DNA of 63,624 bases from Bacteroidota bacterium (GTDB lineage Bacteria > Bacteroidota > Bacteroidia > Sphingobacteriales > Sphingobacteriaceae). Location: positions 1 through 63,624 of the forward strand of contig JABDBW010000004.1 in NCBI GenBank assembly GCA_013288485.1, written 5' to 3'. Below are positions 1 through 63,624 of the stretch, in pieces; position 1 is the stretch's first letter, and every line of letters begins with the position of its first letter. Position numbers and translations under genes: made by a program. The notes below the pieces were generated by a model. That model did no database searches. It was not told the origin of the DNA and worked only from the letters and a program-made list of their open reading frames with translations.

Positions 1-670
1 GGTTAATTTCCTGCTTAACCAGGCCTAAGCTTTTAACCAACTCGATATTTCTTAACGATTCGGTTGTTGAACCTGCCAAAGCAGTTGTTTCAGACAAAAT
101 ACTACGTTGTATTTTCTTGATTCTGCGACTAAGTGCTACGCTCACAAAGGTAATTATAGGAATAGCCGCAACATATACCAATGTTACTTTGTAACTCACA
201 AACAGCGAGTATACAATAACAAACGTCATTCCTGTAATGCTCACAAATAACACGCCGATAAACGAAGTAATAAATGCTTCGCAATCCAAACGTACTTTTT
301 GTAGTATACCCAGGGTTTCACCGCTGCGCTGATCTTCAAAAACCTGGTAAGGCAGTTCAAGTGAGTGTTTTAAACCATCGGCATACATTGCAGCACCGGT
401 TTTTTGGGTAATAATATTGGTGAAATAATCCTGGAAATTTTTTGCTATACGCGATACCATTGCAACGCCAATAGCTAAACCTACCAGTGTAAGCGCCCTG
501 GAAAGGTACACATGGTAATCCAGCTTATTGTGTTGATTGATCACTTCGTCGAAAATGCGACCAGATATATACGGATCTAATAAAGAGAAGCCAATATTAA
601 AGGCTGCAAACAATAAAGCGCAGGTTACTATCCAACGGTGTTTTTTAAGGTATGATAATAGTATTTTCAT
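1..670 (-). CDS. ABC transporter, transmembrane/ATP-binding exporter family (partial; continues off the left edge)
   Basis: Minus-strand reading from cat at 668-670 gives MKILLSYLKKHRWIVTCALLFAAFNIGFSLLDPYISGRIFDEVINQHNK..., typical of the N-terminal TM domain of ABC exporters; no stop before the window edge. Confidence 0.85.
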   Translation of the reverse strand, partial: MKILLSYLKKHRWIVTCALLFAAFNIGFSLLDPYISGRIFDEVINQHNKLDYHVYLSRALTLVGLAIGVAMVSRIAKNFQDYFTNIITQKTGAAMYADGLKHSLELPYQVFEDQRSGETLGILQKVRLDCEAFITSFIGVLFVSITGMTFVIVYSLFVSYKVTLVYVAAIPIITFVSVALSRRIKKIQRSILSETTALAGSTTESLRNIELVKSLGLVKQEIN

Positions 671-777
671 GTTCAGCACAAAAATAAAAAAAGGGAACGG
701 CTAAGTAGCTCATTCCCTTTAATTTGACATTATATACATTTTTTAGATTAAATTGCAGTTAATAAACCACTTCAAAT

Positions 778-1254
778 ATGAGAAGCTTCGTTTCTTTTGT
801 TTTACTAATAGTTTTGTCAATTAGTGTTTCAGCACAAAAAATCTCTCCCGATAAGTTGCCATACATCACTCATTATGAAACAGTTTATATAGATGGTGGT
901 TGTAGTTTTTTTAATGAAATAAATATACCCTTACAAGAACATAAGTATCAACTTATTATAAGCGCTTATAACACAGCATTTATACAAGGTGCAACTAAGC
1001 AAATTTTATTTAGGCGTAAAAAACGAGTTAAGACTAATAAAGGATATATAGATTATTATAAGGGAAAAGCAGGCTCATTTGTTTTAACTATCAATTCTAT
1101 AACTAAAATAAAGGGGCAAGGTTCTATACGCAGCGGTACATTAAAAATGATTACTAAAAATATAACAAGCGAAACCCGTATTCATGGGAAAGTCTATGAA
1201 ATAGACAGTTATAACGGTTATACGGAAAGGCAAATTCATCCAAATAGACATTAA
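778..1254 (+). CDS. Hypothetical secreted protein
   Basis: 158-aa ORF with N-terminal signal peptide (MRSFVSFVLLIVLSISVSAQ). Confidence 0.6.
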   Translation: MRSFVSFVLLIVLSISVSAQKISPDKLPYITHYETVYIDGGCSFFNEINIPLQEHKYQLIISAYNTAFIQGATKQILFRRKKRVKTNKGYIDYYKGKAGSFVLTINSITKIKGQGSIRSGTLKMITKNITSETRIHGKVYEIDSYNGYTERQIHPNRH

Positions 1255-1257
1255 AAA

Positions 1258-1283
1258 AAAGGCCACTTCAATGAAATGGCCTT
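1258..1283. terminator. Bidirectional terminator between convergent genes
   Basis: AAAGGCCACTTC-AAT-GAAATGGCCTTT stem with A/T runs, between the 778..1254(+) stop and the frr(-) stop. Confidence 0.7.
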
Positions 1284-1304
1284 TCTATTATCTCTTGCGG
1301 CGTA

Positions 1305-1889
1305 TTAAACCGTCATAATATCTTTTTCCTTAGCCTCCGATAGCTGGTCGACTTTAATAATATAGGCATCGGTCAGTTTTTGTATTTCAGCTTCGCCGGC
1401 TTTCATTTCATCTTCTGACAGGCCTTCAGCTTTTAGTTTGCGTATTTTTTCATTAGCATCCTTGCGTACGTTACGGATAGCAATTTTACCGGTTTCGGCT
1501 TCGGCCTTGGCTTTTCTAACCAGGTCACGGCGGCGCTCCTCGGTTAGCGGCGGCACATTAATACGGATAATTACGCCGTCATTTTGTGGGTTTACGCCTA
1601 AGTTGGCATCCATTATAGCTTTTTCTATCGCGCCTAATAACGATTTTTCCCAGGGTTGTACCACAATGGTACGGGCGTCGGGTGTATTTACGCTGCCTAC
1701 CTGGCTAAGCGGTGTGGGGCTGCCATAGTAATCAACAACAATATCATCCAGCATGGATGGGCTGGCCTTGCCTGCGCGTATTTTATTTAATTCGCCATCT
1801 GCATGGTCAATTGCCTTATCCATTGCAGCTTTAGCGTCGGTTACCTGGGTTTTAATGAGTTCGCTCATTGGTATATATTTTTTTGTCAA
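1305..1889 (-). CDS. frr: Ribosome recycling factor
   Basis: Conserved RRF sequence (LNKIRAGKASPSMLDDIVVDYYGSPTPLSQV...); start is probably the internal MSELIK at 1868. Confidence 0.97.
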   Translation of the reverse strand: MTKKYIPMSELIKTQVTDAKAAMDKAIDHADGELNKIRAGKASPSMLDDIVVDYYGSPTPLSQVGSVNTPDARTIVVQPWEKSLLGAIEKAIMDANLGVNPQNDGVIIRINVPPLTEERRRDLVRKAKAEAETGKIAIRNVRKDANEKIRKLKAEGLSEDEMKAGEAEIQKLTDAYIIKVDQLSEAKEKDIMTV

Positions 1890-1902
1890 AAATAGTTAAT
1901 TA

Positions 1903-1972
1903 GAGTCAAGAATTAAGATTCAAGAATCAAGAAGAAAAAAAATCTTGGTTCCTGATTCTTGGCTCTTGATTC
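1903..1972. repeat. Long imperfect inverted repeat in the pyrH-frr spacer
   Basis: GAGTCAAGAATTAAGATTCAAGAATCAAGA (1903-1932) pairs imperfectly with TCTTGGTTCCTGATTCTTGGCTCTTGATTC (1943-1972). Confidence 0.7.
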
Positions 1973-1974
1973 CC

Positions 1975-2679
1975 TTATCTCACCAGCGTCCCAATCTTTT
2001 CACCTTCGGCAATTTTCATGAAGTTACCGGGTTTGTTCATATCAAAAACAATAATTGGCAGTTTGTTTTCCTGGCAGAGGGTTATGGCGGTCATGTCCAT
2101 TACGTTCAGACCCTTGTCATATACCTCCTGGAAAGTTATTTCATCGTATCGTGTTGCGGTAGGGTCTTTTTCCGGGTCGGCGGTATAAATGCCGTCAACT
2201 CTGGTCCCTTTTAAAACCACATCGGCTTTAATTTCTATAGCGCGAAGCGATGCGGCCGTATCGGTAGTGAAATAGGGGTTGCCTGTACCCGCGCCAAATA
2301 TCACGATCTTTCCCACTTCTAAATGGTGCATGGCGCGGCGGCGGATATAAGGCTCGCATATCTGCTCCATTTTTATGGCCGATTGCAGGCGGGTATCAAC
2401 ACCAATACTTTCCAAAGCGTTTTGCAGCGCCATACAATTAATTACTGTTGCCAGCATACCCATATAGTCGGCCTGGGCGCGTTCCATGCCCGATTTTTCG
2501 GCGCTAAGCCCCCTGAAAATATTACCGCCCCCAACTACTACCGCTATTTCAATGCCTTTATCATGAACACTTTTAATATCATGGGCATATTGCAATACCT
2601 GCTGGTTATCAATGCCGTATTGCCTGTCGCCCATTAGCGATTCGCCGCTGAGTTTTAATAATATTCTTTTGTATTTCAT
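1975..2679 (-). CDS. pyrH: UMP kinase
   Basis: [23 protein letters not shown]..., [11 protein letters not shown]; adjacent to frr. Confidence 0.97.
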
Positions 2680-2790
2680 GAACGTTGTGGGTTTACCAAA
2701 AATATAGAATTAATGTTATTGTTAAAATTTTATATTTTAATTGTTAACTGTTCTTTTTGTTATTGACAGGAAGTAACAGAGTTTTTTGGC

Positions 2791-2820
2791 AAAAAAAATC
2801 CCCCGATGTACATCGGGGGA
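2791..2820 (-). terminator. Rho-independent terminator after tsf
   Basis: Minus strand: perfect palindrome TCCCCCGATGTACATCGGGGGA followed by an 8-nt T run. Confidence 0.85.
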
Positions 2821-2828
2821 TAAAATAT

Positions 2829-3680
2829 TTAAGCTCCTAAAGCCACCCGTTTAAAGGCGGTTACGGTAAGGCCCTTATCAATGCTGCTCAAAAACTGGGC
2901 TACATTTTTCGACGGGTCCTTAACAAACTCCTGGTTTAACAGGGTTGAGTCTTTATAGAATTTATTTAATTTACCTAATGATATCTTTTCAACCATATCT
3001 TCAGGTTTTCCTTCCGCACGTATTTGCTCTTTAGCAATTTCCAGTTCACGCTCAATAGTAGTGGCGTCAACGCCATCTTTATCAATAGCAACCGGGTTCA
3101 TGGCGGCAATTTGCATAGCTACGTCTTTACCTGCTTCATCAGCACCGGAAACGTTAGCGCTTAAGCCAACTAATACCGCTAAACGGAAATTACCATGTAT
3201 ATAAGCGATAACTTTTTCGCCTTCAACAACCTCGTATTTTGATACGCCTATCTTCTCGCCAATTTTACCTGTTTTATCAATAGTGGCTTCGCCAATGGTC
3301 ATACGTGAATTTTCAACATCAATTCCCAAGTTATTTAATTCTTCAATTGATGCCGGATTGTTTTCAACCGCTTCGTTAGCGATCGCGTTAGCGAAAGCAA
3401 TAAACTCGGCGTTTTTAGCTACGAAATCAGTTTCGCAATTCAATTCGATAATTACACCGCGTTTTCCATCAGCCGATGTACGTGCAATTACCACACCTTC
3501 GTTCGATTCCCTGTCCTGGCGGCTGGCGGCTACTTTAGCGCCTTTTTTCCTTAAATAATCTATGGCTGCTTCAAAATCGCCGTTAGTTTCGGTCAAAGCT
3601 TTTTTGCAATCCATCATTCCCGCGCCGGTTTGCTGGCGCAGTTTATTTACGTCGGCCGCAGTTATTTGTAATGTAGACAT
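2829..3680 (-). CDS. tsf: Elongation factor Ts
   Basis: MSTLQITAADVNKLRQQTGAGMMDCKKALTETNGD; adjacent to rpsB. Confidence 0.97.
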   Translation of the reverse strand: MSTLQITAADVNKLRQQTGAGMMDCKKALTETNGDFEAAIDYLRKKGAKVAASRQDRESNEGVVIARTSADGKRGVIIELNCETDFVAKNAEFIAFANAIANEAVENNPASIEELNNLGIDVENSRMTIGEATIDKTGKIGEKIGVSKYEVVEGEKVIAYIHGNFRLAVLVGLSANVSGADEAGKDVAMQIAAMNPVAIDKDGVDATTIERELEIAKEQIRAEGKPEDMVEKISLGKLNKFYKDSTLLNQEFVKDPSKNVAQFLSSIDKGLTVTAFKRVALGA

Positions 3681-3706
3681 GTTATTTCAGTTATAAGTTT
3701 TAAATA

Positions 3707-3766
3707 GTGAGTGGTGAATAATGAATGGTGAGCGGTTAAACTTACCATTCACTATTCACCACTCAC
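3707..3766. repeat. 26-bp-arm inverted repeat (near-perfect) in the rpsB-tsf spacer
   Basis: GTGAGTGGTGAATAATGAATGGTGAG (3707-3732) vs CTTACCATTCACTATTCACCACTCAC (3741-3766), 2 mismatches. Confidence 0.8.
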
Positions 3767-3770
3767 AAAA

Positions 3771-4646
3771 TTATTCTTCTGTTTTTTCAGCTACGGGCGC
3801 GTTATCTTCAACGGCCGCGGTAGCTTCAACGGCTGCTTTGCGGGTTCTTTTACCCTCGGCAACCGGGGTCCTGTCAGCAACAGGCGCCTCTGCTTCAGGG
3901 GCATCAACCTTAGCTTTAGCTTGCGCAGCTTCTTTTTCAGCTTCGTCTTCTTTCTCGCGTTTGCGTTCTTCCAAACCTTCTTCAATAGCTTTTATAATGA
4001 TACCGGTTATTAATGAAATTGATTTGGTAGCATCATCATTAGCAGGTATAGGGAAGTCGATGTTTGAAGGGTCAGAGTTGGTATCAACCATTGCAAAGGT
4101 TGGTATGTTTAACTTTAACGCTTCTGAAACCGCGATATGCTCTTTCTTAACGTCGATCAAAAACAAAGCGGCAGGTAGGCGATTTAAGTCGGCTATACCA
4201 CCTAACAGGGTTTCCAGTTTAATACGCTCGCGCTGTATCATCAGCCTTTCTTTTTTAGAAAGATTGGTATACGTACCGTCCTTAGTCAATTTATCGATGT
4301 TCGACATCTTTTTGATCGACTTACGCACGGTGGCGAAATTAGTTAACATACCACCTAACCAGCGTTCGGTTATGAAAGGCATGTTTACGTTTTTTGCATA
4401 ATCGGCAACAATATCTTTCGCTTGTTTCTTTGTAGCTACAAATAATACTTTACGGCCTGATTTTACAATTTGTTTTATAGCGGCCGCAGCCTCCTCAACC
4501 TTTGATAAGGTTTTATTTAAGTCGATAATATGTATACCGTTGCGCTCCATAAAAATGTACTGTGACATTTTAGGGTCCCATTTGCGGGTAAGGTGACCAA
4601 AGTGTACACCTGCATCCAGTAACTCGTCGTATGTTGTTCTTGCCAT
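3771..4646 (-). CDS. rpsB: 30S ribosomal protein S2 with extended charged C-terminus
   Basis: ELLDAGVHFGHLTRKWDPKM..., NMPFITERWLGGMLTNF. Confidence 0.97.
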   Translation of the reverse strand: MARTTYDELLDAGVHFGHLTRKWDPKMSQYIFMERNGIHIIDLNKTLSKVEEAAAAIKQIVKSGRKVLFVATKKQAKDIVADYAKNVNMPFITERWLGGMLTNFATVRKSIKKMSNIDKLTKDGTYTNLSKKERLMIQRERIKLETLLGGIADLNRLPAALFLIDVKKEHIAVSEALKLNIPTFAMVDTNSDPSNIDFPIPANDDATKSISLITGIIIKAIEEGLEERKREKEDEAEKEAAQAKAKVDAPEAEAPVADRTPVAEGKRTRKAAVEATAAVEDNAPVAEKTEE

Positions 4647-4664
4647 TTTGTTGTCCTCCTTAAA

Positions 4665-5051
4665 TTATCGTTTACTGAATTGGAATCTCTTACGTGCTTT
4701 CTTGCGACCCGGTTTTTTACGCTCAACCATACGGTTATCACGTGTCATTAAACCTTTAGCGCGCAATGAAGGCTTCTTATCAGCATCGAGTTCAACAATG
4801 GCTTTCGCGATAGCTAAACGAACGGCTTCCGCCTGTCCTTTTACACCACCACCTGCAACATTTACTTTAACATCGTACATCCCGGCCGAACCTGAAACTT
4901 CAGTGCTCTGGGTAACAATGTATTGCAATGGCAATGTGGGGAAGTATTCTTTGTAGTCCTTACCGTTTACGGTAATTGCACCGCTACCTTCGGTAAGGTA
5001 TATACGGGCTACGGCTGTTTTTCTTCTGCCGGAAGTGTTTGTTGTTGGCAT
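4665..5051 (-). CDS. rpsI: 30S ribosomal protein S9
   Basis: NTSGRRKTAVARIYL...; C-terminal GRKKARKRFQFSKR. Confidence 0.97.
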   Translation of the reverse strand: MPTTNTSGRRKTAVARIYLTEGSGAITVNGKDYKEYFPTLPLQYIVTQSTEVSGSAGMYDVKVNVAGGGVKGQAEAVRLAIAKAIVELDADKKPSLRAKGLMTRDNRMVERKKPGRKKARKRFQFSKR

Positions 5052-5075
5052 TTCTTTTTTCCTTTAGTTTAACAG

Positions 5076-5513
5076 TTAAATGGCTGTAGGGTTTTGTGCT
5101 TCATGAGGATGCTTGTCGCCTGCATATACATGCAGATTGCCAAACAATGCTTTGCCCAAACGACTTTTAGGTAACATGCCACGCACCGCTTTTTCAATTA
5201 CGCGTGTTGGATGCTTCGCCATTAACTCCTTAGGAGAAATGAAACGCTGACCGCCCGGGTAACCGGTATAAGAAACATATTGCTTATCGCTAAACTTGTT
5301 TCCGGTCAACTTTACCTTGTCTGCATTGATAACTATTACGTTATCGCCGCAGTCTACGTTTGGGGTAAAATCAGGCTTGTTTTTTCCACGGATGATCATT
5401 GCGATCTTAGTAGACAAGCGCCCCAAAATCTCGCCTTCCGCGTTAACAACAACCCATTGTTTGTTAACGGTTTTTTTGTTGGCCGAGACAGTTTTGTAAC
5501 TTAACGTATTCAC
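5076..5513 (-). CDS. rplM: 50S ribosomal protein L13
   Basis: WVVVNAEGEILGRLSTKIAMIIRGKNKPDFTPNVDCGDNVIVINA. Confidence 0.97.
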   Translation of the reverse strand: MNTLSYKTVSANKKTVNKQWVVVNAEGEILGRLSTKIAMIIRGKNKPDFTPNVDCGDNVIVINADKVKLTGNKFSDKQYVSYTGYPGGQRFISPKELMAKHPTRVIEKAVRGMLPKSRLGKALFGNLHVYAGDKHPHEAQNPTAI

Positions 5514-5545
5514 TTGCTTTAAATTAAATTATAAATATATAGTAT

Positions 5546-5574
5546 AACCCCGCTTTTTCGGGATTGCAAAGATA
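5546..5574 (-). promoter_or_regulatory. Bacteroidota-type promoter (TATCTTTG) plus short 5'-UTR hairpin upstream of rplM (possible ribosomal-protein leader)
   Basis: Minus strand TATCTTTGC at 5567-5574 followed by the AATCCCGAAAAAGCGGGGTT hairpin (5546-5565). Confidence 0.45.
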
Positions 5575-5757
5575 CGGTTATTTGTTTTATTTGCAAGGGG
5601 ATTTTTGGCTTATTTTGTTGGAAGCTTGGGCGAATGGAGATTTATCAATTTTTAAAAAACAGATAGATCTATTCTTGTAACAATGAAGTAGGAAACCAGG
5701 GCAGAATTAATATAATCTTATATTTAATAGTCCAAACCTAAAATAGGTTAAAGAGTT

Positions 5758-6318
5758 ATGAAACCGTTCAAGATATTGATGCTATTGATTACCATTCCAT
5801 GCCTCTTATTTGCTCAAGACGGTGAGCTTAAATCCTGGCCATTTATAGCTCAGAAGATAAATTATAACTATAAAAATTGCACACTTACGGTTAAAGCTAG
5901 TAAATGGATAAAAGATGGCAAAAAAGATTTATTACCTATAGTAGTCACCTTAAGCAATAATTCTGATGATACATTAAAGTACGGAAGTGAGCTTTGTTTT
6001 CAAGGAATATTTATGGGTGGAGTAAATAATAAAAATCTTGAAGTTGACGGTATCCCTAACGAGTGCTTGAAAAATTGGCCTATCGTTGAAGTAATTTTAC
6101 CGCATAGCAGTGTTGTATATAGTACGAGTTTGAGCAAAAAAGGTGTAGTTGGTGATTATCCTGAAAAGTTCAGATTGTATTTTTATTTAACAATTGTACC
6201 CGGAGAAAACGATGTTATGAGTAAATTTTTCATAACTGATAAAAAATTGATCAAAAAATATAATCGTGATATAAAAAAGCGAACCCATTTAATTTGGTCA
6301 AATGAGGTGGAAATTTAA
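5758..6318 (+). CDS. Hypothetical secreted protein
   Basis: 186-aa ORF with signal peptide MKPFKILMLLITIPCLLFAQ. Confidence 0.6.
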   Translation: MKPFKILMLLITIPCLLFAQDGELKSWPFIAQKINYNYKNCTLTVKASKWIKDGKKDLLPIVVTLSNNSDDTLKYGSELCFQGIFMGGVNNKNLEVDGIPNECLKNWPIVEVILPHSSVVYSTSLSKKGVVGDYPEKFRLYFYLTIVPGENDVMSKFFITDKKLIKKYNRDIKKRTHLIWSNEVEI

Positions 6319-6491
6319 TTTCCACTAATACGTTTCCTCTTATCGACAAAGTATTGTTTCACTTCATCATGTGTTAAATAGTTACCGGCGTCTATTTCGG
6401 CTTCAGCTTCATCCAATTCTTTGTTATACTCGTTTAAAAACCCTTCTGGTTCAATGTTTAATTGGGCCATTTCTGTTTTAACTTTTTCCAT
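6315..6491 (-). CDS. Small antitoxin-like protein (58 aa), third component of the adjacent TA locus (not in the ORF track)
   Basis: Manual translation: MEKVKTEMAQLNIEPEGFLNEYNKELDEAEAEIDAGNYLTHDEVKQYFVDKRKRISGN*; the E-x-D-x-G-x3-TH-x-EV pattern resembles small TA antitoxins. Confidence 0.65.
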   Translation of the reverse strand: MEKVKTEMAQLNIEPEGFLNEYNKELDEAEAEIDAGNYLTHDEVKQYFVDKRKRISGN

Positions 6492-6507
6492 TGTATAAAC
6501 TTTGTAT

Positions 6508-6804
6508 TTAAGGCCGATACTTCTTCCTCGGATGCCTGCTTGTATGAAACACAGATACTATCATTACCAATTTACGACTCTTATTAATTCTGTAAACGAT
6601 AAGAAAAGGGAAATCATTAGTGTTTACCTCATGTGTTCGCTTCTTTAATGGGTATTGTAACGGATTGATTGTAATTAAAGAGATCTTTCTAAAAACCTCG
6701 GCCTCAAAACGCTCCCCTAAACCATCCTGCTGTTCCTCATACCATTTCCAAGCCTCAAATATTTCCTGACGTGCTTTAAAAAGCATATCAAATGTATAGT
6801 TCAT
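6508..6804 (-). CDS. RelE/ParE-superfamily toxin
   Basis: A-x-EIFEAWKWYEEQQDGLGERFEAEV ... PFLIVYRINK ... VFHTSRHPRK pattern; 4-nt overlap with the upstream antitoxin-like ORF. Confidence 0.85.
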   Translation of the reverse strand: MNYTFDMLFKARQEIFEAWKWYEEQQDGLGERFEAEVFRKISLITINPLQYPLKKRTHEVNTNDFPFLIVYRINKSRKLVMIVSVFHTSRHPRKKYRP

Positions 6805-7061
6805 TTTCCGAGAGTTTTTAAATACTCTTTTTTCATTTCCTGCAATGAGGCTTTAGCTTCGTCAATGGAAAATCCGGGGTCAATGCCCGCTTCATATCTT
6901 CTCACCCGCTCGTCTAATTCAGCCACAAATTCTTCATCTTCCGACCATTCCCATGCCGGAGCCATCTGATCTTCCAATAAAGTGTAGATAGCCTCAACCT
7001 TCTTATCATCAGCTACCCTGATATAATCATATAATTTTTCTCTTATCGCTGCGGTTGTCAT
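6801..7061 (-). CDS. Addiction-module antitoxin-like protein
   Basis: 86 aa, MTTAAIREKLYDYIRVADDKKVEAIYTLLE...; paralogous to 8719..8964. Confidence 0.8.
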   Translation of the reverse strand: MTTAAIREKLYDYIRVADDKKVEAIYTLLEDQMAPAWEWSEDEEFVAELDERVRRYEAGIDPGFSIDEAKASLQEMKKEYLKTLGK

Positions 7062-7209
7062 AATTTAAAAGCTTTTAAACAAATTTACTAAATAATTTTG
7101 CGATTTAGTAATTTGCCGCATTTCAAAATACACAAACGGCACCACCCTATGCCGCTACAAATTTTGTCAGTAAAAATGTGTTTATTTGATATAACCAATT
7201 ATTACCCGC

Positions 7210-8412
7210 ATGAAAAAGTTAGTTTTATTAGTTGCATTAGGGTTTATTATATCTGTCAATCTAAAAGCGCAAAATACAGCGTTATGGGATATGAAAAAGC
7301 TGTCTGTACCGCCCCAATTCACCTGGAATAACGCGGATACCGCTAAAGTAAGAGAGATCATTTATAAAGGGGAACCCTTCGGAAATATTAAGCAAACGGA
7401 TGTCTTTGCCTATTACGCTACTCCTGGTACACTGGCAGGCAACCCTCAACTGGATCATAACTTGCCTGCCATCGTATTAGTGCATGGCGGTGGCGGTAAA
7501 GCATTTAAAGAATGGGCGGTGCTTTGGGCCAAACGTGGTTATGCCGCTATAGCAATGGATCTGTCGGGAAACGGAAAAGATGGAAAACGCTTAGCCAATG
7601 GCGGCCCCGACCAGGGTAACCGCTATAAGTATAATATTGATAGTACAATAGACAAGCACTGGGTTTACCATTCGGTAGCCAATGTAATTTTGGCACATTC
7701 GCTTATTATGAGCTTGCCTAATGTTGATGCTAAACGCACCGCGATAACCGGTATTAGCTGGGGCGGCTGGCTTACATGTATTATAACCGGCATTGATGAA
7801 CGCTTTAAAGTGGCCGTACCAGTATATGGCTGCGGGTATATTGACGAACCGGGCGGCTATTTCTACGATAATGATATGAAACGCCTATCGCCCGAAATTA
7901 AAGCCAAATGGACCGCCCAATACGAACCCGAGCATTATATAGGCAAAGCAACCATGCCTTTTTTATTTGTTAACGGAACTAAGGATCCATTTTATCCGCC
8001 AACCATATTTTCAAAAACCTACGACCTGGTAAAAACACCTAAAAATTACCGTCTCACAACCGATATGGTTCATGGTCACCCGCAAGGTTGGGCGCCTGTT
8101 GAAATTGGTTTATTTGTTGACCAATATTTAATCAAGGGGAAGCCATTGCCAGTAATTTCAAAGATCGAAGTAAAAAACAATGGTGTAGAAGCGAAAGTTA
8201 AAACAGAAACAGGTTTAACCCAGGCGTCGCTATCCTACACCACCGATACCACCCTGCCCTTTAAAGACAGGAAATGGACAACTGCACCAGCAAAAATTAA
8301 TGGCAAGAATATCATCGCTGATGCGCCGCCTGCCAATACAACGATATGGATATTAAACTTGACGGATGATAGAGGGGCGATCGTGTCTAGTGCTTATCAG
8401 TTTGGGAAGTAG
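7210..8412 (+). CDS. Secreted alpha/beta hydrolase (acetylxylan esterase / dienelactone-hydrolase-like)
   Basis: Signal peptide; VLVHGGGG; GISWGG nucleophile elbow; VNGTKDPFYP; MVHGHPQ. Confidence 0.85.
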   Translation: MKKLVLLVALGFIISVNLKAQNTALWDMKKLSVPPQFTWNNADTAKVREIIYKGEPFGNIKQTDVFAYYATPGTLAGNPQLDHNLPAIVLVHGGGGKAFKEWAVLWAKRGYAAIAMDLSGNGKDGKRLANGGPDQGNRYKYNIDSTIDKHWVYHSVANVILAHSLIMSLPNVDAKRTAITGISWGGWLTCIITGIDERFKVAVPVYGCGYIDEPGGYFYDNDMKRLSPEIKAKWTAQYEPEHYIGKATMPFLFVNGTKDPFYPPTIFSKTYDLVKTPKNYRLTTDMVHGHPQGWAPVEIGLFVDQYLIKGKPLPVISKIEVKNNGVEAKVKTETGLTQASLSYTTDTTLPFKDRKWTTAPAKINGKNIIADAPPANTTIWILNLTDDRGAIVSSAYQFGK

Positions 8413-8414
8413 AT

Positions 8415-8717
8415 CTACCTTTTCCTAAATTTCTTTTTAGGGTTGCGACTGGTATGAAATATGGCGATAATAATAATCTGTTTGACCTTTTCGTCGACAG
8501 TATAAACAATCAGGAATGGAAACTTATCTGTTAATACTTCATGGTATTTTTTGTATGAATTTTTATAATGAAGCGGATTAGCACAAACTTGACCTAACTT
8601 AGTATAAAAATTTGTTCTGAACGTTATCCCTAAGCCATCCTGTTGATCTTCGTACCAAATAATCGCTTCGGATAGTTCTTTTATAGCTTCATCCTTTATA
8701 ATAAAAGAATAGGCCAT
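8415..8717 (-). CDS. RelE/ParE-superfamily toxin
   Basis: WYEDQQDGLGITF ... PFLIVYTVDEK ... AIFHTSRNPKKKFRKR; paralogous to 6508..6804. Confidence 0.85.
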   Translation of the reverse strand: MAYSFIIKDEAIKELSEAIIWYEDQQDGLGITFRTNFYTKLGQVCANPLHYKNSYKKYHEVLTDKFPFLIVYTVDEKVKQIIIIAIFHTSRNPKKKFRKR

Positions 8718-8718
8718 G

Positions 8719-8964
8719 TTATTTTTTCCTATCTGCTAAAGCCTTATCAGTTATAGCAACAGTCTCGTCCCAGGTATAAGTTTTGCCTATACCATTTTCA
8801 TAGTCGCTAAGTCTTCTGTCCAACTCTTTTTTTTGCGCAGCACTAAGTGTGTAACCATCATCTGAATCATCACTCTCCAACAATGTATAAATTGCCTTTA
8901 GCTTTTTATCTTCAGTAGTTTCAATGATTTCATGCAAACGCTGCCTGATTTCTGCTGTGCTCAT
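8719..8964 (-). CDS. Addiction-module antitoxin-like protein
   Basis: MSTAEIRQRLHEIIETTEDKKLKAIYTLLESDDSDDGYTLSAAQKKELDRRLSDYENG. Confidence 0.8.
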   Translation of the reverse strand: MSTAEIRQRLHEIIETTEDKKLKAIYTLLESDDSDDGYTLSAAQKKELDRRLSDYENGIGKTYTWDETVAITDKALADRKK

Positions 8965-9085
8965 GGTATTGCTTTTTACAAATTTAATATTTTTTATCTC
9001 TTTTAGATTTGATATTTTTTAAGTTACAATTCTTTATTGCTAAGTAATAACATATATCTTACCCTTTGCTATCTTTACACTTACC

Positions 9086-12000
9086 ATGCAACCCAACCCC
9101 AATAAATATAACCTCGAATTCCAAAAGGCTTTATCCGGCCTAAACTCCGAGCAGTTAGCTGCCGTTAATAAAATGGATGGCCCGGTGTTGGTTATTGCCG
9201 GGCCGGGTACTGGTAAAACGCAAATACTGGCGGCCCGCATTGGTAAAATATTGACCGATACCGATGCCCTGCCGGGTGAAATACTGTGCCTAACCTATAC
9301 TGATGCCGGCGCGGTGGCTATGCGCAAGCGGTTGTTCGAGTTTATCGGGCCCGATGCCTACCGCATTCATATTTATACGTTCCACGCCTTTTGTAACGAA
9401 GTCATTCAAGAAAACCTGGAGTATTTCGGCAAGCTGAATTTGGAGCCTCTGTCTGACCTGGAATCGGCAGTGCTGTTCAGGGAGTTGGTGGATGAGTTCC
9501 CGAACAATCATTTGCTGAAGCGTTTTACCGGCGATGTTTATTACGATGTGCCCCGGCTAAAAAACCTGTTCTCGACCATGAAACGAGAAAACTGGAATAA
9601 CGAAATGATTGAAAAAGCGGTGCAGGAATATATTGACGACCTGCCCAACCGCGAAGAGTTTATATACAAACGCGCCAATCCCGCAAAGGGAATAAAAATT
9701 GGCGACCCTAAGCAAAAAGATATTGATGCGGCACATGAGCTGATGAAAAAACTATTGGCAGCCGTAGCCGAATACCAGCGCTATGATGGTAAAATGAAAT
9801 CCAGAGGACGTTATGATTATGACGATATGATCATTTGGGTGCTGAAAGCTTTCCGCGAAAATGAGGAGATACTGCGCAAATACCAAGAGCGCTATCATTA
9901 TATTTTGGTGGATGAATTCCAGGATACCAGCGGGTCGCAAAATGAGTTGCTGAAATTTTTATTGAATTATTGGGAAACCCCCAACGTATTTGTCGTGGGC
10001 GATGACGACCAGTCTATTTTCAAGTTCCAGGGCGCCAATATGAAGAACATACTGGATTTCGCGAACGATTACGTGAGTACGCTGGCTACCGTGGTGCTTA
10101 AACATAATTACCGTTCCAATCAGCATATACTGGATATTTCAAAGGCGCTTATCAACAACAATAACGAGCGTTTAACCAAACAACTGGCCCTTGATAAAAG
10201 CCTGCGATCGTCACATTCGCGTTTTGATGAATTGGTGGTAAAACCTGTGATCCGCGAATATGAAAACCCCGACCAGGAAATGGTGGATGTAGCCATCAGC
10301 ATCAAGCACCTGGTTGAAAGCGGAACGCCCCCCGGCGAGATAGCGGTAATCTACCGTAACCATAACCAGGTAGACGACCTGGTACACTTTTTAGACGCGC
10401 AAAAAATAGCCGTTAATACCCGCCGCAAAATTGATGTGCTTACTATTCCCTTTGGTGAAAAAATAATTAACATACTGCGTTATTTAGCGATGGAACTGGA
10501 TTCGCCCTACAGCGGCGATGAGTTACTGTTCGAGATACTGCACTATGATTTTTTTACCATAGCGCCTATTGAAATTGCTAAAGCGAGTATTGCGGTATCA
10601 AAAGAAAACTTTGTTACCTCCGTTAATAATCAGCCCAAAACCTCGCTGCGCCGTTATATCAGCGAAATGCGCGCGCCCAAACAGCCCGGCCTTTTTGATG
10701 CCGCGCCGAATACAGAAATGAAATATCTCATCAATAATTTGGATGAGCTGTTAACCGGGGCCATGAGCGTTACGCTGCAGCAGCTATTTCAGCAGGTAAT
10801 AAGCAAAATGGGGATACTGCGCTACATTATGCTGCAGGCCGATAAGGGGACCTATATGCAGATACTGACCAATTTCTTCGATTTTTTAAAGGACGAGAGC
10901 CGCAAAAACCCCGAAATAAAACTGGCCGACCTGCTGGCTACCATCGACCTGATGAAGAAAAACAATATCAGGCTTGATTTGAACCAGGTTATTTATTCGG
11001 ATAACGGCGTAAACTTTTTTACGGCCCACGGTTCAAAAGGACAGGAGTTTGAGCATGTGTTTTTTATTGGCTGCGATAAAAAAACCTGGGACAGCAAGGG
11101 CCGCAATAACGGTTTCAGTTACCCCGACACCTTAACACAAGCCTCAAATGATGATATAGCACAAAAGGAAGAATCGCGCCGGTTGTTTTACGTGGCGATA
11201 ACGCGGGCCAAACAATGTTTAATGATATCATACGCCAATAAAGATAAAAAGGGCAAGGAGCAGGAATCATCTCAATTTATCGGCGAGATATTAGCCGAAA
11301 CCGATATGGTGATTGAACATCCAAAAGTAGGCGAAACCGCCATGCTGGAGTTTTATGCCACCCAGTTCAGCGAAGAAGACAAACCAAAAGTTGAACTGCT
11401 TGATACCAATTATATTAACCAATTGCTCCAGGGCTATACGCTATCTGTTACGCATTTAAATAATTTTTTGGATTGCCCGCTGCGGTTTTATTTTCAATGT
11501 TTAATACGGGTGCCGTCGGGTAAGAGCCCATCGGCTACGTTTGGGCAGGCGGTGCATTGGGCGCTGAATAAAGCGTTCAGATGGTTAAAAGATGACGACG
11601 ATAATTTCCCGTCGACCGAGCAGTTTATGAAGGAGTTCAAGTGGTACATGTACCGCAACCGCGATTCATTCACCAAAGAAGAATTTAAGCTGCGCATGGA
11701 TTATGGAGAAAAAATACTGCCGCCTTACTACGAACAAAATGTACCTGTATGGAACAAAATAGCCGTTACCGAACGGCCCGTCAAAAACATTGAAATTGAA
11801 GGTGTACCTATTAAAGGTAATATTGATAAAATAGAGTTCGACGGTAAACAGGCAACCATTGTTGATTATAAAACCGGCAAGCTTAAAAACGCCAAAGACA
11901 AATTGCTTGCCCCAACAACGGATAAACCCAACGGTGGCGATTACTGGCGGCAGGCGGTATTTTATAAAATATTGATCGATCATGACCGCAGCAATGACTG

Positions 12001-12253
12001 GGAAGTGGTAAGTACTATTTTTGATTTTGTTGAACCAATAAATGATGGAGAATATTATAAAGAAAAGATAGTGATAAGCCCGGATGATATTGCTGTAGTG
12101 ACTGACCAGATCACTACCGTATATCAAAAAATACAGGCGCATGATTTTAACACCGGCTGCGGCAAAAAGGAATGCGACTGGTGCCATTTTGTGCGCAGCA
12201 ATTTTAAGCAGGTTGATGACATGCTGGCAGTTGCGGGGGATGAGGAGGAGTAA
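9086..12253 (+). CDS. UvrD/PcrA-like SF1 DNA helicase with C-terminal PD-(D/E)XK (RecB/AddB-type) nuclease domain
   Basis: GPGTGKTQILAARI (Walker A), ILVDEFQDT (motif II), GDDDQSIFKFQGA, LKHNYRSN, FFTAHGSKGQEFEHVF, LFYVAITRAK; C-terminal ATIVDYKTGK and CGKKECDWCHF Cys cluster. Confidence 0.93.
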   Translation: MQPNPNKYNLEFQKALSGLNSEQLAAVNKMDGPVLVIAGPGTGKTQILAARIGKILTDTDALPGEILCLTYTDAGAVAMRKRLFEFIGPDAYRIHIYTFHAFCNEVIQENLEYFGKLNLEPLSDLESAVLFRELVDEFPNNHLLKRFTGDVYYDVPRLKNLFSTMKRENWNNEMIEKAVQEYIDDLPNREEFIYKRANPAKGIKIGDPKQKDIDAAHELMKKLLAAVAEYQRYDGKMKSRGRYDYDDMIIWVLKAFRENEEILRKYQERYHYILVDEFQDTSGSQNELLKFLLNYWETPNVFVVGDDDQSIFKFQGANMKNILDFANDYVSTLATVVLKHNYRSNQHILDISKALINNNNERLTKQLALDKSLRSSHSRFDELVVKPVIREYENPDQEMVDVAISIKHLVESGTPPGEIAVIYRNHNQVDDLVHFLDAQKIAVNTRRKIDVLTIPFGEKIINILRYLAMELDSPYSGDELLFEILHYDFFTIAPIEIAKASIAVSKENFVTSVNNQPKTSLRRYISEMRAPKQPGLFDAAPNTEMKYLINNLDELLTGAMSVTLQQLFQQVISKMGILRYIMLQADKGTYMQILTNFFDFLKDESRKNPEIKLADLLATIDLMKKNNIRLDLNQVIYSDNGVNFFTAHGSKGQEFEHVFFIGCDKKTWDSKGRNNGFSYPDTLTQASNDDIAQKEESRRLFYVAITRAKQCLMISYANKDKKGKEQESSQFIGEILAETDMVIEHPKVGETAMLEFYATQFSEEDKPKVELLDTNYINQLLQGYTLSVTHLNNFLDCPLRFYFQCLIRVPSGKSPSATFGQAVHWALNKAFRWLKDDDDNFPSTEQFMKEFKWYMYRNRDSFTKEEFKLRMDYGEKILPPYYEQNVPVWNKIAVTERPVKNIEIEGVPIKGNIDKIEFDGKQATIVDYKTGKLKNAKDKLLAPTTDKPNGGDYWRQAVFYKILIDHDRSNDWEVVSTIFDFVEPINDGEYYKEKIVISPDDIAVVTDQITTVYQKIQAHDFNTGCGKKECDWCHFVRSNFKQVDDMLAVAGDEEE

Positions 12254-12312
12254 TAGCCAAATTATGGCATTGGGCATTGCTATGACAACCTTTTTGAATT
12301 ATATTTATCGAT

Positions 12313-13644
12313 ATGAAATACGCTAAACTCTTATTCCTGCTGGTATGCACGCTGCCCGCAGTGGCCCAAACCACCATTAAGCAAGATGCCGCCATTAAGC
12401 AAATGGTTGATGAGGTATCGGCAAAAAACATTGAGGCTAACATACGTAAGCTGGTAAGTTTTAAATCGCGCCATACGCTAAGCGATACCACCAGCAAAAC
12501 CGAGGGCATTGGTGCCGCGCGCAACTGGGTAAAGGCCGAAATGGAGAGCTATGCAAAATCATCTGGCGGCAGGCTGGTGGTGCAGTTTGATACGTTTACA
12601 TCGGTTAAGGGGAATAAGGGCATGAAGAACGTTTTGGGCATCCTGAAAGGCACCGACCCTAACGATACCCGGATATACCTGGTATCGGGCCACATGGATT
12701 CGCGGGTAAGCGATGTAAATAACGCTAATGCGGTTGAGCCGGGCGCTAATGATGATGCTTCGGGAACGGCGGTATCAATGGAATTGGCGCGGGTAATGTC
12801 GCAACGATCGTTCCCGGCTACTATAATTTTTACGGTTGTTGTTGGCGAAGAGCAATATTTATGGGGATCGACACACCTGGCCAAGCGTGCCAAAGCCGAA
12901 AACTGGAACATTGACGCCATGTTGGATAATGATATTGTAGGCAATACCCATGGCACCGAAACCGACCTGAAGGATAACCGCAGCGTGCGGGTATTCAGTG
13001 AGGGTATACCTGTTGTGGCTAAGGCTAAACAGTTAAGCGATATTATGGCTTTAGGGGGTGAAAATGATAGTCCGTCAAGGCAGTTGGCGCGTTATATTAA
13101 GGAGGTAGCCGAGCGTTATGTGGAGCAGCTGGATGTAAAACTCATTTACCGTAAGGACCGCTATCTGCGCGGCGGCGATCACCTGCCGTTCCAGGACCAG
13201 GGGTATTCGGCGGTAAGGATCACTGAGATGAACGAGGACTATACCCGCCAGCACCAGGACATACGTACCCAAAACGGCATTGACTATGGCGACCTGCCCG
13301 ACTTTGTTGACTACAGCTACGCACAAAAGGTGGCAAGAATGAACTTATCGGCGTTGGCCAACCTGGCGTCGGCGCCGGGTGAGCCGCAAAATGTGGGCCT
13401 GGTTAACCGCGAAACAACCAACAGGACCACCCTGCAATGGGAAGCGCCGGCAACGGGCAAAAAGCCGGCAGGCTATTACGTGCTGATGCGCGAAACCATG
13501 AACCCTTACTGGGAGAAGAAGATATATGTAGCCGGTACAACCCTTACGCTCAATTACTCAAAGGATAACTATTTCTTCGCGGTGCAATCGGTTGATGCGG
13601 ATGGGCATGAGAGCTTGCCTGTGTTCCCGAAACCGGTGAGGTAG
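12313..13644 (+). CDS. M28-family zinc aminopeptidase with C-terminal Fn3-like region
   Basis: Signal peptide; VSGHMDSR, GANDDASGTAV, VVGEEQYLWGS, GGDHLPFQDQGYSAVRITE. Confidence 0.88.
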   Translation: MKYAKLLFLLVCTLPAVAQTTIKQDAAIKQMVDEVSAKNIEANIRKLVSFKSRHTLSDTTSKTEGIGAARNWVKAEMESYAKSSGGRLVVQFDTFTSVKGNKGMKNVLGILKGTDPNDTRIYLVSGHMDSRVSDVNNANAVEPGANDDASGTAVSMELARVMSQRSFPATIIFTVVVGEEQYLWGSTHLAKRAKAENWNIDAMLDNDIVGNTHGTETDLKDNRSVRVFSEGIPVVAKAKQLSDIMALGGENDSPSRQLARYIKEVAERYVEQLDVKLIYRKDRYLRGGDHLPFQDQGYSAVRITEMNEDYTRQHQDIRTQNGIDYGDLPDFVDYSYAQKVARMNLSALANLASAPGEPQNVGLVNRETTNRTTLQWEAPATGKKPAGYYVLMRETMNPYWEKKIYVAGTTLTLNYSKDNYFFAVQSVDADGHESLPVFPKPVR

Positions 13645-13747
13645 GCTGGTGAGCCATGCCTGCCGGCAGGCAGGTGGGCAGTGGTGAATGGGAGTTGTGA
13701 GTAGGCAGTGGTGAATGGTGATAGCGCGGTCCAGATAGCTATCGGGA

Positions 13748-13965
13748 TGTTTCACGTGTGTGTGAAACAAATGAAACACGTGAAACAAGATTTTAGCTTA
13801 ACCTATTGAAAATAAACTAATTATAAAAACTGAGTGAAACAGAATGAAACAAGGTGTAACGACGTATTCGTCAGTGTTTTTAGGTGTGGTTTTTGGTTTA
13901 TGGGTTGATAATCAAGTAAATGCAAAATGGTCGATTTTGACGGGATGAAACAGGGTTGGTGTAAC
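13748..13965. repeat. Cluster of TGAAAC/TGTAAC motifs with a 12-bp inverted repeat
   Basis: TGAAAC at 13763, 13772, 13781, 13835, 13845, 13946; TGTAAC at 13855, 13960; TGTTTCACGTGT (13748-13759) and ACACGTGAAACA (13776-13787) form a perfect inverted repeat. Confidence 0.6.
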
Positions 13966-14037
13966 AGGTAATTTCCCCATAACAAAGAAAATTTCATTTG
14001 AATATACTATTAATAAAAATTTGTAAATTTGTAAGCA

Positions 14038-14246
14038 TGGAAACGTTAGTGATCAATATTCCGGATAAAAAAAGCACTTTGGTTAAGCAAATACTCAAGG
14101 GCCTTGGCGTCACTATAAAATCCGAAACCAACGATCAGAAGAAACCGTCTGATTATGCAAAGGCTGTAAACATGAGTAAAGCTGATGCTAAAAAAATGCT
14201 GGATGATATCTCAGAAAGCCGGAATGAATGGGAACGGGATATTTAA
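14038..14246 (+). CDS. Small antitoxin-like protein (DUF2683-like) upstream of a decayed PIN toxin
   Basis: METLVINIPDKKSTLVKQILKGLGVTIKSE...; preceded by TTTGTAAATTTG promoter-like sequence. The track ORF begins at 13998, but ATG 14038 fits better. Confidence 0.7.
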
Positions 14247-14356
14247 TAGATTCAAATATTTTAATTGAATTTACAGGCAAACTGCCACTTAGCCAAATGA
14301 AATCAAATCAATTTCAACTTCGCTGTTTGTGTCCGCACAAACAGCATAGCCCATAG
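14228..14356 (+). pseudogene. Truncated PIN-domain toxin remnant
   Basis: Manual translation MGTGYLIDSNILIEFTGKLPLSQMKSNQ... matches a PIN N-terminus (YLIDSNILIEF) overlapping the antitoxin stop, then runs into the hairpin repeat and ends after 42 aa. Confidence 0.65.
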
Positions 14357-14378
14357 TTGTCTGTGGGACACAGACAAC
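14323..14378. repeat. Two tandem perfect hairpins
   Basis: CTGTTTGTG-TCCG-CACAAACAG (14323-14344) and GTTGTCTGTG-GGA-CACAGACAAC (14356-14378). Confidence 0.85.
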
Positions 14379-14571
14379 GGATTGAAAATCCTGCTAATCC
14401 CATTAATCCTAAAAATCATGGTTCAGACAAAAAAAACCATTGCGCCCCGGCCGCGTTAGCGATGGCAGCGTATACCGGCCTTGTGGCTAATGCCCGTGCA
14501 GTATGAGCGTACAGCGCGGCCCGCAGGGAACGCCATAATAGTGATCCTTAACTAACTCCACTCCCAACTCA

Positions 14572-15372
14572 CTATTTCACACTCCTCCTCTGCACCACAT
14601 AAAACCCAACTATAAATACTATTGCCGAAACAACCAAACTTACGTAAACATCATTGGTAATAATATCTATCACCATTTGTTTGGGGTGCTCGTGCCTGGC
14701 ATGGGGCAACATACTTTTTAGCGCCATCATAGGCGAGGCGTAGGGGAACCAGAAATCATAATCCCAGTTAAGGTTAACCATAATTACGCCTGCTATGGTG
14801 CATACAAAGCCAATACCCATCGGCTTCAAAAAATCTGACCAAACCAGGCTCAATAAAAACTGGATGGATAATATGCCTAATCCCGACAGGAATAACTTAA
14901 AGTAAACCTGGAACAGCATCAATTCCATATGGTATCCGGCAAACTTCAATTCGGGTTTTACCATACCCAGCAAATTGCCATAGCCAATGGTAAACAAGGC
15001 TAAAAGCATGAGGCAAAGTATAACCAGGAACAGCGCATATACATACTTGGCCGTGTAAACCGACCATTTGGCTATGGGCAGGCTGAACAGGGTTTTCCAG
15101 GTATCGGCTTTATGTTCAACACTGTTTACCGAATAGGTTATAAATATAATAAATATGGGCAGCAGCAGCGTACCCATTATCCCCATTATAGCGCCCGAAA
15201 AACTGAGCCATAGCATAGCAGGCGGCAGGCCATGCATTTTAGCGCTATTGGCATAAAAGCCCATAAAAACAAGCAGCCCGATCAATACCGGCAATAATAT
15301 AGCGGCCCAAAAACCTAATGTTTTACGGCTCTTATAAAATTCGGACCGGAGCGATAGTATAAAGCCTTTCAT
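14572..15372 (-). CDS. ABC-2 type transporter permease
   Basis: MKGFILSLRSEFYKSRKTLGFWAAILLPVLIG..., six hydrophobic segments; overlaps the ATPase ORF. Confidence 0.88.
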   Translation of the reverse strand: MKGFILSLRSEFYKSRKTLGFWAAILLPVLIGLLVFMGFYANSAKMHGLPPAMLWLSFSGAIMGIMGTLLLPIFIIFITYSVNSVEHKADTWKTLFSLPIAKWSVYTAKYVYALFLVILCLMLLALFTIGYGNLLGMVKPELKFAGYHMELMLFQVYFKLFLSGLGILSIQFLLSLVWSDFLKPMGIGFVCTIAGVIMVNLNWDYDFWFPYASPMMALKSMLPHARHEHPKQMVIDIITNDVYVSLVVSAIVFIVGFYVVQRRSVK

Positions 15373-16298
15373 TTTGCCGGGGTTTGGGTAATATCTAAAA
15401 ACAGTTTTTCAAGGTCCTTTTGTACCTTATGTATGCTGTAAACGGTATAGTTGTTTTGATTAAGCAGGGCGTTGATCTTTGCCATTTCTTCTTTCGAATG
15501 GTATATTACCGATAAAGTACGGTCATTTACATCAGCAACCTTATAGCCTTGTTTTGTCAGCAGGTTTGCCGCGTCAACAGTATTATCAGCTTCAATACGC
15601 ACCAGCGGCTGGCTTATGGTTTCCAGGTCTTTTATTTCACCCTGGAACAATAGTTCGCCGTTATTAATAATACCCACATGGGTGGCCATGCGCTCAATTT
15701 CGGCCAGTAAATGGCTTGATATAAAAACGGTTTTGTTATGTTGGGTAACCAGGTCCTTCAACAATTCGCGCACCTCGATAATGCCGTTGGGGTCGAGGCC
15801 GTTGGTGGGCTCGTCCAATAGTAAAAGTTTTGGGTCTGATAATAAAGCGAGGGCGATACCCAAACGCTGTTTCATCCCCAGCGAATAGTTGCCCGCCTTT
15901 TTATGGGCCGCTTCGGTTAAATGCACCAGGTCGAGCATTTCATCAACACGGGTTTCCGGAATTTGCAGCAGGATGGCCCGGTTTAACAGGTTTTCTTTAC
16001 CGGTAAGATGCAGGTATAGGGCAGGCTGCTCAATGAGCGAACCTATTTGCGCCAGTATTTCTTTGCGGTGATCTTTAAAGTCGAGGCCGAAAATCCGGAT
16101 ACTGCCTTCCTGTGTTTTTAACAGGTTAAGCAATAATTTTATAGTAGTGGTTTTCCCGGCGCCGTTAGGGCCAAGAAAACCATATATGCTCCCTTGCGGA
16201 ACTTGTAGTGAAAGTGATTTAACAACTGTTTGGCTGCCAAAGTTAAAGGTTAACCCTTCGGTTTGTATTACCATACATTCTCTTTGCTTATAGAGCAA
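15369..16298 (-). CDS. ABC transporter ATP-binding protein (start likely 16274, MVIQTEGL)
   Basis: GFLGPNGAGKTTTIKLLL (Walker A), YSLGMKQRLGIALALL (signature), LLLLDEPTNGLDP (Walker B). Confidence 0.95.
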   Translation of the reverse strand: MLYKQRECMVIQTEGLTFNFGSQTVVKSLSLQVPQGSIYGFLGPNGAGKTTTIKLLLNLLKTQEGSIRIFGLDFKDHRKEILAQIGSLIEQPALYLHLTGKENLLNRAILLQIPETRVDEMLDLVHLTEAAHKKAGNYSLGMKQRLGIALALLSDPKLLLLDEPTNGLDPNGIIEVRELLKDLVTQHNKTVFISSHLLAEIERMATHVGIINNGELLFQGEIKDLETISQPLVRIEADNTVDAANLLTKQGYKVADVNDRTLSVIYHSKEEMAKINALLNQNNYTVYSIHKVQKDLEKLFLDITQTPAK

Positions 16299-16474
16299 AC
16301 AGCTTTTACAAGGGCAATGCCTTTAAAAAACAAAGAGGTTGGGCGCACAGACGCGGTTGTTTCGGTACATTGTTTTTTTTGCTCAAACTGGTAACTAATG
16401 CCCATAATTAATGCAAACAGTACCGGTGCAAGCAGTAGTATAAATGGATTGGTATTGGTGATCAGCTTTTTCAT
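16268..16474 (-). CDS. Small membrane protein in the ABC transporter operon
   Basis: 68-aa ORF with N-terminal TM segment, slightly overlapping the next gene. Confidence 0.45.
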   Translation of the reverse strand: MKKLITNTNPFILLLAPVLFALIMGISYQFEQKKQCTETTASVRPTSLFFKGIALVKAVCSISKENVW

Positions 16475-16677
16475 TGTGAGTGATTTTTTTGATGCAACAA
16501 AGAAATAGCAAATAATTGGTTCATTAAAAACATTTATACCAACAGCGGTAATTCATAGATGAACGCCTGTTTATAATTACATATAGTTCATAGATAATAA
16601 TTGGCTGTTTATCGATAAAAAATAAAGCTGTATATAAAATATAACCCGCGGCAAATCAAAATACTAATTTTGAAGCG

Positions 16678-17700
16678 ATGAAAAAATCCTGGCAAATATT
16701 CTGGCATGTGCTTTTTTGGGTAAGCATTATCTCGTTCTTTTTATTTATTGTGCACGATAATTCAAAAATGACCGTGCAGCGCATGCTGGTTATATTTGGG
16801 TTATACGGCTGCATAAATATTAGTCTTTTTTATCTCAATTACCTGTTTTTCATCCCTGTTTTTTTAAACCGGAAACGCTATGGTATGTACGCGGTGGCCA
16901 TAGCGCTTACCATTGTTGCCTATGGTATAGGCAAATATGGCATAGGCGTGTTATTTAAAGAGGATGTGCTGATGCACATGAGGGATAGAAAAGAGGTAAT
17001 GATAGGTTTTTGGTCGTACTTTATCAGTACTTTTTTTACCAGCTTGTTGTTTGTTTTTTTGAGTGTCGTGCTGAAATTCAGCAGCGATTGGTTCCTGAAT
17101 GAACGCATACAGCGCGACCTGGAAAACCAGCGGCTAAGCGCCGAACTCGCCTTTTTGAAATCGCAGATCAACCCGCATTTTTTATTTAACTCGTTAAACA
17201 GCATTTACTCATTAGCCTACCAGCAATCAGAAAATACGCCCGGCGCTATCCTGAAGCTATCAGAGATAATGCGTTATATGCTGTATGAGTGTAATGACAA
17301 TAAAGTGGATCTTGCTAAAGAACTGCAATACCTGCAAAACTATATCGACCTGCAAAAAATAAGGTTTGGCAATAAGGCCTATATCGATTTTAAGATCGAC
17401 GGGAAAGTGGACGATCAGCAGATAGTGCCGCTGTTATTAATAGCATTTATTGAAAACGCCTTTAAACATGGCATAGCTAACGATTCGCTTACGCCGATAC
17501 AAATGCTCATCACCGTTGATCAGCAAAATTTGCATTTTTATATACAAAATAAAAAGCACAGCAATAACCGCGATGCTATAGGAGGTATTGGGTTAAATAA
17601 TGTGAAGCGCAGGCTCGATTTGCTATACCCGGGAAAATATAATTTAGATATAAGGGATGAAATAGATACCTACACTTGCGAATTATCCTTAGTTTTATAG
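16678..17700 (+). CDS. LytS/YehU-type sensor histidine kinase
   Basis: Four TM segments; LKSQINPHFLFNSLNSIYSLAYQ (His_kinase family); FIENAFKHGI; GGIGLNNVKRRLDLLYP. Confidence 0.93.
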   Translation: MKKSWQIFWHVLFWVSIISFFLFIVHDNSKMTVQRMLVIFGLYGCINISLFYLNYLFFIPVFLNRKRYGMYAVAIALTIVAYGIGKYGIGVLFKEDVLMHMRDRKEVMIGFWSYFISTFFTSLLFVFLSVVLKFSSDWFLNERIQRDLENQRLSAELAFLKSQINPHFLFNSLNSIYSLAYQQSENTPGAILKLSEIMRYMLYECNDNKVDLAKELQYLQNYIDLQKIRFGNKAYIDFKIDGKVDDQQIVPLLLIAFIENAFKHGIANDSLTPIQMLITVDQQNLHFYIQNKKHSNNRDAIGGIGLNNVKRRLDLLYPGKYNLDIRDEIDTYTCELSLVL

Positions 17701-17701
17701 C

Positions 17702-18433
17702 ATGATCAGATGCCTTATAGTTGATGACGAGCCTTTGGCGCTGCATATACTGGAAGATTATATATCAAAGGTGCCCTTTATGGTCTTGGTTAGATCAACC
17801 ACCAACCCCATAGAAGCGTTAACGCTGGTGCAGGAAGGTAATATTGACCTTGTCTTTTTAGATGTGCAAATGCCCGAATTGACCGGTATACAATTTCTGC
17901 GTATAGCCAATGGCAAAACCAAAGTGATATTAACCACGGCCTACCCCGAATACGCGCTGGAAGGTTATGAACTGGATGTAGTGGATTACCTGCTTAAACC
18001 TATTGCGTTCGACCGTTTTTTTAAAGCAGCGCAAAAGGCCCAGGGTATTATACAGCCATCCAAACAAGCAGCCCCGCCCGAAGTGCAGATACAGCAGCAA
18101 CAGCATGATTTTATGAGCGATTTTATTTTTGTAAAAAGCGACCATAAAATACAGAAAGTGTACCTGCACCAAATATTGTTTATTGAAGGGCTGAAGGATT
18201 ACATTTCGATATTTACCACCACCGAGCGCATTATCACCCTCCAGAACATGAAAAAGATGGAGGACACGCTGCCCGAAAAACATTTTGTGCGGGTGCATAA
18301 ATCATACATCGTTGCGTTGAACAAGATAGATAGTATTGAACGCAGCCGCATCCGCATTGGCGATAAAATTATTCCCGTGGGAGATACTTATAGGGATGAT
18401 TTTTTTAAGATCATTGATGGGAAAAATGTTTAG
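17702..18433 (+). CDS. LytTR-family response regulator
   Basis: CLIVDDEPLALHILEDY receiver; LVFLDVQMPELTG; C-terminal LytTR domain (FVKSDHKIQKVYLHQILFIEGLKDYISI...FVRVHKSYIVALNKI). Confidence 0.95.
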   Translation: MIRCLIVDDEPLALHILEDYISKVPFMVLVRSTTNPIEALTLVQEGNIDLVFLDVQMPELTGIQFLRIANGKTKVILTTAYPEYALEGYELDVVDYLLKPIAFDRFFKAAQKAQGIIQPSKQAAPPEVQIQQQQHDFMSDFIFVKSDHKIQKVYLHQILFIEGLKDYISIFTTTERIITLQNMKKMEDTLPEKHFVRVHKSYIVALNKIDSIERSRIRIGDKIIPVGDTYRDDFFKIIDGKNV

Positions 18434-18518
18434 ACCCTTGGCTTTTAAGTCTTAAGTCGAAGGTCCTTGGGCTTTTTTGCTTTTGTATATTTGTTTAGCA
18501 GATAAAAAATCTGCTGTA

Positions 18519-18562
18519 ATTGAAGGGATGAAACATCCTGACTAACATAGTCAGACTTCAAT
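18519..18562. ncRNA. Putative 44-nt three-way-junction structured element
   Basis: Outer stem ATTGAAG/CTTCAAT; internal hairpins GGATG-AAA-CATCC and TGACTA-ACA-TAGTCA (CTGACTA/TAGTCAG if the shared C pairs here). Confidence 0.4.
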
Positions 18563-18580
18563 AATTAAAAATATGCTAAT

Positions 18581-19210
18581 ATGAAAAATTATAAAAATAA
18601 CATCGCATTTTTTATTCTAATAGCGTTAGTATTAAATGCTAACGCTATGAATGCAAATTCAAAAAATGCAAGTATTAATACTTTTGCATTGAAAGGATTT
18701 TCGAACTCGCAGCAAAGTGATAGCCCAATTCTTTTTTTAAGAAGCTTTTTCAAATGGTATAAGACTAAGGTTGATTATTTGAATAACCATATTTATCCCA
18801 TAAAAATGGACATCCCCAATAACGCTCCCTATAGAATAAACTTTAATGAAACAGAAAAGTATCTATCAGTTTTAAAGTCATCCGGGTTTTTCTCAGACAA
18901 TTATATCACATATAATAGGGATTTATTCAAGAAAATTGATTTGACTCTTCAAAAAACAAAGCAAGATGACGGGACGGTAGATGGCTTGGATTATGATCCA
19001 ATTGTCCATAGCCAGGAGCCCAATTCAATATTGGAAAATTTAAACAATATTAAATTAATAGTTATAAAATCTCTAGTGAGCGAAATCACAATCAAAATGC
19101 AGACGCCATTTGATAGAGATACTTATTCATTGTACTATTTAAAAAAGACTAATGGCAAATACCTGATAGATAAGATAGATTTTTTGATAGCTGGTGTAGT
19201 GCAAAAATAA
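18581..19210 (+). CDS. Hypothetical secreted protein (DUF3828-like)
   Basis: Signal peptide then FLRSFFKWYKTK...; 209 aa. Confidence 0.6.
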   Translation: MKNYKNNIAFFILIALVLNANAMNANSKNASINTFALKGFSNSQQSDSPILFLRSFFKWYKTKVDYLNNHIYPIKMDIPNNAPYRINFNETEKYLSVLKSSGFFSDNYITYNRDLFKKIDLTLQKTKQDDGTVDGLDYDPIVHSQEPNSILENLNNIKLIVIKSLVSEITIKMQTPFDRDTYSLYYLKKTNGKYLIDKIDFLIAGVVQK

Positions 19211-19299
19211 TGGGCAATGTGCTAAAAGTGTGGGCGTTGTTATACGTGTTTCATACTCGCCTGTAACAAAACAACCAAACTTACCGCTATTGTTCCCCT

Positions 19300-20046
19300 T
19301 CAGGGGGTTAGGGGGCTTAGTGCTGCTTTTATCCTATCTTCCGCTTCCGCCACCAACGCATCTACAGAGGTTGTTCCAGTTTCAATAGGCTCCAGCACTT
19401 CAAGGGTGATGGGCGTAAAGGTATTGAGCGGATAGAGGCCGTAACGTACCACTTTCCATGAATTTTTTATAGCGATGGGCACTAACAGCGCGCCGGGGCA
19501 TTTTTTCAGGATGATGGCTATGCCCCCCGCCTGGAAAGGTTTTACCCGCCCGTTTTTTGAGCGTGTGCCTTCAGGGAATATCACCGCCGACCAGTTATTC
19601 TCTTGCATACGTGTGCCCAGCTTACCCATTTCCATAAGCGACTGGCGCGGGTCCTTACGGTCAATATTAGCGCCGCCCCCATATTTTAAGTTATAGGATA
19701 TAGAGGGGATGTGGCCCCTAGTGAGTTCAATTTTCGAAATGAATTTAGCGTGGTATTTCCGGAGGTACCAGATAAGCGGCGGAATATCCAATAAACTTTG
19801 ATGATTGGATATAAAGATCATGGGGCGCCCAATGGGTAAATGCTGCTTATTAATAAAAGTAACGGTGTTACCTAAAATATACATGGTGCCTGTAAGGCAA
19901 AAATTTAACAGGTCGACGGCCCGTTTATGCGCCTTATAGCCAAAAAAACGGTAGCATACCCATTGTACAGGCTGAAAGATGCAAAGCGCCAGCAAAAACG
20001 CCACAATAGCAATGGGAGACAAGAAATAGCCGAGGAACTTTTTCAT
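19300..20046 (-). CDS. 1-acyl-sn-glycerol-3-phosphate acyltransferase (PlsC family)
   Basis: FISNHQSLLDIPP (NHxxxxD) and FPEGTRSKNG motifs. Confidence 0.93.
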   Translation of the reverse strand: MKKFLGYFLSPIAIVAFLLALCIFQPVQWVCYRFFGYKAHKRAVDLLNFCLTGTMYILGNTVTFINKQHLPIGRPMIFISNHQSLLDIPPLIWYLRKYHAKFISKIELTRGHIPSISYNLKYGGGANIDRKDPRQSLMEMGKLGTRMQENNWSAVIFPEGTRSKNGRVKPFQAGGIAIILKKCPGALLVPIAIKNSWKVVRYGLYPLNTFTPITLEVLEPIETGTTSVDALVAEAEDRIKAALSPLTP

Positions 20047-20080
20047 GGATTAATTGATCGGACTAAATTAAAAATAATTT

Positions 20081-20108
20081 GTAGAGACGCAATGCATTGC
20101 GTCTCTAC
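20081..20108. repeat. 28-nt perfect palindrome
   Basis: GTAGAGACGCAATGCATTGCGTCTCTAC; contains the stop codon of the Nudix ORF. Confidence 0.95.
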
Positions 20109-20701
20109 GGCAGCCTGTTTTCCAATAAAAGCAATTTTACCTTTAAAACCGCCGCTACGGTAACAGAGTCGGTAATATCGCCCGCGCATACCATTCGGTA
20201 CACTTCTTCAAATGGCAGCTTTTTAATAAGGAGTTGTTCGGTATCTTCGGGCTCGGCTTCAAATTGTTCCAGGCCGCGCGCTACGTAAATGATACATAGC
20301 TCATCACTCACCGAATTACTGAGGTGCATCCGCTGAACCTCATCCCATTTGTTGGCTTTAAGGCCTGTTTCTTCCAGTAATTCACGTTTGGCGGCTTCCA
20401 GTGGGTCATTAGCTATAGGGCCGCCGCCTTCGGGTATTTCCCAACTGTATTGGTTGAGCACAAAACGGTACTGGCCCACCAACCAGGTGTTCAGCTCTTC
20501 ATCAAGCGGAACAATGCCAATGGCCCTGTTTTTAAAATGCACCTTTCCATAAATACCCGGGTTGCCCGATGGATTGATAACCTGGTATTCGGTTAAATTT
20601 ATCCATGGATTGTTATAAATCTCTTTTTCAGAATTAATTTGCCACGGGTTTTCTTCGGGATGGTGCATAGCGCTATAAAAAAGGGCGATGGATACATCCA
20701 T
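20105..20701 (-). CDS. NUDIX hydrolase (probable start 20668, MHHPEENPWQ)
   Basis: GGGPIANDPLEAAKRELLEETGL Nudix box. Confidence 0.93.
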   Translation of the reverse strand: MDVSIALFYSAMHHPEENPWQINSEKEIYNNPWINLTEYQVINPSGNPGIYGKVHFKNRAIGIVPLDEELNTWLVGQYRFVLNQYSWEIPEGGGPIANDPLEAAKRELLEETGLKANKWDEVQRMHLSNSVSDELCIIYVARGLEQFEAEPEDTEQLLIKKLPFEEVYRMVCAGDITDSVTVAAVLKVKLLLLENRLP

Positions 20702-20705
20702 CGCC
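20676..20705 (-). terminator. metK terminator
   Basis: Minus strand AGGGCGATGGATGTATCCATCGCCCT followed by TTTTTT. Confidence 0.8.
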
Positions 20706-20736
20706 CTAAGTTAAAAAATCAAATTAAAAGAGTTTA

Positions 20737-21987
20737 TTATAATCCAAAAGCTTTTTTTACAGCGTCAACATAATCCAGCTTTTCCCAGGTAAACAACTCG
20801 ACCTCCTTTTTAACAATTGTGCCGTCATGGTGGGTAAAGGTTTTGGTTACAACCGTGCTTGGTTTGCCAAAGTGGCCGTAAGCGGCGGTTTCGCTGTATA
20901 TCGGGTTACGCAGTTTAAAACGGGTTTCTATAGCGTACGGGGTCATATTAAATATGGCCTCTACTTTCGCGGCTATTTCGCCATCGTTTAAGTTAACTTT
21001 CCCGGTTCCGTAGGTGTTTACATAAATACCCATAGGCTGGGCAACGCCGATAGCGTACGATACCTGCACCAAAACTTCGGTGCAAACGCCTGCCGCAACC
21101 AGGTTTTTGGCGATATGACGTGTAGCATAAGCTGCCGAGCGGTCTACCTTTGACGGGTCTTTACCCGAAAAAGCGCCGCCGCCATGCGCGCCTTTGCCGC
21201 CATAAGTATCCACAATTATTTTACGGCCGGTTAAGCCGGTATCACCATGCGGCCCACCTATAACAAATTTACCTGTAGGGTTAATATGGTATTTAATGTC
21301 AGAATTAAAGAAATGCGCGTATTTAGGGTATTTAGCTTTTACGCGTGGTATAAGTATACCTACTATATCCTTGCTTATCTTCTCCAGCATAGCTTTCTCT
21401 TCACCAAAATCATCATGCTGGGTTGATATTACAATGGCGTCAATGCGCGTTGGCTTGTTGTCATCATCATATTCCAGTGTTACCTGCGATTTTGCATCGG
21501 GGCGAAGGTATTTAATATCGGTATTTTCGCGGCGGATGGCTGCCAGCTCAATTAATAAAGCGTGGGCAATATCCAGGGCCAGCGGCATATAGTTATCAGT
21601 TTCAATGGTAGCATAGCCAAACATCATACCCTGGTCGCCGGCGCCCTGCTCTTCTTTCGCCTGGCGGTCAACACCCTGGTTAATATCCGGCGATTGCTCA
21701 TGTATGGCCGATAATACGCTGCACGAACTACCGTCGAACATATACTCGCCCTTGGTATAACCAATTTTATTGATCACTTCACGGGCTATTTTTTGCACAT
21801 CAAGGTATGCCTTTGATTTTACCTCGCCGGCCAAAAAAACCTGCCCGGTAGTAACCAATGTTTCGCAGGCGACCTTTGAATCAGGATCAAGCGCTAAAAA
21901 ATTATCAATTAATGCATCCGATATTTGATCGGCAACTTTGTCAGGATGTCCTTCTGATACAGACTCTGAAGTAAATAAGTAAGGCAT
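20737..21987 (-). CDS. metK: S-adenosylmethionine synthetase
   Basis: [56 protein letters not shown]. Confidence 0.98.
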
Positions 21988-22050
21988 ATTTTTTTATCTG
22001 TTTGAATGTAAAAATAGAAAAGAAGGATTTAACTGAACTTTGTAAAGAAG

Positions 22051-22144
22051 CAGGGTTTTAGCACTTTTTTACGTGGTTGCAATCCGGCCCAACCCTATCC
22101 GGGAACTCCTGGTATAGGGCGTGGCAACTAAATCAGTCCACTAT
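22051..22144 (-). ncRNA. SAM-II-like (SAM-alpha) riboswitch upstream of metK, with an expanded loop 1
   Basis: Minus strand AUAGUGGACUGAUUUAGUUG...GGGCCGGAUUGCAACCACGUAAAAAAGUGCUAAAACCCUG. GUGG/CCAC P1, CUGAUUU, CCGGNUUGCAA, and AAAAAAGUGCUAAAAC match recalled SAM-II core elements; AGGGUU in the loop can pair with downstream AACCCU as the pseudoknot. Confidence 0.75.
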
Positions 22145-22151
22145 TGTGCGC

Positions 22152-22159
22152 CAAAAATA
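22152..22159 (-). promoter_or_regulatory. Bacteroidota -7 element for metK
   Basis: Minus strand TATTTTTG (TAnnTTTG) just upstream of the aptamer. Confidence 0.5.
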
Positions 22160-22219
22160 AAACAATTTTTTACAAAGTCGAAAACATTTACTTTTGGTAC
22201 CTGTAAAAAATATATTTAA

Positions 22220-23110
22220 TTGAAACGAAAAGCATTATTTATTATAAACCCCATATCGGGCGGGAAAAAGAAAAGCGGTGTGCCCCGGCTAATTGAAAAA
22301 TACCTGGATGCCGAGGCTACCATAGTATTTACCGACCGTGTGGCACATGCCAGCGAGGTAGCTGCAGGGGCCATTAATAATTACGACCTGGTAGTAGCTG
22401 TAGGCGGTGATGGTACGGTAAATGAAGTTGCATCGGCATTAGCGGGAAGTAACGCCATATTGGGTATAATTCCGTGCGGTTCGGGAAACGGGTTGGCGCG
22501 CTTTTTGGGTATCCCGATGGATATCCGGGAATCGATAGAATGTTTAAATACCGGCAACATAGCCATTATTGATTCGGCAGAAGCTAATGGAAAGCCTTTT
22601 TTTAACATGGCAGGTATGGGTTTTGATGCCCATATAAGCGAAGTATTTGCTCATGGAAAAAAACGCGGGTTTATTACCTATGTAAAATCGTCTTTACAAG
22701 AAATACTCAAATATAAGCCGCAAACCTATCACCTGGAAATTGATGGCGTTGCCTACGAACGTACTGCTTTTATGCTGAGTTTTGCCAATTCATCGCAATA
22801 TGGAAATAACGCGCATGTATCGCCGCAGGCCTCGGTACAGGATGGGTTGATAGACGTTTGTGTTATTAAACCATTCCCGTTGTACCGGTTTCCTGAACTG
22901 GTTATCCGTATGTTTACAAAAACGGCTCACCGGTCAGAATTTGTTGAAATCATTCGGGGTAAACATATCAGCGTTAAGCGTGATAAACCCGGGCCAATGC
23001 ATTTGGATGGCGAACCCACACAAATAGGCGCTGCAGTTGAAATTAAGGTTTTTCCGGCTTCAGTAAAAGTTATTGCCGGCGAGAGTTTTAGTGTTAAGAA
23101 CAGAGATTAG
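22220..23110 (+). CDS. Diacylglycerol/lipid kinase family protein (TTG start)
   Basis: [47 protein letters not shown]. Confidence 0.93.
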
Positions 23111-23120
23111 ATTAAAAAGC

Positions 23121-23462
23121 ATGTCAAAAAAAAACAAAAATCTCACCGGCGTAGTTTATTCTACCGACCCGGATTTTCAGCACACTAAAAATAATATTCC
23201 CCAAACCGGAACATTGCCGCCCCAGCAGCAAAATCTCAAAATTTACCTGGACCGGAAGGGCGGCGGGAAATTAGTTACAGCAATAGGAGGCTTTGTAGGC
23301 GCCATTGCCGATATGGAAGCTATAGGAAAAAAGCTAAAAACAAAATGCGGTGTTGGCGGCTCGGTTAAAGACGGAGAGATATTGATACAGGGCGATTTTA
23401 GAGATAAGGTTTTAACATTATTGCAGGCCGAGGGGTATAAGGCTAAAAAAGCAGGAGGTTAA
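23121..23462 (+). CDS. Translation initiation factor SUI1/YciH family
   Basis: [22 protein letters not shown]...[30 protein letters not shown]. The track ORF from 23073 overlaps the preceding gene; MSKKNKN at 23121 preferred. Confidence 0.88.
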
Positions 23463-24008
23463 CCAGTATAACCGGCCGCACAAAAAATTATTTCAAAATA
23501 AATTTTTTTATATGAATAAATTTTTTGTATCATTGACTAAATTTTTAGTTTACATTATATTTTTATTTTTTTTAATATAATTAATTAATTGTTTTAAAAT
23601 ATAAAGTCGCTAATATTGCGGCGCCAATTATAGCTGTCATTATTAAACCTGGCAGGATAAACTTTGAGGATTTTTATAAAAAGTATGTAAGAATGCTATT
23701 ACAGAAATTGATAATTCCACAAAGACTTAATTATAACAGTATAATTACATAATTTTTATAAGGTATTGCTTGCTATTATAAAAAATAATAAGTTTCATTG
23801 TAAAAAATTGTTTAAAAAGGTATTAATTTTCGTTTCATTACGTTAAATAGCAATGCCGGGGTATAACTTATACATTAAATAATTATTAAAGAATAACAAA
23901 AGAGTTTTTTTATTTAGGTAAAATTCTATTTTTGTTATCCGCAAAAAAAAGCGCAATTAACTAACTAACTAAAAATAAACAAAAACTAAAAACTAAAATT
24001 TAAAAGTA

Positions 24009-24839
24009 ATGGCAAACGCACCAACAAAACCAACTACCGTTAAAAAAGAAAGCTCAAGTGCATCTGGCATGTTTGCGACCTTGACTGTTCCAATTTGTAT
24101 TATCGTTTCGATAATCCTTTTCGTATACATATTTGGTGATAAAAGTCACTATAAAGGAGGGGATGTAGACGGTGGGGAACCGGATGATGTATTTGGAATT
24201 ATACACCGGGGCGGATACCTTGTACCTTTAGTAATGTCGTATGTATTAATGGTAATTGTATTCTCAATAGAACGTTTTATTGTTATAAATAAAGCGTCAG
24301 GCACCAGCAGTGTTGATGCATTTGTTAAAAAAGTACAGGGATTCTTAAATAGCGGTAACATTGAAGCGGCTTCTGCAGAATGTGATAAACAACAAGGTTC
24401 TGTAGCTAACGTTATAAAATCAGGATTAAAAAAGTATAAAGAAATGGAAACTGAGGCAACGCTTGACGTTGACCAAAAAACTTTGGCTATACAAAAAGAC
24501 ATTGAAGAAGCAACCGCTTTAGAAATGCCTATGCTTGAGCAAAACTTAACCATCATTGCTACCCTGGTATCAATCGGTACGTTAACAGGTTTGTTAGGTA
24601 CGGTAATTGGTATGATAACAGCTTTCCACGTGCTGGCTGGTACAGGCAATAATACATCAGCTCTATCAGGAGCAATCTCGGAAGCGTTGGTTAATACCGC
24701 GTTAGGTATCACTACTTCAGCCTTATCAATTGTAATGTATAATGTATTTACCTCAAAAATTGACGGTTTAACTTATGCTATTGATGAAACAGGTTTCAGC
24801 ATTGTGCAAACTTTTGCCGCGACACATAAAAACAAATAA
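24009..24839 (+). CDS. MotA/TolQ/ExbB proton channel family protein
   Basis: LMVIVFSIERFIVINKASG...LLGTVIGMITAFHVL...ISEALVNTALGITTSALSIV. Confidence 0.95.
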   Translation: MANAPTKPTTVKKESSSASGMFATLTVPICIIVSIILFVYIFGDKSHYKGGDVDGGEPDDVFGIIHRGGYLVPLVMSYVLMVIVFSIERFIVINKASGTSSVDAFVKKVQGFLNSGNIEAASAECDKQQGSVANVIKSGLKKYKEMETEATLDVDQKTLAIQKDIEEATALEMPMLEQNLTIIATLVSIGTLTGLLGTVIGMITAFHVLAGTGNNTSALSGAISEALVNTALGITTSALSIVMYNVFTSKIDGLTYAIDETGFSIVQTFAATHKNK

Positions 24840-24854
24840 ATTTTAGTGTTAAGG

Positions 24855-24881
24855 TTCCGGCCTTGCAATGCTTGGCCGGAA
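24855..24881 (+). promoter_or_regulatory. Intercistronic hairpin between exbB-like and exbD-like genes
   Basis: TTCCGGCC (24855-24862) and GGCCGGAA (24874-24881), perfect 8-bp arms, no T-run. Confidence 0.5.
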
Positions 24882-24921
24882 ATTAATTTAATTTAGAACA
24901 CTATATTTAACTAACAAGATT

Positions 24922-25536
24922 ATGCCCAGAGTAAAAGTCGCGAGGAAGAGTACAGCAACTGATATGACCGCCATGTGCGATGTAGCTTTTTTGCTGCTCA
25001 CTTTCTTTATATTATCAGCAAAACCCAAGACCCAGGACCCGGTACATGCCGAGGTGCCTGCTTCAACATCAATAATAACGCTGCCTGAGAATGATTTTTC
25101 AACCATCCTGGTAGCCCAGGGGAAAACTTTCTTTAGCGTTGAAGGCGCCGAGATCCGCATGGAAACATTGAAGGGAATGGCCGATCAATATAAAATTCAG
25201 TTTACCCCCGATGAAATAAAAGCATTTGCCAATGTAGAAACAGTTGGCGTACCTGTAAATTATTTGAAGACATATTTAGACATGTCCAGCAAGGAAAGAT
25301 CACAGGTAGCGCAAAACGGCGTCCAGGTGGACACTACCGACAATAATGAATTGTTTTGGTGGGTTAAAAATGCCCGGAAAGCCGATATTGCTGTACACAA
25401 TAAAGAATTAAGAATAGCTATTAAAGGCGACAGCAAAGAGGAATACCCTACCATAGCGAAAATAATAACAACGCTGCAAAAGCAAAAAGTTAACAAGTTT
25501 GGTTTAATCACATCGTTAAGAACGGTGACAAAATAA
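24922..25536 (+). CDS. ExbD/TolR-family biopolymer transport protein (copy 1)
   Basis: TDMTAMCDVAFLLLTFFILSAKPK single TM with the conserved Asp. Confidence 0.93.
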   Translation: MPRVKVARKSTATDMTAMCDVAFLLLTFFILSAKPKTQDPVHAEVPASTSIITLPENDFSTILVAQGKTFFSVEGAEIRMETLKGMADQYKIQFTPDEIKAFANVETVGVPVNYLKTYLDMSSKERSQVAQNGVQVDTTDNNELFWWVKNARKADIAVHNKELRIAIKGDSKEEYPTIAKIITTLQKQKVNKFGLITSLRTVTK

Positions 25537-25542
25537 AAAATT

Positions 25543-26085
25543 ATGGCAGAATTAGATACCTCCGGCGGGGGTAAAAAAGGCGGCGGCAAGGTTAGGACCA
25601 AGAAACAATCAACAAGGGTTGACTTAACAGCCATGGTTGACCTGGCTTTCCTGCTGATCACCTTTTTTATTCTTACTACCACTCTCCAAAAGCCAAAAGC
25701 AATGGATTTGGTTATGCCGGATAAGGACCCGCTTAAAGATGTCCGTTTACCCGTTCCGGAATCAAGAACAATGACCGTATTGTTAGGGACCAAAAACCAG
25801 GTAGAATGGTTTATCGGTGCTCCGCCTGACCATTTGGTGGCAGGCCCAACAAAAGATAATTTTGGAAAAAATGGCATAAGGAAATCATTATTGGAAGAAG
25901 GCGCTAAAATTAAGGCAAGCTCAGGTAAAGAAATGATCGTGCTGATAAAACCAAGCAATAAATCGACCTATGCGGATATGGTAAGTATTATGGACGAGTT
26001 AAATATTGTTGGTAACCAGGAGCGTGCAATAGTACCTATTACAGCTTTGGATATTTCTTTATTAACAAGAGATGGTCTTAACTAA
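25543..26085 (+). CDS. ExbD/TolR-family biopolymer transport protein (copy 2)
   Basis: VDLTAMVDLAFLLITFFILTTTLQKPKAMDLVMP. Confidence 0.93.
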   Translation: MAELDTSGGGKKGGGKVRTKKQSTRVDLTAMVDLAFLLITFFILTTTLQKPKAMDLVMPDKDPLKDVRLPVPESRTMTVLLGTKNQVEWFIGAPPDHLVAGPTKDNFGKNGIRKSLLEEGAKIKASSGKEMIVLIKPSNKSTYADMVSIMDELNIVGNQERAIVPITALDISLLTRDGLN

Positions 26086-26132
26086 AAAAAATTAAATAAA
26101 ATAATTAACGTAAAAATTTAAAGCTTCAAATA

Positions 26133-26954
26133 ATGCTGGGATCTAAATTAGACATATTAAAGCAGGAATGGATCGACGTTGTTTTTAGCGGGCGAAATAA
26201 AGCTTATGGCGCATACGAATTAAGGAGGCATAACCCGCGCAATACTAACCGCGCGTTGCTGTTCGGTGCCCTATTCTTTATATTTGTTATATCGTTACCA
26301 ACAATTATAAATCAATTGGAGGGGTTCATACCTAAGGCAAGAGTAAAGGTAAAGATCACCGATGTGGTGCTTACGCCTCCACCGCCCGACAAAAAAATTC
26401 CGCCGCCACCACCAAAAGAACCACCTAAACCAAAGGTTGAACAGAAAATGTTTCCCCCGCCGATTGTAAAACCGGATAACGAGGTAAAACAAGATCCCCC
26501 TACGCAAAAGGAATTGAAAGTTGCCGATCCTGGTCAAAAAGACCAAAAAGGCGACCCTAATGCCGAGATCCGTATAGATGAGCCGGTAGGTAATTCTGAT
26601 ACCAAACAGGTTACGGAGGATGAGAACAAAATATTTAGTAACGTTGAAAAGCAACCCGAATTTAAGGGGGGGATGGACAAATTTTACGAGTATTTGCGTA
26701 AAAATATCAAGTTCCCGGCTATTGACCGTGAAAACAATACAACCGGCAGGGTTATTTGCCAGTTCATTGTTGAAAAGGATGGCAGCCTTACTGATGTTAA
26801 GGCAGTGCGCGGACCAAGCCAAAGCGAAATGGATGAGGCTATACGCGTTTTAAAAGCCTCTCCGAAATGGACGCCTGGTATACAAAACAATCGTCCGGTT
26901 CGTGTAATGTATACGGTGCCTATCAATTTTACATTGGGCAGCAGCGATAATTAA
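26133..26954 (+). CDS. TonB-family energy transducer
   Basis: N-terminal AYGAYELRRHN...TM; Pro-rich PPPPDKKIPPPPPKEPPKPK; C-terminal TonB domain (FPAIDRENNTTGRVICQFIVEKDGSLTDVKAVRG...). Confidence 0.94.
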   Translation: MLGSKLDILKQEWIDVVFSGRNKAYGAYELRRHNPRNTNRALLFGALFFIFVISLPTIINQLEGFIPKARVKVKITDVVLTPPPPDKKIPPPPPKEPPKPKVEQKMFPPPIVKPDNEVKQDPPTQKELKVADPGQKDQKGDPNAEIRIDEPVGNSDTKQVTEDENKIFSNVEKQPEFKGGMDKFYEYLRKNIKFPAIDRENNTTGRVICQFIVEKDGSLTDVKAVRGPSQSEMDEAIRVLKASPKWTPGIQNNRPVRVMYTVPINFTLGSSDN

Positions 26955-26958
26955 TAAT

Positions 26959-27186
26959 ATGCCGTACCGGTTTCATAATAAGCAGAAATCGCTCAAAAGG
27001 CGGTTTCTGCTTATTTTAGGAGTAATAGCATTTATATGCTTTTTAACCCTGGGGCTTATGGTAATATTTTGGGATAAAATATTACCTGATAATGGTTATA
27101 AAAAAATATTTGGGTGTTTGATAATTATCTATTCGGTATTGCGCTTTTCGCGCTTATTTAGAAAAGAAGAAGATAATGAAGAATAA
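26959..27186 (+). CDS. Small two-TM membrane protein
   Basis: 75 aa, two hydrophobic segments; 11-nt overlap with the next CDS. Confidence 0.55.
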   Translation: MPYRFHNKQKSLKRRFLLILGVIAFICFLTLGLMVIFWDKILPDNGYKKIFGCLIIIYSVLRFSRLFRKEEDNEE

Positions 27187-28096
27187 GGCCGTATGTGTTT
27201 TAGCTGGTTTTTTGTTATTTATAGGGTTTTCATCCTGTAAGCAAAAAGCAAAAAAAAGCGCCCCGGACGAAACGGTTGTGTCAGGTAAGATTACCTTAGT
27301 TGCCGATGAATCATTTCAGCCGATCGTGGATGAAGAGGCTTATGTTTTTGAACACTTAAACCCTAAAGCCAAACCTGATATTTTATACAGGTCTGAAAAC
27401 GGCGCTTTAAGGCTTTTACTGAATGATAGTGTGAGGTTTGCCATTTTATCGCGTGAGTTAAATGCAGACGAAACAAAAATATTAACCGACAGAACATTGC
27501 CGCCCGTTGTTAACCGCTTTGCTATTGACGCGATAGCGTTAATTGTAAACCAGGCGTCGAATGATACGCTGATAACGGTAAGTGAAATAAAAAAAATGCT
27601 GAACGGCGAAACTAAAACAGGTACAAATATTGTTTTTGACAACCCGAATTCAAGCTTGGTAAGATATTTGAAGGAGTTTTCAGGAAATAAGGATTTTAAA
27701 CTAAAAAATATTTATTCCGTCAAAACAAATAAAGAAGTAATAAAATATATAAGCCAGCATCCGCAGGCAATAGGTATAACCGGCTTTAGCTGGCTCAATG
27801 ACCCGGATGCTGATTATGCCGATGCTGTAAAGAAGGTAAAAATTGTAGCGGTTAAGGATGAAAATAGTAAAAGCGCCCCCAACCAATACTTTAAACCATC
27901 GCAAAATACACTGGCATTAAACCAGTACCCTTTAATAAGGGGGTTATATATTGTAAATTGTACGGGGAAAATGGGCCTGGGATCAGGATTTGCTTATTTT
28001 GTACTGGGTGAACGCGGACAGCGGATAATTTTAAGATCGGGCATATTACCTGATGACATACCGGAAAGAGAAATTAATATTAAACACAATTATTAA
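27176..28096 (+). CDS. PstS-like phosphate/substrate-binding lipoprotein
   Basis: Lipoprotein signal (GFSSCKQ); NRFAIDAIALIVNQASNDTLITVSEIKKMLNGE; GSGFAYFVLGERGQRIILRSGILP. Confidence 0.85.
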   Translation: MKNKAVCVLAGFLLFIGFSSCKQKAKKSAPDETVVSGKITLVADESFQPIVDEEAYVFEHLNPKAKPDILYRSENGALRLLLNDSVRFAILSRELNADETKILTDRTLPPVVNRFAIDAIALIVNQASNDTLITVSEIKKMLNGETKTGTNIVFDNPNSSLVRYLKEFSGNKDFKLKNIYSVKTNKEVIKYISQHPQAIGITGFSWLNDPDADYADAVKKVKIVAVKDENSKSAPNQYFKPSQNTLALNQYPLIRGLYIVNCTGKMGLGSGFAYFVLGERGQRIILRSGILPDDIPEREINIKHNY

Positions 28097-28121
28097 ATTA
28101 AATTAAAAACTATAATAAGCG

Positions 28122-29900
28122 ATGAAAATAATCAGTAAAATAGCTAAGGTAGCATTAGGGCTGGTATTTATAGGGTCATCAGTTTTTGCGCAAAGCCTTG
28201 CTGACGCTAAAAAAGCTATTGATGCCGAGCAATATCAAAAAGCAAAAGGAATGCTTAAAAACCTTACGGTTACACAGCCAACAAATGATGAAAATTTCTT
28301 TTACCTGGGATGGGTATACGTTGTGCAGGATTATCCCGATTCGGCTAAATTGACCTTTGCAAGAGGTATAGCTGTAAACGCAAAATCAGCGTTAAATTAT
28401 GTGGGTTTAGGCGTGGTAGAATTGATGAATAAGAACGAGGCAGGCGCAACGTCGAACTTTAACCAGGCTATTACTTTAGCATCTAAAAAGGACAGTAAGC
28501 CCTGGTTATATATGGGTAAAGGATACCTGTTGGATGCCCATGATGGCAAATTCCCCCCCGCTAAGGCAAACGCCGCTATCGACGCTTTAAATCATGGCAA
28601 GGTAGCAAACCCTAAAGACGCGGAACTGCTGGTTGAACTGGGCAACGCCTATCGCTCACAATTAAAAAGCAACGATGCTTACGACGCTTATAACGCGGCA
28701 TTAGCGCTCGACCCAAAATCGCCGGCAGCTAACGTGGCAGAAGGTGTGTTATGGAGGTATGCCGACAATTATGAAGATTCGGAGAAGCAGTTCCAGGCAG
28801 CTATAGCCATCGATCCTAATTATGGGCCGGCTTACCGCGAATGGGGTGAAACCGACCTGGAATGGTCGTCAAGCCTGGCCCGTACCGACGGCCCTAAGGC
28901 ATCGGCAAAGGTAAAAGAAGCGGTAGAAAACTATAAAAAGTATTTAAGTTTAACCGATGAATCGTTGGAGTCGCTATTACGCTATGCAGATTTCCTGGTA
29001 AACCTCGGCGATTATAAAACTATACAGGAAGTTGCTACAAGACTTTCAAAATCAGCAGCTATAAATGCCCGTGTATACCGTTATATAGGCTATGCGGCTT
29101 ATGAAAATAAGGATTATGTTAATGGTTTAGACGCCATGAACAACTGGTTTGCAAAAGCCGGCCCAAGCCGTATTTTACCGCGCGATTATTTGTACTTAGG
29201 TCGCTTACAAATTGCAAGCGGGAAGGATACAACAGCAGGCATAGAAACTTTGAAAAAAGCTGCTGATCTTGATACTACAAAAGTAGAAGAGGCTTATAAT
29301 GACATATTCGCTGTATATAAGAAAAGGAACGATTATCTCAATATGGCTAAGACCTATGATGATATGGTTAATAAGGTGCATAGTAAACTGTTGCTTACCA
29401 GCCGTGTTTATATAGGGCTTTATTATTACTTTGCGTTTACCGGGCAGGTTCGCGCGGCCAAAACGAATCCTGCAATTAAGCCTGATTCTACCCTGCTTAC
29501 AAGAGCTGATTCTGCCCTTAGTTTTGTTCAGCGAAAAGAGGCGGCACCAAGTTTTTACCCATCACAATATCGTGCTTATATAGCCGACCAAAAGGATAAT
29601 GATTACAATAATTTGAAAGGGCTTGCCAAACCTTTTTATGAGCAAATGATCAAGTTTCTTACCGCTAAAAGTTCATTAAGCGATAAAGAAAAAGGGTGGT
29701 TAGCCGATTCTTATGCTTCCTTGGGTATTTATTATCAATATCATGATAAGGATGATGCCAAGGCATTAGAAAATTTTACCAAGGCAAAGGATACTGACCC
29801 TACCAACAAACAAGCGCTCTACTACTTTGACCAAAAGGCGCAGCCGGCGGAACCGCCTGCAAAGCCGGGGGCTACACCGGCCAAAAAAGCTCAAAAATAG
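28122..29900 (+). CDS. TPR-repeat protein
   Basis: Signal peptide and repeated TPR-like helices (AYDAYNAALALDPKSPAANVAEGVLWRYADNYEDSEKQFQAAIAIDPNYGPAYREWG). Confidence 0.85.
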   Translation: MKIISKIAKVALGLVFIGSSVFAQSLADAKKAIDAEQYQKAKGMLKNLTVTQPTNDENFFYLGWVYVVQDYPDSAKLTFARGIAVNAKSALNYVGLGVVELMNKNEAGATSNFNQAITLASKKDSKPWLYMGKGYLLDAHDGKFPPAKANAAIDALNHGKVANPKDAELLVELGNAYRSQLKSNDAYDAYNAALALDPKSPAANVAEGVLWRYADNYEDSEKQFQAAIAIDPNYGPAYREWGETDLEWSSSLARTDGPKASAKVKEAVENYKKYLSLTDESLESLLRYADFLVNLGDYKTIQEVATRLSKSAAINARVYRYIGYAAYENKDYVNGLDAMNNWFAKAGPSRILPRDYLYLGRLQIASGKDTTAGIETLKKAADLDTTKVEEAYNDIFAVYKKRNDYLNMAKTYDDMVNKVHSKLLLTSRVYIGLYYYFAFTGQVRAAKTNPAIKPDSTLLTRADSALSFVQRKEAAPSFYPSQYRAYIADQKDNDYNNLKGLAKPFYEQMIKFLTAKSSLSDKEKGWLADSYASLGIYYQYHDKDDAKALENFTKAKDTDPTNKQALYYFDQKAQPAEPPAKPGATPAKKAQK

Positions 29901-29907
29901 TAACAAT

Positions 29908-29934
29908 AAAAAAGCCCCGATCGGGGCTTTTTTA
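29908..29934 (+). terminator. Rho-independent terminator
   Basis: AAAAAAGCCCCGATCGGGGCTTTTTT. Confidence 0.85.
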
Positions 29935-29949
29935 TTGAGGTGCCATTTG

Positions 29950-29958
29950 TATATTTGC
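29950..29958 (+). promoter_or_regulatory. nuoA promoter -7 element
   Basis: TATATTTGC immediately upstream of nuoA, after the terminator. Confidence 0.5.
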
Positions 29959-29962
29959 ACCC

Positions 29963-30334
29963 ATGGAAGTACAAAGTTTACCGGTTAATTATTTGCCCAT
30001 CATATTTCAAATGGTGGTTGCTTTTGGGTTTGTGGTTACCACCATGTTTGTAACCCATAAAATAGGCCCCAAACGTAAAACTAAAGATAAACTTACACCG
30101 TTTGAGTCGGGCATCGAGGTTATCGGCAACGCTCGCACACCCATATCCATTAAATACTTCCTGGTTGCCATATTGTTTGTGCTGTTTGATGTAGAAGTTA
30201 TATTTATGTACCCCTGGGCCATAAATTTCAGGGAACTGGGCACAACCGGCATGGTAGAGATGTTTATTTTTATGGGTACGCTGCTGCTGGGCTTTATCTA
30301 CATCATAAAAAAAGGCGCGCTTAACTGGGATTGA
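29963..30334 (+). CDS. nuoA: NADH-quinone oxidoreductase subunit A
   Basis: TPFESGIEVIGNARTPISIKYFLVAILFVLFDVEVIFMYPWA. Confidence 0.97.
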   Translation: MEVQSLPVNYLPIIFQMVVAFGFVVTTMFVTHKIGPKRKTKDKLTPFESGIEVIGNARTPISIKYFLVAILFVLFDVEVIFMYPWAINFRELGTTGMVEMFIFMGTLLLGFIYIIKKGALNWD

Positions 30335-30341
30335 AGCATCC

Positions 30342-30376
30342 AAAGTCTCCCCTACCGGGGGAGATTTAGAGGGGGC
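30342..30376. repeat. Dispersed repeat, 35 nt, copy 1 (nuoA-nuoB spacer)
   Basis: AAAGTCTCCCCTACCGGGGGAGATTTAGAGGGGGC, identical to 48311-48345. Confidence 0.95.
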
Positions 30377-30501
30377 CGATGGGCTTTTGTTTAGAACAAT
30401 TCTAAATATATTTCTTCGTTATTAGTGTACTTATTACAATCAATTTTATCGTAAATTTGCGCTTTCCGTTCAGTTGGAATAGGTTTTGAATGATATAACT
30501 C

Positions 30502-31044
30502 ATGAGTGATATTCAAATAGTAAACGCCCCTGCGGGTGTTGAGGGCACGGGTTTTTTTGCTACCTCGCTGGATAAGGCAGTAGGTTTGGCCCGTGCAAAT
30601 TCGTTATGGCCGCTGCCTTTTGCCACCTCCTGCTGCGGTATTGAATTTATGGCCACCATGGCCTCACATTATGACCTGGCAAGGTTCGGGGCCGAACGCT
30701 TAAGCTTTTCGCCGCGCCAGGCCGACCTGTTAATGGTAATGGGTACCATAGCCAAAAAAATGGGCCCGGTGCTTCGCCAGGTATACCTGCAAATGGCCGA
30801 GCCCCGCTGGGTATTAGCTATGGGGGCCTGCGCTTCCAGCGGCGGTATTTTTGATAGTTATTCGGTGCTGCAAGGCATTGACGAGATTATACCGGTTGAT
30901 GTATATATACCCGGCTGCCCGCCACGGCCCGAAGCCGTGATTGATGGTTTCATGCGGATACAAGACCTGGTAAAAACAGAATCAACACGCAGGAGAAATA
31001 CCCCCGAGTACCAAAAATTATTAGCTTCATACGGCATACAGTAA
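30502..31044 (+). CDS. nuoB: NADH-quinone oxidoreductase subunit B
   Basis: PFATSCCGIEFMATMASHYDLARFGAERLSFSPRQADLLMVMGT; CPPRPEAVIDG. Confidence 0.98.
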   Translation: MSDIQIVNAPAGVEGTGFFATSLDKAVGLARANSLWPLPFATSCCGIEFMATMASHYDLARFGAERLSFSPRQADLLMVMGTIAKKMGPVLRQVYLQMAEPRWVLAMGACASSGGIFDSYSVLQGIDEIIPVDVYIPGCPPRPEAVIDGFMRIQDLVKTESTRRRNTPEYQKLLASYGIQ

Positions 31045-31547
31045 TGGGTAAGATAACTAACGAAGAGCTTTTAAAAAGTATCAGCAATAAATTCGAAGGG
31101 CAAATAACCGTTGTTGGCGAGCCATATGGCTTATTGACGCTGGAAACTCAGTCCGAAAATATAATTGCCCTGTTAAGCTATTTAAAATCCGACCCAAACC
31201 TTCAATTGAGTTATTTAACTGATATTACCGCTATTCACTACCCGGAGCAGGAAAAAGCTATTGGGGTAATTTATCATTTGCATAGCCTGGTAAATAATGT
31301 GCGTGTACGTATAAAAGTGTTTATTGACGCTGATAATTGCCATATACCAACAGCAACTGAGCTATGGAATGGCGCTAACTGGATGGAGCGGGAAACGTAT
31401 GATTTTTTCGGGGTGATATTTGACGGACATCCCGACCTGCGCAGAATATTAAATGTTGACGACATGACAGCTTTCCCGATGCGAAAAGAATTTCCGCTGG
31501 AGGACCCTAACCGTGTTGATAAAAAGGATTATTTTTTTGGACGATAA
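31044..31547 (+). CDS. nuoC: NADH-quinone oxidoreductase subunit C
   Basis: WMERETYDFFGVIFDGHPDLRRIL...FPLEDPNR. Confidence 0.97.
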   Translation: MGKITNEELLKSISNKFEGQITVVGEPYGLLTLETQSENIIALLSYLKSDPNLQLSYLTDITAIHYPEQEKAIGVIYHLHSLVNNVRVRIKVFIDADNCHIPTATELWNGANWMERETYDFFGVIFDGHPDLRRILNVDDMTAFPMRKEFPLEDPNRVDKKDYFFGR

Positions 31548-31550
31548 AAG

Positions 31551-32762
31551 ATGCAGAACCACCCGGTATATACGGATAACGATCCGCAAGGCGAGCTTTC
31601 AACCCTTAACCTGGGGCCAACACACCCGGCCACGCATGGCGTGTTCCAGAATGTGCTGCAATTGGATGGCGAAAGAATTGTAAGCGGCGTATCCACCATA
31701 GGGTATATTCACCGGGCTTTTGAAAAAATTGCTGAACATAGGCCGTTTTACCAGATCACCCCGTTAACCGACCGCATGAATTATTGTTCATCGCCCATAA
31801 ACAATATGGGCTGGCACATGACGGTTGAAAAATTATTGGGTATTACCATGCCCAAACGTGTTGACTACCTGCGCGTAATTGTGATGGAACTGGCACGTAT
31901 ATCCGATCATATTATTTGCAACGGTGTTTTGGGCGTTGATACCGGGGCCTTTACCGGCTTCCTGTACATGATGGAATACCGCGAAGCAATTTACGAGATA
32001 TATGAAGAAGTTTGCGGCTCGCGTTTAACAACCAATATAGGCCGTATAGGCGGCTTCGAACGTAATTTTAACGCTATAGCTTTTAACAAGCTGCGTAAAT
32101 TTTTAAAAGATTTTCCACCGGTATTAAAAGAGTTCGAATCATTGTTTAACCGTAACCGCATATTTATTGACCGCACTAAAGGTGTGGCTTGTGTTACTGC
32201 CGAAGATGCTTTAAGTTATAGCTGGAGCGGCCCGTTATTACGTGCTGCCGGCGTTGATTATGATGTTAGGGCTATGGAGCCCTATTCCTCATACGAAGAT
32301 TTTGATTTTGAAGTGCCCGTGGGCGATAATGGCGATGTTTACAGCCGGTTTTTAGTTCGTAACGAAGAGATGAAACAAAGCCTGCGCTTAATTGAGCAGG
32401 CCCTGGCAAAGCTGGAAAAAGAGCCTTCGGATATTTTCCATGCCGATGTGCCCGAATTTTATTTGCCTCCCAAAGAGGATGTGTATACCAATATGGAAGC
32501 GCTCATTTATCACTTTAAGATAGTGATGGGCGAAATACCCGCGCCTGCATCCGAAGTTTATCATGCAGTTGAAGGCGCCAATGGCGAGTTGGGTTTTTAC
32601 CTGGTAAGCGATGGCGGACGCTCGCCCTACCGTTTGCATTTTCGCAGGCCAAGTTTTATTAATTACCAGATGTACGCCCCCATGAGCAGGGGGATGCTGC
32701 TGTCTGACGCGATAATAAACATGAGTAGTTTAAACATTATAGCCGGAGAATTAGATGCTTAG
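31551..32762 (+). CDS. nuoD: NADH-quinone oxidoreductase subunit D
   Basis: NLGPTHPATHGVFQNVLQLDGE; YIHRAFEKIAEHRPFYQ; GVDTGAFTGFLYMMEYRE. Confidence 0.98.
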   Translation: MQNHPVYTDNDPQGELSTLNLGPTHPATHGVFQNVLQLDGERIVSGVSTIGYIHRAFEKIAEHRPFYQITPLTDRMNYCSSPINNMGWHMTVEKLLGITMPKRVDYLRVIVMELARISDHIICNGVLGVDTGAFTGFLYMMEYREAIYEIYEEVCGSRLTTNIGRIGGFERNFNAIAFNKLRKFLKDFPPVLKEFESLFNRNRIFIDRTKGVACVTAEDALSYSWSGPLLRAAGVDYDVRAMEPYSSYEDFDFEVPVGDNGDVYSRFLVRNEEMKQSLRLIEQALAKLEKEPSDIFHADVPEFYLPPKEDVYTNMEALIYHFKIVMGEIPAPASEVYHAVEGANGELGFYLVSDGGRSPYRLHFRRPSFINYQMYAPMSRGMLLSDAIINMSSLNIIAGELDA

Positions 32763-33279
32763 AGTGGAAGAAGCCGAACAAGTTCCGGTTGAGTTTTCAG
32801 CCGCGCTAACCGATCAGTTTGCTGATATCGTGAGACGTTATCCCGAAGGGAAACAAAAATCGGCACTACTGCCCATACTGCATTTGGTACAGGCTGAATT
32901 TGGATGGGTTAGCGCCCCCGCGATGGATAAAGTTGCCGCATATTTAAAACTGGAGCCTATTGAAGTTTACGAAGTGGCCTCGTTTTACAGCATGTACTTT
33001 TTGCGCCCGCAGGGTAAATATGTTTTAGAGATTTGCCGTACCGGGCCATGCTGCCTGGTTGGAGCCGAAAAAATAATGGACCACCTGGAGCAAAAGTTGG
33101 GGGTTAAAGAAGGCGAAGTTACCGCCGATGGTTTATTTAGCTGGCGTGGCGTTGAATGTTTAGCCGCCTGCGGTTACGCGCCTGTGCTGCAAATTGGCCC
33201 TGAATATACTTTTTACGAAAATTTAACCAATGCATCGGTTGATAAGCTGATCGATGATTTAAAAGCAAAAGGCAAATGA
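32755..33279 (+). CDS. nuoE: NADH-quinone oxidoreductase subunit E
   Basis: VYEVASFYSMYFLRPQGKYVLEICRTGPCCLVG...ECLAACGYAPVLQIG (2Fe-2S thioredoxin-like). Confidence 0.97.
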   Translation: MLRVEEAEQVPVEFSAALTDQFADIVRRYPEGKQKSALLPILHLVQAEFGWVSAPAMDKVAAYLKLEPIEVYEVASFYSMYFLRPQGKYVLEICRTGPCCLVGAEKIMDHLEQKLGVKEGEVTADGLFSWRGVECLAACGYAPVLQIGPEYTFYENLTNASVDKLIDDLKAKGK

Positions 33280-33461
33280 TCAGCAAGGGAATGATGATTT
33301 TTCGCGATATACTGTATACCATATTGGTTGTGGTGTTGTTGCTGCCATCAAACCCGATAGGTGTAAACCCTGTGTTAAAAATGCTTTTTATAGTGATTGC
33401 TGTTGGGTCGCGTATATGGCAGCACGTTAATTATTATAAACAAACAGGTAAAATATATTAA
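33276..33461 (+). CDS. Small two-TM protein A of the nuoE-nuoF insertion
   Basis: ATGA overlap with nuoE stop; ends ...SRIWQHVNYYKQTGKIY*. Confidence 0.8.
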   Translation: MISKGMMIFRDILYTILVVVLLLPSNPIGVNPVLKMLFIVIAVGSRIWQHVNYYKQTGKIY

Positions 33462-33517
33462 TAAAATGGGACGCACATGTACCACATAAAGACTTAAAAA
33501 AAGGCAAATAACTGACA

Positions 33518-33697
33518 ATGGACAATGCAAATTTGATATTAGGAGATTCATTATTTGCATTTGGTTTAATTTTGGCAGTTATAACCGGCGGCATAAAGGA
33601 ATACACGATCATCCTGTTACCGCTGCTTACCGTAGCTTTTGCAACATGTGTGGTAAGGCATATTAATCATTACAATGACACCGGAAGGTTTTATTAA
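33518..33697 (+). CDS. Small two-TM protein B of the nuoE-nuoF insertion (not in the ORF track)
   Basis: Manual translation MDNANLILGDSLFAFGLILAVITGGIKEYTIILLPLLTVAFATCVVRHINHYNDTGRFY* (59 aa); C-terminal motif shared with A and C. Confidence 0.8.
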   Translation: MDNANLILGDSLFAFGLILAVITGGIKEYTIILLPLLTVAFATCVVRHINHYNDTGRFY

Positions 33698-33731
33698 TAC
33701 TTGGCGATCATATAAAGTTGAGGCAACAAAA

Positions 33732-33923
33732 ATGAAAGAAGTTAGCGACAGGACAAGATTAATACTGTGGGATGCAGCATTGCTGATAGGAATTGTGCTG
33801 ATATTTGCGCTGCACATTCCGGGTAATTACCGCATCATTATTGGTTTTAGTACTTCACTCATCTTGTCAAACGCTTTAAGAAATCACATTGCAGTTTATA
33901 AACTGAGCGGCAAAATATATTAG
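33732..33923 (+). CDS. Small two-TM protein C of the nuoE-nuoF insertion
   Basis: Preferred start MKEVSDRTRLILWD at 33732 (track ORF begins at 33675); ends ...NALRNHIAVYKLSGKIY*. Confidence 0.8.
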   Translation: MKEVSDRTRLILWDAALLIGIVLIFALHIPGNYRIIIGFSTSLILSNALRNHIAVYKLSGKIY

Positions 33924-33928
33924 CAGTA

Positions 33929-35293
33929 ATGGCACGCAAACTACTATTAGAACATATAAACGTACCCGGAATTGATACCTACGAGGTGTACCGCTCAAAG
34001 GGTGGCTACGCGGCAGTTGAGAAGGCTTTAAAAACGCTTTCTCCTGATGAGGTGGTTGAAGAGGTTAAAAAATCGGGCTTGCGTGGCCGTGGCGGCGCGG
34101 GTTTCCCTACCGGGATGAAATGGGGCTTTTTGGCCAAGCCGGAAGGTGTGGCCCGTTACCTGGTTTGCAACGCCGACGAAAGCGAACCCGGAACTTTCAA
34201 GGATCGTTACCTGATGACCTATCTTCCACATTTATTAATTGAAGGGATGATAATAGGCAGTTACGCTTTGGGTGCAAAGGTATCGTACATTTACGTGCGC
34301 GGCGAAATGATGCCGCAAATACGCATACTTGAAAAAGCCATTGCCGAAGCAAAATCCGCCGGATTTTTAGGAAAAAATATATTAGGCACGGGTTATGACC
34401 TGGAGCTGTATGTGCAGCCGGGCGGCGGCGCTTACATCTGCGGCGAAGAAACCGCGCTGTTAGAATCGCTGGAAGGCAAGCGGGGTAACCCGCGTATTAA
34501 ACCGCCTTTCCCGGCAATTGCCGGTGTTTGGGGTTGCCCAACGGTGGTAAATAATGTTGAATCAATTGCCGCGGTAGTGCCTATTATTAACGAAGGCGGC
34601 GAGGAATATGCAAAAGTAGGCGTTGGCCGCAGCACAGGTACCAAGCTAATATCAGCAGGTGGTAATATAGTTAAGCCGGGCGTGTATGAAATTGACCTGG
34701 GCCTGCCCGTTGAGGAGTTTTTATATTCAGACGAATACTGCGGCGGTATAGCCAATGGCAAACGTTTAAAGGCGGTTGTAGCGGGTGGGTCATCAGTGCC
34801 GATACTGCCGGCAAACCTGTTTTTGAAAACAATAAATAATGAGCCGCGCCTGATGAGCTATGAGTCGCTATCAGAGGGCGGTTTTGTTAGTGGAACGATG
34901 TTAGGCTCTGGCGGTTTTATCGCTTTTGATGAGGACCAGTGCATTGTTCGCAATACCTGGAACTTTACCCGTTTTTATCATCATGAAAGTTGCGGGCAAT
35001 GTTCGCCATGCCGCGAGGGAACCGGGTGGATGGAAAAAGTATTGCACCGTTTGGAGCATGGCCACGGCAGTTTAAGTGATATGGACCTGCTGGTTGACGT
35101 ATCTAAAAAGATTGAAGGAAATACTATTTGCCCGCTGGGCGATGCGGCAGCATGGCCTGTAGCCAGCGCCATACGCCATTTCAGGGATGAGTTTGAATGG
35201 CACGTGACGCACGCAAGCGAAGCAGTTTCAAGAAACTACGGACTTGCACATTATGCGGATCCGTTGCCCAAACCCGAGCCAGCGGCACAATAA
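33929..35293 (+). CDS. nuoF: NADH-quinone oxidoreductase subunit F
   Basis: GLRGRGGAGFPTGMKWGF; CNADESEPGTFKDRYLM; ESCGQCSPCREGTGWM. Confidence 0.98.
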   Translation: MARKLLLEHINVPGIDTYEVYRSKGGYAAVEKALKTLSPDEVVEEVKKSGLRGRGGAGFPTGMKWGFLAKPEGVARYLVCNADESEPGTFKDRYLMTYLPHLLIEGMIIGSYALGAKVSYIYVRGEMMPQIRILEKAIAEAKSAGFLGKNILGTGYDLELYVQPGGGAYICGEETALLESLEGKRGNPRIKPPFPAIAGVWGCPTVVNNVESIAAVVPIINEGGEEYAKVGVGRSTGTKLISAGGNIVKPGVYEIDLGLPVEEFLYSDEYCGGIANGKRLKAVVAGGSSVPILPANLFLKTINNEPRLMSYESLSEGGFVSGTMLGSGGFIAFDEDQCIVRNTWNFTRFYHHESCGQCSPCREGTGWMEKVLHRLEHGHGSLSDMDLLVDVSKKIEGNTICPLGDAAAWPVASAIRHFRDEFEWHVTHASEAVSRNYGLAHYADPLPKPEPAAQ

Positions 35294-35299
35294 GTAGAT

Positions 35300-35387
35300 T
35301 GTCATTCTGAGCGATAGCGAAGAATCTTCTACGAGCGATTAGCAGGGCGAACAAGATGTTTCGCTATCGCTCAATATGACAAAAAGA
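35300..35387. repeat. Imperfect inverted-repeat element in the nuoF-nuoG spacer
   Basis: GTCATTCTGAGCGATAGCGAAGAATCTT ... AAGATGTTTCGCTATCGCTCAATATGAC. Confidence 0.85.
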
Positions 35388-35420
35388 AGTAAATAAAAAT
35401 TTGACTAATATAGAACGTCA

Positions 35421-36419
35421 ATGAAAGTTACAATAGACGGAATATCCGTAGAAGTAGAGGCAGGAACTACTATCCTGAATGCCGCGAGGATTATTGGTGG
35501 TGATATTGTTCCGCCTGCTATGTGCTATTATTCCAAACTGAAAGACAGCGGCGGTAAATGTCGTACCTGTTTGGTAAAGGTGAGCAAGGGTTCTGAAAAA
35601 GATCCTCGCCCTATGCCTAAACTGGTAGCCTCGTGCCGCACCACGGTAATGGATGGCATGGAAGTGCAAAACATCACCTCGCCCGAAGTTATTGAGGCGC
35701 GCAAAGGGATTGTTGAGATGTTATTAATTAATCACCCGCTGGATTGTCCTATATGCGACCAGGCCGGCGAGTGCCATTTACAAGACCTTGGTTTTGAGCA
35801 TGGAGCCGTTAAAACCCGTTATGAATTTGATCGCCGCACGTTCAACAAAATAGATATTGGCGATAAGATACAACTGCACATGACGCGCTGTATTTTATGC
35901 TACCGCTGTGTTTATGTTGCCGACCAGATCACCGACCACCGCATACATGGGATATTGAACCGCGGCGACCATTCGGAAATATCAACCTATATTCACGCTG
36001 CTATTGAAAATGATTTTTCGGGAAATGTAATTGACGTATGCCCTGTTGGCGCGCTTACTGATAAAACCTTCCGCTTTAAGAACAGGGTATGGTTCACTAA
36101 CGCGGTTGAGGCCCACCGCGATTGCGACCATGCAAACTGCAACGGAAAAGTAACACTATGGTATAAAGGGGAAGAAGTTTTACGGGTTACAGCACGTAAA
36201 GATGTATATGGCGAAGTGGAAGAATTTATTTGCAACACCTGCCGGTTTGATAAAAAGAAAACAGCCGATTGGGTGATAGAAGGGCCGCGCAAGGTATCGC
36301 ATAAGTCGGTTATCAGTTCTAATCATTACGAAATGTTAAACCCGCCACCTGTTGTTAAAAACAACCCGGTTTTAATAGAGGCCAACAAAGAACAGTTTGA
36401 ACGCGAAACACGCTTATAA
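35421..36419 (+). CDS. nuoG: NADH-quinone oxidoreductase subunit G, short form (Fe-S N-terminal region only)
   Basis: 2Fe-2S ferredoxin domain with Cys residues; HPLDCPICDQAGECHLQDLGFEHG; CILCYRCVYVADQ; DVCPVGALTDKTFRFKNR; only 332 aa. Confidence 0.95.
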   Translation: MKVTIDGISVEVEAGTTILNAARIIGGDIVPPAMCYYSKLKDSGGKCRTCLVKVSKGSEKDPRPMPKLVASCRTTVMDGMEVQNITSPEVIEARKGIVEMLLINHPLDCPICDQAGECHLQDLGFEHGAVKTRYEFDRRTFNKIDIGDKIQLHMTRCILCYRCVYVADQITDHRIHGILNRGDHSEISTYIHAAIENDFSGNVIDVCPVGALTDKTFRFKNRVWFTNAVEAHRDCDHANCNGKVTLWYKGEEVLRVTARKDVYGEVEEFICNTCRFDKKKTADWVIEGPRKVSHKSVISSNHYEMLNPPPVVKNNPVLIEANKEQFERETRL

Positions 36420-37450
36420 TGGAATTAACAGACATCATCGTAAAATTTATTTTGGTATTTATCATTTTCGCGATAAGCCTGGTGATAGCTATGTACTCTA
36501 CTTATGCAGAGCGTAAAATAGCTGCATTTTTCCAGGACAGGATAGGCCCCAACCGCGCGGGACCCTGGGGTATTTTCCAGCCTTTAGCAGATGGCGGCAA
36601 GATGTTTTTGAAAGAAGAGATCATCCCAACCAACGCCAGCGGGTTCTTATTCATCGCAGGCCCGTCATTAGCTATCATGACCGCCTGTATTGGTTCGGCG
36701 GTAATTCCGTGGGGGCAAAAATTAACCATTGGGTCGCATGTTATCGATCTGCAGGTTGCCGATATTAATGTGGGAGTACTATACATTTTTGGTGTGGTTT
36801 CCTTAGGCGTTTACGGGGTGATGATTGGCGGATGGGCATCTAACAATAAATACTCTTTATTGGGCGCTATACGCGCGGCATCGCAAAATATAAGTTACGA
36901 AATATCAATGGGGTTGTCAATCATCGCTTTATTGATGGTTACAGGTACATTGAGCCTTCGCCAGATAGCCGAACAGCAGCATGGCTGGCATTGGAACATA
37001 CTTTACCAACCGGTTGGCTTTTTATTATTTATTGTTTGCGCTTTTGCCGAAACTAACCGTACCCCGTTCGATCTGCCCGAATGTGAAACCGAGCTCGTGG
37101 GTGGTTACCATACCGAATACTCATCAATGAAACTGGGTTTTTACCTTTTTTCTGAGTATATCAATATGTTCATTTCATCGGCGGTAATGGCTACGTTATA
37201 TTGGGGCGGCTATAATTATCCCGGCATGGATTGGGTGCTGGCGCATACCGGCCCGGCTATTGGCCCGCTGATTGGGACCGCGGTTTTATTTGCCAAAATA
37301 TTTTTATTCATATTCTTTTTTATGTGGGTGCGGTGGACGATCCCCCGTTTCCGATACGATCAGTTAATGGACCTGGGCTGGAAAATTTTAATACCGCTGG
37401 CCATAGCAAATATTGTGATCACCGGTATTGTTATTACTTTAATAAAATAA
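36419..37450 (+). CDS. nuoH: NADH-quinone oxidoreductase subunit H
   Basis: YAERKIAAFFQDRIGPNRAGPWGIFQPLADGGKMFLKEE; AETNRTPFDLPECETELVGGYHTEYSSMK. Confidence 0.98.
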   Translation: MELTDIIVKFILVFIIFAISLVIAMYSTYAERKIAAFFQDRIGPNRAGPWGIFQPLADGGKMFLKEEIIPTNASGFLFIAGPSLAIMTACIGSAVIPWGQKLTIGSHVIDLQVADINVGVLYIFGVVSLGVYGVMIGGWASNNKYSLLGAIRAASQNISYEISMGLSIIALLMVTGTLSLRQIAEQQHGWHWNILYQPVGFLLFIVCAFAETNRTPFDLPECETELVGGYHTEYSSMKLGFYLFSEYINMFISSAVMATLYWGGYNYPGMDWVLAHTGPAIGPLIGTAVLFAKIFLFIFFFMWVRWTIPRFRYDQLMDLGWKILIPLAIANIVITGIVITLIK

Positions 37451-37452
37451 AG

Positions 37453-37950
37453 ATGGAACCATTAAGTAATAAACGAAAAGTAATTGAACAGAAGCCGCTT
37501 AATTTTTTAGAGCGTGCTTACCTGCCCGCTATTATACAGGGGCTGGCAATTACCATGAAGCATTTTTTCAGGAAGCCGGTAACCATCAGCTACCCCGAAG
37601 AGAAGCGTGAGTTTTCTGAAAACTTTCGCGGTATGCACTCGCTAAAGCGTGATGAGGATGGACGCGAACGCTGTACTGCCTGCGGTTTATGCGCGTTATC
37701 ATGCCCTGCCGAAGCCATAACTATGATAGCTGCCGAACGCCAGCTGGGTGAAGAGAATTTATATCGCGAAGAAAAGTACGCGGCGGTATATGAAATAAAT
37801 ATGCTGCGCTGTATTTTTTGCGGCCTTTGCGAAGAAGCCTGCCCCAAAGAGGCCATTTATTTGGATGGCGATATTGTACCGGCAGATTATTTAAGAAAAG
37901 ATTTTATTTACGGAAAAGACAAATTAGTTGAGGCCCCGTTAAATCAATAA
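37453..37950 (+). CDS. nuoI: NADH-quinone oxidoreductase subunit I
   Basis: ERCTACGLCALSCPAEAITM and RCIFCGLCEEACPKEAIYLD two 4Fe-4S motifs. True start inferred at MEPLSNKRK (37453); the track ORF (37231) over-extends into nuoH. Confidence 0.96.
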   Translation: MEPLSNKRKVIEQKPLNFLERAYLPAIIQGLAITMKHFFRKPVTISYPEEKREFSENFRGMHSLKRDEDGRERCTACGLCALSCPAEAITMIAAERQLGEENLYREEKYAAVYEINMLRCIFCGLCEEACPKEAIYLDGDIVPADYLRKDFIYGKDKLVEAPLNQ

Positions 37951-37966
37951 AGAAGTTTTATACCTT

Positions 37967-37976
37967 TGCCCAACTC
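37967..37976 (+). promoter_or_regulatory. Possible internal nuoJ promoter
   Basis: TATACCTTTGC (TAnnTTTG) in the nuoI-nuoJ spacer followed by a TTGCCC/GGGCAA hairpin; position approximate. Confidence 0.4.
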
Positions 37977-38011
37977 TTTTTGGAAGGGCAAGTGTTTTGA
38001 AATAAATAAAC

Positions 38012-38509
38012 ATGAATACATTTTACTTCATCGCGTTTTTATCTATATTTTTCTCCATTTTGGTGATCACCGCCAAAAACCCGGTGCATAGCATATTGTA
38101 TTTGATCCTTACATTTTTTACGTTTACCATTCACTATATTTTATTGAACGCCCAGTTTTTGGCGATAGTTAATTTTATAGTGTACATGGGCGCCATATTG
38201 GTATTGTTCCTGTATACGCTGATGCTCATCAACCTGAATAAAGAATCGGAACCGGCTAAATCAAACCTGGTAAAAATAGCAGGAGTTATTGGCGGCTGTT
38301 GCTTTTTGGTAACCATTATTGCCTCAATAAAAGCATTAGGCGCCTCGCCGGCCGTAGTGCTTAAAGACCCCAGCCTGGGCCTGGTAAAAAATTTAGGAAA
38401 GGTATTGTTCAACGAATATTTATTGCCATTCGAAATATCATCCGTATTGCTGTTATCGGCAATGGTGGGCGCTGTTTTACTGGCTACAAAAGAACCTAAA
38501 ACTACGTAA
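38012..38509 (+). CDS. nuoJ: NADH-quinone oxidoreductase subunit J
   Basis: AKNPVHSILYLILTFF...FLAIVNFIVYMGAILVLFLYTLMLINL. Confidence 0.96.
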   Translation: MNTFYFIAFLSIFFSILVITAKNPVHSILYLILTFFTFTIHYILLNAQFLAIVNFIVYMGAILVLFLYTLMLINLNKESEPAKSNLVKIAGVIGGCCFLVTIIASIKALGASPAVVLKDPSLGLVKNLGKVLFNEYLLPFEISSVLLLSAMVGAVLLATKEPKTT

Positions 38510-38838
38510 TGGAAAACATAGCAAATACCATACAAACCATTCCGCTTAATGAGTATATCCTGTTAAGTTCTATCATATTTTCGATAGGGGTTATAGGTGT
38601 ATTGATCCGCCGTAATGCTATCGTGATATTTATGTCGGTTGAGTTGATGTTGAATTCGGTAAACCTTTTATTGACCGCTTTTTCAGTTTATCACGGCGAT
38701 GCCAGCGGACAGGTTTTTGTATTTTTTATTATGGCCCTTGCCGCTGCCGAAGTAGCCGTAGGCTTAGCCATCATAGTAATGATATACCGTAACACCAATT
38801 CAATAGATATTAATGTGCTGAACAGGTTGAAATGGTAA
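38509..38838 (+). CDS. nuoK: NADH-quinone oxidoreductase subunit K
   Basis: IGVLIRRNAIVIFMSVELMLNSVNLLLTAFS...AAAEVAVGLAIIVMIYRN. Confidence 0.97.
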   Translation: MENIANTIQTIPLNEYILLSSIIFSIGVIGVLIRRNAIVIFMSVELMLNSVNLLLTAFSVYHGDASGQVFVFFIMALAAAEVAVGLAIIVMIYRNTNSIDINVLNRLKW

Positions 38839-38839
38839 C

Positions 38840-38930
38840 CCCCCAGCCCCCTAAAGGGGGTGGGATTAGAGTGACAGTAATAAACTAATAAAAAGCCTTC
38901 GTTCCCCCTTTAGGGGGTTAGGGGCACAAC
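38840..38930. repeat. Head-to-head pair of a dispersed C/G-run repeat in the nuoK-nuoL spacer
   Basis: CCCCCCAGCCCCCTAAAGGGGGTGGG and inverted GTTCCCCCTTTAGGGGGTTAGGGGC; related copy near 19290-19317. Confidence 0.85.
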
Positions 38931-38937
38931 TTAACAC

Positions 38938-40842
38938 ATGGATAAATACATCTGGCTTATTCCTATATTACCGTTAGCCGGTTTCGTTATTAACGGCCTC
39001 GGCCGCAATAGCCTGTCGAAAGGCGCTATAGGCTTTATCGGTAGTTTTTTAGTTTTAATTTCATTTGGGTTAAGCGTTGGCGCGTTCTTACAGATACATG
39101 CCACTAGGCAACCTATAGTTGTCGACCTGTTCGACTGGTTTGGCGCAGGCTCGTTAAAGATCAGCTTCTCGTTTTTGATTGACCAGCTAAGTTCATTAAT
39201 GCTGCTCATTATTACCGGCGTTGGCTTTTTGATCCACCTGTACTCGGTAGGGTATATGCATGATGATAAGGGTTATGGCAAGTTTTTCGCTTACCTTAAC
39301 CTGTTTGTTTTCTTTATGCTGTTACTTGTATTAGGCTCCAACTACCTGGTAATGTTTATAGGCTGGGAAGGCGTGGGGCTTTGCTCGTATTTACTTATTG
39401 GTTTCTGGTATACCAACCCAAGTTATGCTGATGCCGCAAAAAAAGCGTTCATTATGAACCGCATTGGCGACCTGGGTTTTTTGATCGGCATATTTTTAAT
39501 ATTCAACACTTTCGGCAGTATAGCCTATGCTGATGTTTTTGGTAAAGCAGCGACAATGCATTCGGGCGATGGGCCGTTCGTGCTCATCACTTTACTATTA
39601 TTTGTTGGCGCTATAGGTAAATCGGCACAACTGCCCTTATTTACCTGGCTGCCCGACGCTATGGCCGGCCCTACGCCAGTATCGGCATTAATACACGCCG
39701 CTACAATGGTTACCGCGGGCGTATATATGATAGCCCGTTCAAATATCCTGTTCACGCTGGCGCCCGATACGATGGAGGTTGTGGCCATTGTAGGTTTAGC
39801 CACCGCGCTATTTGCCGCCTTAATAGCCTTAACGCAAACTGATATTAAAAAAGTACTGGCTTATTCAACCGTATCGCAACTAGGTTATATGTTTTTAGGT
39901 TTGGGTGTAGGCGCTTATACCGGTGCATTCTTCCATTTGCTTACCCATGCATTCTTTAAGGCTTTATTATTCCTTGGTGCAGGTTCGGTTATCCACGCGG
40001 TTAGCGGCGAGCAGGATATGCGCAAAATGGGAGGGTTAAAAGGCAAGCTGCCCATCACTTTTGTTACTATGCTGATCGGTACGTTAGCTATATCCGGCAT
40101 CCCACCATTTGCAGGATTCTTTTCAAAAGATGAGATTTTATATTACACTTCCCTTCATAGTCCAATAATGTATTGGATCGGTGTTATTACCGCCATGCTT
40201 ACCTCGTTCTATATGTTCAGGTTGATGTTCCTTACATTTTGGGGTAAATTCAGGGGGACACATGAACAAGAACATCATTTGCATGAATCGCCATTAAGCA
40301 TGACCATCCCATTAATAGTATTGGCAATTCTATCTGCTATAGGTGGTTTTATAGGCTTGCCCGAAAGTTTAGGGGGGCACAATTGGCTGGAACATTGGTT
40401 AAGACCTTTAATTTCCCCGACTCCGGGGGGACTAGTGTATGGCGGAGTATCTGCTGAACGCCTAATGATGGGTATTTCTGTTTCAGTTGCTTTGATAGCC
40501 TTAATATACGCCTACATTAAATACGTCAAAAAAGCCCATGTGCCGGTTGCCGATACGGAAGAACGCCCCGCATTGGCAAATTTATCATACAACAAGTTTT
40601 ATATCGACGAAATTTATGATGCGCTGATCCGCAAGCCGCTCGACGCTTTGTCGGGTTTCTTTTATAAGGTGGTTGATAAGCTGGGTATTGACGGCCTGGT
40701 GAACGGTTTAGGCAAGGGAACAATTGAAACCAGCAAGGGGCTCCGTTTATTACAAACGGGCAATGTTGGGTTTTATATATTTATGATGGTGGTAGGCATT
40801 ATTGCCCTGCTGCTATATAGTTTAAACGGATTTTTCATATAA
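38938..40842 (+). CDS. nuoL: NADH-quinone oxidoreductase subunit L
   Basis: GWEGVGLCSYLLIGFWY; GKSAQLPLFTWLPDAMAGPTPVSALIHAATMVTAGVY; LLTHAFFKALLFLGAGS. Confidence 0.98.
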   Translation: MDKYIWLIPILPLAGFVINGLGRNSLSKGAIGFIGSFLVLISFGLSVGAFLQIHATRQPIVVDLFDWFGAGSLKISFSFLIDQLSSLMLLIITGVGFLIHLYSVGYMHDDKGYGKFFAYLNLFVFFMLLLVLGSNYLVMFIGWEGVGLCSYLLIGFWYTNPSYADAAKKAFIMNRIGDLGFLIGIFLIFNTFGSIAYADVFGKAATMHSGDGPFVLITLLLFVGAIGKSAQLPLFTWLPDAMAGPTPVSALIHAATMVTAGVYMIARSNILFTLAPDTMEVVAIVGLATALFAALIALTQTDIKKVLAYSTVSQLGYMFLGLGVGAYTGAFFHLLTHAFFKALLFLGAGSVIHAVSGEQDMRKMGGLKGKLPITFVTMLIGTLAISGIPPFAGFFSKDEILYYTSLHSPIMYWIGVITAMLTSFYMFRLMFLTFWGKFRGTHEQEHHLHESPLSMTIPLIVLAILSAIGGFIGLPESLGGHNWLEHWLRPLISPTPGGLVYGGVSAERLMMGISVSVALIALIYAYIKYVKKAHVPVADTEERPALANLSYNKFYIDEIYDALIRKPLDALSGFFYKVVDKLGIDGLVNGLGKGTIETSKGLRLLQTGNVGFYIFMMVVGIIALLLYSLNGFFI

Positions 40843-40843
40843 A

Positions 40844-42292
40844 ATGACGGTTAGTATACTAATATTTTTGCCGGTAATTGCGGCGTTAGCAGTTTTGTTA
40901 TTCAAAAACGAAACGGCGAAACACGCGGCATTATTTTTCGCTGTTGTTGAGTTGGCTGTAGCCGGGGTATTCCTGGCTAAATTTACGCCCGACGCCAGTA
41001 CGCAGTTTGCCGTTAATGCGCCGTGGATAGTTAACTTCAACATTTATTTTAATGCCGGTATTGATGGTATCAGCATGATGATGGTATTGTTAACCACCCT
41101 GCTTGTACCGCTTATTATTTTAACTACTTACCAGCATCAGTATAAAAACGCGCGCGCTTTTTATGCCCTGATATTATTTATGCAGGCAGGTTTGCTGGTA
41201 GTATTTACCGCGTTAGACGGATTTTTATTTTATGTGGGCTGGGAAGCGGCATTAATACCTATTTACTTTATCTGTTCGCTTTGGGGCGGCGAAAACCGGG
41301 TACGCATCACCATCAAGTTTTTCATTTACACGTTTGCAGGGTCACTGTTTATGTTGTTAGGTATTATTTACCTGTACCTGCTCACTCCCGGTAAAACTTA
41401 CGACCTTCATTCATTTTACAACATTGGTTTGCCTCCCGAAAAGCAAAATATTGTGTTCTGGGCATTCTTTTTGGCTTTTGCCATTAAAATGCCTTTGTTC
41501 CCTTTCCATACCTGGCAGCCCGATACCTATACCGAAGCCCCATCGGCTGGTACCATGATGTTATCGGGCATTATGCTTAAAATGGGTATTTACGGCGTTA
41601 TCAGGTGGCTTATTCCAAATGCCCCTGCTGGGTTGGTTACCTGGCAAAACCTGGTTATTGTGCTTTCGGTAATTGGTGTTGTATATGCATCCGTTATCGC
41701 GTTTACTCAAACCGACGGCAAGCGGCTGGTGGCTTATTCATCCATAGCGCACGTTGGGCTCATAGCAGCGGGTATATTTGCCTGGACCACGCAGGGTTTG
41801 CAGGGCGCCATGATACAGATGCTGAGCCATGGTATTAATGTGGTAGGCATGTTCTTTATATGGGATATCATCAGCACCCGCTTAAAAACGCGCGACATAG
41901 GACAATTAGGCGGTATAGCTAAAGTTGCGCCGCACTTTGCCATAGCATTTTTTATTATTGTGTTAGGTACGGTAGCGTTGCCATTAACCAACGGTTTTAT
42001 AGGCGAATTTTTATTATTGAACAGTGTTTACCAATACAACGTTTGGATGGCCGCTATAGCAGGGTTAACCATCATATTTGGCGCGGTGTATATGCTGCGT
42101 ATGTATAAAAAAGTGATGCAGGGCGAAACCAATGCGTTAACTGCCGTATTTGCAGATATTCATGGCTCAGAGAAAATTGCTTTAGGTATAATTTGTATTT
42201 TAATAATAGGTATAGGTATATATCCGCAGCCAATACTGCATATATCCGCAGCCGCCGTTGAAAATTTGATAAACACTATAAAGATCAGGTAA
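40844..42292 (+). CDS. nuoM: NADH-quinone oxidoreductase subunit M
   Basis: YVGWEAALIPIYFICSLWGG; FAIKMPLFPFHTWQPDTYTEAPSAGTMMLSGIMLKMG. Confidence 0.97.
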   Translation: MTVSILIFLPVIAALAVLLFKNETAKHAALFFAVVELAVAGVFLAKFTPDASTQFAVNAPWIVNFNIYFNAGIDGISMMMVLLTTLLVPLIILTTYQHQYKNARAFYALILFMQAGLLVVFTALDGFLFYVGWEAALIPIYFICSLWGGENRVRITIKFFIYTFAGSLFMLLGIIYLYLLTPGKTYDLHSFYNIGLPPEKQNIVFWAFFLAFAIKMPLFPFHTWQPDTYTEAPSAGTMMLSGIMLKMGIYGVIRWLIPNAPAGLVTWQNLVIVLSVIGVVYASVIAFTQTDGKRLVAYSSIAHVGLIAAGIFAWTTQGLQGAMIQMLSHGINVVGMFFIWDIISTRLKTRDIGQLGGIAKVAPHFAIAFFIIVLGTVALPLTNGFIGEFLLLNSVYQYNVWMAAIAGLTIIFGAVYMLRMYKKVMQGETNALTAVFADIHGSEKIALGIICILIIGIGIYPQPILHISAAAVENLINTIKIR

Positions 42293-42302
42293 AATTTAAT
42301 CA

Positions 42303-43682
42303 ATGAATACGTTAATAGTCATATCTGTTTTACCTATAGTGCTGCTGTATTTGGGGCTATATAAAATGCAAAAAGCATTGCTGCCTGTAACAGTAGTTGG
42401 TTTATTGGTGGCATTAGGTTTAGCGGTAAACCAATGGAACAATAACGCCCGGCCTGAATATCATGGCATGATATTGTTTAACAACTACGCCATCGCTTTT
42501 TCTTCGCTCGCCATTATATCAACAATACTGATCCTGCTGCTATCAAAAGGATATTTTGAAAGGATAAGTCAGCATATAGCAGAGTATTATGCTATTATCC
42601 TGTTTTCGCTCGCTGGCATCGTTGTAATGGTGTCCTACTATAATTTAACTATGCTTTTTATCGGCATTGAAATAATGTCGGTGAGCCTGTATATACTTGC
42701 GGGTATTAAAAAGAATGATTTTGCATCGAATGAAGCCGCGCTTAAATACTTTTTAATGGGCGCTTTTTCAACCGGGTTTTTATTATTCGGCATCACGTTG
42801 GTTTATGGCTCAACCGGTTCATTCGGGATCGACGGCATACAAAGCTGGGTATCTGAACACCGCATAGGCGCAGATCCAATGCTGTATACAGGGGTAATAT
42901 TAATTATTGTTGGCTTATGCTTTAAAGTGGGCGCTGCGCCCTTTCATTTCTGGACACCCGATGTTTACGAAGGCTCGCCCACTTTGATAACCGCGTTCAT
43001 GTCAACGGTATCAAAAACTGCGGCGTTCGCGGCCTTTCTTCGCCTTTTCGCTGCTTGTTTTCCTCTATTTTATTCTTTCTGGACCCCTTTATTCATCGTT
43101 ATTGTTATTATAACGTTGTTTATTGGTAACATAACCGCGCTATACCAGCAAAGCTTTAAGCGTATGCTTGCCTATTCAAGTATTTCTCACGCGGGTTATT
43201 TGCTGCTGGCTATTTTGGCATTGGGGGCAGGCTCGGCCAATTCAATATTTGTGTATGCTTCCGCTTATTCTATCGCCTCTATTATAGCGTTTGGAGCTTT
43301 AATACTGGTACAGCAGGAAACTGGCAGCGATAATTTTGAAAGCTTTAATGGTTTGGCAAAAAACAATCCTTTTTTGGCTTTTGCATTAACGGTGGCTATG
43401 TTATCATTAGCGGGCATTCCGCTTACTGCGGGCTTTATAGGTAAGTTTTATATATTTAATACTGTATTATCCCAACAGCATACAGGGCTGGCTATTATAG
43501 CAGTTATTAATGCCATTATCAGTATTTTCTATTATTTCAGGGTTATTGTAGCGATGTATTTCCGCACTGCCGAGCGAGCGGAAATAACTGTGCCATCCTA
43601 TTACCTGTTTGTTTTGGGCCTTGCGGCGCTGGCAACTGTATTGATCGGGGTGTACCCGCAATTTATTACCGGGCTTATTTAG
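42303..43682 (+). CDS. nuoN: NADH-quinone oxidoreductase subunit N
   Basis: IEIMSVSLYILAGIKKNDFASNEAALKYFLMGAFSTGFLLFG; KVGAAPFHFWTPDVYEGSPT. Confidence 0.97.
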   Translation: MNTLIVISVLPIVLLYLGLYKMQKALLPVTVVGLLVALGLAVNQWNNNARPEYHGMILFNNYAIAFSSLAIISTILILLLSKGYFERISQHIAEYYAIILFSLAGIVVMVSYYNLTMLFIGIEIMSVSLYILAGIKKNDFASNEAALKYFLMGAFSTGFLLFGITLVYGSTGSFGIDGIQSWVSEHRIGADPMLYTGVILIIVGLCFKVGAAPFHFWTPDVYEGSPTLITAFMSTVSKTAAFAAFLRLFAACFPLFYSFWTPLFIVIVIITLFIGNITALYQQSFKRMLAYSSISHAGYLLLAILALGAGSANSIFVYASAYSIASIIAFGALILVQQETGSDNFESFNGLAKNNPFLAFALTVAMLSLAGIPLTAGFIGKFYIFNTVLSQQHTGLAIIAVINAIISIFYYFRVIVAMYFRTAERAEITVPSYYLFVLGLAALATVLIGVYPQFITGLI

Positions 43683-43740
43683 TGAAAAATCAATTTCCCC
43701 AAATTTTGATTTAATATTTGTAGTTTTACAAATATAGTGA

Positions 43741-44385
43741 ATGGAAAATTTTTGGGAACACCTGCAAAATTTAACGGACGCTCAATCCATATTAAGCAAG
43801 GGTGGGTTTTACTTTTTGCTTATTGTAGTTTTTGCTGAAACGGGCCTGTTTTTCGGTTTCTTTTTACCGGGCGATTATTTGTTATTTATGGCCGGCCTGC
43901 TATGCTCATCAGGAATGATAGATGTATCGATAGGTACATTGCTGATCTCGGTGATCGTCGCCGGAATTTTGGGCAATTATACCGGCTATTGGTTCGGTTA
44001 CCGAACGGGGCCGGTATTATTCAGCAGGCATGATTCATTCTTCTTTAAAAAAAGGTATGTAATTATAGCCGAAGAGTTTTATGCGCGCTACGGAGGCATG
44101 GCGTTAGTTTTAGGCAGATTTTTCCCAATAATCAGAACTTTTGCCCCTATCTTTGCAGGCGTTGTTAAAGTTAATTTAAAAAAATTCACTTTATATAACA
44201 TAATAGGCAGCGTTGCCTGGGTAAGTACATTTATTTTATCCGGTTATTTTTTAGGGAGAAAATACCCGCAAATAAAAGATTACCTGGAATATATTGTATG
44301 CGGATTGGTAATAGTTACAACAATTCCGCTCATTTTTGCTTTCTTAAAAAAGAATGTAATGAAAATTAAAAGAGCGGATAAATAA
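43741..44385 (+). CDS. DedA-family membrane protein
   Basis: FAETGLFFGFFLPGDYLLFMAG; GRFFPIIRTFAPIFAGV. Confidence 0.93.
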   Translation: MENFWEHLQNLTDAQSILSKGGFYFLLIVVFAETGLFFGFFLPGDYLLFMAGLLCSSGMIDVSIGTLLISVIVAGILGNYTGYWFGYRTGPVLFSRHDSFFFKKRYVIIAEEFYARYGGMALVLGRFFPIIRTFAPIFAGVVKVNLKKFTLYNIIGSVAWVSTFILSGYFLGRKYPQIKDYLEYIVCGLVIVTTIPLIFAFLKKNVMKIKRADK

Positions 44386-44407
44386 AATGAATTTATAATA
44401 CGTTAAA

Positions 44408-44953
44408 ATGAGTACACAACATCCCTGGCACCAGGTTTCACCGGGCAGCAATATTCCTGAGATAGTACATGCGGTAATTGAGATCCCAAAGGGTTCAAAA
44501 GCTAAATACGAAATTGATAAAGACTCGGGTTTATTAAAGCTCGACCGTGTATTGTTTTCATCAGTAATGTACCCGGCAAATTATGGCTTTATACCACAAA
44601 CTTATTGTGATGATAAAGATCCATTAGATATTTTGGTTCTTTGCTCAATTGATGTGTTCCCGATGTCGATCATTGAAGCCAAGGTTATTGGGGTAATGCA
44701 CATGGTTGATAATGGAGAGCAGGACGATAAGATCATAGCGGTAGCTAAAAATGATATGTCTGTAAATTATATTAATGACCTGAACGAGCTGCCGCCCCAT
44801 GCCATGACAGAGATAGTACGGTTTTTTAAAGATTATAAAGTGCTGGAAGATAAGAACGTAACCATTGAGCATATGTTAGGAAAAAAATACGCTTACAAAG
44901 TAATAACGGAAAGCCTGGAACTGTACCAGGCAACCTTTCCCGTTTATCAATAA
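44408..44953 (+). CDS. ppa: Inorganic pyrophosphatase
   Basis: [56 protein letters not shown]. Confidence 0.97.
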
Positions 44954-44960
44954 ATAATTA

Positions 44961-46298
44961 ATGGACCCTGATATTCACATAAACGGTTACTATATCCTCC
45001 TTACCCTATTGCTGGTGCTTTTAAACGGCTTTTTTGTAGCTGCCGAATTTGCATTGGTTCGCGTTCGTACTTCGCAAATAGAATTAAAAGTAAAGAATGG
45101 CAGCCGGGTAGCCCGGCTTACACGCAGTATAATGGCTAACCTGTCAGGTTACCTTGCAGCTACACAATTAGGCATAACCATAGCCTCGCTGGGTTTAGGT
45201 ATAATAGGCGAAGGTGCATTTACAAGTGTAATGCTGTATTTATTTAAAACACTTGGCTTTGAAATAACCTCTGTACTTATAATAAATATATGCCGGGTAT
45301 TCGCGTTTATTGTAATCACCATATTAAGTATTGTGTTTGGAGAATTGGCTCCAAAAAGGCTGGCAATACAAAGTTCGGTACGTACTGCTTTAGCTATTTC
45401 GGCGCCGCTACGTATATTTTTTGTAGTATTTGGACCTATTATTTGGGTGCTTAATAATTTTGCCAATTTTATTTTAAAGCTGTTGGGTATAACACCGGTA
45501 CAAGGCGAAACGCACCATAGTTCGGAGGAATTGCAATATTTATTGGAACAAGGCAAAGAAACCGGCGCGCTTGATTCGACCGAGCATGAGTTGATACAAA
45601 ATGTTTTTGATTTTAACGAACGGGTTGTTAAAAATATCATGGTACCGCGCACCAAAATATCGGGTATTGAAGTAACCACGGGGAAGGATGAATTGCTGGA
45701 AATACTAATAACAGAAGGGTATTCAAGAATGCCCGTTTATGATGATGTGATAGACAAGATAGTAGGCATAGTACACGCCAAAGATATTTTGCCACTGCTT
45801 GCCCGCAATGAGGAGATCATTTTAAAGGACATCATCCGTAAGCCATATTTTATTCCTGAAACTAAAAAGATAAACGACCTGATGGCCGAACTGCAGCAAA
45901 TGCGTATACAAATAGCCATCGTATCCGACGAGTTTGGCGGTACGGCCGGCATGGTTACGCTGGAAGATATTGTGGAAGAACTGGTAGGCGAGATACAGGA
46001 TGAGTATGACGAAGAAAAACCTATTGTTGAAGTATTGAACGATCGTGAATTTATTGTAAACGCGCTGGCCCCTATATATGATGTAAACGGGCACCTGCCG
46101 CATGACTTGCCCGAAGATGGCGACTTTGATACCGTATCGGGCTGGCTGGGCGATATATTTGGCAAGATACCCGATGTTGGTGAACAGAAGGAAGCGAATG
46201 GGTATAACATTACGGTATTGAAAAAATCCGATCAAAACATTGAATCGGTTAAGCTGGAGTTATTGCTGAATAAAGAGGATACGGTAGATTTACATTAA
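44961..46298 (+). CDS. Hemolysin/CNNM-family transporter with CBS and CorC-like domains
   Basis: FFVAAEFALVRVRTSQIE; NVFDFNERVVKNIMVPRTKI; VSDEFGGTAGMVTLEDIVEELVGEIQDEYD. Confidence 0.93.
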   Translation: MDPDIHINGYYILLTLLLVLLNGFFVAAEFALVRVRTSQIELKVKNGSRVARLTRSIMANLSGYLAATQLGITIASLGLGIIGEGAFTSVMLYLFKTLGFEITSVLIINICRVFAFIVITILSIVFGELAPKRLAIQSSVRTALAISAPLRIFFVVFGPIIWVLNNFANFILKLLGITPVQGETHHSSEELQYLLEQGKETGALDSTEHELIQNVFDFNERVVKNIMVPRTKISGIEVTTGKDELLEILITEGYSRMPVYDDVIDKIVGIVHAKDILPLLARNEEIILKDIIRKPYFIPETKKINDLMAELQQMRIQIAIVSDEFGGTAGMVTLEDIVEELVGEIQDEYDEEKPIVEVLNDREFIVNALAPIYDVNGHLPHDLPEDGDFDTVSGWLGDIFGKIPDVGEQKEANGYNITVLKKSDQNIESVKLELLLNKEDTVDLH

Positions 46299-46392
46299 TT
46301 AGAGCAAAGAAGCAAGAGCCAGGAATCAAGACTGTAAATCAGCAAGAACCACCTGTCTTGACTCTTAATTCGCGGACTCTTAATTCTAAAAA

Positions 46393-47100
46393 ATGCATCT
46401 TTTTTATACACCTGATATTGCCCCCTCTCACCCACAATACTTTTTGAACGAAGAGGAGAGCAAGCATGCCGTAAGGGTTTTGCGGTTAGAATCCGGCGCT
46501 GAAGTGCAACTGATCGACGGCCGGGGAGGTTTATATACCGCCCAAATAAAAGACGCGCATCCTAAACGAACCATTCTGCAAATTACCAGTGTAATTACTG
46601 CATATAATAAGCGTAACCATTATCTGCACATCGCCATAGCCCCAACAAAAAACCTTGACCGCCTGGAATGGTTTTTAGAAAAGGCCACAGAGATAGGCAT
46701 TGATGAAATATCATTAATTATCTGCCGGCGATCGGAACGTAAGGAAGTAAAAGTTGACCGGCTGAATAAAATTATAATATCTGCCATCAAACAATCGTTA
46801 AAAGCATATCACCCGGTTTTGAATGGCCCCGTTGCTTTCGACGCGTTTATATCGCGGCAGTTTGAGGGGCAAAAGTTTATAGCACATTGCGAAAACACTG
46901 CTAAAACCAGTTTAAGCAATGAACTTAAAAAACAGGGTGAATATTTAATATTAGTTGGCCCCGAAGGCGACTTCGCACCAGTAGAAATTGAGATGGCTTT
47001 GCATAATGGATTTAAAGCCATAACTTTAGGTGATAACAGGCTGCGTACAGAGACGGCCGCTTTAGAAGCTTGTTTTGAAGTGAATTTTTTAAACAGATAA
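46393..47100 (+). CDS. rsmE: 16S rRNA (uracil-1498-N3)-methyltransferase
   Basis: HAVRVLRLESGAEVQLIDGRGGLY; LILVGPEGDFAPVEIEMA; LGDNRLRTETAAL. Confidence 0.94.
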   Translation: MHLFYTPDIAPSHPQYFLNEEESKHAVRVLRLESGAEVQLIDGRGGLYTAQIKDAHPKRTILQITSVITAYNKRNHYLHIAIAPTKNLDRLEWFLEKATEIGIDEISLIICRRSERKEVKVDRLNKIIISAIKQSLKAYHPVLNGPVAFDAFISRQFEGQKFIAHCENTAKTSLSNELKKQGEYLILVGPEGDFAPVEIEMALHNGFKAITLGDNRLRTETAALEACFEVNFLNR

Positions 47101-47760
47101 ATGAAGAGATACATCTATATAGCTGCAACCGGAGTACTGTTTTTTTTAAGCAGTTTTAACGCGCCTACCTATAAAATGGCTAAGCTTAAATATAGCGGTG
47201 GCGGCGATTGGTATGGCGACAGGACCGCGTTACCCAACCTGATAAAATTTTGCAACGAGAACTTAAAAACCAATTTCCAGCTCGAGGACGAAATTGTTGA
47301 AGTTGGAAGCGCCGAAATTTTCAATTACCCCTTTATTTTCATGACCGGGCATGGCAATGTTATTTTCTCTGACCAGGAAGTGGCGAATTTAAGAAAGTAT
47401 TTAACAGGCGGCGGGTTTTTGCATGTTTGCGATAATTATGGATTGGATCCGTTTATTCGCCGGGAAATGAAAAAAGTTTTTCCGGAACTTGATTTTGTTG
47501 AACTTCCGCTCAATTATCCTATCTATCATCAAAAATATAGTTTCCCTAATGGGGTGCCTAAAGTACATGAGCATGATGGTAAACGCGCGCAAGGCTTCGG
47601 GCTTATCTATAAAGGCAGGCTGGTATGCTTTTACGATTATGAATGCGATTTAGGCAACGGTTGGGAAGATTATGGCACCTACGCGGGCGATACCCAGGAA
47701 ACCCGCTTAAAGGCCTTAAAAATGGGTGCAAACCTGGTTCAATACGCGTTAACCCAATAA
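47101..47760 (+). CDS. DUF4159-like secreted protein
   Basis: LKYSGGGDWYGDRTALPNLIKFCNE...FIFMTGHGNVIFSDQEVANLRKYLTGGGFLHVCDNYG. Confidence 0.82.
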   Translation: MKRYIYIAATGVLFFLSSFNAPTYKMAKLKYSGGGDWYGDRTALPNLIKFCNENLKTNFQLEDEIVEVGSAEIFNYPFIFMTGHGNVIFSDQEVANLRKYLTGGGFLHVCDNYGLDPFIRREMKKVFPELDFVELPLNYPIYHQKYSFPNGVPKVHEHDGKRAQGFGLIYKGRLVCFYDYECDLGNGWEDYGTYAGDTQETRLKALKMGANLVQYALTQ

Positions 47761-47763
47761 AAC

Positions 47764-48264
47764 ATGTACCAGGTAAAAGTAAACGCTCAATACGATTATA
47801 AAATTGAAAAAAGCGACGGGGAATTATTGATAAACAATAATAAAATAACCGCCGATATAAAACAGCTAAGCCCTTCAGTATGGCATATTATTGATCGTTT
47901 ACAGTCTTATAATGTAGAGATCATAAATTTTGACCGTGTGTTAAAAACAGCGGAGATAAAAGTTAATAATAACATATATACACTTACTGCGAAAGACCCA
48001 TTTGATGTATTGCTTGAAAAGATGGGCTTAGGCAGCCTAAACAATGCTAAAATAAGTGAACTAAAAGCGCCTATGCCCGGCATGGTATTGAAGGTTTTTG
48101 TTGATGAAGGTACAAGGGTACAAAAAGGGGATAATTTATTTATACTCGAAGCTATGAAAATGGAGAATATTATTAAATCGCCGGCAGATACCATAATCAG
48201 GGCGGTTAAAATAAAGCCGGGGGATAAGATTGAGAAAGGGCAGATATTGCTGCACTTTGAATAA
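47764..48264 (+). CDS. Biotin/lipoyl-attachment (BCCP-like) subunit of an acyl-CoA carboxylase
   Basis: APMPGMVLKVFVDEGTRVQKGDNLFILEAMKMENIIKSPAD (EAMKM biotinylation motif). Confidence 0.92.
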   Translation: MYQVKVNAQYDYKIEKSDGELLINNNKITADIKQLSPSVWHIIDRLQSYNVEIINFDRVLKTAEIKVNNNIYTLTAKDPFDVLLEKMGLGSLNNAKISELKAPMPGMVLKVFVDEGTRVQKGDNLFILEAMKMENIIKSPADTIIRAVKIKPGDKIEKGQILLHFE

Positions 48265-48299
48265 AAAAAGAGGCCCGATTTATCGGGCCTCTTTTTTTA
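48264..48299 (+). terminator. Rho-independent terminator
   Basis: AAAAAAAGAGGCCCGATTTATCGGGCCTCTTTTTTT. Confidence 0.85.
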
Positions 48300-48310
48300 T
48301 TCAATATTTT

Positions 48311-48345
48311 AAAGTCTCCCCTACCGGGGGAGATTTAGAGGGGGC
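48311..48345. repeat. Dispersed repeat, 35 nt, copy 2
   Basis: Identical to 30342-30376; abuts the gldJ stop codon. Confidence 0.95.
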
Positions 48346-49944
48346 TTACTTAGCTTTTTTAACTGCGAAATGCGGTTTGCCATTAGGGTGTATTTCAGGC
48401 GCGCCAACCAGGTCCATAGCGCAACGGAAACCAACTTCGGCGCTTGCGTCATCTTCATTCATGAAACGGCGTGTAGCCGGGTTTAGCCAGTAAGCCAGGT
48501 CATTCCATGAACCGCCTTTATAAACTTTCGAATGGTCGTTTACTAAGGTGGTGGTACCATATAAACTGTTATTAACCGTATCTAAATAACCTCTTTGGTC
48601 GGGGTTATAAGGTTTACCGGCTAATGGGTCTTTAGTAGCGGCGGCAGCCTGTGCTTTCTGCGAAGCTAATAATTCGGCATAGGTCATTTTTTTAGCTGCC
48701 TTTGCCGGATCTTTTATAGGGCGGCCATATTTATCTTTGGCATATAACCCTGCTGCCGGATCAGCCAGCCGCTTATTTGTAAATTGATTACCGCGGAACG
48801 GATTAAAAGCGTCAACATCCTCGTATGACATCTGGCGATAAGTATCCTGCACCCATTCGTTAACATTACCGGCCATATTATATAAACCAAAATCATTTGG
48901 CGGGTATGATCTTACCGGGGCGGTTATAACCGCCTTATCATTCAGATATCCGCCAACTCCGGCATTATCGCCGAGGCCACGTTTAAAATTAGCCAGTATT
49001 AAGCCACGGGTGGCCTTTTTAGGCGAACGCACGCCTAAGCCGTTCCACGGATATATTTTGCCGTCGGTAATGTTTTCAAATTGTGTATTGCCTGCCAGCG
49101 CTAAAGCCGCGTATTCCCATTCTGCCTCGGTAGGCAAACGGAAGGCAGGATTTAAAATACCATCTTCTAAACGGGCCGTCCTTACGGCTTTTTTAGCACC
49201 GGTAGCCGGTTTTGCATTGCTGCTTAGGTCGGGCAGCATGTGTTTGCCGTCAATCCCGGTTCCTCTAAACTGGTTATTTAAATACATTTCTGTATTAAAT
49301 GCTGTTTGCTCGGTACCATTTGCCGTACCTGCCGCGGCACCATTTGCTGCTGTTGCTGCCGGGGGGGTCTTTTTCTTGCTTTTGGGATCCACCAGCAAGC
49401 CTTTTTTTTGCAGAATAAGCTCGTTTACACGGTCCGTGCGCCATTGGCAATAATCTTGTGCCTGGTCCCAACTAACACCAACTACGGGGTAATCCTGGAA
49501 TGCAGGGTGCCGCAAATAATTATTAACATACGGCTCGTTGTATGATAAAGGCCTGCGCCACACTAATGTATCAGGCAACGCATCATAATATAATTCATGA
49601 TCAGCAGGATAGGTAGTTCTTACCCAGTATAAATAATCAAGCCAATCCTGGTTTGAAACTTCTGTATCATCCATATAAAAAGCAGGGATAGTTACCCGCC
49701 TGCGCACATTATTGTACTCATAATCAACGTCCTGATCGGCACTGCCCCCTAATACAAAAGTACCACCCTCAATAGCAACCAAACCCGGGCCCGGAGACGG
49801 GTGGGTTTGCCTGAATCGCTGGTAGCCGTAATTTTTGTCGTTATACGGTATATTTGTTTTTGACGACCGTTGCTTACTGCAGCTGCTTAATAATGTTCCG
49901 ATACTCAACAGCACTAAAGCAGTATTAGTAAAAAGTATTTTCAT
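48346..49944 (-). CDS. gldJ: Gliding motility/T9SS lipoprotein GldJ (SUMF1/FGE-like)
   Basis: Lipoprotein signal (LLSSCSKQ); GGTFVLGGSADQDVDYEYNNVRRRVTIPAFYMDDTEVSNQDWLDYLYW; adjacent to porV. Confidence 0.88.
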   Translation of the reverse strand: MKILFTNTALVLLSIGTLLSSCSKQRSSKTNIPYNDKNYGYQRFRQTHPSPGPGLVAIEGGTFVLGGSADQDVDYEYNNVRRRVTIPAFYMDDTEVSNQDWLDYLYWVRTTYPADHELYYDALPDTLVWRRPLSYNEPYVNNYLRHPAFQDYPVVGVSWDQAQDYCQWRTDRVNELILQKKGLLVDPKSKKKTPPAATAANGAAAGTANGTEQTAFNTEMYLNNQFRGTGIDGKHMLPDLSSNAKPATGAKKAVRTARLEDGILNPAFRLPTEAEWEYAALALAGNTQFENITDGKIYPWNGLGVRSPKKATRGLILANFKRGLGDNAGVGGYLNDKAVITAPVRSYPPNDFGLYNMAGNVNEWVQDTYRQMSYEDVDAFNPFRGNQFTNKRLADPAAGLYAKDKYGRPIKDPAKAAKKMTYAELLASQKAQAAAATKDPLAGKPYNPDQRGYLDTVNNSLYGTTTLVNDHSKVYKGGSWNDLAYWLNPATRRFMNEDDASAEVGFRCAMDLVGAPEIHPNGKPHFAVKKAK

Positions 49945-50172
49945 ATTTTTACAATTATTTATAGGCGTAAATTTATAAATTTAAAAATAAAAAACTAATC
50001 TTAATTAGGCGTTCATTAAAAACTCAAGCCTTTATATTTTTCTTTAAACGGAAAAAACAGCAATTGTGTTGCGCATATGAGTGTTTAAATTGAAAAAAAA
50101 CTTTTTACAAGCTTGTAAACCAAAAGAAAATAATTAGCCTATATTTAGCAATTAAAAAAAATCGGTTAAACA

Positions 50173-51333
50173 ATGAAGTTTTTTTACCTTGGGGTTGCTT
50201 TTTTCTATCTACTGCTTCCTTCGTTTGCACTTGCTCAAACCAACACTAACGGAAGTAATTCAAATTCAATTCCCACGGCTGTGCCTTTTTTAACTATATC
50301 ACCCGATTCGCGTTCAGGGGCTATGGGCGAGGCGGGCGTTGCCATATCGCCTGATGTTAATGCAAATTTCTGGAACCCTTCAAAACTGGCCTTTATAGAT
50401 AGTGCCAGTAACAGTTTATCTTTATCATACAGTCCCTGGCTGCGGCATTTGGTACCCGATGTTAGCTTATCATACCTTAGTTATGCGCATAAGATAGATA
50501 ACAGAAACAGCATTGGGGTATCCTTACGTTATTTTAACCTGGGCACCATACAATTGATTGATGCTAATCAGAACGACCAGGGGACCTACCGACCAAATGA
50601 ATTTGCTATAGACGGATCGTTTGCCCGAAAATTTAGCAATAATTTTTCATTGGGCTTAACTTTACGCTATATCCATTCAAATTTATCCAATCAATCATTC
50701 GCTACGGGCACAACACAGCAAACCCGTTTGGGTAACTCGGTGGCAGCCGACGTTTCTTTATATCATAAAACATCGTACCAGGAATTTGATAAAGATGCCC
50801 TTTTCGCCTATGGCGTAGATATTTCAAATATCGGCTCAAAGATGAGCTATTCAACTGCCGGGCCGTTCTACTTTTTGCCAACTAATTTAAAAATAGGCGT
50901 TGCTAATACGTTAAACCTGGATGAATTAAACCAGTTAACATTTGCACTCGACCTGAATAAGCTATTGGTGCCCACGCCGCCTATAAGGGATGCGAATGGC
51001 AATATTATTAAAGGTAAAGATGACAATGTTTCTGTGCCGGCCGGCATTTTTGGGTCATTTAGTGACGCGCCGGGAGGGTTTACAGAGGAATTACAGGAAA
51101 TAACTTTTTCGCCTGGTGTTGAATATTGGTACGACCAGAAATTTGCGTTGCGGGGGGGTGGTTTTTATGAAAACCCGGCCAAAGGCGGCCGCCGGTACGT
51201 TACTTTAGGGTTGGGTGTAAAATATGATATGTACAGGTTCGACTTTTCTTACATAGCTGCCAGCCAGGCAACCAGCCCATTATCTAATACGCTCAGGTTT
51301 ACTTTATCTATTAATTTCGGAGCCAACAAATAA
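50173..51333 (+). CDS. porV: Type IX secretion outer-membrane protein PorV
   Basis: AVPFLTISPDSRSGAMGEAGVAISPDVNANFWNPSKLAF; adjacent to gldJ. Confidence 0.9.
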   Translation: MKFFYLGVAFFYLLLPSFALAQTNTNGSNSNSIPTAVPFLTISPDSRSGAMGEAGVAISPDVNANFWNPSKLAFIDSASNSLSLSYSPWLRHLVPDVSLSYLSYAHKIDNRNSIGVSLRYFNLGTIQLIDANQNDQGTYRPNEFAIDGSFARKFSNNFSLGLTLRYIHSNLSNQSFATGTTQQTRLGNSVAADVSLYHKTSYQEFDKDALFAYGVDISNIGSKMSYSTAGPFYFLPTNLKIGVANTLNLDELNQLTFALDLNKLLVPTPPIRDANGNIIKGKDDNVSVPAGIFGSFSDAPGGFTEELQEITFSPGVEYWYDQKFALRGGGFYENPAKGGRRYVTLGLGVKYDMYRFDFSYIAASQATSPLSNTLRFTLSINFGANK

Positions 51334-51334
51334 A

Positions 51335-51814
51335 ATGGGCAAGATAAGAGTTGGCTTTGGCTTTGATGTTCATCAGCTAAAAGAACAACATCCGTTTGTT
51401 TTAGGCGGAGTTAATTTAGTGCATCATGCCGGCGCTTTCGGCCACTCAGATGCTGATGTACTGTTACATGCCATTTGCGATGCCTTATTAGGTGCTGCGA
51501 ATTTGCGCGATATTGGCTTTCACTTTTCAAACACAGACGAGCAATGGAAAGGCATTAGCAGTTTGCTACTATTAAAAAAGGTAATGCAGCTGTTAAAAGA
51601 AAAGGGCTGGCAAATAGGCAATATCGACGCAATGGTGTGTTTGGAGGCGCCTAAAATAAACCCGCACATCCCCGCAATGAAAACCAACATAGCCGCTGCC
51701 GCGGGTATAGGCGAAGATGATATCTCTATTAAAGCTACCACGAATGAGCAATTAGGCTTTATTGGCCGCGAAGAAGGCGTAGTTGCCTATGCAGTTTGTT
51801 TGATTGAAAAGTAG
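51335..51814 (+). CDS. ispF: 2-C-methyl-D-erythritol 2,4-cyclodiphosphate synthase
   Basis: RVGFGFDVHQL; GHSDADVLLHAICDALLGAANLRDIG; KATTNEQLGFIGREEG. Confidence 0.96.
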   Translation: MGKIRVGFGFDVHQLKEQHPFVLGGVNLVHHAGAFGHSDADVLLHAICDALLGAANLRDIGFHFSNTDEQWKGISSLLLLKKVMQLLKEKGWQIGNIDAMVCLEAPKINPHIPAMKTNIAAAAGIGEDDISIKATTNEQLGFIGREEGVVAYAVCLIEK

Positions 51815-51915
51815 AGGTTAACGGTTTCCGTCTCAAGCAGCGTCTCTCACAGAGTTACAAACGTCAACTGGCGCCCCAGTAAACTGCTCACTGCCCACTT
51901 ATAACTGCAAACTCT

Positions 51916-54900
51916 CTATCCCCCGCTCACCGCCTCCTTAACACTGCCTGTGCGTTTTATAACGCCCCAGCCGCTAAGTTCGCCTTTCATGGCTTTACGT
52001 ATGGCTTTAAACAAAATATAATACATGAGCTGGCGCCATATAAAACGCTGCGGAATAATGTAGATCAATTTTTTGTAATCTTCTTTTTCCATCCAGAAGG
52101 CCATGACGGCTACTACAAAATCTATCAGTACAAATAGTACATAGTAAATTAATATTCTGCCCGGCTTGTCGCCAAACAGGCCTATTACCATCATGAGGTC
52201 GGCAAGGGGTGAAAATAAAGGTAATATGATCTGGAAGATGAGAATATTAGGCATACCCACCATGCCAAAATACTTATACTTTTTGTTAAATAACGCGTTG
52301 CGGTTTTTCCAGAAACTTTGTATTACACCAAAGCTCCATCGGAAACGCTGGTTTAACAGTGTGGTTAGTGTTTCGGGGGCCTCAGTATAAGCTATGGCGT
52401 CGGCGCAATTTTTTATAATATAGCCTTTTTTAAGTATACGCATAGTCAGGTCGCAATCTTCGGCCAGGGTATCAGAAGTAAAACCTCCCGCCTCGAAAAC
52501 CGCCGATTTTTTGAAGGCCCCAATAGCGCCGGGAACAACAGTTATGCTGTTGATGAGGTCGAAAGCGCGCCTGTCCATATTTTGTGAAGTGATATATTCA
52601 ATAGACTGCCATCGGGTAATTATATTATTTTCATTGCCCACTTTAACAGTGCCCGCTACCGCGCCAATTTCATTATCGGTAAAACTGGCCATTAAATTAT
52701 TTACCGCATTCTTTTTTAACTGGGTATCGGCATCTATACAAACCACAAAATCATGCTTGGCATGCATTATTCCAAAGTTTAACGCCGATGCTTTACCGCC
52801 GTTGGGCTTACTTAATATAATAACCCGTGGGTTATCGCCGTAAGTCTCTTTAACAACTTCGTAAGTTTTATCTTTCGAGCCATCATCAACCACAATGATC
52901 TCGAAAGTTTCGTACTCTGTTTTTAGTAAGCTTTTTATGGTCTTTAAAACGGTTATCTCTTCGTTATAAGCCGGCACAATAATGCTCACGGGGTATTGAT
53001 GTTTATTAGTTATCCTGTTTCTGTATCCTTTAAAACTCCTGTTTTCGGCATATTGCCTCGTTGCCAAAACCGCGATCAATACAATACGACCAATGGCCAG
53101 GAAAATAGCTGATAAAAACAGGTAGAATAAAAACCAATTGCCATAAAAAAAGCCAATTATAAATATATTGTATAAAGTACCCATAACGCCGCTGTTAGCG
53201 TCATCCTTTATCGGGGGCATGAGGTCATCCCTGGTTTTTCCTAAAACATCGGCAATGGTAGTAAATTGATAACCATTCGCTTTAAAATAGTGTATAATTT
53301 CCGGCAGTGCGTCTACCGTTGCCTGTCGGCTGTCGCCGCCCGCATCATGCAGCAGCAACATCGATCCGTTATTTCTCAACCTTTTTACCCGGGCAACTAT
53401 ACTGTCGGCAGTAACGCCCGGCATCCAGTCCCATGGGTCAATAGATTCACCTATGGTAATATAGCTTTGCTTCCTGCTTTCCGCTACAGGTATAACTTCG
53501 GCTAACGTTTGGGGCTCGGCATCCGCGTTAAAGGGGGGCCTGAATAAAATGGTACTCTTTCCGGTTACAGATTCAATGAGCTTGCGTGTAGCGTTAAGCT
53601 CTAAATTTACCCGCTGAATACTTATGGTTGATATATCAGGGTGGAAAAAGGTATGGTTGCCAATTTCATACCCCTCCTCATATTCACGGCGCAAAATCGG
53701 GATGTTTTTTTCGGCCATTTCGCCTACCACAAAAAATGCGGCAGGTACATGTTCCTTTTTTAGTATATTTAATATCTGCGGCGTATAATCGGGGTCGGGG
53801 CCGTCATCAAAAGTTAAAACAATTTTTTTCTCAGCATAACCATATTTCCTGATCACGTATTTTGTAGGTAGTTTTATATAGCGCTGGTTAGTAATAACAA
53901 AGTTGTTCTGGTCGAACTGTATATCAATTTTACCTGTATCGGGCCTGGTCATCAAGTCAAGCACTTCGCCGTCGCCCTCATAATCTATCCGGTTGTTTAG
54001 GCCCACCCTGGTTAATCTTTTAATATCGATGCCGGTTTTTCTTAATGAATCAATAGAAAGATTTTTTTGAAAAAAGGCCCATAAACGCGGGTCCTCAAAA
54101 CCCAGGCGCCATAAGGCTACGCCGCCTGTGGCCCAATCATCAGCCATGCGTATTATATTAAAATTGGTGGCGGCATCAGCAAAATAAACGTCATGGTTTA
54201 ATTCCCGCTCGTCGGTATACGTATAATGCAAATTGGCTGATACCGGATCGAAAGTAATAGTTCTTTTATTAGCTTGTGCGCTGCTCATGGCACGCTGGTA
54301 ACCTACAGGTGTGCCCACGTTGTTTTCAGGCCAGTCAAACCCGCCGGCGGCGATGGTTAAAATTATTTTTTCGCTGGGTATTTTTGAGCAAACATTATCT
54401 AATATTTCTTCAACCCATTGCTGGCTTGATATATCGCCGGCATTGCTTCCATCGTTATGCTGGTCAACAGCCATAATAAACAAGTAATCGTTAAAATGCT
54501 GCAGGCGTGTAATATCAAACTGTTCATCCTCCGGAACAACGTTTTGAGTTACCAGGAACCCGCGCGAATGCAGAACTCTATACAATTCTTGCTGGAACGC
54601 GATATAATCGGATGTGTTGCGGTCTTTAATATCGTCAAGATCAAGGTCAACCCCGGTGAATTTATATTTAAATAATTGGTTAAGGATGCTATTAATGAAA
54701 GTGGCGCGTAGTTTTTTACTTTTAAGTATACGGTTAATATCCTTCGTATCATAGTAACCCGAAATATTGTTAACATTAACATAATTAGAGATGGTGATCA
54801 GCACGGGCTTTTTGTATTTTTTATTTACATTCATTAGCCCCGTATCAATTTTGGCCATTATGGTATCAGCACCCGGCTTAACAAAAAACCCTTCGGATAC

Positions 54901-55287
54901 GATCATATCCAGTTTTGATATATTGTCGACCAATGAGTTGTAAGCCTGGGGTTCCCACGGGAGATAAAAGCCCGCGTTAATACGGTCTTTATTATTGGGG
55001 CGTTTTTTTTGATGGGCTATCCTGTCGCGGATGATCTGTTCTATTTGCGATTTTTGCGCTTTAAAATCTTTAAACTTGGTGGTTTTTTTTAGTTGCAGTA
55101 CTTCCTCTTTCGATAGTTTTTTAGGGGCCGGATCTAAATTTGGCAAATTAGGATATTGTTTGGATGTTATAGTAATAACAGAGCCCAGTACACTGCCCGC
55201 GAGTACGATAATTAATATTCGGCTAAGCCATTTGAAACGGTTCCACCTGCCAGGGGTGTCAGCTTGAAAGACCTGCTTATTGGGCAT
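51916..55287 (-). CDS. Trimodular GH18-like / NodB polysaccharide deacetylase (CE4) / GT2 fusion
   Basis: 1123 aa: GH18-like FTGVDLDLDDI; CE4 motifs VLTFDDGPDPD, HTFFHPDIS, RPPFN, LLHDAGG; GT2 motifs IVPAYNEE, IDADTQ, EDCDLTMR, NQRFRWS. Confidence 0.92.
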   Translation of the reverse strand: MPNKQVFQADTPGRWNRFKWLSRILIIVLAGSVLGSVITITSKQYPNLPNLDPAPKKLSKEEVLQLKKTTKFKDFKAQKSQIEQIIRDRIAHQKKRPNNKDRINAGFYLPWEPQAYNSLVDNISKLDMIVSEGFFVKPGADTIMAKIDTGLMNVNKKYKKPVLITISNYVNVNNISGYYDTKDINRILKSKKLRATFINSILNQLFKYKFTGVDLDLDDIKDRNTSDYIAFQQELYRVLHSRGFLVTQNVVPEDEQFDITRLQHFNDYLFIMAVDQHNDGSNAGDISSQQWVEEILDNVCSKIPSEKIILTIAAGGFDWPENNVGTPVGYQRAMSSAQANKRTITFDPVSANLHYTYTDERELNHDVYFADAATNFNIIRMADDWATGGVALWRLGFEDPRLWAFFQKNLSIDSLRKTGIDIKRLTRVGLNNRIDYEGDGEVLDLMTRPDTGKIDIQFDQNNFVITNQRYIKLPTKYVIRKYGYAEKKIVLTFDDGPDPDYTPQILNILKKEHVPAAFFVVGEMAEKNIPILRREYEEGYEIGNHTFFHPDISTISIQRVNLELNATRKLIESVTGKSTILFRPPFNADAEPQTLAEVIPVAESRKQSYITIGESIDPWDWMPGVTADSIVARVKRLRNNGSMLLLHDAGGDSRQATVDALPEIIHYFKANGYQFTTIADVLGKTRDDLMPPIKDDANSGVMGTLYNIFIIGFFYGNWFLFYLFLSAIFLAIGRIVLIAVLATRQYAENRSFKGYRNRITNKHQYPVSIIVPAYNEEITVLKTIKSLLKTEYETFEIIVVDDGSKDKTYEVVKETYGDNPRVIILSKPNGGKASALNFGIMHAKHDFVVCIDADTQLKKNAVNNLMASFTDNEIGAVAGTVKVGNENNIITRWQSIEYITSQNMDRRAFDLINSITVVPGAIGAFKKSAVFEAGGFTSDTLAEDCDLTMRILKKGYIIKNCADAIAYTEAPETLTTLLNQRFRWSFGVIQSFWKNRNALFNKKYKYFGMVGMPNILIFQIILPLFSPLADLMMVIGLFGDKPGRILIYYVLFVLIDFVVAVMAFWMEKEDYKKLIYIIPQRFIWRQLMYYILFKAIRKAMKGELSGWGVIKRTGSVKEAVSGG

Positions 55288-55340
55288 TTATTAAAAATAG
55301 TTTAATAAAAATTTATCGGGTTATAATACTCGGCTATGGT

Positions 55341-55502
55341 TTATTTATTGGTTTTATCCGTGCTAATGCCTGAAAAATCAACTCCGCATTTGCAGTTGTC
55401 GCCGCAACTTTTTTTTGCAAACAAATTCCGGTACATCAACCTGCCGATATATAGTACAGCTGCTGCAAATATTATTAAGATCAGGATTGTTTGTATATTC
55501 AT
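55341..55502 (-). CDS. Small Cys-rich membrane protein (FeoB-associated Cys-rich-like; not in the ORF track)
   Basis: Manual translation MNIQTILILIIFAAAVLYIGRLMYRNLFAKKSCGDNCKCGVDFSGISTDKTNK* (53 aa): one TM plus C-x3-C-x-C. Confidence 0.7.
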   Translation of the reverse strand: MNIQTILILIIFAAAVLYIGRLMYRNLFAKKSCGDNCKCGVDFSGISTDKTNK

Positions 55503-55759
55503 GATCACAAAATTAATACAATATTATTATATATACGCATATAAGTAACACCTGGTATTTAACTTATGTTTTTTTACTTTGATATGGGATAATTGCTTTT
55601 CTTATCACCATAAAGATTCCTTTAACCTGCGAATTTATGCATTGTTTTTGCCGGCGGGTATTTACAGGCGTATTCTATAAATGTAATCTGGCAGTTATAT
55701 TTTTGTAAACACTACAGCTAAATCCCTGCAGCGCTTTCAAACCCCACTTTTTAACCGTA

Positions 55760-55768
55760 CCTTTGCGC
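55760..55768 (+). promoter_or_regulatory. typA promoter -7 element
   Basis: TACCTTTGC shortly upstream of typA; position approximate. Confidence 0.45.
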
Positions 55769-55787
55769 CAAATTTTAAAGGCATTTC

Positions 55788-57596
55788 ATGCAAAAAATAA
55801 GAAATATTGCGATCATAGCGCACGTTGACCACGGTAAAACTACCTTAGTTGATAAAATATTACATAGTTGCGCCATCTTCAGGGATAATGAGCAAACTGG
55901 TGAGTTAATATTGGACAATAACGACCTGGAGCGCGAGCGGGGTATTACCATCGTTTCAAAAAACGTATCGGTAATGTATAAGGATGTTAAGATCAACATT
56001 ATTGATACACCGGGCCACGCCGATTTTGGCGGCGAGGTTGAGCGCGTATTAAAAATGGCCGATGGTGTTTTGCTGCTTTGTGATGCTTTTGAAGGCGCTA
56101 TGCCCCAAACCCGTTTTGTTACACAAAAGGCCCTGGCTTTGGGCTTAAAACCTATTGTGGTTGTAAACAAGGTTGATAAAGAAAATTGCCGTCCTGAAGA
56201 AGTTTACGAACAAATATTTGAATTGTTTTATAACCTTGACGCTACCGAGGACCAGTTAGATTTCCCGGTAATTTACGGTTCATCCAAACAAGGATGGATG
56301 AGTACCGACTGGAAAAAACCAACTACTGATATTTTTGCGTTAATGGATGCGATATTAGCCAACATTCCGCCGGCGCCTGTTAGCGAAGGCACGTTGCAAA
56401 TGCAGATAACTTCGCTGGATTATTCGTCGTTTGTGGGCCGTATTGCCATAGGCCGTGTTGCGCGCGGCACGGTTAAAGAAAACATGCCGGTATCATTAAT
56501 GAAACGCGATGGTACCATACAAAAATCAAGAATAAAAGAACTGTATACTTTTGAAGGCTTAGGAAAAGTTAAAACTACCGAAGTAAGCTCAGGCGATATT
56601 TGCGCGGTTGTAGGTATTGACGGTTTTGACATTGGCGATACTATAGCCGATTTTGATAAGCCGGAACAACTGGAGGTAATTCATATCGATGAGCCTACCA
56701 TGAATATGCTGTTCACCATTAATACATCGCCATTTTTTGGTAAGGAGGGCAAGTTTGTAACCTCGCGTCACTTACGCGACCGCTTATATAAAGAAATGGA
56801 GAAAAACCTGGCGCTTAAGGTTATTGAAACCGAGTCGCCCGATTCTTATTTGGTGTATGGCCGTGGTATATTGCATTTATCGGTATTGATAGAGACTATG
56901 CGCCGCGAAGGATATGAGTTGCAGGTGGGCCAGCCGCAGGTTATTATAAAAGAAATTGACGGTGTAAAATGCGAGCCGGTTGAAACATTGATAGTAGATG
57001 TACCGGGCGAAGTAGCCGGTAAGGTTATTGAGCTGGTAACCCAGCGCAAAGGCGATCTGCTGGTAATGGAACCCAAAGGCGATCTGCAGCACCTCGAATT
57101 TGAAATTCCGGCGCGTGGTATTATCGGGTTGCGTAACAATGTACTTACCGCTACCGGCGGCGAGGCTATTATGGCGCACCGCTTTAAATCGTACGAGCCG
57201 TGGAAAGGCGTTATACCGGGCCGCTCGAACGGGGTGCTGGTATCAATGGATACCGGTAAAACAACCGCTTTTGCCATTGATAAACTACAGGACCGCGGGC
57301 GTTTCCATATCGATCCGGGAGTTGATGTTTATGAGGGCCAGGTTTTAGGCGAACACATACGCGATAACGATCTGGTTATTAACTTAACCAAGGGCAAGCA
57401 ATTAACCAATATGCGCGCTTCGGGCAGCGATACTAACGTGCGCATAGCGCCCGCCATTAAGTTTTCGCTTGAAGAATCAATGGAGTATATACAGGCTGAT
57501 GAATATATTGAGGTTACGCCGCAAAGCATCCGTATGCGTAAAATATTCCTGAACGAAAATGAACGCAGAATAAACGCCAAGAAATTCCAGGTGTAA
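55788..57596 (+). CDS. typA: GTP-binding translational regulator TypA/BipA
   Basis: RNIAIIAHVDHGKTTLVDKIL; DNNDLERERGITI; DTPGHADFGGEVERVL. Confidence 0.98.
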   Translation: MQKIRNIAIIAHVDHGKTTLVDKILHSCAIFRDNEQTGELILDNNDLERERGITIVSKNVSVMYKDVKINIIDTPGHADFGGEVERVLKMADGVLLLCDAFEGAMPQTRFVTQKALALGLKPIVVVNKVDKENCRPEEVYEQIFELFYNLDATEDQLDFPVIYGSSKQGWMSTDWKKPTTDIFALMDAILANIPPAPVSEGTLQMQITSLDYSSFVGRIAIGRVARGTVKENMPVSLMKRDGTIQKSRIKELYTFEGLGKVKTTEVSSGDICAVVGIDGFDIGDTIADFDKPEQLEVIHIDEPTMNMLFTINTSPFFGKEGKFVTSRHLRDRLYKEMEKNLALKVIETESPDSYLVYGRGILHLSVLIETMRREGYELQVGQPQVIIKEIDGVKCEPVETLIVDVPGEVAGKVIELVTQRKGDLLVMEPKGDLQHLEFEIPARGIIGLRNNVLTATGGEAIMAHRFKSYEPWKGVIPGRSNGVLVSMDTGKTTAFAIDKLQDRGRFHIDPGVDVYEGQVLGEHIRDNDLVINLTKGKQLTNMRASGSDTNVRIAPAIKFSLEESMEYIQADEYIEVTPQSIRMRKIFLNENERRINAKKFQV

Positions 57597-57619
57597 TAAA
57601 ATAAATAGGCTACTAAAGG

Positions 57620-57648
57620 AAAAGCCCCGCGAATGGGGCTTTTTTTAT
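57620..57648 (+). terminator. Rho-independent terminator
   Basis: AAAAGCCCCGCGAATGGGGCTTTTTTT. Confidence 0.85.
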
Positions 57649-57757
57649 TATGTTTAATAAATTAAAACAATACAATAATAACCTCCGTTATTTTATTGTG
57701 CTTTATTGCATAAAACTAAAAAAATAGTATTTTTATTAATAAATTAAAACCAGCCAA

Positions 57758-58504
57758 ATGAAAAACCTCGCCATTTTATGCTTTGCATTAGCTACACTTG
57801 GAGTTATAAGTTCTTGTAAAAAGTTGAACCCGGTGACGGTAACACCTACGCCTACAGTGGATAGTTTGAAGGTAGGGTTGATTGCATATTATGCGTTTAA
57901 CGGGAGTGTTATCGATTCATCGGGAAGAGGCAATACTGGCACGCCAAATAATTTAACTTTAACTACCGATAGAAATGGAAAAGCCAATAGCGCCTATCAT
58001 TTTGACGGAACAACTAGTTGCGATTCAGTAAAAGATAATGCGGATCTGCGATTAAATAATACTAATTTCACGCTCAGCGCATGGGTATATTTAGATTCAT
58101 ATAATTCTTCCGGCAATAATATATTAACAAAGCATATTGTGGGCAATAATAATGGCTGGGCATGGGGTATTATAGCAACAGGTGTGACTTTCGGCCCGGG
58201 CGGTACCAGCCCTACGGCCAGAGGAACTAAAGTAGTTGGCCTTAGCCAATGGCATATGGTAACCGTTACTTATAGTGTGACTACGTTAAAGGTGAGCATA
58301 TATGTGGATGGTGTGTTGGATAATGTAACAAGTGGTATACCCTCTCCTCCATATACAATAACTGCGGCACTGTATATTGGCAGAGATAACCCTGGCGTTT
58401 CAGCAAATGGCTATTTCGTTCGCGGGTCGCTTGACGAAATTAGGATATATAACAGGGCACTTAGTTTAAATGATATTCAAAAGCTTTACACTTATAAATA
58501 TTGA
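57758..58504 (+). CDS. LamG/concanavalin-like domain lipoprotein
   Basis: Lipobox VISSCKK; GLIAYYAFNGSVIDSSGRGNTGTPNNLTLTTDRNGKANSAYHFDG...GSLDEIRIYNRALS. Confidence 0.88.
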   Translation: MKNLAILCFALATLGVISSCKKLNPVTVTPTPTVDSLKVGLIAYYAFNGSVIDSSGRGNTGTPNNLTLTTDRNGKANSAYHFDGTTSCDSVKDNADLRLNNTNFTLSAWVYLDSYNSSGNNILTKHIVGNNNGWAWGIIATGVTFGPGGTSPTARGTKVVGLSQWHMVTVTYSVTTLKVSIYVDGVLDNVTSGIPSPPYTITAALYIGRDNPGVSANGYFVRGSLDEIRIYNRALSLNDIQKLYTYKY

Positions 58505-58543
58505 TAATTTAATCAAATCAGAATAAAGAATTAAATTAGCCGG

Positions 58544-59230
58544 ATGAATGATAATGACCGGCTAAATCCCACCATATTCCACGCGCGTTATGTACACCTC
58601 TCTCATTTAAGAGATGCAACCTTACAACGGATAAATGAACTGACGGCAAATGATAAGAATTTGCTGTTAGTTGATTTTGGTTGTGGTGATATGCCCTATC
58701 GTTCGGTAATTGAACCGAATGTAGGCAAATACCTGGGCGTGGACCTGGAAATGAACCCCAAAGCAGACCATCATATTGGTTTTGATAGCAAAACCACCCT
58801 TCCCGACAATTATGCCGATATTGTGTTGTCGAACCAGGTACTGGAGCATGTAGACACGCCTTCGGGTTATTTAAAGGAAGCCTTACGTATATTAAAACCC
58901 GGTGGCTCTATTATATTAACTACGCATGGTTATTGGTATTATCACCCAACACCCAATGATTATTGGCGCTGGACAAGCGCCGGGTTAAGAAAAACAGTTG
59001 AGGATGAAGGATTTACGATTACCTCATTTTTCGGGATAATGGGTTTGGCTGCGAGCGGCCTGCAATTATTGCAGGATTCCATCATTAATAAACTGCCTAA
59101 ATTTTTAAGGCCGCCGTTTGCTTTTATAATGCAGCTTAAGATCATGTTGTTTAATAAAATAAACTCGCAGTCACAGCGCAACCGCGACGCTTCTTTATAT
59201 GTTGTACTGGCCCAAAAACCGTTAAGGTAA
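58544..59230 (+). CDS. Class I SAM-dependent methyltransferase
   Basis: LLVDFGCGDMPYRSVIE; NQVLEHVDTPSGYLKEALRILKPGGSIILTTHG. Confidence 0.9.
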   Translation: MNDNDRLNPTIFHARYVHLSHLRDATLQRINELTANDKNLLLVDFGCGDMPYRSVIEPNVGKYLGVDLEMNPKADHHIGFDSKTTLPDNYADIVLSNQVLEHVDTPSGYLKEALRILKPGGSIILTTHGYWYYHPTPNDYWRWTSAGLRKTVEDEGFTITSFFGIMGLAASGLQLLQDSIINKLPKFLRPPFAFIMQLKIMLFNKINSQSQRNRDASLYVVLAQKPLR

Positions 59231-59234
59231 TTTG

Positions 59235-60368
59235 ATGGAACAATTTAACCTCTGCATCATAAAACCCAATAAAGAATCGTATTCAGAAACTTTTATAAGG
59301 GAACACGTTAACCGACTTCCCGGAAATAAAAAGATACTGTATGGCGGTATCTTTCCCGTCTATGACCATAATGATAAGTATATTATTAAAGGGTTATTTG
59401 GGTTATTAAATTACCTGGTTCAAAAAAAAATATTCAATAAACAGGATATTAAAGTTAGGACCCGTGCTTTGGCCAATTATCTGCAAGAGCACACTATTGA
59501 TGTAGTATTAGCTGAATATGGTATGGTTGGCGCTATGGTGACAGAGGCTTGCCAAATAGCAAATGTTCCGTTGGTTATTCATTTTCACGGCGCTGACGCG
59601 TATCATGCAGAAACTATTGCTACTTATAATGAGCGATATCAAAAGGCGTTTAAATATGCCAGTGCTATTGTTGCCGTATCGGGCGATATGGTTGAAAAGC
59701 TAAAGGAACTAGGAGCACCCACTAATAAAATAATTTTGAATCCATACGGTGTGGACACTTCAAAGTTCTCTATAGCAGATGTTGCTTCATCAGGAATTAA
59801 CTTTTTAGCTGTAGGGCGGTTTGTTGAAAAAAAATCGCCCACATCAGTAGTAAGAGCATTTGATACCGTAGTTGCTAGGTTCCCTAACGCTCATTTATGG
59901 ATGATAGGTGACGGGCCCTTGTTTGATATTACAAAACAATTTGCAGGCAACTTAAAACTATCTGATAAAATAACATTTACAGGTGCTCTTTCTTCCGCAG
60001 AAGTACAGGTATTAATGCAAAAAACACGATGTTTTGTACAACATTCTGTGACGGCGTCGGATGGTGACAAAGAGGGCATGCCAAATACAATTTTAGAAGC
60101 AGGTGCTTCAGGGCTTGCAATTGTGAGTACTTTACACGCGGGAATAAAAGAAGCTGTAATTAATGGAGAAACGGGGTATTTGGTGCCTGAACATGACGTA
60201 GAAGGTATGGCAGATCATATGTTAAAGATGGCGGGCGATGCAACGCTTGCCGCATCAATTGGCGCTAAAGAGGCAGCTTATATTCGTGAAAATTACGATA
60301 TAACGTATAGGATAAATAAATTAGCAGAAATACTAAAACAGGCCATAAAAGAAAACAAACATGCTTAG
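59235..60368 (+). CDS. Glycosyltransferase family 4
   Basis: VIHFHGADAY; NPYGVDTSKF; AVGRFVEKKSP; DGDKEGMPNTILEAGASGLAIVST. Confidence 0.92.
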   Translation: MEQFNLCIIKPNKESYSETFIREHVNRLPGNKKILYGGIFPVYDHNDKYIIKGLFGLLNYLVQKKIFNKQDIKVRTRALANYLQEHTIDVVLAEYGMVGAMVTEACQIANVPLVIHFHGADAYHAETIATYNERYQKAFKYASAIVAVSGDMVEKLKELGAPTNKIILNPYGVDTSKFSIADVASSGINFLAVGRFVEKKSPTSVVRAFDTVVARFPNAHLWMIGDGPLFDITKQFAGNLKLSDKITFTGALSSAEVQVLMQKTRCFVQHSVTASDGDKEGMPNTILEAGASGLAIVSTLHAGIKEAVINGETGYLVPEHDVEGMADHMLKMAGDATLAASIGAKEAAYIRENYDITYRINKLAEILKQAIKENKHA

Positions 60369-61125
60369 AAAAACCATACGCGCCATACTCCAAAAATTTG
60401 GTTATGATATTGTTAAGCCGGATGACCGGTTAATTGTAAACGGCCTGCCTGCCGATTTTGATAAAGAAACCGTTGATACTTACCTGAAGGTAAAACCTTA
60501 TACTATGACCACGCCCGAACGCATCGCCTCTTTATGCAACGCGGTAAACTACCTGGTTAAAAATAACATTGAAGGCGATTTTGTAGAGTGCGGCGTATGG
60601 CGCGGGGGAAGTACCATGGCGGCTATTGATACCCTTATAAAGGCAGGCGATAAAGGCAGGGAAATATATTTATATGATACCTACGAAGGAATGTCGGAAC
60701 CAACAGAATATGATAAAGTATTTACCGGCACTGCCGCGGATGAACTGTTAAACACCAGCGACCGTGAAGATGCCACTTCGGTTTGGTGTTATTCAGCTTT
60801 GGAGGAAGTACAGAAAAATGTGGGCAGTTTGCAATACCCGGCGACTAAGGTGCATTATGTAAAAGGAAAAGTGGAAGATACAATCCCGAAAAACATCCCG
60901 CAAAAAATAGCACTCTTAAGGCTTGACACGGATTGGTATGAGTCTACCGCCCATGAGTTAAAATATTTGTACCCTTTATTGGTACCGGGCGGCGTTATTA
61001 TTATTGATGATTACGGCCATTGGGAAGGGGCACGCAAAGCGGTGGATGAATATATAGCGGCTGAAAAATTACCTTTACTGCTTAACCGGATAGATTATAC
61101 CGGGCGCATCGGTATAAAATATTAG
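60361..61125 (+). CDS. TylF/MycF-type methyltransferase
   Basis: NIEGDFVECGVWRGGSTMAAIDTL; YLYDTYEGMSEP; LLRLDTDWYESTAHELKYLYPLLVPGGVIIIDDYGHWEGARKAVDEY. Confidence 0.9.
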   Translation: MLRKTIRAILQKFGYDIVKPDDRLIVNGLPADFDKETVDTYLKVKPYTMTTPERIASLCNAVNYLVKNNIEGDFVECGVWRGGSTMAAIDTLIKAGDKGREIYLYDTYEGMSEPTEYDKVFTGTAADELLNTSDREDATSVWCYSALEEVQKNVGSLQYPATKVHYVKGKVEDTIPKNIPQKIALLRLDTDWYESTAHELKYLYPLLVPGGVIIIDDYGHWEGARKAVDEYIAAEKLPLLLNRIDYTGRIGIKY

Positions 61126-61133
61126 CATACAGA

Positions 61134-62627
61134 ATGGGAATAGTAAAAGCACAGGCTTACAAAAATACCGCGGTATCATACATAGGTATGGTAATAGCGT
61201 ATATAAATACCGTGCTGTTATTCCCTTTCTTTGTTAATACAGGCGAGTACGGCTTCTATAATTTAATTATAAGCATATCCGTACTTTACTCGCTCATTGC
61301 TTCAATGGGTGTGCCCAGTATTTTAGCCAAATACTTCCCTTTTTACCGCACGGATGATAAAAAGCACAACGGCTTTATACATTGGTCAGCAGGCTTAGCA
61401 TTAGGCGGTTTTATAGCAGCCACGCTTATATATATTTCATTTAAGCACGAAATACTGGCGGCCTATTCACAAAAATCGCCTTTGTTCGCCCATTATTATT
61501 ATTACCTGGTACCGCTTTCGTTCTTTGTGCTATCCTTCAACTACCTGGAAATGACGGGGCGCATTGTATATCAAACTATCTATTCCAATTTTCTGCAAAA
61601 TATTTTGCTGCGGCTGCTTACAACGGCTTTGCTGTTAATGATAGCTGCAAAATGGATAAACTTTGAAGATTTTATAGTGCTGTATATCGGCAGTAACGGC
61701 GTTATCTCCTTATTGCTATTGATAAGCATAGTAGTCAGCGGTAAATTCTCATACCGTTTAACCGATTATCGCTTTAAAGCCATAAAGAAGCGTGAAGTGA
61801 TAAACTTTGGATTTTTTACCCTCGTTTCGAGCGCTATATATGTGCTGTTGCAAAAGGTTGATACTCTTATGCTAAGCTCGATGGTTGGCGATGCCGTTCA
61901 GGGTGTTTATAGCTGGTACTTTAATATAGCGCTGGTAATAAGTGTGCCGGCACAGGCGCTAAGTCGCACCACCTATGCAATTGTTGCTGATTCATGGAAA
62001 TCGAATAACCGCGAAAATATTATTGAAGTTTACTATAAAACATCCATCATTCAAATGGTTGTTGGCTGCTTGTTATTTATCGGCATCATTGTGAACCGCG
62101 AAAATTTGTATGCTATAGCCCGCAATAAAGAATTTACTGATCCAAAATATTTCAGCCTGTTCATAGTTATAGGGCTTGGCTTTTTGGTTGATATTACCGG
62201 TGGATTAAATACCTATATTATTTCAACCTCGCATAAATATAGGCTAATTACCGCGTTTGTTATTGCGGCCAGCATATTTTGCATTGGGTTAAATTATGTG
62301 CTGATACCCAAATACCAGGGTATGGGGGCGGCTATTTCTTATTTACTCACTATCACGGGCTTAAACTTTGCTACGTGGCTTTATATAAAATACAGGTTTA
62401 AAATGCAGCCTTTTACTTATAAACATTTACTGGTAATAGGTGTTACTTTGGTAAGCTGGCTGGCAGGGCAATATTTGTGGAGGATGCCCGTTTTTTTGGA
62501 TATTGTAGTGCGTAGTGGAGTTACTGCTTTTATTTATGCTTTATTGTCTTATTACTTTAAAATATCTGCCGATATTAATGATAAAGTTGATGCCACTTTA
62601 AAAAAAGCACTTCGTTTTATTAAATAA
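61134..62627 (+). CDS. Polysaccharide biosynthesis flippase (Wzx/MATE-like)
   Basis: ~14 hydrophobic segments; NTGEYGFYNLIISISVLYSLIASMGVPSILAKYFP. Confidence 0.88.
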   Translation: MGIVKAQAYKNTAVSYIGMVIAYINTVLLFPFFVNTGEYGFYNLIISISVLYSLIASMGVPSILAKYFPFYRTDDKKHNGFIHWSAGLALGGFIAATLIYISFKHEILAAYSQKSPLFAHYYYYLVPLSFFVLSFNYLEMTGRIVYQTIYSNFLQNILLRLLTTALLLMIAAKWINFEDFIVLYIGSNGVISLLLLISIVVSGKFSYRLTDYRFKAIKKREVINFGFFTLVSSAIYVLLQKVDTLMLSSMVGDAVQGVYSWYFNIALVISVPAQALSRTTYAIVADSWKSNNRENIIEVYYKTSIIQMVVGCLLFIGIIVNRENLYAIARNKEFTDPKYFSLFIVIGLGFLVDITGGLNTYIISTSHKYRLITAFVIAASIFCIGLNYVLIPKYQGMGAAISYLLTITGLNFATWLYIKYRFKMQPFTYKHLLVIGVTLVSWLAGQYLWRMPVFLDIVVRSGVTAFIYALLSYYFKISADINDKVDATLKKALRFIK

Positions 62628-62660
62628 CTTTTATAAATTGAAGTGCTATTTGTATCAAAA

Positions 62661-63624
62661 ATGTCCTTCCGCATCAAAAATTTTTTTAGCATTGTTTTTT
62701 TTATAATGTTATTCCCGTTGGCTGCTATTTGTCAAGTGTCTCCTTCTGTGCCTAAATGGGTTGATGACATGGGAGGAACTGGCTCAAGCATATCATCTTT
62801 CATGAAGCTTGATGCTCAAAATAATAGTTATATTACCGGGTATTTTAGCGGAACTGTTGATTTTGACCCATCACCTGCAGTGAAAAATCTAACTTCCATC
62901 AATGGAAGTATTGATGTTTTTATAGCTAAATATGATACAAATGGAGCGCTAATATGGGTTGTTTCTCTTGGAGGAAATGGAACGGATACACCCAACGGGC
63001 TCGACTTTGATAGTAATGGCAATATAACAATCACAGGGCAATACTTTTCACCAACAATGGATGCAGATCCTGGCCCCGGAGTTTTCAACTTGACTAATGC
63101 AGGCGGGAGCGATACCTTTATTGTTCATGTGGATGGTAACGGTAATTTTTTGTGGGCTAAAACGATAGGGGGATCAGGGACAGATTTTGGGAGTAAGGTG
63201 GCGAATGATCATGAAAACAATGTATTAATAGCATCCGAATTTCAATCAACGGTTAGTGTGAACGGTACTAACTATACCGCAAAAGGCAATATTGATGGGT
63301 TAATAACTAAATATGATGCTACAGGTAACATCGTATGGGCCTTTGATCTGGGTGCTGCGGGTGGAGGTGACAATTCAACTATTGGAGTTATAGTTGATAA
63401 TAACGACAACATTACTATTACTGGATACTTGAATGGTAACGTAAATTTTAATCCATTAGGAGCAGCATTTAATGTTAACCAGCTTAACTCAACCTATATT
63501 GCGCAATATACGTCTACAGGGATTTTGCTATGGGTAAAGATAATAACAGGCAGCGCAACGAGTTATGGTACTAATATTTGCTTCGATGCTCAAAATAATA
63601 TATATGTTGAGGGTGTTTTTTCTT
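62661..63624 (+). CDS. Secreted repeat (SBBP/beta-propeller-like) protein, partial
   Basis: Manual translation MSFRIKNFFSIVFFIMLFPLAAICQVSPSVPKWVDDMGGTGSSISSF...; recurring D-x-x-x-N-x-Y/I-x-T/I-G-Y-F-x-G-x-V-D/N-F-D/N-P and FIAKYDTNGALIWV units; no stop before the window end. Confidence 0.8.
   Translation, partial: MSFRIKNFFSIVFFIMLFPLAAICQVSPSVPKWVDDMGGTGSSISSFMKLDAQNNSYITGYFSGTVDFDPSPAVKNLTSINGSIDVFIAKYDTNGALIWVVSLGGNGTDTPNGLDFDSNGNITITGQYFSPTMDADPGPGVFNLTNAGGSDTFIVHVDGNGNFLWAKTIGGSGTDFGSKVANDHENNVLIASEFQSTVSVNGTNYTAKGNIDGLITKYDATGNIVWAFDLGAAGGGDNSTIGVIVDNNDNITITGYLNGNVNFNPLGAAFNVNQLNSTYIAQYTSTGILLWVKIITGSATSYGTNICFDAQNNIYVEGVFS

Follow-up and report, generated by a model that had tools for sequence, protein, structure and literature searches.

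The window, a stretch of 63,624 nt from a member of the Sphingobacteriaceae (assembly GCA_013288485.1, contig JABDBW010000004.1), contains a nuoA-nuoN operon on the forward strand (29963..43682), in which nuoA, B, C, D, E, F, G, H, L and N were assigned by NCBIfam, and nuoI, J, K and M by position and sequence. Between nuoE (32755..33279, 174 aa; TIGR01958 nuoE_fam, 169.6 bits, over cut-off) and nuoF (33929..35293, 454 aa; TIGR01959 nuoF_fam, 579.8 bits, over cut-off), and on the same strand, lie three small genes, A (33276..33461), B (33518..33697) and C (33732..33923), encoding predicted two-helix membrane proteins of 61, 59 and 63 aa. A profile built from A, B and C and their first relatives matched them with E values of 1.6e-24, 1.9e-22 and 1.3e-20, respectively. 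The start of A overlaps the stop of nuoE in an ATGA (33276-33279), and C ends (33923) 5 nt before the ATG of nuoF (33929). The start of C was placed at the ATG at 33732; an alternative start at 33675 (82 aa) would run into B. Further downstream, the NuoG of the window (35421-36419) is 332 aa long, covers the N-terminal 260 of the 606 TIGR01973 positions, and is without the long C-terminal domain.

Local alignment of the three products with BLOSUM62 gave scores of 58 for A-B, 43 for A-C and 52 for B-C; of 2000 shuffles, 0, 5 and 1, respectively, scored as high. Because these scores lie beyond shuffled chance, the products of A, B and C are homologues, as judged from their sequences. The original prediction had described three small related ORFs between nuoE and nuoF, and its coordinates and tails proved correct on re-reading. 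Each gene represents a subfamily with its own signature: ..MIFRDxLY..WQHVNYYKQTGKIY for subfamily A, LILxDSLFA..CVVRHINHYNDTGRFY for subfamily B, which is the most frequent type in Mucilaginibacter, and RTRLILWDAAL..NHIAVYKLSGKIY for subfamily C.

Comparison with databases did not reveal any accepted match of the family in Pfam, where scattered matches below the cut-off involved single members only, or in NCBIfam, nor any convincing match in PHROGs. No match was found in the PDB, by profile or by fold, and no sequence or fold homologue was found among known complex I accessory subunits; this last result bears on known families only, and not on the functional class. DUF202 (PF02656), likewise a family of small hydrophobic multi-helix proteins, was considered and rejected as a chance match, with 13.3 bits for gene A against a gathering cut-off of 23.4, and only 1 of 19 members matching. 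A literature search did not return any paper joining Mucilaginibacter with nuoE and nuoF.

Whole genomes were searched with the profile, and close relatives were sought by a contig scan seeded with subfamily B. In all, 94 intact copies were extracted from 65 genomes. In Mucilaginibacter, the genus of soil bacteria to which the window belongs, 63 of 150 genomes carry the family, with one to three copies each. The other 87 lack it, and in most of these the nuoE-nuoF pair is intact. Among the genome records with close relatives, the nearest is the Mucilaginibacter MAG Umea_bin-01567, with a NuoE that is 97% identical to that of the window. Two neighbouring genera also contain carriers, one represented by G044 and by a pseudogene in G027, and the other by G054. 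The order-level search (401 genomes) gave matches in these three genera only, and the phylum-level search (395 genomes) in Mucilaginibacter only; no member was found in the viral contigs, plasmids and phage records searched. Profile matches outside the nuoE-nuoF gap (E 0.001-0.05) mostly covered the profile only in part and fell in long or broken frames; the three best whose flanks were checked had no nuo genes nearby, and these matches were discarded as chance. The family thus appears to be undescribed and, within the genomes searched, specific to this lineage. It is the sort of small protein that the length cut-offs of gene callers tend to miss.

The family is tightly linked to the nuo genes. 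All 94 copies lie inside the nuoE-nuoF gap, a count whose members are not independent, since a single ancient insertion followed by vertical inheritance would look alike. Examination of 24 longer loci did not reveal a copy at another nuo junction. The gap length steps with the copy number, from ~186 nt with one copy to ~385 with two and ~640 with three, and the spacing remains tight at both ends: the first copy usually starts between -10 and +16 nt relative to the nuoE stop, and in 62 genomes 1-7 nt separate the end of the last copy from nuoF. Gap values of 532 and 606 (G042 and G016) were excluded, as nuoE extraction was presumed to have failed, and both entries were dropped from the tree described below. 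Where the family is absent, the nuoE-nuoF gap is usually ≤16 nt, often a -1 overlap, indicating that the absence is not a search artefact. At least ten of the larger gaps in family-free genomes were searched for remnants, and none was found except the pseudogene of G027 (L021/L074), a decayed two-helix gene with an in-frame TAG and no usable start. The family is likewise missing from the two near-complete Mucilaginibacter genomes lacking nuoE and nuoF (G195 and G262). Given vertical descent, this absence and the linkage to nuo genes are not independent observations.

The genes show clear signs of selection at the protein level. Between the window and its closest relative in this comparison (G303), dN/dS was 0.22 for A, 0.00 for B (8 synonymous and 0 nonsynonymous changes) and 0.09 for C, with changes concentrated at third codon positions, compared with 0.03 for nuoE and 0.04 for nuoF; the value for nuoD was excluded as unreliable due to a truncated contig. 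Orthologue pairs with dS < 0.5 had dN/dS values mostly of 0.04-0.3, with a few near 0.5. Across the family, frames are intact and dN/dS is well below 1, the copy in G027 being the only decayed one seen. Over 39 close pairs, pN/pS fell along the protein, from 0.34 for the N-terminal part with the first helix to 0.19 for the second helix and 0.13 for the final 15 codons, making the tail the most constrained part. Purifying selection nevertheless acts on the whole protein, not on the tail alone.

Three positions are invariant in 94 of 94 copies: an Asp within the membrane near the start of helix 1, a His in the tail, and an aromatic residue at His+4 (Y in 92, F in 2). The conserved tail follows the pattern H-[IV]-N-x-Y-K-x-T-[GK]-[KR]-[IF]-Y. 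Selection and invariant residues together are strong signs that these are translated, functional proteins. The original prediction depended on the tail and the gene position being conserved in related genomes, and both are. Its proposal of translated proteins is supported by dN/dS, and that of selection on the tail by the pN/pS values. Its description of a shared tail on an otherwise divergent protein holds for the tail, but conservation extends beyond it, given the invariant Asp of helix 1 and the purifying selection on the remaining protein.

AlphaFold modelling of B with 30 relatives predicted a helical hairpin, with helices at residues 3-22 and 30-55 and a mean pLDDT of 90.4. Net charge averages +0.9 over the first 8 residues, +0.1 over the loop and +3.0 over the final 16. 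By the positive-inside rule, this pattern suggests an N-in/C-in topology, and we infer that both termini are cytoplasmic, on the same side of the membrane as the peripheral arm of complex I.

A protein tree, built from few columns, separated types A, B and C, plus a further type with an HxxWYK tail. All three of types A, B and C are represented in distant Mucilaginibacter lineages, in agreement with the old tandem duplication that had been proposed from the window, and they extend to the neighbouring genera, with an A-like copy in G054, and C-like and B-like copies in G044. There are at least three old paralogue types, and from this spread the duplications probably predate Mucilaginibacter. 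Genomes with several copies nearly always carry different types. The three types occur together only in the window genome and G303, and the gene order differs, being A-B-C in the window and B-A in its relatives, which indicates that the gap has been reshuffled. On a nuoE tree, the presence of the family requires 18 parsimony changes, compared with ~48 for shuffled labels, and 5 of the 18 are forced by well supported branches. This is consistent with a family that is old, was inherited mainly vertically and was lost repeatedly, possibly with some regain.

We hypothesized that A, B and C are lineage-specific membrane hairpins that work with complex I as accessory or assembly proteins but are dispensable, which we regard as the best single reading and to which we give an even chance. 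Speaking for it are the confinement of all copies to the nuoE-nuoF gap, the close spacing to nuoF and the purifying selection. Translation of the three would follow that of nuoE and precede that of nuoF, and with cytoplasmic C-termini their conserved tail would lie on the peripheral-arm side. As products synthesised between NuoE and NuoF, they could keep the NuoE-NuoF (NADH) module at the membrane or guide it there; alternatively, they could be small subunits packed against the membrane arm. Where a genome has several different paralogues, these would then form a hetero-oligomer or take distinct sites. Since 87 of the 150 Mucilaginibacter genomes lack the family, most of them despite having an intact nuoE-nuoF pair, complex I as such does not require it. 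The decayed copy of G027 and the lack of a sequence or fold match to known accessory subunits also count against this reading. More tentatively, as a possibility that we favor less, complex I of Mucilaginibacter may have one to three paralogous two-helix subunits, acting in the membrane arm or in module anchoring, without homologues in other bacteria or mitochondria, and gained once, duplicated and differentially lost. If so, the composition of complex I would differ among species of one genus.

Lineage-specific proteins beside the 14 core subunits of bacterial complex I have precedents. The complex of Paracoccus denitrificans has the supernumerary subunits NDUFS4, NDUFS6, NDUFA12 and a PIMT methyltransferase, proven by structure and described on the hydrophilic domain, three of them with mitochondrial homologues (PMC11522691). 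The two-helix family resembles these in being an extra, lineage-specific set of proteins, but differs in that it is a predicted membrane hairpin with no PDB homologue. In Thermus thermophilus, Nqo16 forms a wedge between peripheral-arm core subunits (PMC8762328). This accessory protein is likewise restricted to a lineage, E. coli and eukaryotes having no counterpart, whereas the two-helix proteins are predicted to be intramembrane and occur as tandem paralogues.

The main rival to a role in complex I is a passenger function, which we consider a doubtful but serious possibility. A, B and C would then descend from a single landing in a permissive junction of a strongly expressed operon, followed by duplication, and would serve a membrane function unrelated to complex I, with the operon providing no more than their expression. 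The patchy presence on the nuoE tree, with its 18 changes and 5 forced ones, speaks for this reading, and several relatives have unrelated genes in the same gap, so that position is weaker evidence than it appears. Typical cargo families, however, are not confined in this way: no copy was found outside the gap in the 65 genomes or at other nuo junctions in the 24 longer loci, and the distance to nuoF is held within a few nt.

The same start and stop overlaps and few-nt spacings on both sides could instead reflect cis-acting spacer or leader ORFs, whose translation tunes the output of NuoF relative to NuoE by translational coupling, and whose products are irrelevant. This explanation is unlikely, because the amino acid sequence is under purifying selection throughout, with the Asp, His and aromatic residue invariant in 94 copies, and because the copy number varies from 0 to 3 while the spacing stays tight, none of which a spacer would require. 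Selfish or toxin-like proteins (e.g. type I toxin-like) parasitising the operon would also be small, hydrophobic, repeated and patchy, but are highly improbable given the single locus, with no copy elsewhere in the genomes searched or in the viral contigs, plasmids and phage records, the strongly conserved polar residues of the two helices, the clustered, apparently vertical distribution, and an Rfam scan of the region that gave nothing, including no antisense RNA.

If the family is tied to complex I, it would present the gain, duplication and loss of accessory subunits in progress inside a single bacterial genus, with species of 0, 1, 2 and 3 copies directly comparable, and would offer a test of how and why a 14-subunit respiratory complex gains subunits. 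If it is not, it would still be an undescribed family of small membrane proteins under selection.

The nuoE-nuoF junction appears to be a recurrent landing place for lineage-specific genes. A second orphan family, of basic proteins of 107-112 aa (MASQKDKDYH...DKRRRNSTRKSNQK), is present in 5 of 150 Mucilaginibacter genomes (G136, G244, G310, G146 and G313; loci L123-L127), and its only Pfam match is to TnpV, below the cut-off. Like the two-helix family, it is confined in the genus to the nuoE-nuoF gap, but it is basic and apparently soluble, has no sequence similarity to the two-helix proteins, and was never seen together with their genes. The gap of small-genome relatives (L055, L056, L058, L059 and L060) contains a SAM-dependent methyltransferase gene (~215 aa, Methyltransf_23, E 7e-17), and that of L025 encodes a 102-aa protein. 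Extra ORFs are also present at the nuoF-nuoG junction, in L183 for a four-helix-bundle-like (S23-like) protein and in L200 for a Uma2 endonuclease-like protein, both resemblances by eye. The variety of inserts at the two junctions strengthens the passenger explanation; the methyltransferase may also be read in the opposite direction, by analogy with the PIMT-type extra subunit of Paracoccus complex I. In some related genera, the nuoE-nuoF gap contains intergenic repeats of the form AGATATGAGA...TCTCATATCTAAAA (L004, L006, L012, L014, L016, L018, L020, L023 and L037), and in L037 (G054) two repeat arms flank the small two-helix gene.
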